From positions 1-41,525 of the forward strand of contig DASTYK010000188.1 in NCBI GenBank assembly GCA_035764935.1: a stretch of 41,525 nt of DNA, given 5' to 3'. The number at the start of each line of letters is the position of its first letter. Positions within the stretch are counted from its first letter, which is position 1. A program made the translations under genes and the position numbers. The DNA comes from Longimicrobiales bacterium. GTDB taxonomy: Bacteria > Gemmatimonadota > Gemmatimonadetes > Longimicrobiales > RSA9. Positions 1 to 41,525 of the stretch are shown here, one piece after another. The notes under the pieces are model-generated. The model was not told where the DNA came from. It did no database searches and saw only the letters and a program-made list of their open reading frames with translations.

Positions 1-1092
1 CTGCGTGCGGCCTACGGCGAGTCCGGCCAGCAGCCCGATGCGTTCGTCGCGCTGCGCACGTTCGACCCGGCGCCGGGACCGGGCGGAAGTGGTACCGTCA
101 CGCCTCGCAACCTCGGCAACCCTGACCTCGGTCCGGAGCGCGGCAAGGAGATCGAGTTCGGCTTCGACGCCGCGCTGTTCGACGACCGTCTCGGCATCGA
201 AGCGACGTACTACAACCAGCGCACAACCGACGCGATCCTGCTGCGCGAGATCGCGCCGTCCACCGGCTTCTCCGGCACGCAGTACGTGAACGCCGGTGAG
301 ATCGCGAACAGCGGCTTCGAGGTGCTGCTGCGCGGCGAGCCGTGGCGTACGGACCGGCACTCGCTGGAGATGTCCCTCAACCTGGCCACGAACAGCAACG
401 AGGTGAAGAGTCTCGGCGACGTCACGGACGAGAACTTCATCAGTGCGGGCACGTTCATGCGCCACCAGATCGGGACTCCCGTCGCCTCTTGGTATGGTCG
501 CAAGGTCGTGAGTGCGCAGATGGACGGCACGGGCGCGATCACGGAGGCCCTCTGCGACAACGGTGAGGGTGGTACGGTTGCATGCAGCAGTGCGCCGAAC
601 GTCTACCTCGGCCGGCAGGTCCCGGAGTTCGAGGGCGGCTTCAATACGACGCTCACGCTGTTCGAGCGTGTGCGCCTTTTCGGCCAGATGGACTTCAAGA
701 CCGGCTTCCACAAGCTGGACGGCAACTTCCGCGTTCGCTGCGTGTTGTTCATCATGTGCCGGGAGAACTTCTATCCGCAGGAGTTCGCCGCGACGACGAT
801 CGCGGAGATCCGGAGCGCGTACGAGAGCGGCATGATCAAGCCGGCAGATTTCGCGAAGCTGCGCGAGGTGTCGATTTCGTACATGGTCCCGAGCCAGTAT
901 GCGGCGCGGATCGGTGCGAGCGACCTGAGCATCACGCTGGCAGGCCGGAACTTGGCGACCTGGACGAAATTCCCCGGTCTGGAGCCGGAGTCCGCCTTCA
1001 ACGGCGGCAACCGCGGTGGCCATGCGCTCTGGGAGCAGAACACGCTGCCGCAGCTCAAGCAGTTCGTCGCTACCCTCAACGTGACGTTCTGA
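1..1092 (+). CDS. SusC/RagA-family TonB-linked outer membrane receptor, C-terminal part
   Basis: The reading frame is open from the first base of the window, so the start lies outside; 363 residues are visible. They look like the last third of a TonB-dependent beta-barrel: alternating aromatic and polar strands, the receptor-typical 'NLGNPDLGPERGKEIEFG' segment near the start, a late 'KLREVSISY' strand and 'LAGRNLATWTKFPGLEPES', and a terminal phenylalanine ('LNVTF') expected for BAM recognition. The SusD-like lipoprotein gene starts 9 bases downstream behind a strong ribosome binding site, the usual SusC-SusD order. Together such pairs import glycans or peptides across the outer membrane. 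The substrate cannot be told from this fragment. The missing N-terminus should hold the carboxypeptidase-regulatory-like and plug domains. Confidence 0.93.
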   Translation: MRAAYGESGQQPDAFVALRTFDPAPGPGGSGTVTPRNLGNPDLGPERGKEIEFGFDAALFDDRLGIEATYYNQRTTDAILLREIAPSTGFSGTQYVNAGEIANSGFEVLLRGEPWRTDRHSLEMSLNLATNSNEVKSLGDVTDENFISAGTFMRHQIGTPVASWYGRKVVSAQMDGTGAITEALCDNGEGGTVACSSAPNVYLGRQVPEFEGGFNTTLTLFERVRLFGQMDFKTGFHKLDGNFRVRCVLFIMCRENFYPQEFAATTIAEIRSAYESGMIKPADFAKLREVSISYMVPSQYAARIGASDLSITLAGRNLATWTKFPGLEPESAFNGGNRGGHALWEQNTLPQLKQFVATLNVTF

Positions 1093-1101
1093 GGAGGGGG
1101 C

Positions 1102-2442
1102 ATGAGCGAACTGACCAACATAGAACAGCGAACCTTGACGACGAGGATGACCGCAATGCATCGACTGCGGGGTTTCCCGAAGGCAGCAGCGCTCGGTCTT
1201 GCCCTGACCATGGGGCTGACCGCGTGCGATCTCGATGAACTGCTCGACGTCGATCCCGTGGACCAGGTGCCCGCGGACGGCCTGACCACGCCTCAGAACG
1301 CACGGCTCCTTGTCAACGGGGCAATCGCGGACTTCGAGTGTGCGTACGGTGCCTACGTCGCACTCACGGGCGTGCTCGCCGGTGAGCTGATCGACGCGAC
1401 GTCCACGGCCGCCCGCTGGGACGTGGATCGCCGGCTCTTCGACGCACCGTCCAAGGAGTCGCAGTACGCGACGTTCGGATGCACGGCGCTCGGCGTCTAC
1501 ACGCCGCTGTCGACGGCACGCTTCTCATCGGAGAACATCCTGGATGCACTCCGTGGGTGGACGGACGCCGAGCTGGCCGCGCTGGGCCACGACCGCGACG
1601 AGCTGATCGCGGAGGCCGCGGCGTACAACGGCTACTCGTACCTGCTGCTGGCCGAGGGCTTCTGCTCGGCTGCGATCGACCTGTCTACGGAGAAGACGCC
1701 GGCCGATCTGTTCACGATCGCGGTCGCCCGGTTCGAAGAAGCCGAGACGGCCGCAGCAGCCGCGGGTCGCGACGATCTCGTCAACCTGGCACTCGTCGGG
1801 CAGGCTCGCGCGTATCGCGGACTGAACAACGGGGCCGCGGCGGTAGCGGCGGCCGAACAGGTCGATCCGGGATTCCGCTACGATGCGGAGACGGCAACGG
1901 ACTTCTCGGTCCGGCAGAACCGCATCTTCGCCTCCAACGGCCCACAGCCGCTCGGTGGGCAGGGCCTGTCCGTTGGCTGGCTCTACCACCACTACGACCA
2001 CTTCGGCGCCGATGACCCACGTGTCGCGGTCTCCGACTCGATCGGCCTGGGTCCTGATCAGACGACGCCCATGTTCTACCAGGAGAAGTACACGTCGCTG
2101 AGTGATCCCCTCCGGATCGCGAGCTACGACGAGGCACAGCTCATCATCGCGGAGTTCGAGGGTGGTGCCACGGCGGAAGCCATCATCAACGACTTCCATG
2201 CGGACGCGGGCTTGCCGCCCGTGGACTTCAGCGGAATGACGGATGCGCAGATCCTGGATCACGTGATCGAGGAGCGTCGCGCGGTCCTGTTCCTCGAGGG
2301 ACATCGGGCCGAGGACGTGGAGCGGTTCAACCTCCCGCAGTTCCCGGCCGCCGGCACGCCGCACCGCAAGGGGCAGGTGTACGGTGACGCACGCTGCTTC
2401 CCGCTGCCGGACGTGGAGATCCGGAACAACCCGAACATCTGA
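1102..2442 (+). CDS. SusD/RagB-family nutrient-binding outer membrane lipoprotein
   Basis: This is the surface partner of the receptor just upstream. The protein has a lipobox ('GLTAC') followed by 'DLDELLDVDPVDQVPADGL', a typical start of mature SusD proteins, and ends in the SusD-like 'VIEERRAVLFLEGHRAEDVERF' region. The ATG at 1102 has the best Shine-Dalgarno (GAGGAGGGGGC), giving 446 residues, but the signal peptide would begin more naturally at the in-frame ATGs at 1147 or 1156, so the true start may be 45-54 bases later. The middle should form the TPR-like alpha-helical repeats of the family. Function is inferred from family and position; ligand unknown. A strong terminator follows. Confidence 0.9.
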   Translation: MSELTNIEQRTLTTRMTAMHRLRGFPKAAALGLALTMGLTACDLDELLDVDPVDQVPADGLTTPQNARLLVNGAIADFECAYGAYVALTGVLAGELIDATSTAARWDVDRRLFDAPSKESQYATFGCTALGVYTPLSTARFSSENILDALRGWTDAELAALGHDRDELIAEAAAYNGYSYLLLAEGFCSAAIDLSTEKTPADLFTIAVARFEEAETAAAAAGRDDLVNLALVGQARAYRGLNNGAAAVAAAEQVDPGFRYDAETATDFSVRQNRIFASNGPQPLGGQGLSVGWLYHHYDHFGADDPRVAVSDSIGLGPDQTTPMFYQEKYTSLSDPLRIASYDEAQLIIAEFEGGATAEAIINDFHADAGLPPVDFSGMTDAQILDHVIEERRAVLFLEGHRAEDVERFNLPQFPAAGTPHRKGQVYGDARCFPLPDVEIRNNPNI

Positions 2443-2466
2443 TCGGGCAGTTCCGGTTGTCGTCAG

Positions 2467-2502
2467 GGGCGGGCGCCTTCGGGCGCCCGCCCTTTGGCTT
2501 GT
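2467..2502 (+). terminator. Intrinsic terminator after the SusC/SusD pair
   Basis: A perfect 11-bp GC stem (2467-2477 with 2482-2492) closed by a TTCG tetraloop lies 24 bases after the SusD stop and is followed by TTTGGCTTGT. The T-run is short but the stem is very stable. It separates the SusC/SusD transcript from the YbjN-PspA pair. Confidence 0.75.
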
Positions 2503-2591
2503 GTCGGACAACGGTGCTGTGGCAGATTCGGAGACAGAAACCGGGGGACGCAGCCCGCCGTACGATGACGGACGGACTGCACAGGCGGACG

Positions 2592-2609
2592 AAATGCCTG
2601 TGGGCATTT
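2592..2609 (+). promoter_or_regulatory. Hairpin just before the ribosome binding site of the YbjN gene
   Basis: A perfect 7-bp inverted repeat AAATGCC-TGTG-GGCATTT ends a few bases before the GAGGAG of the gene starting at 2623. It could tune translation or stabilise the 5' end. It is AT-rich for this genome, but its function is not shown. Confidence 0.3.
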
Positions 2610-2622
2610 ACGAGGAGCGAAG

Positions 2623-3030
2623 ATGACCACGCGCGAAGACATTGAAAGCTACCTCATCCGCATGGACGTCGACTTCGAGGAAGTCGAGGAATCGATGTGG
2701 GTGATTCGTCCGGCGGAGGGGGCAACTCCTGTCGTCGTGGACTACGCCCCCCCACTGGTGGTGCTGCGCCTGAAGGTCATGGACCTACCGGCCGATTCGG
2801 ATCACACCCGCCTGGCCGGATTCTACCGGCGACTGCTCGAGCTCAACGCGGGCGACATCCTTCACGGTAGCTATGGCATCGAGGCGCAGGAGGTCATCCT
2901 GTCGGATGCACTGGAGCTCGAGGATCTCGACTTCAGCGAGCTGCGCAGCTCGTACGAGAGCCTTGTCCTTGCGGCTTCGAGCCACATGTCGGACCTGACC
3001 GGTCTCGTCCCTGCTGCGCAGGAAGGGTGA
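2623..3030 (+). CDS. YbjN-domain protein (type III chaperone-like fold)
   Basis: The 135-residue acidic cytoplasmic protein starts 'MTTREDIESYLIRMDVDFEEVEESMWVI', followed by a 'VVVDYAPPLVVLRLKVMDLP' strand pair and 'FYRRLLELNAGDILHGSYGIE'. This is the pattern of the YbjN/CesT-like sensory-transduction-regulator fold, an alpha-beta sandwich that binds protein partners. No signal peptide or membrane segment is seen. The ATG has a GAGGAG ribosome binding site. The stop codon overlaps a possible GTG start of pspA and sits 5 bases before the preferred pspA ATG, so the two are probably co-translated. I infer that it modulates or chaperones PspA; this is not demonstrated. Confidence 0.75.
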   Translation: MTTREDIESYLIRMDVDFEEVEESMWVIRPAEGATPVVVDYAPPLVVLRLKVMDLPADSDHTRLAGFYRRLLELNAGDILHGSYGIEAQEVILSDALELEDLDFSELRSSYESLVLAASSHMSDLTGLVPAAQEG

Positions 3031-3035
3031 ACACG

Positions 3036-3818
3036 ATGAGCATCTGGCAGAAGCTGTCGACGCTGCTTCGCTCGAACATCAATGATGCGATCGCGCGTGC
3101 CGAGAACCCGGAAAAGATGCTGAACCAGGTTCTGATCGACATGCGCGAGCAGCTCGCGAAGGCCAAGCAGGAAGTGGCGGTCGCGATCGCGGACGAGCGA
3201 AAGCTGCGCGCCCAGCTCGACGACGAGCAGAAGCTGGCGGGTGACTGGGAGCACCGCGCGGTCCTGGCGGTGCGCGAGGGGCGCGACGACCTGGCCAAGC
3301 AGGCGCTGCTCCGGCAGCAGGAGCACACGGAGCGGGCGGTCTCGCTCGAGGAGACGTGGCGCCGGCAGTACGACGAGACGGAGCGGCTGAAGGACTCGCT
3401 GCGCCAGCTCAACGACAAGATCGAGGAAGCCAAGCGCAAGAAGAACCTGCTGGTCGCGAAGCAGAAGCGGGCGCAGGCGCAGAAGCGCATCCACGAGACC
3501 ATGGCGGGCCTCAGCGATCGATCGGCCTTCGAGACGTTCGACCGCATGGCGGAGAAGATCGAGGAGACGGAGCGCCGTGCTCTCGCCGCCGCGGAGGTTA
3601 GCGAGTCGCTGCGCGGCGACATTCTCGAGGCCGAGTTCCAGAAGCTCAAGCCGGCCAGCGAGGCGGTCGAGTACCGGCTGCTCCAGCTCAAGGAGCGGAT
3701 GGGCATGCTCGGACCCGGGTCGGCCGAGCGCGCCGCCCTGCAGCCGGGCGACGACCGGGCAGGGAACGGCGGTACCCAGGACGTCGTCAAGGACGCCGAG
3801 ATCGACGAAGAGGCGTAG
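3036..3818 (+). CDS. pspA: Phage shock protein A / IM30 (ESCRT-III-like membrane remodelling protein)
   Basis: The 260-residue protein starts 'MSIWQKLSTLLRSNINDAI', the amphipathic N-terminal helix and 'ENPEKML' motif of PspA/IM30, followed by long charged coiled-coil helices to about residue 220. The family binds stressed inner membranes and forms ESCRT-III-like polymers that preserve the proton-motive force. A GTG at 3027 overlapping the previous stop is also in frame, but GGAAGGG at 3021-3027 is correctly spaced for the ATG at 3036. No PspB/C or PspF is nearby; the upstream partner is a YbjN protein. A strong terminator closes the pair. Confidence 0.92.
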   Translation: MSIWQKLSTLLRSNINDAIARAENPEKMLNQVLIDMREQLAKAKQEVAVAIADERKLRAQLDDEQKLAGDWEHRAVLAVREGRDDLAKQALLRQQEHTERAVSLEETWRRQYDETERLKDSLRQLNDKIEEAKRKKNLLVAKQKRAQAQKRIHETMAGLSDRSAFETFDRMAEKIEETERRALAAAEVSESLRGDILEAEFQKLKPASEAVEYRLLQLKERMGMLGPGSAERAALQPGDDRAGNGGTQDVVKDAEIDEEA

Positions 3819-3825
3819 ATGCGCT

Positions 3826-3859
3826 GCGGCCGGCTGGTGACAGCCGGCCGCTTTTCTTT
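3826..3859 (+). terminator. Intrinsic terminator after pspA
   Basis: A perfect 11-bp stem GCGGCCGGCTG / CAGCCGGCCGC (3826-3836, 3841-3851) with a GTGA loop is followed directly by TTTTCTTT. It lies 7 bases after the pspA stop. Confidence 0.9.
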
Positions 3860-3931
3860 GCGGGCCCGCCTGTTGCACGGCAGCCGCCCGACACGACGAA
3901 CAAACTGCACGAGGCGATTCGAGGACACGCA

Positions 3932-5083
3932 ATGAAGGGCCGTCCCTACGGAATGCTGATCGCGACGGTCTTCACCGTCCTGCTCCTGCTGTTCCTCTAC
4001 AGCATCGCAGAGATCCTGCTCCTCCTCTTCATCGCGATCCTGTTCTCCCTTTACCTGAGCGCGATCACGGACGCGCTGCAGCGGCGGCTGCACATGCCGC
4101 GCCCGGCGGGCCTCCTGCTCGCCCTGCTGCTGACCGGGGTGGGCGTCTTCGGGGTCGGCTATCTCATCATCCCGCCGCTGCTGATCCAGACGCAGGCGAT
4201 CCTGCAGACGCTGCCATCGCTGATGCAGGGGTGGGAGCGCGAGCTGATCGAGCTTTCCCGGGACCAGCCGTTCTTCGGTCAGATGCTCGGCGAGCTGGAG
4301 GAGGGTGAGAGCTACGTCTCCAACATCATCGGCGAGGTGAGCGGCTACTTCCGTGAGCTGCTGCCGTACGTGTTCAGCGGGGCCGGCTTCCTGATCGAGC
4401 TGATCAGCGTGCTCGTCATGGGCATCTACTTCGCGTTGCGGCCGTCCCTGTATCGCGAGGGCTTCATCCTGCTGTTCCCGCCCGTCCACCGGGAGCTGGT
4501 CCGCGACATCCTGGGCGACCTTTCCCGTACACTGCGCGCCTGGATCGTGGGGCAGATCCTCGCCATGCTCGTCCTCGGCGCGCTCACCTGGATCGGGCTC
4601 GTGCTGCTGCGCGTCCCGTACGCCCTCGCCTTCGGCGTGTTCACCGCCGTCGTCGCGATCGTGCCGTTCTTCGGCACCCTCGTCTCCACGATCCTCCCGG
4701 CCATGTTCGTCCTCGGCAGCACCGGGCCGGTGCACGCGCTGCTCGTCGCACTGCTCGGCGTGGTGGTGCACCTGATCGAGAGCAACATCGTCGCGCCCAT
4801 GATCATGGAGCGGCAGGTCCACCTCCCGCCCGTCCTCTCGATCCTGTCCGTGCTGGTGATGGCGCACCTGCTGCACCTGGTCGGGCTGCTCGTAGCCGTG
4901 CCGGTGCTGTGCGTGGTGATGGTGATCGCACGGCGCGTGTACGTGCACCGCGTCCTGGAAGGGAAGGGCTTCCGCCGCGCCGTCCGCGACCGCCCCATCG
5001 AGCTGCGGCTACCGGGAGAGGGCTCCGTGCTCGTGCATCCTGCCGGTATGGAGCAGTCCGTGCCGGCTCTCCTCGAGGGGTAG
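3932..5083 (+). CDS. AI-2E family (PerM/TqsA-like) membrane permease
   Basis: The 383-residue protein is very hydrophobic. It has paired helices at residues 8-45, further segments around 58-85, 145-170 and 200-245, and a C-terminal cluster at 265-335. The family signature appears in 'VPYALAFGVFTAVVAIVPFFG' and 'ESNIVAPMIMERQVHLPPVLS'. Family members include TqsA (autoinducer-2 export) and PerM-like permeases; the substrate of most is unknown, so AI-2 should not be assumed. The ATG at 3932 has GAGGACACGCA upstream. The gene stands alone between the pspA terminator and a convergent gene. Confidence 0.88.
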   Translation: MKGRPYGMLIATVFTVLLLLFLYSIAEILLLLFIAILFSLYLSAITDALQRRLHMPRPAGLLLALLLTGVGVFGVGYLIIPPLLIQTQAILQTLPSLMQGWERELIELSRDQPFFGQMLGELEEGESYVSNIIGEVSGYFRELLPYVFSGAGFLIELISVLVMGIYFALRPSLYREGFILLFPPVHRELVRDILGDLSRTLRAWIVGQILAMLVLGALTWIGLVLLRVPYALAFGVFTAVVAIVPFFGTLVSTILPAMFVLGSTGPVHALLVALLGVVVHLIESNIVAPMIMERQVHLPPVLSILSVLVMAHLLHLVGLLVAVPVLCVVMVIARRVYVHRVLEGKGFRRAVRDRPIELRLPGEGSVLVHPAGMEQSVPALLEG

Positions 5084-5098
5084 ATCGTTCTCCCGGTT

Positions 5099-5196
5099 TT
5101 CACACAGAGGTCACAGCGGACACGGAGGACACGGAGGCGTGAGCATGAACAACATGCCCCTCAGTGACCTCTGTGTCCGCCGTGCCTCTGTGTGAA
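5099..5196. repeat. Imperfect inverted repeat of 'CACAGAGG..CACGGAGG' type between convergent genes
   Basis: The left arm (5099-5135) reads TTCACACAGAGGTCACAG and continues with GCGGACACGGAGGACACGG. The right arm (5164-5196) is its near-perfect reverse complement, GTGACCTCTGTGTCCGCCG then TGCCTCTGTGTGAA. The arms pair over about 33 bases with a few mismatches and a 28-base centre. The left arm itself consists of short iterations of CACNGAGG. Its place between the 3' ends of two convergent genes suits a bidirectional terminator or a dispersed intergenic palindromic element. Confidence 0.6.
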
Positions 5197-5213
5197 CCGA
5201 AGGGATCCTTGAT

Positions 5214-7424
5214 CTAGGGCAGCCGGATCAGCCGTCCATCTTTGAACAGCGCAACGAGCTTCGAGTCCGGCGATGCACCCGCCCGCACGACGAACGCTGC
5301 TGTCGCCCCTGGCCTGAGTGCATTGCGGCCGTCGCGCTGGTCGAGCGCGTCCGGCAGCGGGTGCACGAACAGGCCCTCGGCATCGAAGTCGTCGCGGGCG
5401 AGGACGCCCTCGAGGTCGCCGATCTCGCTGATGCTGCCCTGGTCACGTGCGAGCGGGCCGTCGCCGACGTCGACGGCGAGGTCGGCACGGTAGGGCTGCA
5501 GGCCCGGGATGACGACTGTAGCGTTGCGGATCACCAGGTCGCGCAGCGCGCGGCCGTTCTCCGGCAGCAGCGTGTAGCGCTCGACCGGAGTATCCAGGTA
5601 GCTGCCGGTTGCGATCGCGTCGAACGCGCGGGTCAGCAGCACGAAGTTGGTGCGCCGCAGGACCTGCTTCTCGGGGTCGTCGTACCAGCCGCCGCTCTCG
5701 ATCAGCACCGTGCTCGTGCCCCACTGCTGCACGAGGTCGCCGAACGCGCGCGGATTGTAGCTGTCGTCGTAGCGCGTCACGTGTCCGGGCACCACCGCTT
5801 CCGCGGCGTCGCGCAGCGTGGCCGCGAGGTGCTTGGCGCGCGTCGCGACTTCGGGGTCGGTGCCGGGCTCGTCTGCGGCGGGTGCGAGCAGTGCGATCGC
5901 GGCAGTTCGCTCCGCGTTTCCGACCCGAGTGCGCGGGTTCTGGTCGTGCAGGTTGAAGCCGAAGCCGGGCTGGAAGCGGGTATGCACCGCCTTCAGCGTG
6001 CGCGCCTCGGGCGTGGACAGCCGGCGCGCGTCCCGGTTGATGTCGATCCCGTACATGTTGTGCCGGCGGAAGCGTGACGCGCCGTCCGGGTTCAGCATCG
6101 GGATCATCAGGATCGTGAGCGAGTCGGCCCAGAGCCGTGTGCGCGGGCCGTGCTTGTCCAGCAGGCGGACGACGTCGGCGAGCGCCATCGTCGCTGTCGA
6201 TTCGTCGCCGTGCATCTGCGACCAGAGCAGCACCGTGCGCGGCCCGCTGCCGAAGCGCAGCAGGTACAGCGGTCGCCCTTCCGCAGAGCGGCCGACCTCC
6301 TCCTGCCGCACCGTTCCGCCGAGCCAGGGAGCCAGGGTGCGCCAGTAGTGCTCGTGCGGCACACGCCGGTAGCCGACCTCGGGGACGAGCACGGACTCGT
6401 GCAGCGCGATCAGCGAGTCGACCGTGGCGTCCCGAGTATCGGATGGCAGCGCGAATGCATCCGACGTGACGTGCTGCCACACGATGCGCGAGAGGTCGGC
6501 ACCCAGGCGGTCGCCGGCGTCGGTGTCGTCGAAGCCGCGGGTCAGCACCACGAGCACGTAGGGTGCGCGCCCGGGCGGGTAGACGATCGCGCCGTCGTGC
6601 TGGATGCGCGTGATCCAGCCCGTCTTGTTCGCGACGCGCGTGCCCTCCGGCACACCCGCCGGGATCATGTCGTCGAACTCCTGCTGGGCGAGGATCTCGA
6701 TCCCCGTTTCGCAGGAGGCGGCGGTCAGCAGCCGGCAGCGTGCCAGCGCTTCGAGTACGCGGGCGAACGCGTCGGCAGTCGTGGTGTTGTTCATGCCCCG
6801 CTCAAATGCGGGGATGTCCTCGACGCCACGCAGCACGTTCATCCCCTGCGCATCGATGCGCGCGAGCGTGGCGCGCACGTCGTCGGCCGGGAATCGCTCG
6901 AGCATGATGTTGGTCGCGAGGTTGGACGAGCGCGTGATCATCCGCTCGAGCAGCTCACGCACCGTGGCTGGCTGGCCGATCCGCCCGTACAGCTCGCTGT
7001 CGCTGTCGTCGTCGGCGGACAGGGAATACGTGCTGCCGTCCGCGATGCTCCGGAACTCGTTGGTGACCGGGATCCGCTCGTCGAGACGCAGCGTGCCCTC
7101 GTCATTGCGACGCAGTGCTTCGAGCAGTACCGGCACCTTCATGGTGCTGGCAGCGTGCATCACGACGTCGCCATCGATGGAAACACGACGCCCGGTTTCC
7201 AGGTCGACGAACGACACGGCCACCTCGGCGCGCTCGCGTGCGATCCGCTCGCGCAGTGCACGTTCGAGTGCGGCCGTCGCTTCTGCGGGCGCTGCGGCAG
7301 GAGCGCCATCCTGCGCCGTACGGGCGTCGGGCGCGGTGCGTGCGGGTCCGGACGTCGCCTGCGTGCAGCCGGCCAGTACGAGTGCGAGGAGGACGGTTCG
7401 ACCCGTGATCATCTTCGGATGCAT
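5214..7424 (-). CDS. Lipoprotein fusing a class A beta-lactamase-like serine hydrolase to an M14 zinc carboxypeptidase
   Basis: The 736-residue protein has a lipobox ('LVLAGC', Cys20) and two catalytic domains. Domain 1 (about 45-325) has the serine-transferase triad: STMK at 93-96, SSN at 166-168 and KTG at 267-269. The omega-loop Glu of true class A beta-lactamases is not obvious ('FERGMNNTTTADAF'), so it may be a peptidase or amidase rather than a resistance enzyme. Domain 2 (about 355-605) is M14-like: HGDE at 405-408 and His493 as zinc ligands, 'NPDG', Arg464 in 'DINRD', and Glu576 in 'LIESGG' as general base. About 130 extra C-terminal residues may be a beta-sandwich. The gene starts 2 bases after the namZ stop. 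In this cluster it plausibly trims murein stem peptides on the cell surface (inference). Confidence 0.85.
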   Translation of the reverse strand: MHPKMITGRTVLLALVLAGCTQATSGPARTAPDARTAQDGAPAAAPAEATAALERALRERIARERAEVAVSFVDLETGRRVSIDGDVVMHAASTMKVPVLLEALRRNDEGTLRLDERIPVTNEFRSIADGSTYSLSADDDSDSELYGRIGQPATVRELLERMITRSSNLATNIMLERFPADDVRATLARIDAQGMNVLRGVEDIPAFERGMNNTTTADAFARVLEALARCRLLTAASCETGIEILAQQEFDDMIPAGVPEGTRVANKTGWITRIQHDGAIVYPPGRAPYVLVVLTRGFDDTDAGDRLGADLSRIVWQHVTSDAFALPSDTRDATVDSLIALHESVLVPEVGYRRVPHEHYWRTLAPWLGGTVRQEEVGRSAEGRPLYLLRFGSGPRTVLLWSQMHGDESTATMALADVVRLLDKHGPRTRLWADSLTILMIPMLNPDGASRFRRHNMYGIDINRDARRLSTPEARTLKAVHTRFQPGFGFNLHDQNPRTRVGNAERTAAIALLAPAADEPGTDPEVATRAKHLAATLRDAAEAVVPGHVTRYDDSYNPRAFGDLVQQWGTSTVLIESGGWYDDPEKQVLRRTNFVLLTRAFDAIATGSYLDTPVERYTLLPENGRALRDLVIRNATVVIPGLQPYRADLAVDVGDGPLARDQGSISEIGDLEGVLARDDFDAEGLFVHPLPDALDQRDGRNALRPGATAAFVVRAGASPDSKLVALFKDGRLIRLP

Positions 7425-7426
7425 GC

Positions 7427-8692
7427 CTACTCGTAGATCAGGTGAGGTGTGCGCCGCTCCACGAATGCGGCGAGTTGCTCGTCCCAGCTCGCGGTGATCT
7501 CGTCGGCAGACTGGCCGGCGAGGATGCCCTGGCGGATCCGGTCGGTACCGGACAGACGGTCGAAGTGCGCGACGCGGAACTCGAGCGTGTCCCCATGGAG
7601 CGCACGGATCGCGACCAGCGTCGCGATCGCGGTGCGTGCGGGGTCGTACGTGGCGCGGTCCGTCACCGTGTAGCGAATCCCATTGACGTCCGTGTCCGCG
7701 TACTTGCCGTCGCCCGGATTCCGTGGTGTGAAGGTCACGGCCTCGAGTTCCACGCCCGGAAGGCCGAGCGCACGCAGCCGCTCGATCACGCCTGTCGCGT
7801 CGAGCCAGGGCGCACCGATCTGCTGGAATGCCGCGTCGGTGCCACGACCGACGGATACGTTGGTGCCCTCGAACAGGCAGGTGCCCGGGTAGTGTGCGGC
7901 GCTCTCCAGCGTCGGCATGTTCGGCGATGGGGGGTGCCAGACCATGGCCGTCTGGTCGAGCCACTGCGAGCGTTGCCAGTCCATGACGAGGACCACGTGC
8001 AGGCGAGCACCGATCTCGTGGACGGCGTTGATGTACTGCGCCAGCTCGCCGACCGTCATGCCATGGCGCATCGGGACGGGGTACAGCCCGACGAAGGAGG
8101 CGAACGCCGGGTCCAGCACATTGCCCTGCACGGCGTCGCCGCCGATCGGGTTGGGGCGATCGAGGACGACGAACAGCTTGTCGTGCTCCGCCGCAGCCTC
8201 GAGCGCGTGCGCCATCGTCCAGACGTAGGTGTAGTACCGGGTGCCGATGTCCTGGATGTCGAACACGAGCGCGTCCAGCCCCTCGAGCATCGCTTCGGTC
8301 GGTGCGCGTGTCTCACCGTAGAGGGAATGGATCGGCAGGCCGGTACGCTCGTCGCGGCCGCTCGCCACGTGCTCGCCGGCTTCGGCCGCTCCGCGGATGC
8401 CGTGCTCCGGGCTGAAAAGCGACACGAGCTCCAGGTCGGGGTGCTCGTGCAGCACGTCGATCGTGCTGCGGCTGCCGTCGGCGGTCGTTCCGGTGTGATT
8501 GGTGATCAGCCCCACGCGGAGTCCGGCCAGCGGGCCGACCCCTTCGGCGATCAGGCGGTCGATGCCGGGGCGCGCGTTTGCCTGGGGGGCGGAGGACCGA
8601 TCTGCGGGCAGGTCGTCGTCGGCGGCCGTGGTGCAGCCGAGGATCGCGGTGAGCAGGGCCACGCCGTATTGCCAGCGGCGCGCCCGATTCAT
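7427..8692 (-). CDS. namZ: Exo-beta-N-acetylmuramidase NamZ (DUF1343, GH171), lipoprotein
   Basis: The 421-residue protein begins with a lipoprotein signal ('LTAILGC', Cys20). It carries DUF1343 landmarks: 'VGLITNHTGTT', 'SLFSPEHGIRG' (the conserved Glu96 region), 'VFDIQDIGTRYYTY', 'LDRPNPIGG', 'GMTVGELAQYIN', 'WHPPSPNMPT' and 'FEGTNVSVGRGTDAAFQQIGAPW'. Characterised members (B. subtilis YbbC/NamZ, Tannerella) remove terminal MurNAc from the non-reducing end of wall glycans. The start is the ATG at 8692; no other start fits the signal peptide. It is divergent from nagZ with only 81 bases between, and runs straight into the hydrolase-peptidase fusion gene. This NamZ-NagZ-AmiE grouping resembles the B. 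subtilis muropeptide recycling operon. Confidence 0.93.
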   Translation of the reverse strand: MNRARRWQYGVALLTAILGCTTAADDDLPADRSSAPQANARPGIDRLIAEGVGPLAGLRVGLITNHTGTTADGSRSTIDVLHEHPDLELVSLFSPEHGIRGAAEAGEHVASGRDERTGLPIHSLYGETRAPTEAMLEGLDALVFDIQDIGTRYYTYVWTMAHALEAAAEHDKLFVVLDRPNPIGGDAVQGNVLDPAFASFVGLYPVPMRHGMTVGELAQYINAVHEIGARLHVVLVMDWQRSQWLDQTAMVWHPPSPNMPTLESAAHYPGTCLFEGTNVSVGRGTDAAFQQIGAPWLDATGVIERLRALGLPGVELEAVTFTPRNPGDGKYADTDVNGIRYTVTDRATYDPARTAIATLVAIRALHGDTLEFRVAHFDRLSGTDRIRQGILAGQSADEITASWDEQLAAFVERRTPHLIYE

Positions 8693-8773
8693 ACGATATG
8701 CGGATCCCCGTCTGTTCACTACAGCCGCAGCCCGCCGCTGGGCGGGATCGCGCCTTCCGAGCTGGAGATTTCG

Positions 8774-10570
8774 ATGCAAGCCAGCCTCCGTGTTCTCGCT
8801 GTTCTGAGTCTCGCGGCCTGCGCGTCCGCACCACCTGCCGTGCCGGAAGGACCGGCGGGCGCGCCGCCCGTCGCGGAGGAGCCGATGTCCGCGGACGACT
8901 GGGTACAGACCACGCTGGCGGGGATGAGCCTGCGTGAGAAAGTAGGGCAGCTCGTCATGCCGCGCATCTCCGGCGACTACATGGCGGAGGACAGTCGGCG
9001 CTTCGCGCGGGCCCGGAGCTGGGTGACGGACCAGAAGATCGGCGGCGTGATCGTCTCGATCGGCCCACCCTACGAGATCGCCGCGAAGCTGAACGTGCTG
9101 CAGCGCATCTCGGATGTTCCGCTGCTCGTTTCCGCCGACATGGAGCACGGCCCCGGCCAGATCCTGCGGGGCGGCACGGTGCTGCCGTACGGCATCGAGA
9201 CGGGGTCGGCGACGCGCTTCCCGCCGCTGATGGGTATCGGCGCGACGGGCGAGGAGCGCTTCGCACGGGAGCTCGGCCGGATCACGGCGCTCGAGGCGCG
9301 TGCCGCGGGTGTGCACATCGCGTTCGCCCCCGTCGTCGACGTCAACAACAATCCGAACAATCCGATCATCAACGTGCGCAGCTACGGGGCCGACCCGCAG
9401 CTGGTCGCGCGCTTCGGCGTGGCGCACGTCGAGGGGCTGCAGGACAACGGGATGATCGCGACGGTGAAGCACTTCCCGGGACACGGCGACACGGGGCGCG
9501 ACTCGCACATCGAGCCGCTCATGATCAGCGTGGACCGCGCGCGGGCCGAGCAGGTGGAGCTGGTACCGTTCCGAGCGGCCATCGACGCCGGTGTCGGTGC
9601 ATTCATGAGTGCCCACATCGCGTTTCCCGCACTCACCGGCGACAGCATCCCGGCGACGCTGAACCCGAAGCTGCTGCGCGGGCTGCTGCGTGAGGAGTTC
9701 GGCTTCGACGGGCTGATCTTCACGGACGCGCTCGACATGGGTGCGATCGTCCGGGAGTTCTCCGCGGACGATGCACCGGTGCTCGCGCTGGCCGCGGGTG
9801 CCGACATGCTGCTGCAGGTCATGCCCGACGACGTCGAGCGTGTGATCGACTCCGTCGTGCGCGCGGTCGAAGCGGGGCGGCTGCCCATGGCGCAGCTCGA
9901 TGCATCCGTTCGGCGCGTGCTCGAGGCCAAGGCACAGCTCGGACTGCACCACGAGCGGATGGTCGACCTCGACCGGCTCGACAACGTGCTGGCAATCGAC
10001 GAGCACGTGGACATCGCACAGGCCGCGGCTGACCGCTCGATCACGCTCGTGCGCGACGAGGGCAGCCTGGTGCCGCTGCGCGGGCGCGTGCTGAGCGTCG
10101 TGTACAGCGACGACTACGATCCGATGGCGGGCCGCATCTTCCAGCGTGAGCTGTTCGCCGGCAACGACCAGGTCCGGACCGCGCAGCTCGACCGGCGCAG
10201 CAGCGCCGCGGACATTGCCGCGCTGCAGGCGCGTGCGGACAGCTTCGATATCGTCGTGTTCGCCCCGTTCATCTCGGTCGCTGCGTACAAGGGCGGGCTG
10301 GCACTGCCGCCGGAGGTCGCGAATGCCGTGAACGCCATCAGCACGACGACGCCGGTGGTCGTGACGTCGTTCGGGAACCCGTACCTGCTGAGCCAGCTCC
10401 CGGGCGTGCAGGGCTACGTGCTCGCATGGGGTGGCTGGGACGCGCCGCAGCGCGCGGCCGCGCGGGCACTGCTGGGGCAGACGGAGATCACCGGGCGCCT
10501 GCCCATACCGCTGCCGCCGCAGTATCCGATCGGCCACGGGCTTCAGCGCACGAGCGTGAGCACGCAGTGA
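8774..10570 (+). CDS. nagZ: GH3 beta-N-acetylglucosaminidase (NagZ type), lipoprotein
   Basis: The 598-residue protein has a lipobox ('LSLAAC', Cys16). The (beta/alpha)8 GH3 domain (about 45-385) has the NagZ hallmark His-Asp dyad loop 'KHFPGHGDTGRDSH' at 232-245 and the nucleophile Asp318 in 'FTDALDMGA'. A second domain (about 395-595) resembles a GH3 C-terminal alpha-beta sandwich, found in Gram-positive and Bacteroidetes NagZ but not the short E. coli enzyme. It should release non-reducing GlcNAc from wall fragments, alternating with NamZ. The ATG at 8774 has GGAG upstream and begins a good signal peptide; the open frame extends far upstream but overlaps namZ. The stop shares one base with the next start (TGATG). 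Confidence 0.92.
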   Translation: MQASLRVLAVLSLAACASAPPAVPEGPAGAPPVAEEPMSADDWVQTTLAGMSLREKVGQLVMPRISGDYMAEDSRRFARARSWVTDQKIGGVIVSIGPPYEIAAKLNVLQRISDVPLLVSADMEHGPGQILRGGTVLPYGIETGSATRFPPLMGIGATGEERFARELGRITALEARAAGVHIAFAPVVDVNNNPNNPIINVRSYGADPQLVARFGVAHVEGLQDNGMIATVKHFPGHGDTGRDSHIEPLMISVDRARAEQVELVPFRAAIDAGVGAFMSAHIAFPALTGDSIPATLNPKLLRGLLREEFGFDGLIFTDALDMGAIVREFSADDAPVLALAAGADMLLQVMPDDVERVIDSVVRAVEAGRLPMAQLDASVRRVLEAKAQLGLHHERMVDLDRLDNVLAIDEHVDIAQAAADRSITLVRDEGSLVPLRGRVLSVVYSDDYDPMAGRIFQRELFAGNDQVRTAQLDRRSSAADIAALQARADSFDIVVFAPFISVAAYKGGLALPPEVANAVNAISTTTPVVVTSFGNPYLLSQLPGVQGYVLAWGGWDAPQRAAARALLGQTEITGRLPIPLPPQYPIGHGLQRTSVSTQ

Positions 10571-13518
10571 TGAAGCGGAGCGCCGCCCTTCTCGCCCTGG
10601 CCGCTGCGGGCTGCGCATCCGCGCCGCCTGCGCCGGCATCGCCGGTTGCCGCCGACCCGGCGGACCCGACGGTGTGGGTGGAGCAGACGCTCGCCCAGCT
10701 CACGCTGGAAGAGAAGGTCGCGCAGCTCATCGTGACGCGCGTCACCGGCGATTTCACGAACGTCGAATCGCCGGAGTTCGTTCGTGCCGAGTCGCTGGTG
10801 AGCGAGCTCGGCATTGGCGGCATCATCGTCGGCCTCGGCTCGCCGACCGAAACGGCGGTCAAGGTGAACGCGCTGCAGTCGCGCGCGACTCTGCCGCTTC
10901 TCGTGGGGGCGGACCTGGAGTGGGGCTCCGCCATGCGGCTGTGGCGCCCGGTCTACCTGCCGTACACCATCGAGGGGGACGGCGGCACGGCATTCCCCTT
11001 TGCCATGGGTGTTGCTGCGACCGGTGAGCCCGCCCTGGCCGACACCATCGGCCGCATCACGGCCACGGAAGCGCGCGCCGTCGGGATCCACTGGCTGTTC
11101 GCGCCCGTTGCCGACCTGAACACGCACGCAGACAACCCGATCGTCAACATCCGCAGCTTCGGCAGCGACCCGACCGAGGCGGGTGCGTTCGTCGCTGCAT
11201 TCGTGCGCGGTGCAACGCGTGCGGGCGGACTGACGGCGGTCAAACACTTCCCCGGCCACGGCGAAACGAGCACCGACTCGCACGTGTCGCTGCCGCGGCT
11301 CAGCGTCGATCACGCCACGCTCGTGTCCCGCGAGCTCGCGCCTTTCCGTGACGCGATCGCGGCGGGAACCTCCGCAGTGATGATGGGTCACATCGCGGTG
11401 CCCGCTCTTGCCGGCGAGCCGGAACTCCCCGCCACACTGTCGCCGGATGCGATCGCATACCTGCGCGACCGGCTCGAGTTCGACGGCATCATCGTGACGG
11501 ACGCGATGAGCATGGGGGCGCTCGCTACACTGCCGGGCATGAATCCCGGCGAGCTGGCCGTGCGGGCGGTCGAAGCCGGGGTCGACGTGCTGCTGACACC
11601 TCCCGATCCGGAGCGCGCACATGCTGCGGTCGTGGAGGCGGTGCGCAGCGGACGCGTGCCCCAGGCGCGCATCGACGCCGCGGTCCGTCGGATCCTGCAG
11701 GCGAAGGCGCGGCTCGATCTGCACCGTTCGCGCTACGTGGAGCCGGCGCGCGTGAACACCACCGTCGGTTCGGCGGCGCACCTCCGTGCGGCCGAGCGCA
11801 TCGCGGAGCGCTCGATCACGCTGGCACGCGATCCCGATGGGCGCATCCCGGTGGATCCGCGGATGGTGAGCCGGCTGGCGGTGGTCGCGTTCAGTGCGCC
11901 CGAGGACCTGACCGCAGGCCGTGCGTTTGCCGCAGAGCTGCGCGAGATCTACGGCGACGGTGTCGAGTTCGTGCGGCTGGACGAGCAGCGCGACGCGCGC
12001 GCGTTCGACGAGGCGGTGCAGCGCGCCGCCACCGCGGACGCAATCATTTTCGCGCCCTTCCTCATGCCGATCTCGGGACAGGGACATCTCCGGCTGCCGG
12101 AGCGTGCGGAGCAGATCGCCGGGCGGCTGCGCGCGACGGGACGGCCGCTGATCGTCGTCGGCTTCGGCGATCCGTACGCGCCCGCGCGGCTGGGCTCGGA
12201 CGCGCTGCTGCTCGCGTGGCAGCCGCGCTCGCCGATTGCGGAGCGAGCGGCCGCGCGCGCCCTGGCCGGCATTGCACCGATCGATGGACGGCTGCCCGTG
12301 TCGATCGACGGAGCACCGCGCGGCACCGGGCTGGAGCGCGCGGCGCGCAACTACTCGCTGCGGAGTGCTGCGCCGGAAGAGGTCGGCATGGACGCCGCCG
12401 CACTGGAACGCATCGACCGGCTGGTCGAGTTCGCGATCCTGAACGGCGCCGCACCCGGCGCCGCCGTCGCGATCGGGAGGCACGGAAGGCTGGTCAAGCT
12501 GCGCGGCTACGGGCGGCTCGACTGGCGCGACGGCTTCCGCAACGTCACGGACGGCACGATCTACGACCTGGCATCGCTCACCAAGGTCGTTGCGACGACG
12601 GCCGCCGTGATGATGCTTGTCGACGAGGGACGCCTCGACCTGGACGCCCCGATCTCGCGCTACCTGCCCGAATGGAGCAACCGACCGGAACGCCGGTCCG
12701 TCACCGTGCGCAACCTGCTGCTGCACGACTCGGGGCTGCCCGCCTGGGCGCCGCTGCACAACGAGGGGCGCGGTCGCGCAGATTACCGCGAGAACATCGC
12801 CGGACTGCGGCTGAACTCGACACCGGGCGAGCGCACGGTCTACAGCGACCTCGGCTTCATCCTGCTCGCGATGATCGTCGAGGAGATCGCGGGCGCACCG
12901 CTGGACGAGTTCGTCGAGCAGCGGCTTTTCGAGCCGCTGGGAATGATCGATACCGGCTTCAATCCACTGGGCTGGGACATCCGCAGCGGTGCAGCCGATG
13001 ACGCGATGACGATGCTCGGCCGCATCGCGCCGACCGAGCGGACCGGCAGCACGGCCGACGGCTTCATCCACGGCATGGTGCACGACGAGAACGCACGCGG
13101 CCTTGGCGGTGTCGCCGGTCATGCGGGCCTGTTCTCGACTGCACGCGACCTCGCCATCTTCGCGCAGATGCTGCTGAACGGCGGCTGGTACGACGGCCGC
13201 CGCTACATCGATCCGGCGACGGTCGATCGCTTCACGCGCCGCTTCGGCGCGCAGAGCACGCGCGGACTCGGCTGGGACACACCCGGCGAGACGATCTCCG
13301 CCGGCGAGTACTTCTCCTGGTCGTCCTTCGGTCACACCGGCTTCACCGGCACGAGCATGTGGATCGACCGTGAGCGCGACGTGTTCGTCATCCTGCTGAC
13401 CAACCGGGTGAACCCGTCACGCCACAACCAGCGCCACAACGCGCTGCGCCGCCAGCTCGCCGACGCGGTGCAGCGTGCGATCGTCGACATGCCCGTCCCT
13501 CCCCGCAGAATGCGTTGA
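10570..13518 (+). CDS. NagZ-type GH3 glycosidase fused to an AmpC/AmiE-like serine hydrolase, lipoprotein
   Basis: The 982-residue lipoprotein (lipobox 'LAAAGC', Cys15) has three parts. A GH3 catalytic domain (about 35-390) has 'KHFPGHGETSTDSH' at 225-238 and nucleophile Asp311 in 'VTDAMSMGA'. A GH3 C-terminal domain spans about 400-595. A class C beta-lactamase/penicillin-binding-protein fold (about 605-975) has SLTK at 669-672, YSD at 758-760 and HTG at 922-924. In B. subtilis the amidase AmiE, a beta-lactamase-fold enzyme, removes the stem peptide from MurNAc and NagZ removes GlcNAc; here both roles may sit in one chain. All GH3 catalytic residues are present, so it is not a decayed copy of the preceding gene. 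Translation is coupled to that gene by a 1-base overlap. Confidence 0.92.
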   Translation: MKRSAALLALAAAGCASAPPAPASPVAADPADPTVWVEQTLAQLTLEEKVAQLIVTRVTGDFTNVESPEFVRAESLVSELGIGGIIVGLGSPTETAVKVNALQSRATLPLLVGADLEWGSAMRLWRPVYLPYTIEGDGGTAFPFAMGVAATGEPALADTIGRITATEARAVGIHWLFAPVADLNTHADNPIVNIRSFGSDPTEAGAFVAAFVRGATRAGGLTAVKHFPGHGETSTDSHVSLPRLSVDHATLVSRELAPFRDAIAAGTSAVMMGHIAVPALAGEPELPATLSPDAIAYLRDRLEFDGIIVTDAMSMGALATLPGMNPGELAVRAVEAGVDVLLTPPDPERAHAAVVEAVRSGRVPQARIDAAVRRILQAKARLDLHRSRYVEPARVNTTVGSAAHLRAAERIAERSITLARDPDGRIPVDPRMVSRLAVVAFSAPEDLTAGRAFAAELREIYGDGVEFVRLDEQRDARAFDEAVQRAATADAIIFAPFLMPISGQGHLRLPERAEQIAGRLRATGRPLIVVGFGDPYAPARLGSDALLLAWQPRSPIAERAAARALAGIAPIDGRLPVSIDGAPRGTGLERAARNYSLRSAAPEEVGMDAAALERIDRLVEFAILNGAAPGAAVAIGRHGRLVKLRGYGRLDWRDGFRNVTDGTIYDLASLTKVVATTAAVMMLVDEGRLDLDAPISRYLPEWSNRPERRSVTVRNLLLHDSGLPAWAPLHNEGRGRADYRENIAGLRLNSTPGERTVYSDLGFILLAMIVEEIAGAPLDEFVEQRLFEPLGMIDTGFNPLGWDIRSGAADDAMTMLGRIAPTERTGSTADGFIHGMVHDENARGLGGVAGHAGLFSTARDLAIFAQMLLNGGWYDGRRYIDPATVDRFTRRFGAQSTRGLGWDTPGETISAGEYFSWSSFGHTGFTGTSMWIDRERDVFVILLTNRVNPSRHNQRHNALRRQLADAVQRAIVDMPVPPRRMR

Positions 13519-13537
13519 CCCTCTTTACGGAGCGAAT

Positions 13538-15316
13538 GTGCAACCGCTCGACTGGATGATCGTCGCGGCGTACTTCCTCGTGTCCGCCGCCATCGGCCTC
13601 GCCTACACGCGGCGCGCAGGAAAGAACGTCTCCGAGTTCTTCGTCTCCGGCCGCTCGCTGCCATGGTGGCTCGCCGGAACGTCCATGGTCGCCACGACGT
13701 TCGCTGCGGATACGCCGCTGGCCGTGGCCGGCATGGTCGGCAGCAACGGCGTCGCGGGGAACTGGCTGTGGTGGAACATGGTGATGAGCGGCATGCTCAC
13801 GGTGTTCTTCTACGCGCACCTGTGGCGCCGCGCCGGCGTGCTCACCGACGTCGAGTTCACCGAGATCCGCTACAGCGGCAAGCCCGCGGCGATCCTGCGC
13901 GCCTTCCGCGCGCTCTACATGGCCCTGCCGATCAACCTGATCATCATCGGCTGGGTCAACCTCGCGATGCTCAAGATCCTCGAGGTCGTGATCGGCATCG
14001 ACCCGGTGCCGGCGTTCATCCTCATGTTCGTCGTGACGATGCTGTACTCCGCGCTCGCAGGGTTGTGGGGCGTGGTCGTCACCGACTTCGTGCAGTTCTT
14101 CATCGCCATGGCGGGCTCCATTGCGCTCGCGATCTTCGCGGTCAACGCGGTCGGCGGCATCGACGGACTCGTCGCGCGCCTGCCGGAGCACTACGGCTCC
14201 GCGGAAGCGGCCCTTTCGATCCTGCCGCAGCGCGACTCCGCCTGGATGCCGATCACTGCGTTCCTCGCCTACCTCGGCGTGCAGTGGTGGGCGACCTCGT
14301 ACCCAGGGTCGGAGCCGGGCGGCGGCGGCTACGTCGCGCAGCGCATCTTCAGCTCGCGCACGGAGCGCGACGGCGTGCTTGCGACGCTCTGGTTCAACGT
14401 CGCGCACTTCGCGCTGCGGCCGTGGCCGTGGATCCTCACCGCGCTCGCAGTCGTGCTGCTGTATCCGGGGGAAGAGCCGGCGACGGCGTACCTGCGGAGC
14501 GTCGTGGACCTGCTGCCGACGGGCCTCAAGGGACTCATGGTCGCGGCATTCGCTGCCGCATACATGTCGACCATCGCGACGCAGCTCAACTGGGGCGCGT
14601 CGTACCTGATCAACGACCTGTACCTGCGTTTCGTCGAGCCGGACGCGCCGGACAGGAAGGTCGTGCGCTTCTCGCGGCTCGCCACGGCCGTCATCTTCCT
14701 GCTCTCGGCGCTGGTCACGTACTGGCTGCACCGCGCCGGCTCCATCGAAGGCGCCTGGCGCATCATCATCGCGATCGGCGCGGGCACCGGGCTCGTCTAC
14801 ATCCTCCGCTGGTACTGGTGGCGCATCAGCGCGTGGAGCGAGATCTCGGCGATGGGCGCCGCACTCGTCACGTTCATCGTGCTCACCGTGTTCGGCGTCT
14901 TCGACCCGACCGACGTCCTGGAGGGCGCGTACCTGATGCTGACGACCACGGTCGTCACGACGATCGTGTGGGTCGCGGTCACGCTGCTCACGCCGCCGAC
15001 CCCGGACGAGACACTGGACGCGTTCTATGAGCGCGTGCGGCCAGGCGGCGCAGGCTGGCGCCACGTCGCGCAGCGGCTCGGCCATGGCGACGAGCCGATC
15101 GCCGGCGGCGCACTGAGCTGGGTGAACTGGATTGCGGGCGTCGTGAGCGTCTACGCGACGTTGTTCGGCTCTGGCCGGCTGCTCTTCGGCTCCTACGTCC
15201 CGGCGCTCCTCTGGCTCGGCCTCGCAGGACTCTGCTTCTGGTGGATCAGCCGCTCGCTCCGAGAGTCGGGAATCGCGCGCGAGCCCGCGGAAGTCCACAC
15301 CAGCAGGGTCGGCTGA
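13538..15316 (+). CDS. Sodium:solute symporter (SSS) family transporter, first of a tandem pair
   Basis: The 592-residue integral membrane protein starts at GTG 13538, with GGAG 5 bases before it; this gives 'MQPLDWMIVAAYFLVSAAIG', a proper first helix. Family marks are 'FFVSGRSLPWWLAGTSMVATT' after helix 1, 'ALAGLWGVVVTDFVQFF', and 'GLMVAAFAAAYMSTIATQLNWG' (the conserved sodium-site helix). It is longer than the next gene by a C-terminal region with extra helices. SSS proteins import sugars, amino acids or vitamins with sodium. Nineteen bases after the NagZ fusion gene, it is a good candidate for importing GlcNAc, MurNAc or a muropeptide (inference). Confidence 0.88.
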   Translation: MQPLDWMIVAAYFLVSAAIGLAYTRRAGKNVSEFFVSGRSLPWWLAGTSMVATTFAADTPLAVAGMVGSNGVAGNWLWWNMVMSGMLTVFFYAHLWRRAGVLTDVEFTEIRYSGKPAAILRAFRALYMALPINLIIIGWVNLAMLKILEVVIGIDPVPAFILMFVVTMLYSALAGLWGVVVTDFVQFFIAMAGSIALAIFAVNAVGGIDGLVARLPEHYGSAEAALSILPQRDSAWMPITAFLAYLGVQWWATSYPGSEPGGGGYVAQRIFSSRTERDGVLATLWFNVAHFALRPWPWILTALAVVLLYPGEEPATAYLRSVVDLLPTGLKGLMVAAFAAAYMSTIATQLNWGASYLINDLYLRFVEPDAPDRKVVRFSRLATAVIFLLSALVTYWLHRAGSIEGAWRIIIAIGAGTGLVYILRWYWWRISAWSEISAMGAALVTFIVLTVFGVFDPTDVLEGAYLMLTTTVVTTIVWVAVTLLTPPTPDETLDAFYERVRPGGAGWRHVAQRLGHGDEPIAGGALSWVNWIAGVVSVYATLFGSGRLLFGSYVPALLWLGLAGLCFWWISRSLRESGIAREPAEVHTSRVG

Positions 15317-15319
15317 TCG

Positions 15320-16804
15320 ATGCATCCGGCATTCACGACACTCGACATCGTTGTCCTCGTCGCCTACATCCTGGGCGTCACGGCTCTCGGCACCTGGCTC
15401 GGCCGCCGCCAGACGGGCGCCCGCGACTACTTCCTGGCGGGGCACGGGATCCCCTGGTGGGCGATCTGCTTTTCCGTCGTCGCGACCGAGACCAGCGCGC
15501 TCACGTTCATCTCGGCACCCGCCACGTCCTATACGAGCGACTTCTGGTTCCTGCAGCTCGTGCTCGGCTACCTGGTCGGACGTATCCTGGTGGCCACCGT
15601 GCTGTTGCCGCGCTACTTCAAGGGGCAGCTCGAGACTGCGTACGCCCTGCTCGGTGACCGCTTCGGCGCACGCACGCGCCGCTTCACCTCGATCATCTTC
15701 ATGGTGACGCGGGCATTCGCTGACAGCATCCGCGTGTTTGCAGCGGCGATTCCGATCCAGCTCGTGACCGGCATGAGCTACACGCAGTCCATCATCATCG
15801 CCGGCATCTTCACGGTCATCTATACGTACCACGGCGGGCTCAAGGCGGTGGTCTGGGTGGACGTCGTGCAGATGTTCCTGTACGTGCTCGGCGGCGTGGC
15901 CGCACTGGTCGTGCTGGCAGGCCTGGTCCCTGGCGGAATCGGCGGGATCGTGGACGCCGGCATGGCCGCGGACAAGTTCCGCATCATCCATCTCGAGGGC
16001 GGGTTCGCGAGCGCGCGCTGGCTGCTGACCGGGCTCGTCGGCGGCGCCTTCCTTTCCATGGCGTCGCACGGTGTCGACCACATCATCGTGCAGCGGCTGC
16101 TCGCGTCGAAGAACCTGCGGGACGCGCAGAAGGCGGTCGTCGGCAGTGGTGTGCTCGTGGTCCTGCAGTTCGCGCTGTTCCTGTTCGTCGGCGTCGGACT
16201 GTTCGCCTACTACGGCGGTCGCGAGTTCGGCACGCCAGACGAGATCTTCCCGCTGTTCATCGTGGAAGGCCTGCCGCCCGGCCTGTCCGGCCTGATCGTC
16301 GCCGGCATCCTCGCTGCCATGATGTCCACGGTGTCCTCGTCGCTGAATTCGCTTGCGTCCGCGACCACGCATGACATCTATGCGCCGCTCACGGGCAACC
16401 GCGACGAGGAGCACCTGATGCGCATGGGCAAGCGCTTCACCCTGCTCTGGGCCGCGATCCTCATCGGCGGCGCGCTCCTGTTCCAGCTCGTGCAGCAGGG
16501 CACGCCAATCGTGGTGATCGCGCTGCAGATCGCATCCTTCACGTATGGCGGCCTGCTGGGCGGCTTCCTGCTCGCCGTGCTCTCGAAGCGTGCGGGCGAG
16601 CGCGACGCGATTCTCGGCATCAGCGTCGCCATCGCGCTGCTGTTCCTGCTCTGGGCGGCGCAGCAGTTCGAGCTGATCCCCCGGCTGGTCGATCCGCTCT
16701 GGTTCTCGCTGCTCGGCTCGATCATCGTGCTCGTCGTCGGTGGCATCAGTGCAGCCCGACGGCCTGACACGATCCATGCAGGAGCTTCATCGCATGAGGG
16801 GTGA
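15320..16804 (+). CDS. Sodium:solute symporter (SSS) family transporter, second of a tandem pair
   Basis: The 494-residue membrane protein begins 'MHPAFTTLDIVVLVAYILGV', followed by 'DYFLAGHGIPWWAICFSVVATETSALTF', the classic SSS start. It later has 'YTYHGGLKAVVWVDVVQMFLY', 'HGVDHIIVQRLLASKN' and 'GLIVAGILAAMMSTVSSSLNSLAS', all strong SSS/sodium-galactose-transporter-like marks including the sodium-site Ser pair. It starts 3 bases after the first symporter and overlaps the kinase gene by 11 bases. The two symporters are clearly diverged, which suggests different substrates, for example GlcNAc and MurNAc (inference). Confidence 0.9.
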   Translation: MHPAFTTLDIVVLVAYILGVTALGTWLGRRQTGARDYFLAGHGIPWWAICFSVVATETSALTFISAPATSYTSDFWFLQLVLGYLVGRILVATVLLPRYFKGQLETAYALLGDRFGARTRRFTSIIFMVTRAFADSIRVFAAAIPIQLVTGMSYTQSIIIAGIFTVIYTYHGGLKAVVWVDVVQMFLYVLGGVAALVVLAGLVPGGIGGIVDAGMAADKFRIIHLEGGFASARWLLTGLVGGAFLSMASHGVDHIIVQRLLASKNLRDAQKAVVGSGVLVVLQFALFLFVGVGLFAYYGGREFGTPDEIFPLFIVEGLPPGLSGLIVAGILAAMMSTVSSSLNSLASATTHDIYAPLTGNRDEEHLMRMGKRFTLLWAAILIGGALLFQLVQQGTPIVVIALQIASFTYGGLLGGFLLAVLSKRAGERDAILGISVAIALLFLLWAAQQFELIPRLVDPLWFSLLGSIIVLVVGGISAARRPDTIHAGASSHEG

Positions 16805-17717
16805 GCGGTTCATCGTCGGCATCGACGGCGGCGCGACCCACACCACCGCCGTCGTCATCGACGAGGATGGAAACGAGCGGGCCCGACTCGAGGGTGGCCC
16901 CGGCATCGTGAACCCCGCCGATCCGTCGGCCTGCGTCGGACGGCTCGCGGTGCTTGCGCGCAGCGCCATCGCTGCCGCTGACACGTTCGCGCCGGTGCAC
17001 GCGCTCTGCTGTGCCCTCGCGGGAGCCGGTCGTGCCGAGCTGCGCGAGATCGTGCGCGCCGAGCTGGTCCGCGAGCAGGTCGCACGTCACGTGACGATCA
17101 CCACGGACGCGGAGGCTGCACTGGCCGACGCGTTCGGCGAGGAGCCCGGGATCCTGCTGATCGCGGGGACCGGCTCGATCGCATGGGGCCGGGCCGAGGA
17201 CGGCCGGCTCATCCGGTGTGGCGGCTGGGGCGCGCTGCTCGGCGACGAGGGGAGCGGCTACGGCCTGGGTCTCGGCGCACTGCGCTCGGCAGCGCGCGCT
17301 GCGGATGGCCGGGGTCCGTCGACCGACCTGCACGAGGCGATCATCGCGGAGCTCGGCCTCGACCGGCCGCAGGCACTGATCGAGTGGGCTGCACGCGCCG
17401 GCAAGGAGCAGGTCGCGGCGCTCGCGCCGCTGGTGCTGCGCCAGGCGGATGCCGGTGACGAGGCCGCCGTCGCTCTGCGCGACGACGCGGCGCATGCCCT
17501 GGCCGAGCATGTCGTGGTGCTGCACGAGCGGCTGGCGCCGTGGAAGACGGCACCCGAGCTGGCACTGGCAGGAGGCCTCGCTCGGCCGGGCGGACCGTTG
17601 CGGGCCGCGATCTGCGCTGCACTGGAGCAAACCGGACTCGAGTACCGCCTGCACGAGCGGACGATCGACGCCGCGCGCGGCGCCACCCGCCTCGCGCGTG
17701 TTCCGCTCGGCGCGTAG
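16794..17717 (+). CDS. BadF/BadG/BcrA/BcrD-family ATPase, probable N-acetylglucosamine/N-acetylmuramic acid kinase
   Basis: The 307-residue protein has the ASKHA-fold phosphate loops 'FIVGIDGGATHTTAVV' at the N-terminus and 'LLIAGTGSIAWG' near residue 125, then 'GGWGALLGDEGSGYGLG', typical of GlcNAc kinases and Clostridium MurK in this family. The start at ATG 16794 is chosen for its GGAG 9 bases upstream and because it begins right at the first fold strand; an in-frame ATG at 16776 is possible. It overlaps the symporter gene by 11 bases. By context it phosphorylates imported amino sugars. The MurNAc-6-phosphate etherase MurQ that would be needed next is not in this window. Confidence 0.87.
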   Translation: MRGERFIVGIDGGATHTTAVVIDEDGNERARLEGGPGIVNPADPSACVGRLAVLARSAIAAADTFAPVHALCCALAGAGRAELREIVRAELVREQVARHVTITTDAEAALADAFGEEPGILLIAGTGSIAWGRAEDGRLIRCGGWGALLGDEGSGYGLGLGALRSAARAADGRGPSTDLHEAIIAELGLDRPQALIEWAARAGKEQVAALAPLVLRQADAGDEAAVALRDDAAHALAEHVVVLHERLAPWKTAPELALAGGLARPGGPLRAAICAALEQTGLEYRLHERTIDAARGATRLARVPLGA

Positions 17718-17727
17718 TATCCGCGCC

Positions 17728-18972
17728 ATGAATCGCTTCGCACCCGTCAACGAACAGATGGACGAGATTCGCCGCGACGCGGTGGAGCTCGTCCCCGAGG
17801 AAGACCTCGCCCGCAAGCTCGAGCGCAGCGCACGCGACGGACGCCCGCTCCGCGTGAAGCAGGGCTTCGATCCGACTCGCCCCGACCTGCACATCGGCCA
17901 CGCCGTGTCGATGCGCAAGCTGCGGACGTTCCAGGAGCTCGGACACGACGTCATCTTCGTCGTCGGCGACTACACCGCGCGCGTCGGTGACCCGACGGGC
18001 CGCAGTGAAACGCGACCGCGCCTTTCGCCCGAGGAGATCGACGACAACGCGAAGACGTACGCCGCGCAGGCCGGACAGATCCTGGACGTTTCGCGCGTGC
18101 GCATCGAGTACAACTCGCGCTGGCTCGCACCGCTCGATCTCGCCGCAATCCTCGAGCTGACCGCGACGTACACGGTCGCACGGATGCTCGAGCGCGACGA
18201 CTTCGCGAAGCGCTATGCCGAGGGACGCGCGATCTCTGTCATGGAGTTCCTCTACCCGCTCATGCAGGCGTACGACTCCGTCGCGCTCCAGGCCGACGTC
18301 GAGCTCGGCGGGACCGACCAGAAGTTCAACCTGCTCGTCGGGCGCACCGTACAGGAGCGATATGGCCAGGAGCCGCAGGTCTGCCTGATCATGCCCCTCC
18401 TGCGCGGCACCGACGGCGAGCAGAAGATGTCCAAGTCGTACGGCAACTACATCGGCATCAGCGAGCCGGCCCAGGAGATGTTCGGCAAGACCATGTCCGT
18501 GCCGGACTCATTGCTGGAGGAATGGATCCGCCTGGCCGGTGCATGGCAGGGCAGGGAGCTGGAGCAGGCGCTCTCGGACGCGGCATCGAACCCGTACCGG
18601 GCCAAGCGTGCCCTCGGCCGACGCATCGTGTCCCTCTATCACGATGAGGCGGCCGCCGACGCTGCCGAGGCGCACTTCGACCGACTGTTCCGTGAGCACG
18701 CAGCGCCCGACGAAATGCCCGAGGTGACACTCCGGCTGACGGAGCCCAGCCTGCGCGTGCAGGACGGAAGTGCCTGGCTCCCCGGCCTGCTGGTGGCCGC
18801 GGGCCTCGCCGGCTCCAACAGCGAGGCGATTCGGCTGATCGGGCAGGGCGCCGTAAGTGTCGATGGCGCAAAGACCAGTGACCGCAACGGCAGGGTCGCG
18901 GCGGCCGCCGGCGCTTCGGCGGTGCTGCAGCGGGGGAAGCGCCACTTCGTCAGAGTGCATTTTCAGGCGTGA
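17728..18972 (+). CDS. tyrS: Tyrosyl-tRNA synthetase
   Basis: The 414-residue class I aminoacyl-tRNA synthetase has HIGH at 55-58 and KMSKS at 233-237, the tyrosine-site region 'ELGGTDQKFNLL', and a C-terminal S4 RNA-binding domain from about 350 ('LLVAAGLAGSNSEAIRLIGQGAVSVDG'). It charges tRNA-Tyr. Within the family it resembles the TyrZ-like group with 'RPDLHIGHAV'. ATG 17728 lies 10 bases after the kinase stop without a clear ribosome binding site, so it may depend on coupling or its own signals. It has no link to wall salvage by function; its position at the end of that operon is notable. No terminator is evident downstream. Confidence 0.95.
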   Translation: MNRFAPVNEQMDEIRRDAVELVPEEDLARKLERSARDGRPLRVKQGFDPTRPDLHIGHAVSMRKLRTFQELGHDVIFVVGDYTARVGDPTGRSETRPRLSPEEIDDNAKTYAAQAGQILDVSRVRIEYNSRWLAPLDLAAILELTATYTVARMLERDDFAKRYAEGRAISVMEFLYPLMQAYDSVALQADVELGGTDQKFNLLVGRTVQERYGQEPQVCLIMPLLRGTDGEQKMSKSYGNYIGISEPAQEMFGKTMSVPDSLLEEWIRLAGAWQGRELEQALSDAASNPYRAKRALGRRIVSLYHDEAAADAAEAHFDRLFREHAAPDEMPEVTLRLTEPSLRVQDGSAWLPGLLVAAGLAGSNSEAIRLIGQGAVSVDGAKTSDRNGRVAAAAGASAVLQRGKRHFVRVHFQA

Positions 18973-19391
18973 GCCAGAATCGGCTGGACAGAGGAGCGGC
19001 GTCGGGAGCCAACCCGGCAGGCGCCCTGGGATCTGTCCGCCAGTGCCCCGAATCCCCTCAACAACCCTCTTTCGCGTCGCGAAGTCGCGGTTTAGCTTGG
19101 CCGTGTCACTCTCAGCTTGGGATGAACCGTAGGCGGCGAGGGCTCACCGGCGCGCAACCGGGGTCGAATCCCCTGACCAGAGCCATCCGCCAGCCGCAAC
19201 ATCGGTAGTCAGTACCAGGCGTTCCAGTCGCACCAGCAGCACCCAGCATCAGCAGCTTCGGCCGACCGCGTCGGCCGTAACTGAGTCGTTGCCGCGCACA
19301 TGGACGTGCCTTCCATCGAACGTTCGTTCGGATCGGTGGGGCACGCACTGTATTGCGTGGCGGCGGCATACACCTCACCAAGGAGGGTTGT
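18973..19391. other. 419-base gap with no supported gene; two small palindromes
   Basis: I see no convincing protein gene here. A 7-bp hairpin CGGCCGA / TCGGCCG lies at 19259-19277 and a perfect 10-base palindrome CGAACGTTCG at 19317-19326, about 65 bases before the SusC start; the latter could be an operator. Around 19150-19184 a T-arm-like stretch (CGGGG-TCGAATC-CCCTG followed by ACCAGAGCCA) recalls a tRNA 3' end but has no matching 5' half. The SusC promoter probably lies in this gap but I cannot place it. Confidence 0.4.
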
Positions 19392-22300
19392 GTGATTTCG
19401 CTCAGAAGCGCACTCACCTGCCTGGCTGCAGGGCTGCTGACGGCATTGCCGGCAGCGGCGCAGCAGACCGGGTCCGTCACGGGAACGGTCACCAGTGCGG
19501 GGACCGGGGAGCCGCTCGCCGGCGTCCAGGTCAGCATCGAGGGGACGGGGCTGGGTACGCTGACGCAGGCCAACGGCCGGTACCTGATTCTGCAGGTCCC
19601 TGCGGGGCAGCAGACGGTGCGGGCCGACCTGATCGGCTACGGAACGGTGACGCAGACGGTGACCGTCACGGCGGGACAGGGGACCACAGTGAACCTGCGG
19701 ATGGAGTCCGAGGCGATCGCGATGAGCGAGATCGTGGTGACGGGTGTCGCGGGAGCGACGCAGCGCACCAAGCTCCCGTTCGAGGTCGCGCAGGTCAACT
19801 TCGAGGACCTGCCGGTGCCGACACCGAACCCGGCGAGCTCGCTGCAGGGCAAAGTGTCGGGTGTGACGGTCGTGCAGGGCAGCGGCCGACCGGGCTCGGC
19901 GCCCTCGATCCTGCTGCGCGGCCCGACGTCGCTGAATGCGAGCGGTCGCGACCAGGAGCCGCTGTACATCGTGGACGGCGTGATCCTGGGCTCGAGCCTG
20001 GTTGACATGTCGGCCCTGGACATCGAGAGCGTGGAGGTGGTCAAGGGTGCTGCGGCGGCGTCGATGTACGGGTCGCGTGCGGCGAACGGCGTCGTGCAGA
20101 TCCGCACCAAGCGCGGTCGCAACATGATGGACAACGACGTGCGCTACACGGTTCGAAGTGAGTTCGGCCGCTCCGCGCTGGCCAGCATTCCCGACCAGCT
20201 GCTCACGCGCTCTCACCAGTATGAGGTCACCAACGGCCAGTTCGTGAACAGCAGCAACGGCCAGCCATGCGACTGGCTCGCGTGCACGTCACCGCGGCTG
20301 GCGGGCCAGTGGGCGGCGCCGGGTCAGGCGCGCACTGCGTGGAACACGGTGCAGGCGGTGCCTTGGCCGGGCACGACCTACAACCAGGTCGACCGTTTCT
20401 TCGAAGAGGGCAATTTCATGCAGCATTACCTGTCCGCGGAGGGGCGGACGGGTGCCACCAACTTCCACGTCTCGGTGAGCAACCTTCAGGACGAAGGCGT
20501 CATGCCGGGCATGGAGGGGTTCGATCGCACGAACCTGCGCGTGAACGTGGACCAGGCGGTGATGGAGCAGCTGCAGGTCCAGGCGAGCGCGTTCTACAGC
20601 ACGTCGGACCAGGGCCAGTTCCCCGAGTCGCAGGGCAACCCGCTCTTCGACCTGACCCGCATGCCGGCGGGTGTGGATCTGATGTCGGAGGATCCCGATG
20701 CGCCGGGAGAGATCGTGCTGCTCGTCGACCCGACGAACAACGAGAGCCCGAATCCGCTGTACCAGATGTTCAACCGCAAGTACTCGGAGGGGCACAGTCG
20801 TTTCCTGGGGTCGCTGAACGCGCGATTCAGCCCGATCTCCTGGTTCGACATCGATGCCAATGCGAGCTACGACCGGCGTGATCTCGATCAGCGCGACTAC
20901 TATCCGAAGGGCTACCGCACGATCAACTCGTCGGCCTCGCTGAACGAGGGCAACCTCTGGGAGTTCCGCCGGCGCGATGATGCGATCAACGCGAGCCTGA
21001 CGGGTACCTTCCGACTGAATCTCACGGATGGGATCACGAACCGAACCCAGCTGCGCTACCTCTATGAGGCGCAGGACCGGAGCCAGGTCGAATCGGGAGG
21101 ATCGCAGTTCGCGGTTCGCGATGTGCCGACGCTGGACAACCTGGACCAGTCTACGCTCAGCAGCGGATCCTACGAGAACACGATCCGCGCCGACGGCTAT
21201 TTCGTCATCACGAACTTCGACATTTTCGACAAGTACGTGATCGACGGCCTGGTCCGCAACGACGGCAGCTCACTGTTCGGCGAGGACGAGCGTCGGCAGT
21301 GGTACTACCGTGTGGCGGGTGCCTGGCGCCTGTCGCAGGAGCCCTGGTTCTCCATTCCCGGCATTGACGAGTTCAAGCTGCGCTACTCGCTCGGTACCGC
21401 CGGTGGCCGTCCGAACTTCGAGGCGCAGTACGAGACGTTCAGCGTCTCCGGTGGCTTCGTACGTCCGGTGACTCTGGGTAACACGCTGCTCAAGCCGGAG
21501 CATACGACGGAGCACGAGGCCGGCATCGATGCCAGCTTCTTCGACAACCGGATCGGCCTTGGCCTGACATACGCCAACGCCAGCACCGAGGACCTGATCC
21601 TGCCCGTGCCGCTGGCGGCGTACACAGGCTACCAGACACAGTGGCAGAACGCTGGCACCATTCAAAGCAAGACGTGGGAAGTCACGCTCGATGCGCGCCT
21701 GCTGAACCGTGACAACGTGAACTGGTCGGCGAAGCTGCTGTTCGACCGCACCCGCTCGGACATCACCGAGCTGAACGTGCCCGTTTTCCAGTATGGCGTC
21801 GGTGGCCAGGGACTGGGCTCGGTGTTCTACGCGCGGCCCGGCGAGGAGATCGGCACGTTCTACGGAACGCACTATGCGACGAGCTGCGCGGACCTGCCGA
21901 CCGGCATGAGCTGCGACGGCTTCGCCGTGAACGACGATGGTTTGCTGGTGTGGGTTGGTGCCAGCGGGCTCGACGACCCGCAGTGGGGCACGGACTCGGA
22001 CGTGACGATCCGCAACGCCAGGGTCAAGTGGGGTACGCCGTTCGCCGGTGAGTGCACGGACCGCTCGACGGGTCAGCGCACGCTGTTCTGCCCCGTCGGC
22101 AACAGCATGCCGGACTGGAACGCGGCGCTTTCCACCAACTTCAGTTTCAAGGGCATCGGCCTGTACGCCCTGCTCGGACACTCGCACGGCTTCGATGTCT
22201 ACAACCAGCCGCTGCAGTGGGGCACCTTCAAGCGCTACTCGGGCATCATGGACCAGACCGGCGTGCCGGAGGCGCAGCAGAAGCCGATCGGCTACTACGA

Positions 22301-22619
22301 CGCGATGTACGGGGTGAGCGGACTCCAGCCGAGCAACCTGTTCGTGGAGGACGCGACGTTCACGAAGCTGCGCGAGGTATCGGTCAGCTACCGCTTCTCG
22401 AGCGATATGCTGAGCGGCGTTCCAGGCCTGAGCCGCTTCAACTCGATCGGGATCAGCCTGACCGGCCGCAACCTCTACACATGGACGGACTACCGCGGGT
22501 TCGATCCGGAAGTCGGCAAGGGTGGTGGCGAGACGGGCTCTGCCGCGCTCGCGCGCGTGGAGGGCTTCCAGTACCCGAACTTCCGCACGTTCACCGCAGC
22601 CATCGACGTGGTCTTCTAA
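19392..22619 (+). CDS. SusC/RagA-family TonB-linked outer membrane receptor
   Basis: The protein has about 1075 residues. A signal peptide ('LAAGLLTALPAAAQQ') leads into a carboxypeptidase-regulatory-like domain ('GSVTGTVTSAGTGEPLAGVQVSI'), then a plug domain with the SusC signature ('LQGKVSGVTVVQGSGRPGSAP', 'LYIVDGVILGSS', 'IESVEVVKGAAAASMYGSRAANGV'), then a long beta-barrel with 'LKPEHTTEHEAGIDASFF' and the terminal strand ending 'AIDVVF'. The start is GTG 19392 because AGGAGGG lies just before it and the signal peptide follows; a TTG at 19353 is less likely. The SusD-like gene begins 13 bases after the stop. The pair should import an unknown polymer-derived nutrient. Confidence 0.95.
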   Translation: MISLRSALTCLAAGLLTALPAAAQQTGSVTGTVTSAGTGEPLAGVQVSIEGTGLGTLTQANGRYLILQVPAGQQTVRADLIGYGTVTQTVTVTAGQGTTVNLRMESEAIAMSEIVVTGVAGATQRTKLPFEVAQVNFEDLPVPTPNPASSLQGKVSGVTVVQGSGRPGSAPSILLRGPTSLNASGRDQEPLYIVDGVILGSSLVDMSALDIESVEVVKGAAAASMYGSRAANGVVQIRTKRGRNMMDNDVRYTVRSEFGRSALASIPDQLLTRSHQYEVTNGQFVNSSNGQPCDWLACTSPRLAGQWAAPGQARTAWNTVQAVPWPGTTYNQVDRFFEEGNFMQHYLSAEGRTGATNFHVSVSNLQDEGVMPGMEGFDRTNLRVNVDQAVMEQLQVQASAFYSTSDQGQFPESQGNPLFDLTRMPAGVDLMSEDPDAPGEIVLLVDPTNNESPNPLYQMFNRKYSEGHSRFLGSLNARFSPISWFDIDANASYDRRDLDQRDYYPKGYRTINSSASLNEGNLWEFRRRDDAINASLTGTFRLNLTDGITNRTQLRYLYEAQDRSQVESGGSQFAVRDVPTLDNLDQSTLSSGSYENTIRADGYFVITNFDIFDKYVIDGLVRNDGSSLFGEDERRQWYYRVAGAWRLSQEPWFSIPGIDEFKLRYSLGTAGGRPNFEAQYETFSVSGGFVRPVTLGNTLLKPEHTTEHEAGIDASFFDNRIGLGLTYANASTEDLILPVPLAAYTGYQTQWQNAGTIQSKTWEVTLDARLLNRDNVNWSAKLLFDRTRSDITELNVPVFQYGVGGQGLGSVFYARPGEEIGTFYGTHYATSCADLPTGMSCDGFAVNDDGLLVWVGASGLDDPQWGTDSDVTIRNARVKWGTPFAGECTDRSTGQRTLFCPVGNSMPDWNAALSTNFSFKGIGLYALLGHSHGFDVYNQPLQWGTFKRYSGIMDQTGVPEAQQKPIGYYDAMYGVSGLQPSNLFVEDATFTKLREVSVSYRFSSDMLSGVPGLSRFNSIGISLTGRNLYTWTDYRGFDPEVGKGGGETGSAALARVEGFQYPNFRTFTAAIDVVF

Positions 22620-22632
22620 GGAGCCGATACTG

Positions 22633-24258
22633 ATGAGACATCTTCACCGGAAGCTTGCCGTCGGTGCGCTGCTCCTGGCAGGAACTGCAGCCTGCGCCGA
22701 CCTGGACGTGGCGAACCCGAACGACGCGAACCAGGAGCGTGCGCTCTCGAGCGCTGGCGACGTCGTGTCGCTGATCTCCAGCAGCTATAACTCCTGGTTC
22801 ACTGGTAACTACTCCTACGATGGACCGGGGCTGTTCCTCAGCAATGCCTCGTTCCAGCACACGGCGCCGTGGGCGAACGGAGGTATGGAGTTCTATGGCC
22901 GTATCCCCCGCCAGGCCACGGCCAATGACCCGGCACATCCCGAGTACCTGCACCTTACGTCGGCCTGGTATCAGTCCTACCGCGCGATCGCGGGTGCCTC
23001 GGAGGGGCTGCGCTCCCTGGAGGACCCGGCGATCGCAGAAGAACTGTCAGCGACCGAGATCGTGCGTGCGCAGGCGTTCGGCAAGTTCGTTCTCGCCAAT
23101 GCGCACGCAACGCTGGCCATCCTCTTCGACAACGGCTTCATCGTCGATGAGACGGTCGCGGTATTCGACGAGCAGGGCTTCCCGATCCCTCTGCCTGCGG
23201 TGAGCTACCAGGAAATGCTCGACGCAGCTCTGGGCTACTTCGATCAAGCGATCGCGCTTGCCGAGGCCAACGAGTTCGAGATTCCGACGAGCTGGCTGCA
23301 GGCTGCAGGGCTGACGTCAGAAGACCTGGCGCTGATCTCGCATTCCTTCAAGGCTCGCTACCGGGCGGCAGTTGCCCGTACACCCGAGGAACGCGCTGCA
23401 GTGGACTGGACGGCCGTGATTGCCGACGTCCGGGCCGGAATCACCGAAGATTTCTCGATGGACATGGATGCGAACAACGGCTGGTACCAGGAGATGCTGG
23501 ACTACGGCACGTCCAGCGGCTGGTCCCAGTCACCGTATTTCATCTACGGCATGGCTGACCAGTCCGGCAATTACCAGGCGTGGCTGGACCTGCCGCTCTC
23601 TGCAAAGGACGTGAATCTGCCGAACGGTGATCCCGTTCTCATTATCACGCCCGACCTGCGCTTCCCGCAGGGTACCACGCTGGAGGAGCAGCAGGACAGC
23701 TCTGGCATCTACTTCAAGACGCCGACGAACATTGCCAATGTGCATGCCCGCCCGGATCGTGGCACCTGGCGCTGGTCCTATTACAAGGACTACCGGCACG
23801 ATCTGTACAACGCGTGGTCGGATTTCACACACAACGAGATCGACTACAACGAGATGCGTCTGCTGGAGGCGGAGGGACTCTACCGGCAGGGTCAGCTGCA
23901 GGCGGCGGCCGACCTCATCAACGTGACGCGCGTTGCTGCCGGCCTTAACGCGACCGACGCGGCGGGCACGAATACGAGCTGTGTGCCACGCCTGCCGGAT
24001 GAGACCTGCGGCGATCTGTTCGAGATGCTCAAGTGGGAGAAGCGACTCGAAGTCGTCTTCGAGGGCCTGCTCGGCGCGCCGTGGTACTTCGACAGCCGCG
24101 GGTGGGGTGATCTGTGGATCGGTACGCCCTTGCAGTTCCCCGTCCCGTGCAAGGAAGTCCAGGTGCTTTCGCTGCCGGAGTGCAACTCCTACGGCGGGCT
24201 CGGTGGGGAGATGGGTTCACCGGGAAGCAACTACGACTGGCCGCACGAAGGAGCATAG
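22633..24258 (+). CDS. SusD/RagB-family nutrient-binding outer membrane lipoprotein
   Basis: The 541-residue lipoprotein (lipobox 'LAGTAAC') continues 'ADLDVANPNDANQERALSS', the usual mature SusD start, and has the family C-terminal pattern 'NEIDYNEMRLLEAEGLYRQGQLQAAADLINVTR' and 'WEKRLEVVFEGL'. It caps the SusC-like barrel encoded 13 bases upstream. It is about 95 residues longer than the SusD-like protein at 1102-2442 and clearly different in sequence, so the two pairs likely take up different ligands. A strong hairpin terminator follows within 10 bases. Confidence 0.93.
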   Translation: MRHLHRKLAVGALLLAGTAACADLDVANPNDANQERALSSAGDVVSLISSSYNSWFTGNYSYDGPGLFLSNASFQHTAPWANGGMEFYGRIPRQATANDPAHPEYLHLTSAWYQSYRAIAGASEGLRSLEDPAIAEELSATEIVRAQAFGKFVLANAHATLAILFDNGFIVDETVAVFDEQGFPIPLPAVSYQEMLDAALGYFDQAIALAEANEFEIPTSWLQAAGLTSEDLALISHSFKARYRAAVARTPEERAAVDWTAVIADVRAGITEDFSMDMDANNGWYQEMLDYGTSSGWSQSPYFIYGMADQSGNYQAWLDLPLSAKDVNLPNGDPVLIITPDLRFPQGTTLEEQQDSSGIYFKTPTNIANVHARPDRGTWRWSYYKDYRHDLYNAWSDFTHNEIDYNEMRLLEAEGLYRQGQLQAAADLINVTRVAAGLNATDAAGTNTSCVPRLPDETCGDLFEMLKWEKRLEVVFEGLLGAPWYFDSRGWGDLWIGTPLQFPVPCKEVQVLSLPECNSYGGLGGEMGSPGSNYDWPHEGA

Positions 24259-24265
24259 GCAGAAA

Positions 24266-24300
24266 CGAGTCGAGGGGGCGCTTCGGCGCCCCCTCACTCG
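24266..24300 (+). terminator. Hairpin terminator after the second SusC/SusD pair
   Basis: A perfect 10-bp stem GAGGGGGCGC-TTCG-GCGCCCCCTC (24272-24295) is extended by a flanking CGAGT / ACTCG pair with one bulged base. No T-run follows, but the stem is very stable and lies between convergent genes, so it may stop transcription in either direction. Confidence 0.65.
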
Positions 24301-24346
24301 TAACAGCGGTTCTCGTGACCTGCGTCCGGCCCGGGGCAACCAGGGC

Positions 24347-24514
24347 TCAGGCCAGGTACACCGAGAGGAGCGGTGCAGCAGGCTCGATCAGACCCTGGAC
24401 CGGCGGTTCCTCGTCCTCATCAGGATTCGGCTGCGGCATGCGCGGCTCGGTCGGACTGGAGCACGCCGCGGCCGCGAGAACGCCGGACAGGAAGAGAAGG
24501 CGGATCGATTTCAT
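24347..24514 (-). CDS. Small 55-residue lipoprotein, unknown function
   Basis: The protein starts 'MKSIRLLFLSGVLAAAACSS', a complete lipoprotein signal with lipobox ending at Cys18. A short acidic proline-rich mature part follows ('PQPNPDEDEEPPVQGL'). The ATG at 24514 has AGGAG 9 bases upstream, which supports it over the longer open frame. A promoter-like TATATT lies about 34 bases before the start. I do not recognise a family. It may be a structural envelope peptide. It is convergent with the SusD-like gene and separated from it by the terminator. Confidence 0.65.
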   Translation of the reverse strand: MKSIRLLFLSGVLAAAACSSPTEPRMPQPNPDEDEEPPVQGLIEPAAPLLSVYLA

Positions 24515-24547
24515 CGCGCGACACTCCTGAAGGGTGACCAACGCTGA

Positions 24548-24553
24548 AATATA
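24548..24553 (-). promoter_or_regulatory. Possible -10 element for the small lipoprotein gene
   Basis: Read on the minus strand the bases are TATATT, five of six matching TATAAT, in an otherwise GC-rich stretch and about 34 bases before the ATG at 24514. No good -35 box is seen. Confidence 0.4.
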
Positions 24554-24585
24554 ACGTGCGGCTGGCGGCCAGCGTAACCGTGATC

Positions 24586-24996
24586 TCAGCTCGCCGGCTC
24601 CAGCTCTCCGCACGCCACAACCGAGGCACCGTCCAGGACTCGTGCTGCAAATGCGCGGCCGTGCCGCAGCATGCCGGGCAGCGTGTTTTCCTGCACGGCG
24701 GAGCCCGAGGCATCCGTCTCGAGGGCCGGGTACGAAGCGGCTCCGCCTACCAGGGCCCCTTCGTGGGCGCAGGTGTCTTCATTGATCCGCCAGGCGTAGC
24801 TGGCATCCGGCTGGGCACCTGCAATCTGGATGGATACTTCCGTGCGGCCGAACTGGGAAAGCACGGCCACGTTCCCGCTGACCTCGCTGCCGACGATCCT
24901 GCCTTCCCACGGGTAGATCTCGGGCTCCGTACCGGTCACGCATCCGCAAAAGACGACTACGGCCGCAGGAATCAGTCGAACGTGGTTGATCGTCAT
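24586..24996 (-). CDS. 136-residue lipoprotein, possibly a Cu/Zn-SOD- or CHRD-like beta-sandwich
   Basis: The start ATG at 24996 has GAGGG just before it and begins a lipoprotein signal ('LIPAAVVVFCGC', Cys19). The mature part is beta-rich: 'GRTEVSIQIAGAQPDASYAWRI', 'TCAHEGALVG', 'ASYPALETDASGSA', 'VVACGEL'. The order of strands, a Cys-containing 'NEDTCA' loop and the final 'ACGEL' recall the Greek-key fold of Cu/Zn superoxide dismutase and CHRD domains, but the metal-binding histidines are absent, so no enzyme activity is claimed. The conserved cysteine pair may form a disulphide. It is divergent from the barrel protein gene at 25117. Confidence 0.6.
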   Translation of the reverse strand: MTINHVRLIPAAVVVFCGCVTGTEPEIYPWEGRIVGSEVSGNVAVLSQFGRTEVSIQIAGAQPDASYAWRINEDTCAHEGALVGGAASYPALETDASGSAVQENTLPGMLRHGRAFAARVLDGASVVACGELEPAS

Positions 24997-25116
24997 GTCC
25001 CTCGAGGGAATCCGTGCATGAGAGCCGTTGCTTCTCAAGTCTGGACACAGCAGGCGGGGTCGCGCAAGATTTTCCCCTGCGGTGCATACCACTCTGCGAT
25101 AAGGCGGAGGTAGAGC

Positions 25117-25719
25117 ATGCGACGTAGCAAGCTGGTGCAGGCACCGATCTGTACACTTGCCGGGATTCTGCTGCTGCCCGGCACCTCGATGGCCCAGTCC
25201 GTGGCGGCAGTCGATGGGCCTGCCTTCGGCGTCGGCTACGCCGCGAATGCGCCGGAGCTGCTCGCGGGCGCCGCCGCCTGGTTCGTCGTCCCGGCGCTTG
25301 GCGGCATCGGCCTGTACGCCGACGCGAAGTTCGACGTCGACAGTCCGGCGCGCGGCGACACGTACGAAGCCGACCTGACCGCCGCCGAGGTCGACAGCGA
25401 ACTGGGCGACGAGTATCGAGACAGCGAAGGTAGCTGGCGCAGCTTCAATATCGCTGTCGTTCGACCGGTCACGCCCTCCCTCATGCTGTACGCGGGTGGC
25501 GGCTACGCACGCGAAACGATGTACCGCCAGTACGTCGACGCGACCGGCTCGCGGGGGCTGGGCGGCGTCTACTGGGTGCGCTCTCCCGACGAGAATGGGA
25601 GCAGCGTCAACTTCCTGGCGGGTATGTTCCTCCGGCTCGGCCGCCACCTGAACGCGCAGTTCGGGCTGGACAGCGCTCCTCGCGGCTTCGGTGTCGGGAT
25701 GTCGCTGGTGTTCGATTGA
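25117..25719 (+). CDS. Probable small outer membrane beta-barrel protein
   Basis: The 200-residue protein has a Sec signal peptide with a likely cut at 'SMA-Q' (about residue 26). The mature part alternates polar and aromatic residues in strand-sized blocks ('GGIGLYADAKFDVD', 'SFNIAVVRPVTPSLMLYAGGGYARE', 'SVNFLAGMFLRLGRHLNAQFGLD') and ends 'FGVGMSLVFD', near the terminal aromatic expected for a barrel. Its size fits an 8- or 10-stranded OmpA/OmpW-like barrel. The ATG is preceded by GGAGG. No specific family is recognised, and function is unknown. Confidence 0.65.
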   Translation: MRRSKLVQAPICTLAGILLLPGTSMAQSVAAVDGPAFGVGYAANAPELLAGAAAWFVVPALGGIGLYADAKFDVDSPARGDTYEADLTAAEVDSELGDEYRDSEGSWRSFNIAVVRPVTPSLMLYAGGGYARETMYRQYVDATGSRGLGGVYWVRSPDENGSSVNFLAGMFLRLGRHLNAQFGLDSAPRGFGVGMSLVFD

Positions 25720-25777
25720 GCGCCGCCACCGTTCTTAACAGTACTCTGCAGCACATCCTCGAACTGGAGCACCGATC

Positions 25778-26200
25778 ATGCGAAGGAACGTACCGCGCCT
25801 TGCAGCCGTCTGCCTCTTCCTGTGCGTGGCAGCGCTCACGGCATGCACGAGCGCGACGAGATCTGATGAAGGCGCCTCGCGCCAGGACGTCCTCACGCGC
25901 GAGCAGATCATGGGAGTCTCGGGCGTGAGCTCACTGTATGAGGTCGTGCAGCGCCTGCGTCCGCGCTGGCTGGAGGCGCGCGGAGGCGAACGCAGCTTCG
26001 GCCTGTCCACCGAGATCGTCGTGTACCAGAACCAGTCGTTCCTGGGAGGTCTGGGAACACTCGAGCAGCTGTCGCCCGACATGGCGTACCAGCTGCGCTG
26101 GCTGGATGGAGCGACCGCGTCGGCTACACTGCCGGGCCTCGGCTCCCGTCACGTGGCGGGTGCGATCGTGATCAGTACCAGTCCGCCGGACAACGAGTAG
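25778..26200 (+). CDS. 140-residue lipoprotein with a degenerate TonB-receptor plug-like region
   Basis: The signal ends in a lipobox ('VAALTAC', Cys23). The mature part has 'VLTREQIMGVSGVSSLYEVVQRLRPRWLEARGG', then 'TEIVVYQNQSFLGGLGTLEQLSPDMAYQLRWLDGA' and 'GSRHVAGAIVIST'. This follows the layout of receptor plug domains (helix, 'VYVDG' strand, 'I..I..L....A...G...G.I.I.T' end) but without any barrel. It is a putative periplasmic or surface lipoprotein of unknown role. The ATG is placed by GGAG about 10 bases upstream. The next gene, convergent, is also an orphan plug protein. Confidence 0.65.
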   Translation: MRRNVPRLAAVCLFLCVAALTACTSATRSDEGASRQDVLTREQIMGVSGVSSLYEVVQRLRPRWLEARGGERSFGLSTEIVVYQNQSFLGGLGTLEQLSPDMAYQLRWLDGATASATLPGLGSRHVAGAIVISTSPPDNE

Positions 26201-26225
26201 GTGCAGCGCGGGTGGCGCGGGCGCT

Positions 26226-27014
26226 TCACCCGCCGCGTCGCGTCCAGATGGCAACGACTCCGCATTCCGCGTCCGCCGTCAGGAATTCGGGTGGCATCGT
26301 GCTCATGCCACGATAGATCTCGATGCCCTCGACCGATGACGGATGCACGACGTCGTCGATGCGGAAGATGTCTGCACGCGGGCCACTCGGTGTCATCATG
26401 GTCGGATTGAGCAGCATGCCATCGACGAAGATCCTTGCCGTACAGGTCCGGCCCGTCGAGCGCCCGACCGCGACGACCGGACGACTGCCGACGCCGCCAC
26501 CACGCAGCTCCACACCCGGAACGCCGCGTAGCAGGTCGGTCACGAACATGGGTCGCTGGCGGTCGATCTGCGCTCGGGTTATGTAGGTGCCCATGCCTCG
26601 GCGCACACGCTCCCGGAACTCCTCCAGGAAGGGGCTGGGACCACGCGAGCGGCCGACGACGGCGAGGGGTGCGAGCAGCATCACGTCGGGATCCAGCCGG
26701 ATCTCGATCTCGAAGAACGTGTGCTCATCGAAGTAGAGCGTCGGTGCCGTGTTCGCCTCGTAGGCGGGATGACTCGCCCGCAGGTCGACCGCGGCCGTAC
26801 GTTGTATGATGAACTCGAAGCGGCCGTCGGCGTCGGTGACCGCCTGGCGCAGGAAGCGGCCCCAGGTCGAACGCGCGGTGACCTCCGCGCCGGCCAGCGG
26901 CTCGCCGGTGTCGTTGGCGAGAACGCGGCCACTCACGCGCACCTGTGCCGTTGCGGCCGAAGCGGCGCAGAGCAGGACGAGGGTCCACAGCAGGGGGAGG
27001 CCGCGGTTTCGCAT
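26226..27014 (-). CDS. Carboxypeptidase-regulatory-like plus TonB plug-domain protein lacking a barrel
   Basis: The 262-residue protein has a Sec signal peptide ('LVLLCAASAATAQ'). A carboxypeptidase-regulatory-like beta-sandwich follows (about 25-110: 'VSGRVLANDTGEPLAGAEVTARS', 'DADGRFEF'), then a plug-like domain (about 145-262: 'ITRAQIDRQRPMFVTDLLRGVPGVELRG', 'ARIFVDGMLLNP', 'SVEGIEIYRGMSTMPPEF', 'CGVVAIWTRRG'). The order matches the N-terminus of SusC-type receptors, but the chain stops where the barrel would begin. Two cysteines in the plug ('GRTCTARIF', 'AECGVV') may pair. The start at ATG 27014 is set by the signal peptide; no clear ribosome binding site is seen. It may be a secreted adaptor or a remnant. 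Confidence 0.75.
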   Translation of the reverse strand: MRNRGLPLLWTLVLLCAASAATAQVRVSGRVLANDTGEPLAGAEVTARSTWGRFLRQAVTDADGRFEFIIQRTAAVDLRASHPAYEANTAPTLYFDEHTFFEIEIRLDPDVMLLAPLAVVGRSRGPSPFLEEFRERVRRGMGTYITRAQIDRQRPMFVTDLLRGVPGVELRGGGVGSRPVVAVGRSTGRTCTARIFVDGMLLNPTMMTPSGPRADIFRIDDVVHPSSVEGIEIYRGMSTMPPEFLTADAECGVVAIWTRRGG

Positions 27015-27088
27015 GAGTGCGGGGGCTCGGTGAGTCTCCTCCAAGGTGCTGTCCAAGTACGGATCAGGCAAGAAACGTGAGAAGGGAC

Positions 27089-27457
27089 ATGACTCAGGGG
27101 TCAGGACGCCACACGCCGCGCCGTGTGGAGAAGCCATGGGGCCACGAGCTGATCTGGGCGGAAACGGATCAGTACGTGGGCAAGATCCTGCACATCAAGG
27201 CAGGACACGCGCTCTCGCTGCAGTACCACAACACCAAGGACGAGACCATCCACGTGCTGCGCGGCACGCTGCGCTTCCTCGCCGGCCCCTCGGCCGAGAG
27301 CGTCGAAGACGTCGAGCTGAAGGAAGGGGACAGCTTCCGGGTCGTGCCGGGCACCGTGCACCGGATGATCGCGGTGAGCGACACGGACCTGCTGGAAGCG
27401 TCGACGGCCCACCTGGACGACGTGGTTCGACTGGAGGACCGCTACGGCCGGAACTGA
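27089..27457 (+). CDS. Cupin, mannose-6-phosphate isomerase type II-like
   Basis: The 122-residue single-domain cupin has 'VEKPWGHELIWAETDQYVGKIL', typical of phosphomannose isomerase/GMP cupins. Metal-site motif 1 is 'HALSLQYHNTKDETIHVLRG' (G-x-H-L-S-x-Q-x-H layout) and motif 2 is 'GDSFRVVPGTVHRM'. It may isomerise a sugar phosphate or bind a small polar ligand; no guanylyltransferase domain is attached. The ATG at 27089 has GAAGGG upstream. The folK frame begins within about 25 bases after its stop. Confidence 0.85.
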   Translation: MTQGSGRHTPRRVEKPWGHELIWAETDQYVGKILHIKAGHALSLQYHNTKDETIHVLRGTLRFLAGPSAESVEDVELKEGDSFRVVPGTVHRMIAVSDTDLLEASTAHLDDVVRLEDRYGRN

Positions 27458-27482
27458 GGGGCCGGCCGCTGCCACTGCATGG

Positions 27483-27971
27483 CTGGGTCTTGGTACGAAC
27501 CTGGGAGACAGGGAGGCCATGCTGCGGCGGGCGCTGCGTGCGATCAGCGCGCTCGGCACCATCGAGGCCGTCTCACCGGTGTATGCGACGTCGCCAATCG
27601 GTTTCGCGGCGCAGCCGGACTTCTGGAACCTCGTGGTCCGCATCCGCACGGAGCTCGAGCCCGTGTCGCTGCTCGCAGCAGTGAAACACGTGGAAGTGCG
27701 GCTCGGCCGCATGCCGCGGTTCCGGGACGGACCGCGCGAGATCGACATCGACGTGCTGCAGTACGACGACGTGATCCGCACGGAGGCGCCGGTGCTGCCG
27801 CATCCGCGGATGCAGCAGCGTGCGTTCGTGCTGCGACCGCTTGCGGATCTGGACCCGGACCTGCGTGACCCGCGTGACGGCACACGCTGGGCGGATCGGC
27901 TGGCTGAAGTGGAGGGGCAGGGCATCGAACGCGTCGCCGACGGCGCTGCACTGCTGGACTTAGATGAGTAA
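27483..27971 (+). CDS. folK: 2-amino-4-hydroxy-6-hydroxymethyldihydropteridine pyrophosphokinase, start codon unclear
   Basis: HPPK transfers pyrophosphate from ATP to the pterin in folate synthesis. The family N-terminus is visible in frame as 'TAWLGLGTNLGDREAMLRRAL', and downstream are 'SPVYATSPIGF', 'FWNLVVRIRT' and the signature 'RDGPREIDIDVLQYDD' followed by 'LPHPRMQQRAFVLRPL'. No ATG, GTG or TTG lies in frame before the conserved 'GLGTNLGD'. The first ATG, at 27519, would remove that essential strand. I place the start at CTG 27483 provisionally. An ATG at 27479 is one frame off, so an indel (natural or in the assembly) is also possible. The body of the gene is intact. Confidence 0.8.
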   Translation: MGLGTNLGDREAMLRRALRAISALGTIEAVSPVYATSPIGFAAQPDFWNLVVRIRTELEPVSLLAAVKHVEVRLGRMPRFRDGPREIDIDVLQYDDVIRTEAPVLPHPRMQQRAFVLRPLADLDPDLRDPRDGTRWADRLAEVEGQGIERVADGAALLDLDE

Positions 27972-28007
27972 CGGAATTCTGCCGCGCGACGCGGCCGGGG
28001 AGCAACG

Positions 28008-29246
28008 ATGACGAGATGGCTGCTGGCCGGAGCGGCTGCACTGCTGCTCGGCGCATGCACGAGCAACGGAGAGCGCGCTGCCACAGAGGACGTGGATCCC
28101 TCACTCGAGGCGCTCGTCGACTCGCTGATCCCCGGGCTCGAGCGGCTCTCGGGGCTGGAGCGCCGCGAACCGCTGCAGATGGCGATGCAGAGTCGCGACG
28201 AAGCTCGCGCGTACATCGAGCGGCAGCTCGATCGGGAGATGCCGCCCGAACGGATCCAGGCGATCCGCAAGAGCTACGCGGCCCTCGGGCTGATGCCGGA
28301 CACGCTGGACCTGCGCTCCCTGCTGCTCGAGCTGTACACGGAGCAGGTGATCGGCTACTACGACCCGGAGACCGACCGGCTGTACGTCATCGAGGGTGTC
28401 GACCGCGAGCTGCTGCGACCGGTGCTGGTGCACGAGCTCGTGCACGCGCTGCAGGATCAGCACGTGAATCTCGATTCACTGATCGCGAGTGAGGCCGGCG
28501 TCGAGAAGGCGGTGCTGGATGGCAATGACCGGCAGACCGCGGCGCAGGCGGCCATCGAGGGTCACGCGACGCTCGTCATGCTCGCCTTCCTCGCCGAGCA
28601 GATGAGCGGCCGCACGATCGATCCGCTGGCTCTGCCGAATCCGGCCATGCAGCTCGGCTCGTCGATGCAGGCGCAGAACAGCCAGTTCCCGGTCTTCCAG
28701 CGGGCACCCGCCGTGATCCGGGAGACGATGATCTTTCCGTACGTCTCCGGTGCGGGCTTCGTGCACACCGTATGGACCGCGCGCGGGGTACCGACGTTCA
28801 CCGATCTCATTCCCACGTCCACCGAACAGGTGCTGCACCCACAGGAGCGGTACCTCACGGCTGTCGATGAGCCGACCGCGCTGGAGCTCGTGGTACCCGA
28901 CGGCTGGCAGCCCGTCTACGGCAACGTACTGGGGGAGTACGAGACGCGGCTCTGGCTGCGCGAGCACCTGGGCGTGAGCGCGTCGCGCGCGTCGCAGGGG
29001 TGGGACGGTGACGCGTTCCAGCTCATCGCCACCGAACAGGGCGACACCGCATTCGTCTGGTGGTCGGTGTGGGACGACGAGGCGTCGGCGCAGAGGTTTG
29101 CCGACGCGGCCGCACGCGTGCCGGCGAACGGCGGCGGGCTGCAGGTACGTCGCGCGACCGTAGACGGCATGCCGGCGGTGTCGGTGCTGCGGCGCGTCAG
29201 TGGCGCGGCGGCACTGCCCGAGCTGCCGCCGCGCATCGTCGAGTAG
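28008..29246 (+). CDS. Lipoprotein with a minimal HExxH zinc metallopeptidase domain
   Basis: The 412-residue lipoprotein (lipobox 'LLLGAC', Cys17) has 'EQVIGYYDPETDRLYVIEG', then the zinc-binding helix 'LVHELVHALQDQH' (HExxH, about residues 144-148) and, about 40 residues later, 'AIEGHATLVM', whose Glu is the expected third ligand as in gluzincins. The rest ('FPYVSGAGFVHTVW', 'STEQVLHPQERYL') fits a family of conserved bacterial lipoproteins of unknown substrate. The ATG at 28008 has GGGGAG upstream. The stop directly abuts the stop of kamA on the other strand with no base between. A role in envelope protein turnover is inference. Confidence 0.8.
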   Translation: MTRWLLAGAAALLLGACTSNGERAATEDVDPSLEALVDSLIPGLERLSGLERREPLQMAMQSRDEARAYIERQLDREMPPERIQAIRKSYAALGLMPDTLDLRSLLLELYTEQVIGYYDPETDRLYVIEGVDRELLRPVLVHELVHALQDQHVNLDSLIASEAGVEKAVLDGNDRQTAAQAAIEGHATLVMLAFLAEQMSGRTIDPLALPNPAMQLGSSMQAQNSQFPVFQRAPAVIRETMIFPYVSGAGFVHTVWTARGVPTFTDLIPTSTEQVLHPQERYLTAVDEPTALELVVPDGWQPVYGNVLGEYETRLWLREHLGVSASRASQGWDGDAFQLIATEQGDTAFVWWSVWDDEASAQRFADAAARVPANGGGLQVRRATVDGMPAVSVLRRVSGAAALPELPPRIVE

Positions 29247-30443
29247 CTAGACGTCGAGCCAGACGGGGCCGCCGTCCGACTGCGGGCGGCGCGGCCGCCC
29301 CTTGCCGCTGGTACCCGTCGCCCGCCGCGCACCGCCGACGCGGTTCCGCGCGCTCCGCTTCCGCTCGATCGGCACGACATCGCCGGTCGTCTCGTCCTGC
29401 GGCAACGGATAGCGGAACTCCTCGCCTGCATAGTTGCGCAGCACGACCTCGCGGTTGGTGATCGACTGCACGTACTCCGGCAGGATCGGGATCTTGCCGC
29501 CACCGCCGGGCGCGTCGATCACGAAGTGCGGCACGCCGAGCCCGCTGGTCCAGCCGCGGATCGCGCGGATGATCTCGATGCCCTTCTCGATCGACGTGCG
29601 GAAGTGCTCCCCGCCCGCCACCACGTCGGCCTGGTAGATGTAGTACGGCTTGACGCGGTTCTTGAGCAGCTTCTGCATGAGCAGCTTCATGACGGCCGGG
29701 TCATCGTTGACGCCCTTGAGCAGCACCGTCTGACAGCCGAGCGGGATGCCGGCGTCCGCGAGTCGCGCGAGTGCAATCTCCGATTCGGGCGTGATCTCGG
29801 CCGGGTCATTGAAGTGCACGTTCACGTATACCGGATGGTACTGCTGGATCATCCGTACCAGCTCCGGCGTAACGCGCTGCGGCAGGTGGCTCGGCACGCG
29901 CGTATGGATGCGGATGATCTCGATGTGCGGGATCTCGCGCAGCGTCTTCAGGAAGAACTCGATGCGCCGGTCCGACAGCAGGAACGGATCGCCGCCCGAG
30001 AGGATGACGTCGCGTACTTCCGTGTGCTCGCGCAGGTAGGCGAACGCGGAGTCGAACTGGTTCAGCGGGATCTTCTCGGGATCGCCCACCTTGCGACGGC
30101 GCGTGCAGAAGCGGCAGTAGCTCGCGCACACCGGCGACACCAGGAACAGCACGCGGTCCGGGTAGCGGTGCGTGAGGTTCGGCACGGGGGAATCCGCGTC
30201 CTCGTCGAGCGAGTCGACGATGCCATCGACAATGTCGTTTTCCGCCGGCGTCGGCACGTACTGCCGCCAGAACGCATCGCCGGGCGCCTGGATCTTGGCG
30301 AGCGCGGCCGGTGTGATCCGCAGGTTGAACCGATCGATGGCCTTCTGTACGGCTTCGCGGTCGATGTTCTCCGCGCCGAAACGCTCCACCAGCTCGTCGA
30401 CTGTCGTGACACTCTGTCGCAGGATTTCCTGCCAGCTCTCCAT
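29247..30443 (-). CDS. kamA: Lysine 2,3-aminomutase (KamA family radical SAM enzyme)
   Basis: The 398-residue protein has the radical-SAM cluster motif CASYCRFC (Cys106, Cys110, Cys113), 'ILSGGDPFLLSD', and the PLP lysine Lys317 in 'DAPGGGGKIP'. Asp273 ('YIYQADVV') and Asp310 ('VIDAPGG') match the two aspartates that hold the side-chain amino group of lysine in the Clostridium enzyme; glutamate mutases have other residues there, so lysine is the likely substrate, giving beta-lysine. The C-terminal 45 residues are basic and low-complexity. It is the last of four tightly packed genes, 14 bases after the GNAT gene. It is not an EpmB-type partner of EF-P by context. Confidence 0.92.
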   Translation of the reverse strand: MESWQEILRQSVTTVDELVERFGAENIDREAVQKAIDRFNLRITPAALAKIQAPGDAFWRQYVPTPAENDIVDGIVDSLDEDADSPVPNLTHRYPDRVLFLVSPVCASYCRFCTRRRKVGDPEKIPLNQFDSAFAYLREHTEVRDVILSGGDPFLLSDRRIEFFLKTLREIPHIEIIRIHTRVPSHLPQRVTPELVRMIQQYHPVYVNVHFNDPAEITPESEIALARLADAGIPLGCQTVLLKGVNDDPAVMKLLMQKLLKNRVKPYYIYQADVVAGGEHFRTSIEKGIEIIRAIRGWTSGLGVPHFVIDAPGGGGKIPILPEYVQSITNREVVLRNYAGEEFRYPLPQDETTGDVVPIERKRSARNRVGGARRATGTSGKGRPRRPQSDGGPVWLDV

Positions 30444-30457
30444 GGCACCCGTCCGGG

Positions 30458-30952
30458 TCAGAGTACGCGTCTGGCGAGGATCACACGATCATCGCCATCG
30501 GCGTAGAAATCGGGCACGCGCGCGACTTCCGTGAAGCCGCGCCGTTCGTAGAACGCCCGGGTGCTCGCATAGAGCTCCTGGCCGGACGTTTCGACGAGGA
30601 TCATGCGGGCGCGTCCGCGCAGCCGGCGCTCGACCTCGTCGATGAGCAGTGTACCGACGCCCGCGCGCTGCAGTGCGGGTGCGACGGCGATCCAGTAGAT
30701 GTCCCAGGTCCCGACCGTGCACGGTGTGGGGCCATAGATCACGTAGCCGGCCAGCGCGCCGTCCGCCGCGAGCGCGGCGTGAGCGCTGTAATCCGTATCG
30801 GGCGCCGCGCAGTACGCGTCGAACACCTCGAGCGCGACGTCGATCTCGTCCGCGCGGAAGTAGCCGGTGTCGCGCAGCAGACGCTCGAGCGCCGCGCGGT
30901 GGGTGGGAAGCAGGCCGCCGATGCAGACGGCGTCGGTCACGGGCGAGCTCAT
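30458..30952 (-). CDS. GNAT-family N-acetyltransferase
   Basis: The 164-residue protein has the GNAT core: 'GYVIYGPTP' strand, 'WDIYWIAVAP' (beta4), the acetyl-CoA loop 'LQRAGVGTLLIDEVE' (Q-x-x-G-x-G), and 'LYASTRAFYERRGF' with the C-terminal Tyr typical of catalysis. In the known ablA-ablB pair an acetyltransferase next to lysine 2,3-aminomutase makes N-epsilon-acetyl-beta-lysine, so this enzyme may acetylate beta-lysine or a product containing it (inference). The ATG at 30952 overlaps the stop of the upstream ATP-grasp gene by 4 bases (ATGA). Confidence 0.88.
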   Translation of the reverse strand: MSSPVTDAVCIGGLLPTHRAALERLLRDTGYFRADEIDVALEVFDAYCAAPDTDYSAHAALAADGALAGYVIYGPTPCTVGTWDIYWIAVAPALQRAGVGTLLIDEVERRLRGRARMILVETSGQELYASTRAFYERRGFTEVARVPDFYADGDDRVILARRVL

Positions 30953-31920
30953 GCGTGCACCGCAGACAGCGCATCGTCCAGGATGCGCTCGACCAGCTCC
31001 GTGTAGCTCCATCCTGCCACGTGCGCCATGCGCGCCAGGCCGGCGGAGGGTGCCAGGTCCGCGTTGGGATTCACGTCCAGCACGTGCAGCACACCGTGCG
31101 CGTCTGCGCGCAGGTCCACGCGACCGTACCCACGACGCGCGATCGCACGCCACGCCGTATGCGCAGTCTCTATCGCCTGCTGCGCGAGCCTGGGCGTGAC
31201 GCCGGCAGGGCAGACGACACGCGTGCCGGTGTCCTCGACCGAGCCCGTGTTCCACTTTGCCGCGTATCCCACCACGCGCGGGAGCTGCGGGGGCATCGCA
31301 CTGTAGTCGATCTGCGCAACGGGCAGTGCCGTATCACCCACGAAGCCGACGACCAGCTCCACGCCATCGAGAAACTGCTGAGCGAGCAGTGGGACGTGCG
31401 CGCGCGCGTCATGCAGCGCACGCTCGAGCTCCGCAGCGTCGTGCACGACCGCGCTCTGGCCGATTCCGATTCCCGCGTCCTCGCCGGCCGGCTTCACGAT
31501 GGCAGGGAAGTGCGTCCAGTCCGTCTGCGTATCGAACGTTTCGTCCACAAGCACCCACCGCGGCACCGGCAGGCGCGACTGCAGCAGCAGGTTCACCCGG
31601 TCCTTGCGACGCGCGAGCGCAAGGGCTTCCGCGTCGGCACCCGTGAAGGGCAGGTCCGACGCAGCGATCGCCCGCGCGGCGTCGGCCTCCGCCGCTGCAT
31701 CGCCGTCCAGTCCCTCGCACAGGTTGAATACGACGTCCACCGCGCAGGTTTCGAGTGCGTGCATCCAGTTGCCGGTCGCGGAAGCGCCGATGCGCACGCA
31801 ACCGTGCCCCAGCGACATCAGCGCAGCCGCAACAGCATCCACCGTCTCGAGCACGCCGGCGACGTCCGGAGCTGCGCCGGGCGCATCCGCGTGCGCGTCG
31901 TACACGATGGCGGCTCTCAT
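30949..31920 (-). CDS. ATP-grasp ligase, D-Ala-D-Ala-ligase-like (ligase A)
   Basis: The 323-residue protein has a Ddl-like layout: 'VVFNLCEGLDGD' in the N-terminal domain, 'DLPFTGADAEALALARRKDRVNLLL', the ATP lid 'FPAIVKPAGEDAGIGI', and the magnesium-binding end 'RVDLRADAHGVLHVLDVNPNADLAPSAGL' in which Asp and Asn replace the usual Glu-x-Asn. Such enzymes join a carboxylate, as acyl-phosphate, to an amine. It is clearly diverged from the ATP-grasp protein encoded just upstream, so the pair may act in sequence. It overlaps both neighbours by 4 bases. A wall D-Ala-D-Ala role is unlikely given the KamA and GNAT context. Confidence 0.87.
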   Translation of the reverse strand: MRAAIVYDAHADAPGAAPDVAGVLETVDAVAAALMSLGHGCVRIGASATGNWMHALETCAVDVVFNLCEGLDGDAAAEADAARAIAASDLPFTGADAEALALARRKDRVNLLLQSRLPVPRWVLVDETFDTQTDWTHFPAIVKPAGEDAGIGIGQSAVVHDAAELERALHDARAHVPLLAQQFLDGVELVVGFVGDTALPVAQIDYSAMPPQLPRVVGYAAKWNTGSVEDTGTRVVCPAGVTPRLAQQAIETAHTAWRAIARRGYGRVDLRADAHGVLHVLDVNPNADLAPSAGLARMAHVAGWSYTELVERILDDALSAVHA

Positions 31921-32960
31921 GCGACCCGTCCGATGCGCCGGAGCGCCGTGTCGAGCACGGTGAGAATCAGTGTGTCGTAGTCCATGCCGGCTGCGCGTGC
32001 AGCCTTGGGAAAGCAGGAGTTCTGGCGCGGGTCGGGAAGAATGCCGGGCAGGGGGTTGATCTCCAGTACATGCGGCTGGCCGGCGTCGTCCAGCCGCACG
32101 TCTACCCGTCCCCAGTCACGGCAGCCGAGCGCGTGGTATGCGCGTAGCGCCGCATCCTCGATCCCGCGTGCGAGCGCACTGTCCACGTGCGCCGGACACG
32201 CGAAGATCTCGAGCGGATTCTCCGGCACGTCCCACACCCACTTCGCCTCCCAGCCGTAGATGGGCACGGCTCCAGCCGGCAGCGCGGAGAGCGCAATCTC
32301 GACCAGCGGGAGCGCGTGTGCTTCCGCACCGTTGCCGAGGACTGCCACGGTGAACTCGCGCCCGCCCAGAAACCGCTCGACGAGTGCAGGCTGCGCGTAC
32401 CGCTCATGCATCGCACGAACGTGTGCCTCGAGCTGCGCCGTCGTGGTGCACAGCGACGCCTCGCTGATGCCCATGCTGGAGCCCTCGTGCACGGGCTTCA
32501 CGAACCACGGCCCGCTGCCGGGCGCAGCGAACGGCATGTCGGGCGCCGCCACGCACCACTCCGGCGTCGGCACGCCCGCGGCCGCGAACACCTGCTTCGC
32601 GCGCGCCTTGTGGTGCGCGAGCGTGAGCGTCAGCGGATCACTCGCCGTGTAGGGGATTCCGTAGAACTCGCAGATCGCCGGGACGTGTGCTTCCCGGTTC
32701 GGGCCGTGCAGCCCTTCGGCGATGTTGAAGACGATGTCGGGGTGCGTATCGCGCAGACGCGAAGGAAAGTCGGCGTCGGCCTCGAGGCGGATCACCGTTC
32801 CCGCACGCGCAAGCGCGGCGGCGACGGCGTCGATCGTGGCGGGGTCGTCCCACTCCGCGTAGCGGTCGTGGGTGCCGAGACTTGGGGGCTCGTCTTCCCC
32901 TTCCGGGGCATCCTCGGTTGGCTTCTGGTTGAACGCGAAGCCGATGCGCAGATCCTGCAC
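31917..32960 (-). CDS. ATP-grasp ligase, D-Ala-D-Ala-ligase-like (ligase B), first gene of the kamA operon
   Basis: The 347-residue protein has 'DIVFNIAEGLHGPNREAHVPAICEFYGIPYTASD', 'HHKARAKQVFAAAGVPTPEW', the lid 'WFVKPVHEGSSMGI', 'VERFLGGREFTVAVLG' and the metal site 'RVDVRLDDAGQPHVLEINPLPGILP'. All are D-Ala-D-Ala-ligase marks, with a complete Glu-Ile-Asn metal motif. An acidic insert follows the first strand ('EDAPEGEDEPPS'). The start is GTG 32960 with AGGGGT before it. A terminator-like hairpin ends 12 bases upstream of the start. With ligase A it forms an unusual tandem of two amide-bond ligases feeding from or to a beta-lysine enzyme. Confidence 0.88.
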   Translation of the reverse strand: MQDLRIGFAFNQKPTEDAPEGEDEPPSLGTHDRYAEWDDPATIDAVAAALARAGTVIRLEADADFPSRLRDTHPDIVFNIAEGLHGPNREAHVPAICEFYGIPYTASDPLTLTLAHHKARAKQVFAAAGVPTPEWCVAAPDMPFAAPGSGPWFVKPVHEGSSMGISEASLCTTTAQLEAHVRAMHERYAQPALVERFLGGREFTVAVLGNGAEAHALPLVEIALSALPAGAVPIYGWEAKWVWDVPENPLEIFACPAHVDSALARGIEDAALRAYHALGCRDWGRVDVRLDDAGQPHVLEINPLPGILPDPRQNSCFPKAARAAGMDYDTLILTVLDTALRRIGRVA

Positions 32961-32972
32961 GCTACCCCTATG

Positions 32973-33005
32973 AAAAAGCGCGTTTCGCTCTCGGGCAGAA
33001 ACGCG
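32973..33005 (-). terminator. Terminator-like hairpin in the leader of the kamA operon (possible attenuator)
   Basis: Read on the minus strand, CGCGTTTC and GAAACGCG form a perfect 8-bp stem with an 11-base loop. It is followed at once by CTTTTTC, then the ribosome binding site AGGGGT and the GTG start of ligase B. This is an intrinsic-terminator layout placed between promoter and first gene. On the plus strand no T-run follows, so it only fits minus-strand transcription. Confidence 0.55.
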
Positions 33006-33054
33006 GTTGTCCGGTCGTGCTCATGATGTCCGGCGCACACGCGCCGACATCGTA

Positions 33055-33060
33055 TATAAT
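33055..33060 (+). promoter_or_regulatory. Perfect -10 hexamer upstream of aroB
   Basis: TATAAT stands in an AT-rich island within GC-rich DNA, 111 bases before the aroB start. No good -35 box is seen at 17 bases. The same island (ATTATATACGAT on the other strand) could serve the divergent kamA operon. The transcribed aroB leader would hold a hairpin AGCGGGC / GCCCGCT at 33106-33127. Confidence 0.5.
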
Positions 33061-33171
33061 GCACGACCCACCCGTGCGTAAGGGGGTTGTTCGGGGGCGT
33101 GCCGGAGCGGGCGATTGCTTGCCCGCTGCGCGCACATGGGCCTACCTTGCCCGCCAGCAAGGAGCCGCCTT

Positions 33172-34299
33172 TTGATCCATCTCCAACTCGCACTTCCGCC
33201 GGACGGCTGTGACGTCTACATCGACGCCGGCCTGCTGGAAGTCGTCCCGTCCAGCATCCTCGAGGCCGTGCCCGCGGCGCATTACGGCATCGTGGCCGAC
33301 AGCCACGTAGCGGACACGTATGCCTGGCCGCTCGCGACCGCACTGCGCGAGGAGGGCGTGCGGGCGGACGTCGTATCCTTTCCGGCCGGCGAGGCGCACA
33401 AGTCACGCGAGACCTGGGCGGAGATGACGGACGCGCTGCTGGCGCGCCGGCTCGGCCGGGATGGCTGCATCATCGCGCTCGGTGGCGGCGTCGCCTGCGA
33501 CCTGGGCGGGTTCGTTGCCGCCACGTACATGCGCGGCCTGCCCTGTGTGCAGGTGCCGACCTCGCTGCTGGCGATGATCGACGCCTCGATCGGCGGCAAG
33601 ACCGCGGTGGATGTGCCTGCCGGCAAGAACCTGGTCGGCGCGTTCCTGCAGCCGCGCCTCGTCGCGATCGACCCGCTGGCCTTGCGGACGCTGCCGGAGC
33701 GGGAGCTGCGCGGGGGGCTGGCCGAGGCGCTGAAGCACGGGGCGATCGCGGATGCCGACTACCTTCGCTGGATCGGTGCGAGCACCAGCGCGCTGCTGGC
33801 GCGGGAGCCGACGGCACTCGCGCACCTGATCCGGCGCTCCGTGGAGATCAAGGCCGCCGTCGTGCAGGCCGACCCGCTGGAGCGGGGCGTCCGTGCCATC
33901 CTGAATTTCGGCCATACGGTCGCACACGCGATCGAGGCACTCTCGGCCTATGCAGTCCCACACGGCTACGCCGTAGCGATCGGCATGGTCGCCGAAGCGG
34001 AGATCGGCGAGGCGGCGGAGGTGACGGAGCCGGGCACCGCGGCCGAGCTGCGCAGGGTGCTCCAGGGGCTCGGCCTGCCGACGGCGCTGCCCGCCGGCCT
34101 CGCGCCTGCCGACATCCTGAGCGCTGCCGCGTCGGACAAGAAGGCGCGCGCGGCGCGCATCCGCTACGCCCTGCTGAGCGAGGCCGGCTCAACGGCCACG
34201 GACCGCAGCGGCTCGCATACGATCGCGGTGGAGGACGCCGTGGCGCTGCGTGCGCTGAGCCGCTGTCAGCCGAGGGAACGACGCGACGCAAGTGTTTGA
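33172..34299 (+). CDS. aroB: 3-dehydroquinate synthase
   Basis: AroB converts DAHP to 3-dehydroquinate, the second step of the shikimate pathway. The 375-residue protein has the NAD-binding 'LGGGVACDLGGFVAATYMRGLP', the substrate region 'QVPTSLLAMIDASIGGKTAVDVPAGKNLVGAFLQP', 'LAEALKHGAI' and the zinc histidines in 'LNFGHTVAHAIE' and 'PHGYAVAIGM'. The start is the TTG at 33172, with AAGGAG exactly 7 bases upstream; it begins 'MIHLQLALPPDGCDVYID', while the longer frame has no ribosome binding site. A short basic tail extends beyond the usual end. Confidence 0.95.
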   Translation: MIHLQLALPPDGCDVYIDAGLLEVVPSSILEAVPAAHYGIVADSHVADTYAWPLATALREEGVRADVVSFPAGEAHKSRETWAEMTDALLARRLGRDGCIIALGGGVACDLGGFVAATYMRGLPCVQVPTSLLAMIDASIGGKTAVDVPAGKNLVGAFLQPRLVAIDPLALRTLPERELRGGLAEALKHGAIADADYLRWIGASTSALLAREPTALAHLIRRSVEIKAAVVQADPLERGVRAILNFGHTVAHAIEALSAYAVPHGYAVAIGMVAEAEIGEAAEVTEPGTAAELRRVLQGLGLPTALPAGLAPADILSAAASDKKARAARIRYALLSEAGSTATDRSGSHTIAVEDAVALRALSRCQPRERRDASV

Positions 34300-34325
34300 C
34301 TGCCGTGCGCGGCGTCCGCTATCTT
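34296..34325 (+). promoter_or_regulatory. Promoter for the acyl-CoA ligase gene
   Basis: TTGACT at 34296-34301 and TATCTT at 34320-34325 are separated by 18 bases and lie over the end of aroB. Transcription would start near 34332, about 60 bases before the ATG at 34392. Confidence 0.55.
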
Positions 34326-34391
34326 CGGCGGCGTGACGGTATGTCGGCGGACCGCGACGGTGGGCCCCTGGTGGGCGGCTCTGGAGGCGTA

Positions 34392-35996
34392 ATGGCGCTC
34401 GACCAGCGTTTCGCTGGGCACACGGTCGCCGGCGTCCTCGAAGCGCAGGCTGCCGAGAACCCCGACCGCGTCTTCCTCATTGCGGGGAATCGCCGCTTCA
34501 CCTACGCGCAGGTCAATGCCCGGTCCACGGCACTCGCCGCGGCGCTGATCGAGCTGGGCGTGGAGCGCGGGGACCGGATCGCCGTCGACCTCCCCAACTG
34601 GCCGGAATTCGTCGTCTCCCTTTTCGCGGCGGCCAAGCTCGGCGCCGTGATCGTTCCGCTCAATCCGCGCTACACCGTGCCCGAGCTGCAGTACATGCTG
34701 CGGCACTCGGAAGCCACGGTGGTGATCAGTGCCGAGGATTTCGGCGGCACGGACTACCTCCAGCTCTTCGAGGGCTTCCTCACGTCGCTGCCCGAGCTGC
34801 AGTACCTGGTCACGGTAGGCGAGGAGGACCTGTGGTACGACGACCGGATCTACCAGTTCGAGGATCTGGTCTCCAGCGGGGAGTCCGGAACGGAGGTCGT
34901 GACGCCGGAGCTCGATCCGGTACAGGATACGTTCGCGATCCTGTACACATCGGGCACGATGGGCAAGCCCAAGGGGGTCGCGCTCACGCACGAGAACCTG
35001 ATCTCGACGTCGGCACTCACCGCCGACGCCATCGGGCTCTCGGCGGACGACGTCGTCTTCGGTGTCACGACGGTCTTCCACGTCTTCGGTCTCGGCCCCG
35101 GCATCATCGGGACCGCCATGGCGGGCGCGACGCTGGTGCTGCAGGAGCAGTTCCTGCCTGACGAGGCGCTGCACCTGATCGAGCAGCACCGGGTGACGGT
35201 GCACTATGGCGTGCCAACGGTGTATGTCACGGAGATGCGCGAGCTGGACGTCACCGAGGCGGACCTGTCGTCACTCCGCGTCGGGATCGTGGCCGGTGCC
35301 CCCATCGGCGATGAGCTCGTGCAGCGGATCCGCGACGCGCTCTGCCCGAACCTCCACGTCGCCTACTCGCTGACGGAGACCAGCTCCACCGTCGCGATGA
35401 CGCGACCGGAGGACCCGCTCGACAAGAAGCTCTTCACCGTGGGGCGCCCGTTGCCGGGCACGGAGATGCGCGTGCTCGACCTGGACGGTACGATCCTGCC
35501 CAGTGAGAGCCTCGGTGAGATCGCGGTGCGTGGGCCCGGTATCATGAAGGGCTACTACCGCCAGCCCGGCGAGACGGCGCAGGTCTTCGACGACGAGGGC
35601 TACTTCCTCACGGGCGACCTGGGCATGATCGACGAGGACGGGTTCGTGCATATCGTCGGTCGTCGCAAGGAGCTGATCATTCGCGGCGGCTTCAACGTCT
35701 ATCCGCGCGAGGTGGAGGACCGGCTGCACGCGCATCCCGCGGTGCTGGACGTCGCGGTCGTCGGGCTGCCGCACGAAGTGCTGGGCGAGGTCGTGTGCGC
35801 GTGCGTGGTGCCCGTCGAAGGTGCGATCGTGACGGGCGAAGAGATCAAGGAATGGTGCCGCGGCACGCTCGCGGACTACAAAGTACCGGACCTCGTCCGG
35901 TTCTTCGACTCCTTCCCGCTAACCGGCAGCGGCAAGGTTCGCCGAGTCGAGCTGGCCCGCATGGTCAGCGCCGAGGAGTCGAGCCGGCGGCCATAG
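34392..35996 (+). CDS. AMP-forming acyl-CoA synthetase (long-chain fatty-acid-CoA ligase type)
   Basis: The 534-residue ANL-superfamily enzyme activates a carboxylic acid with ATP and CoA. Motifs are 'ILYTSGTMGKPKGVALTHEN' (P-loop, about residue 183), 'AYSLTETSS', 'GEIAVRGPGIMKGYYRQP', 'TGDLGMIDEDGFVHIVGR', 'RKELIIRGGFNVYPREVE' and the C-terminal catalytic lysine in 'TGSGKVRR'. The start is ATG 34392 with GGAGG before it; an ATG at 34341 is in frame but lacks one. It probably uses fatty or related acids; the chain length cannot be read from the sequence. A perfect 10-bp hairpin at 36033-36057 follows its stop. Confidence 0.92.
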   Translation: MALDQRFAGHTVAGVLEAQAAENPDRVFLIAGNRRFTYAQVNARSTALAAALIELGVERGDRIAVDLPNWPEFVVSLFAAAKLGAVIVPLNPRYTVPELQYMLRHSEATVVISAEDFGGTDYLQLFEGFLTSLPELQYLVTVGEEDLWYDDRIYQFEDLVSSGESGTEVVTPELDPVQDTFAILYTSGTMGKPKGVALTHENLISTSALTADAIGLSADDVVFGVTTVFHVFGLGPGIIGTAMAGATLVLQEQFLPDEALHLIEQHRVTVHYGVPTVYVTEMRELDVTEADLSSLRVGIVAGAPIGDELVQRIRDALCPNLHVAYSLTETSSTVAMTRPEDPLDKKLFTVGRPLPGTEMRVLDLDGTILPSESLGEIAVRGPGIMKGYYRQPGETAQVFDDEGYFLTGDLGMIDEDGFVHIVGRRKELIIRGGFNVYPREVEDRLHAHPAVLDVAVVGLPHEVLGEVVCACVVPVEGAIVTGEEIKEWCRGTLADYKVPDLVRFFDSFPLTGSGKVRRVELARMVSAEESSRRP

Positions 35997-36032
35997 CGGC
36001 CGCCCGGCGGCCCGCGTCCTGCGGGCAACACG

Positions 36033-36057
36033 CGCGTGCGTCGTGGTGACGCACGCG
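36033..36057 (+). terminator. Hairpin after the acyl-CoA ligase gene, weak terminator
   Basis: CGCGTGCGTC-GTGGT-GACGCACGCG is a perfect 10-bp stem 36 bases after the stop codon. It lacks a T-run, so termination is uncertain. A second hairpin, GCGCGC-AAGGAT-GCGCGC at 36193-36210, lies just before the ribosome binding site of the NYN gene. Confidence 0.4.
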
Positions 36058-36227
36058 TACAGAGAATAGCGACGCCTCCTTCGGCTCGTCTCGCGACGAT
36101 GACCGGAGAGCCGCGCGCCGCCGGACACGAAAATCCGCCGGCCCGCCGCCCTCCTGCAGCCGCCGCGAGCAGAGGAAGGGGGCCCGCCGACCGCGCGCAA
36201 GGATGCGCGCAGGGGAATCAGGAAGAC

Positions 36228-38666
36228 ATGTCAGCACAGTTCGCACGGGCACCCCACCAGGGACAGGGGCGCACCGGCCAGTCGTCCAATCCGCCGCACG
36301 CCGCACTGCTCATCGACTTCGACAACGTCACGATGGGCATCCGCAGCGACCTCACCAAGGAACTGAAGAACCTCCTCAACAGCGACATCATCAAGGGCAA
36401 GGTCGCGGTGCAGCGCGCCTACGCGGACTGGCGGCGCTACCCGCAGTACATCGTGCCCCTCGCCGAGAGCTCCGTCGACCTCATCTTCGCGCCCGCCTAC
36501 GGCAGCGCGAAGAAGAACGCGACCGACATCCGCCTCGCGATCGATGCGCTCGAGCTGGTCTTCGTCCGTCCCGAGATCGGCACGTTCATCCTGCTCTCCG
36601 GCGACTCCGATTTCAGCAGCCTCGTGCTCAAGCTGAAGGAGTACGGCAAGTACGTGATCGGCGTCGGCATCCGCGAGTCCGCGAGTGACCTGCTCGTGCA
36701 GAACTGCGACGAGTACTACTCGTACTCTGCATTGACGGGGCTGACCCGGGCGGGCGAGGAAGCGCCTGCGGTGAGCGAGGATCCGTGGGAGCTCGTCGAC
36801 GTCGCGATCCGGCAGATGGCGGACAACGACGACGTGATGCGCTCGGATCGCCTGAAGCAGGTGCTGCTCGAGCTGGACTCCAACTTCGACGAGAAGGCGC
36901 TCGGCTTCACCAAGTTCAACAAGTTCCTGCAGGAGGCGGCCAACCGCGGCGTGCTATCGCTGCGCAAGCAGGAGAACGGCCAGTTCGAGATCGCACCGGC
37001 CGACGGCACGCCTCCCGCCGCAGACGAGGAGGAGCAGCGCAGCCGCAGGCGTCGTGGCGGGCGCGGGCGCCGCGGCCGCGAGGAGCGCGAGCAGACGGCG
37101 GCGCCGGAAGCAGCGACCGAAGCACAGGAAGCGAGGCCGGCTGCCGCCGGCAAGCCGGAGGACGCACCCGCGACCGCCGAGGCGGCAACCGCCGCTTCTG
37201 CCGCTCCTTCCGCCGATCGATCAGCCGACCGGGCTGCCGCGACGGCCACACCAGCCGCGAAGCCTGGCGCGGCTGCCGAGCCGGCTGCACCGGCCGCCGG
37301 GCCCGACCGGGCTGCTGCAGAGGGCGCACGCCGCGGCGCCGGCACTGCGGACCGAGGTGCTGCGCAGCAGCCGGGGCGCGACGCGGACCGGAAGCCCGCG
37401 CGCAGGGAGCCGGAGGCGGAACGCGTTGCGCCGGTCGGCAACGATCTGGATGCCGCGTTCGCGCTGCTCCGGCGAGCGACGCAGGACGCGCAGCGCTCCG
37501 CGGGTGGCGGTGTCGCGCGCGATTCCGACGTGAAGCGTCGCCTGCTGGAGCTGGATCCGGAGTGGGACGAGTCGAACCTCGGGTTCAGCAAGTTCAGCCG
37601 CTTCCTGCGGCGCGCGCACGACGAGGACGTCGTTACGCTGCACCGGTTGGACAACGGCAACTACGAGGTGGCCGCCGGGGTGGCCGACGTGATCGACGAG
37701 TCCAGAGGCCGACGCGGACGCGGCCGTTCCTCGGGCGGCCGGTCGGAGGCGCCCGCGCGCGCAGCGCGCGAAGAGCGTGCGGCCGCGGCTGCGCCCGCAG
37801 CGTCGGAGACCGCCGCGCAGGGCGCGCAGCCGGCAGCGCAGCCGAAGGCACCGGCTGCAGCGAAGGCCACGGCACCCGCCGCGGAGGCAGCAAAGCCGCG
37901 CGTACCGGAGCAGCCGGCTGCGGCATCCACCACGCGTACGAAGCCCGAAGCGAGTGAGCAGCCCTCCATGTTCGAGGAGGCGGCACCGGCGCGCACGTCC
38001 CGCCCCCCGCAGCCGATCGGGCTGCGTCGCGGGTCGCGCAGCCGCGGTGGAGCGCCGTCGGGTCCGCCGCCGCTCTTCGAGGGGCAGACACTGAACGTTG
38101 CCGGCGGTGCGAAGGTCGCGCAGGCGGCAAAGCAGCCGACGCCCGAGTCGTCAGTCGCGCAGCCCGCGCAGCCGGCCGCGTCCGCCGCTGCGCCTGCGTG
38201 GTTCCCGAGCGAGCCCGATGCATTGCTCAGCCACCTGTCGAGCTACAAGGGTGTCGGGCGCAGGACGGCCGAACAGCTCGTGGAGTCGTTTGGCTCCGGC
38301 AGCATCTTCGGCGTGCTCTCCAGTGAGCCGGACCGCGTGCGGGAGCTGCTCGGCAAACGTCGGGGTGATGCGCTCCTGGTTGCATTCGAAGCCGATCGCA
38401 ACGCGAACGGCGGCGCGCCTGCAGCAGACGCGTCATCAGCCCGGCCCGCAGCGAAGCGCGGACGCCGGGGCGCGAAGCAGCCGGCGAGCAAGGCGGCCGC
38501 AAAGACCGGTGCGCGCGGCGCGGCGAAGAAGCCCGCGTCGAAGGGCGGGGCAGCCGCGAAGAAGATCGAGGCCAGTTCGGAAGGCAGCACACCGGCGAAG
38601 AAGACCGCGCGCAAGACGGCACGGAAGTCGAGCCGCGCAGCCAGGAAGACCAGCCCGTCGAAGTGA
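36228..38666 (+). CDS. NYN-domain protein with two LOTUS/OST-HTH domains, a helix-hairpin-helix and a histone H1-like tail
   Basis: The 812-residue protein begins with a NYN (PIN-like nuclease) domain at about 22-160. Its acidic residues are Asp30/Asp32 ('LLIDFDNV'), Asp100/Asp106 ('ATDIRLAIDAL') and Asp126/Asp128 ('LLSGDSDFSS'). LOTUS/OST-HTH RNA-binding domains follow at about 176-246 and 395-472 ('LLELDSNFDEKALGFTKFNKFL', 'LLELDPEWDESNLGFSKFSRFL'), joined by Ala/Pro/Arg-rich linkers. A helix-hairpin-helix lies near 662-725 ('YKGVGRRTAEQLVESFG'), and the last 70 residues are Lys/Ala-rich repeats like histone H1. The start at ATG 36228 has AGGAAG upstream; the longer frame is not needed. It is probably an RNA- or DNA-binding nuclease; its target is unknown. 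Confidence 0.88.
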   Translation: MSAQFARAPHQGQGRTGQSSNPPHAALLIDFDNVTMGIRSDLTKELKNLLNSDIIKGKVAVQRAYADWRRYPQYIVPLAESSVDLIFAPAYGSAKKNATDIRLAIDALELVFVRPEIGTFILLSGDSDFSSLVLKLKEYGKYVIGVGIRESASDLLVQNCDEYYSYSALTGLTRAGEEAPAVSEDPWELVDVAIRQMADNDDVMRSDRLKQVLLELDSNFDEKALGFTKFNKFLQEAANRGVLSLRKQENGQFEIAPADGTPPAADEEEQRSRRRRGGRGRRGREEREQTAAPEAATEAQEARPAAAGKPEDAPATAEAATAASAAPSADRSADRAAATATPAAKPGAAAEPAAPAAGPDRAAAEGARRGAGTADRGAAQQPGRDADRKPARREPEAERVAPVGNDLDAAFALLRRATQDAQRSAGGGVARDSDVKRRLLELDPEWDESNLGFSKFSRFLRRAHDEDVVTLHRLDNGNYEVAAGVADVIDESRGRRGRGRSSGGRSEAPARAAREERAAAAAPAASETAAQGAQPAAQPKAPAAAKATAPAAEAAKPRVPEQPAAASTTRTKPEASEQPSMFEEAAPARTSRPPQPIGLRRGSRSRGGAPSGPPPLFEGQTLNVAGGAKVAQAAKQPTPESSVAQPAQPAASAAAPAWFPSEPDALLSHLSSYKGVGRRTAEQLVESFGSGSIFGVLSSEPDRVRELLGKRRGDALLVAFEADRNANGGAPAADASSARPAAKRGRRGAKQPASKAAAKTGARGAAKKPASKGGAAAKKIEASSEGSTPAKKTARKTARKSSRAARKTSPSK

Positions 38667-39271
38667 GCGCCCGCAGGCCTGACGCGCTCCCGCTGCCGCA
38701 GTCGTTCTATGCGCGCGGCGCGGAGCGCGTCGCGCGTGCGCTGCTCGGCCAGCTCCTCGTCTCGACGATCGGCGAAACGCGTGCGGTCGGTCGCATCGTC
38801 GAGACCGAAGCGTACATCGGTCCGCACGACGATGCGTCGCACGCGGCGGAGCGCATCGGGCGGACCATGCGCAACGAGTCGATGTTCGGCCCTCCCGGAA
38901 TCGCGTACGTGTACCGCATCTACGGCGTGCACTGGTGCCTCAACGTGGTCACCGACCGTGCAGAGTACCCGGCAGCGGTCCTGATCCGCGCGCTGGAGCC
39001 GATCGAGGGACTGGACGTGATGCGCGTGCGTCGTTCGGTAGTACGCACCGAGCGTGACCTGTGCAGCGGCCCCGGCAAGCTGGCGCAGGCGCTGGGCATC
39101 ACCGGTGCACAGGATGGTCATCCGCTCGACTCGCCGCCGCTCTGCATTCTCGAGGGTGCGCGCGTGCCCGCGCGACGTGTGGTCACGCGTACACGCGTGG
39201 GCATCACGCGCGCACACGATCTGCCGCTGCGATTCTACGAGCGCGGCAACCCGCACGTATCGCGCTGGTAG
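38663..39271 (+). CDS. mpg: DNA-3-methyladenine glycosylase (AAG/MPG family)
   Basis: The 202-residue enzyme removes alkylated purines in base-excision repair. Family marks are 'FYARGAERVARALLGQLLV', 'GRIVETEAYIGPHDDASHA' (catalytic Glu), 'MFGPPGIAYVYRIYGVHWCLNVV' and 'AVLIRALEP', then 'LCSGPGKLAQALGI'. The GTG start at 38663 overlaps the stop of the NYN gene by 4 bases (GTGA), so the two genes are co-translated. That coupling hints at a nucleic-acid repair or quality role for the NYN protein (inference). Confidence 0.93.
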   Translation: MSARRPDALPLPQSFYARGAERVARALLGQLLVSTIGETRAVGRIVETEAYIGPHDDASHAAERIGRTMRNESMFGPPGIAYVYRIYGVHWCLNVVTDRAEYPAAVLIRALEPIEGLDVMRVRRSVVRTERDLCSGPGKLAQALGITGAQDGHPLDSPPLCILEGARVPARRVVTRTRVGITRAHDLPLRFYERGNPHVSRW

Positions 39272-39346
39272 CGCGCACGATCACCCGTCGGCACGTCTTC
39301 TGCACCCTTCGGCATGGACGCTACTCGCAGCAGAAGGAGGCAGTAC

Positions 39347-39544
39347 ATGTCGACCGTTCCCGGACCACGTCCCGATGGACCGCTGCCGCGCCCCGGCGCC
39401 CCCGAGCGACGGGAACCGCCGCGCGAATCGGAGCCGGATCGGCGGGAGGCCGCACCTGCCCGCGAGGCGCCGGATTGGATGCCGGAGCCGTACGATCCCG
39501 AGCGAGAGATCGAGCCCGCGCGCGAGCCGGCGGCCGTGCCGTAG
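39347..39544 (+). CDS. 65-residue proline-, arginine- and glutamate-rich small protein
   Basis: An ideal AAGGAGG lies 6 bases before ATG 39347, which favours a real gene over the longer frame from 39314. The protein is low-complexity and likely disordered ('PGAPERREPPRESEPDRREA', 'DWMPEPYDPEREIEPAREP'), with a single tryptophan in a short acidic patch. There is no signal peptide or membrane segment. No family is recognised. A good terminator follows 52 bases after the stop, so it forms its own short unit. Confidence 0.55.
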   Translation: MSTVPGPRPDGPLPRPGAPERREPPRESEPDRREAAPAREAPDWMPEPYDPEREIEPAREPAAVP

Positions 39545-39596
39545 CCGCGCAGGCACGCGCCGCGACGCTCGCTTCACCGGTCGCGCGAGGATCACG

Positions 39597-39627
39597 GAGG
39601 GCCTCCACTCGGAGGCCCTCTTCGTTC
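39597..39627 (+). terminator. Intrinsic terminator upstream of etfB
   Basis: A perfect 10-bp stem GAGGGCCTCC-ACTC-GGAGGCCCTC (39597-39620) is followed by TTCGTTC. It ends the transcript of the small protein gene. Confidence 0.75.
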
Positions 39628-39650
39628 AGCGTGCCGTTCCTGGCATCTGG

Positions 39651-39679
39651 TAGACACGCGTCCGGCCGGCTCCTACATT
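39651..39679 (+). promoter_or_regulatory. Promoter for etfBA
   Basis: TAGACA at 39651-39656 (five of six matches to TTGACA) and TACATT at 39674-39679 are spaced by 17 bases. Transcription would start near 39686, about 43 bases before the etfB start. Confidence 0.5.
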
Positions 39680-39728
39680 GGCCGCGGTTTTCGGGCCGCC
39701 GTACTCAGGCCATTCAGGGGGCAGTGAC

Positions 39729-40472
39729 GTGAACATCTACGTGTGTATCAAGCGCGTTCCGGACACGGAGGCGCGCATCAAGGTGAACGGTGCCGCGATC
39801 GATCCTGCCGGCATCAAGCACGTGATCAGTCCGTACGACGAGTTCGCGCTCGAGGCAGCGCTGCGACTGAAGGAGTCGAAGGGCGCGGGCGAAGTCGTCG
39901 TCGTGAGCGTTGGTGATGCCAGTTCTGGCGAACAGCTCCGCACCGCACTCGCGATGGGCGCCGATCGCGCGGTGCTGCTCAGGGGCGAGGTCACGCCCGA
40001 TGGGCTCGCCACGGCCAAGGCGCTGGCTGCCGAGCTGAAGGACGCCACACCTGATCTCGTGCTGCTCGGCATGAAGGGCGTCGACCACGACCAGCAGCAG
40101 GTCGGGCCGATGCTTGCCGAGCTCCTGGACTTGCCGTGCGTTACGGTCGTATCCGAGCTCCAGGTCGAAGACGGCAAGGTCGTCGCGCACCGCGAGATCG
40201 AGGGCGGTGTGGAAGTGGTCGAGGCGCCGCTGCCGGCGGTGCTGACGATCACCAAGGGCAAGGACGAGCCGCGTTATCCATCGCTCAAGGGGATCATGGC
40301 GGCGAAAAAGAAGCCGCTCGAGGAGAAGCCGGCGCAGCTCGGTGAGAGCAGGCTGAGCGTGACCGCGATGAGCCCGCCCCCGGACCGCCCGCCGGGTCGC
40401 ATCGTCGGTCAGGGCGTGGACGCAGTGCCGGAGCTGGTCCGACTGCTGCGCGAAGAAGCCAAGGTGCTGTAG
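39729..40472 (+). CDS. etfB: Electron transfer flavoprotein, beta subunit
   Basis: The 247-residue subunit binds AMP and pairs with EtfA to carry electrons from acyl-CoA and other dehydrogenases to ETF-quinone oxidoreductase. Marks are 'NIYVCIKRVPDTEARIKV', 'ISPYDEFALEAALRLKE', 'VVSVGDASSGEQLRTALAMGADRAVLL' and 'GMKGVDHDQQQVGPMLAELLDLP' with 'PRYPSLKGIMAAKKKP'. The start is GTG 39729 with AGGGGG 8 bases upstream; the longer frame would begin inside the promoter. etfA follows after 7 bases. Confidence 0.95.
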   Translation: MNIYVCIKRVPDTEARIKVNGAAIDPAGIKHVISPYDEFALEAALRLKESKGAGEVVVVSVGDASSGEQLRTALAMGADRAVLLRGEVTPDGLATAKALAAELKDATPDLVLLGMKGVDHDQQQVGPMLAELLDLPCVTVVSELQVEDGKVVAHREIEGGVEVVEAPLPAVLTITKGKDEPRYPSLKGIMAAKKKPLEEKPAQLGESRLSVTAMSPPPDRPPGRIVGQGVDAVPELVRLLREEAKVL

Positions 40473-40479
40473 GGGAACA

Positions 40480-41454
40480 ATGGCAAAGATCCTGGCAGTC
40501 GTGGAGCAGCGCGAGGGTGCGCTGCGCAAGGTATCGAATGAAGTGGTCGGCGCAGCGCGCGCGATCGGCGACGCCGTCGGCGCAGAGGTGCACGCAGTGC
40601 TGCTCGGCCCCTCGGGTGTCGGCGGCGCGGCCGGCGAGCTCGGCCGCTACGGTGCGGACCGGGTGCTCGTCGTCGAGAACGACGCGCTCGCGCAGTACTC
40701 GCCCGAGGTCGCGGCGGCGACCATCGCGGCGCAGGCCGACGGCGACACCTACGCGATCGTGTTCGCTGCCAGCGCGCAGGGTCGCGACCTCGCCCCGCGC
40801 GTCGCGGCAAAGCTGGATGTTCCACTGGCCGCGGACGTGACGGCGATCGATGCGAGTGGCGGTGAGCTGAACGTGACACGCCCGGTGTATTCCGGCCGCG
40901 CGTTCGCCACGCTGACGTTCAGCGGCGGACCGCGCCTGGTTTCGATCCGACCGAATGTCTTCCGTGCAACGGAAAACGCGAAGGGCGGGGTGGTCGATAC
41001 GATCGAGCCCGCGCTCGACCCGTCGCAGGCGCGCGTCCGGGTGCGCGAAGTAAAGGCCGCTTCGGGTGATCGCCCGGACGTGGGCGAGGCAGCGATCGTG
41101 GTGAGCGGCGGCCGCGGCATGAAGGGACCGGAGTCGTGGAACCTGCTCGAGGATCTGCGCGACGCGCTCGGCATGCAGGCCTCGCTCGGTGCCTCGCGCG
41201 CCGTCGTGGATGCCGGCTGGCGCCCCCACGCCGAGCAGGTGGGGCAGACAGGCAAGACGGTGTCACCGCAGCTCTACTTCGCCGTCGGCATCTCGGGCGC
41301 GATGCAGCACCTGGCCGGCATGCGCAGTGCGCGCACGATCGTCGCCATCAACAAGGATCCCGATGCGCCGATCTTCAAGGTGGCCGACTACGGCATCGTC
41401 GGTGACGCGCAGGAGATCCTGCCGAAGCTGACGGAGGCGATCCGCTCGGCCTGA
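40480..41454 (+). CDS. etfA: Electron transfer flavoprotein, alpha subunit
   Basis: The 324-residue subunit has an N-terminal alpha-beta domain and a C-terminal FAD domain with '[20 protein letters not shown]', '[45 protein letters not shown]' in short blocks and '[29 protein letters not shown]'. These are the family FAD-contact segments. ATG 40480 has AGGGG upstream. It forms a two-gene unit with etfB and may support fatty-acid oxidation together with the acyl-CoA ligase encoded earlier (inference). Confidence 0.96.
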
Positions 41455-41480
41455 GACCTGAGGCGCGCTGCTTCGACGAA

Positions 41481-41517
41481 GCGCCCGGCGGGTTACTCGC
41501 CGGGCGCTTTTTGTTTT
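41481..41517 (+). terminator. Intrinsic terminator after etfBA
   Basis: A perfect 10-bp stem GCGCCCGGCG / CGCCGGGCGC (41481-41490, 41498-41507) is followed by TTTTTGTTTT, 26 bases after the etfA stop. It is the clearest terminator in the window. Confidence 0.95.
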
Positions 41518-41525
41518 CACCGCTG

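Follow-up and report, generated by a model that had tools for sequence, protein, structure and literature searches.

Several described systems lie close to the locus reported here. In methanogens and bacteria, the ablA-ablB pair provides the osmolyte N-epsilon-acetyl-beta-lysine, and beta-lysine also modifies EF-P through EpmA and EpmB. A different blocked dipeptide, N-acetylglutaminylglutamine amide (NAGGN), arises from the action of one GNAT/ATP-grasp fusion and an asparagine-synthase-like amidotransferase on glutamine. Among ATP-grasp enzymes, the D-Ala-D-Ala ligases (Ddl) are a well-established reference, and the residues that serve ATP and Mg binding, the transition state and the acceptor carboxylate are known. 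To our knowledge, few bacterial uses of beta-lysine have been described, namely EF-P modification, one osmolyte and a few antibiotics.

Here, we describe a four-gene operon in which a lysine 2,3-aminomutase (KamA) and an N-acetyltransferase (GNAT) are encoded together with two Ddl-like ATP-grasp ligases (ATPG1 and ATPG2). On the evidence of the sequences, and with slightly better than even confidence, we read this operon as encoding a pathway dedicated to making an acetylated amide that contains beta-lysine, that is, a small non-ribosomal peptide-like metabolite. The enzyme types are already known; their combination, its breadth and a change in the acceptor site of ATPG2 appear new. A search of the open-access literature returned no account of KamA or beta-lysine with ATP-grasp ligases; the 2009 survey by Iyer et al. 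in Mol BioSyst, which reportedly covers the gene neighbourhoods of ATP-grasp amidoligases, may mention the context, and priority for the combination is not certain.

Results

Operon layout and assignment of KamA

The window, that is, the whole stretch of 41,525 nucleotides that was analysed, is part of a 3.83 Mb draft genome whose relatives are Gemmatimonadota. The four genes (Table 1) occupy positions 29247-32960 in the order ATPG1, ATPG2, GNAT, KamA. The ATPG1/ATPG2 and ATPG2/GNAT junctions are overlaps of 4 bases each (ATGA), and GNAT is separated from KamA by 14 bases. In Pfam, both ligases matched Dala_Dala_lig_C (122 bits for ATPG1 and 75 bits for ATPG2), the GNAT gene matched the GNAT family (45 bits), and KamA comprised Radical_SAM plus LAM_C.

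Table 1. Coordinates and assignments of the four operon genes in the window
Gene	Position	Strand	Start	Stop	Length (aa)	Assignment
ATPG1	32960-31917	minus	GTG	TGA	347	First Ddl-like ATP-grasp ligase
ATPG2	31920-30949	minus	ATG		323	Second, diverged Ddl-like ATP-grasp ligase
GNAT	30952-30458	minus	ATG		164	RimI-like N-acetyltransferase, not AblB
KamA	30443-29247	minus	ATG		398	Radical-SAM/PLP lysine 2,3-aminomutase

The best model for the operon KamA was lysine 2,3-aminomutase at 437 bits, under the curated cut-off of TIGR03820 (AblA, 525.4), and the protein was therefore filed as a lysine 2,3-aminomutase-like KamA and not as AblA. Its residues 3-372 align with the solved Clostridium lysine 2,3-aminomutase (2A5H), placing Asp273 and Asp310 at Asp293 and Asp330 of that structure; the CxxxCxxC motif and the PLP lysine (K317) are also kept. 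Both aspartates that bind the lysine side chain are present in all 68 operon KamAs compared, as are the three cluster cysteines and the Arg (68/68), and the PLP Lys is found in 67, with one gap. The position of the second Asp is occupied by Glu in E. coli EpmB. Lysine is thus well supported by these residues as the substrate on which KamA is predicted to act. An earlier note on this DNA had described four coupled genes with two 4-base overlaps and a 14-base spacing, had pointed to Asp273 and Asp310 and had named beta-lysine as the likely first product. The layout was recovered exactly, both aspartates proved general among operon KamAs, and beta-lysine remains the likely first product, given that the lysine-type residues are invariant.

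Conservation, co-occurrence and co-evolution

Within the window's family, the ligase pair was present in 7 of 12 genomes, with the four genes in the same order wherever the contig reaches far enough; KamA is about 80% identical at this level and ATPG2 about 50%. Across 298 genomes of the phylum, a full ATPG1 was found in 94 and a strong KamA in 84, distributed as both in 82, ATPG1 only in 12, KamA only in 2 and neither in 202 (Fisher p about 2e-57, uncorrected for relatedness). The two KamA-only exceptions are accounted for by a contig break (G230) and by an AblA-type KamA (G068; 764 bits, above the AblA cut-off).

A collection-wide scan, with one genome retained per species, yielded 80 loci, of which at least 52 show the gene order ATPG1-ATPG2-GNAT-KamA and come from seven named phyla (by NCBI labels, Gemmatimonadota, Acidobacteriota, Bacteroidota, Ignavibacteriota, Kryptoniota, Thermodesulfobacteriota and Myxococcota); others are cut by contig ends, and two single-ligase loci of the form ATPG1-GNAT-KamA (L122 and L124) were left out of the 52. 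Two further phylum samples, of 199 and 198 genomes, contained ATPG1 in 16 and 34 genomes, respectively, and 32 of the 40 loci examined from them held the full four-gene set. Of 97 loci, 48 have an ATPG1/ATPG2 overlap of exactly 4 bases. Between the four proteins, pairwise distances are correlated (r 0.64-0.88), a level reached in none of 500 permutations, and the trees of ATPG1 and ATPG2 mirror each other, recovering the same groups. The four-gene association is not chance, and its conserved order, co-occurrence, correlated distances and mirrored trees indicate that the set is inherited or transferred as a unit.

Relationship of the two ligases to Ddl

The best NCBIfam Ddl model scored 176 bits for ATPG1 and 113 bits for ATPG2, versus a cut-off of 243. 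AlphaFold models of ATPG1 (pLDDT 88.6) and ATPG2 (pLDDT 92.9) both have Ddl as their closest solved fold, and sequence searches likewise rank Ddl first among solved structures. Sequence matches to Ddl reached about 145-152 bits, and cyanophycin synthase about 30 bits for ATPG2; enzymes of the glutathione and cyanophycin types were remote sequence matches only. In a quick tree that includes some long branches, 22 true Ddl proteins (SH-aLRT 99) were set apart from the ATPG2 clade (100), into which two KamA-linked relatives fall, and from the operon ATPG1 clade (94).

Alignment columns, numbered by E. coli DdlB, separate a conserved catalytic core from an altered pocket. K97, E187, K215, R255 and D257 are identical to Ddl in every ATPG1 and ATPG2 member, and K144, E270 and N272 are near-invariant, with rare exceptions; the ATP, Mg and transition-state (oxyanion) residues of Ddl are kept in both ligases. 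H63 is replaced by E in both families, and Y216 by W in 102 of 113 ATPG1 and in all 96 ATPG2 sequences. Further changes characterize ATPG2, with G276 replaced by D in 95/96 and S281 by A in 91/96, and with S150 to A and L282 to G in nearly every member; in the window protein, the acceptor-carboxylate site is replaced by D288, A293 and G294. ATPG1, which is marked by the family motifs AEWD, EAKW.WD and NPLPGILPxPxxNSC, keeps S150, G276 and S281, the latter two unaltered in nearly all members. Because these three residues are kept, the ATPG1 acceptor probably still presents a carboxylate; because S150, G276, S281 and L282 are altered in nearly every ATPG2, its acceptor is probably an amine with no neighbouring carboxylate.

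The neighbourhood search and the ligase phylogeny suggested in the earlier note have thus both been run: the four genes are neighbours both in relatives of this genome and in further phyla (52/80 and 32/40 loci), and neither ligase groups with true Ddl (99, against 100 for ATPG2 and 94 for operon ATPG1). The note's description of two diverged, Ddl-like ATP-grasp ligases agrees with clades separate from Ddl and scores below the curated cut-off, and the firm grouping with cyanophycin- or glutathione-type enzymes that it had named as evidence to the contrary was not seen, these enzymes giving only the remote matches above.

Variant loci

Departures from the standard arrangement include a different order of the four genes (KamA-ATPG-ATPG-GNAT in L203), retention of only KamA-ATPG1 in Nitrospinota loci, retention of ATPG1-GNAT-KamA in some MAGs, and ligase pairs beside which GNAT is absent. 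In G374 and G439, a histidine kinase and an NtrC-type regulator come after ATPG1, ahead of KamA and an ATPG2-type ligase. At three other loci (L263, L264 and L266), ATPG1 stands alone, next to a small membrane protein that matches BON weakly at best. A fifth conserved gene encoding a carrier protein, transporter or peptidase was sought, and none recurred across phyla; the neighbours that do recur (thyX, recG, aroB and an AMP-binding enzyme) are lineage-specific.

KamA was not found at E <= 1e-40 in four ligase-carrying Gemmatimonadota genomes, of which G152, G183 and G208 are single-contig assemblies and G134 consists of 20 contigs with an estimated completeness of 100%. The presence of the ligases in these genomes implies that beta-lysine is not universally required or comes from elsewhere. 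Replacement of KamA by another aminomutase was considered and rejected: a radical-SAM relative of 31-36% identity exists in five f4 genomes, adjoining GNAT in G253 only, and none was found in four others that were rechecked.

In a set of deltaproteobacterial loci (L120, L127, L139, L141, L151, L186, L187, L190, L192, L193, L194 and L196), the ligase pair lies behind polyamine genes, comprising one or more of a pyruvoyl arginine decarboxylase, an agmatinase and a deoxyhypusine-synthase-like gene, which were identified with Pfam in the first five loci and by predicted-protein resemblance in the remainder. Some of these loci also carry a third ATP-grasp gene and methyltransferases. All six of the KamA-less deltaproteobacterial ligase loci that were tested belong to genomes with KamA elsewhere, and this unlinked KamA might serve EF-P instead. 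Taken together, the polyamine-linked loci and the KamA-less genomes suggest that beta-lysine may not be the sole amine used.

Discussion

In the pathway that we propose, KamA would convert lysine to beta-lysine, and ATPG1 and ATPG2, as two specialised amide ligases of common Ddl-like ancestry, would act sequentially via acyl-phosphate chemistry. ATPG1 would couple a carboxylate to an amino-acid-type acceptor bearing its own carboxylate; ATPG2 would couple a carboxylate to an amine in carboxylate-free surroundings, either a polyamine or beta-lysine through its side-chain amine; and GNAT would act last, acetylating a remaining amine. We infer the use of beta-lysine as a ligase substrate, the order of the steps and the site of acetylation. 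With no constant transporter, carrier protein or wall gene at the loci, a soluble intracellular product fits better than a wall-bound or exported one, and by analogy with acetyl-beta-lysine, its most likely role may tentatively be that of a compatible solute or an osmotic or stress metabolite. The broader proposal, to which we give an even chance, is that the operon represents a widespread, previously unrecognised class of acetylated beta-lysine amides (peptide or polyamine conjugates), made by a neofunctionalised pair of Ddl-like ligases in seven phyla or more and rewired in some places to polyamine synthesis.

Possibly, though with clearly lower probability, the operon makes a conjugate of beta-lysine with a polyamine or with agmatine, for which ATPG1 would make a beta-lysine-containing acid and ATPG2 would couple the polyamine to it. 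The ATPG2 site, in which Asp replaces Gly276 and Ala replaces Ser281, would then lack carboxylate-binding residues because the acceptor is a polyamine, and about a dozen deltaproteobacterial loci have the ligases directly behind polyamine genes; in L141, the pyruvoyl arginine decarboxylase gene (PvlArgDC, 4806-5381) overlaps ATPG1 (5378-6385) by 4 bases. However, the operons of Gemmatimonadota, Acidobacteriota and Ignavibacteriota contain no polyamine gene, the co-location may reflect shared regulation only, and the nature of the acceptor is itself read from aligned residues.

It is unlikely that the pathway makes N-epsilon-acetyl-beta-lysine as in ablA-ablB, with the ligases belonging to some other process. 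KamA does adjoin GNAT, as in that pair, but the operon GNAT gives no match to the AblB model (TIGR03827), which matches nowhere in the genome and so rules out a classical ablA-ablB pair. Moreover, the ligases track KamA in both occurrence and evolution and persist in loci without GNAT, and G068, of the same phylum, has a separate, true AblA-type KamA without the four-gene operon.

Equally unlikely is that the operon places beta-lysine on a protein or peptide, be it EF-P or another acceptor. Such chemistry has a precedent in EF-P beta-lysylation by EpmA/EpmB, some ATP-grasp ligases act on proteins, and ATPG1 occurs alone beside a small membrane protein at the three loci described above; yet both operon ligases have Ddl-type folds, the known members of which act on small molecules. 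Across the 298 genomes of the window's phylum, no EpmA scored above its curated cut-off, the matches being proteins the size of lysyl-tRNA synthetase (LysS), and EF-P beta-lysylation is thereby ruled out for this phylum. Genomes G374 and G336 each encode one KamA next to EF-P and EpmA and another close to the ligase (in G336, as judged by position), so that EF-P/EpmA has its own KamA elsewhere; this second, ligase-linked KamA and the absence of EpmA from the phylum sample indicate a pathway distinct from EF-P modification.

Cell-wall or resistance chemistry by D-Ala-D-Ala-type enzymes is very improbable despite Ddl and Van ligases being the best family matches and nearest solved folds, since the scores fall far under the curated cut-offs, and a true Ddl role is ruled out by the separate clades in the tree, the altered substrate residues and a canonical Ddl gene on another contig, C99. 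The C99 protein scores 176 bits against the Ddl domain and is 38% identical to E. coli DdlB.

If the preferred reading of an acetylated beta-lysine amide is true, a new use of beta-lysine is shared by phyla of soil, groundwater and sediment, and annotations would be corrected for two ligases that resemble D-Ala-D-Ala ligases to family models. The four genes form a small, fully defined set that could be expressed in a laboratory host for direct discovery of the product.

Comparison with known systems

Like ablA-ablB, the operon sets a lysine 2,3-aminomutase beside an acetyltransferase, with the substrate and cofactor residues of KamA all kept; unlike it, the operon adds two ligases, its GNAT is not AblB, and its KamA scores 437 bits against 525.4. 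With EpmA/EpmB it shares a KamA-family enzyme making beta-lysine, but the phylum sample is without EpmA, and elsewhere EF-P/EpmA uses a different KamA copy. Compared by description, NAGGN synthesis is similar in outline, in that an acetyltransferase and an ATP-grasp ligase together yield a blocked dipeptide that acts as a solute; it is also by description that the operon is set apart, with separate genes (no GNAT/ATP-grasp fusion was seen in the window), two ligases and KamA. Finally, ATPG1 and ATPG2 share with the Ddl and Van ligases their fold and their ATP, Mg and oxyanion residues, and differ from them in forming separate clades, in the replacement of H63 by E and of Y216 by W, and, for ATPG2, in the loss of the acceptor-carboxylate site.

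Genomic context of the operon and its variants

Neighbours similar to the divergent aroB and AMP-binding enzyme genes of the window recur in L074, L075, and L080, and the synteny is therefore old in the window's lineage. The convergent neighbour contains a DUF6782 metallopeptidase-like region and matches the Hvo_1808 surface-protein family below threshold.

Coordinates of features in the window and comparative loci
Locus	Coordinates	Feature
Window	33115-35996	Divergent aroB and AMP-binding enzyme, upstream of the operon
Window	28008-29246	Neighbour convergent with the operon
L197	5693-12816	Regulator-containing cluster
L263	2675-4128	Stand-alone ATPG1 with small membrane protein
L086	8427-10092	Second, diverged ligase-GNAT pair
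L220	2034-3422	KamA relative
L221	16810-18201	KamA relative
L273	5311-8206	EF-P, EpmA, and KamA-family gene
L274	4138-6671	EF-P, EpmA, and KamA-family gene

A variant cluster (L197, L198, and L199) has the order ATPG1, histidine kinase, NtrC-type regulator, small regulator, KamA, and ATPG2-type ligase; this arrangement suggests sigma-54 control.

Genes for PvlArgDC, agmatinase, and/or a deoxyhypusine-synthase-like protein adjoin the ligase pair, to which KamA is unlinked, in L120, L127, L139, L141 (through a 4-base overlap), L151, L186, and L194. A third ATP-grasp gene is present in L120 (ATPgrasp_ST-like), L127, L129, and L186. In L263, L264, and L266, ATPG1 stands alone, likewise unlinked to KamA, and overlaps or abuts the gene for a small membrane protein whose match to the BON domain is weak at best.

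The second ligase-GNAT pair of a relative, G005 (L086; ~40% and 36% identity), has two further Ddl-like genes nearby and is possibly a paralogous pathway. The divergent (31-36%) KamA relative of ~460 aa in L220 and L221 retains both substrate Asp residues, lacks the GGGGK loop, and adjoins GNAT in genome G253.

The genomes of L273 and L274, besides the KamA-family gene clustered with the known EF-P/EpmA beta-lysylation system, carry a second KamA located with the ligase, and thus clearly exemplify a cell that puts beta-lysine to two uses.
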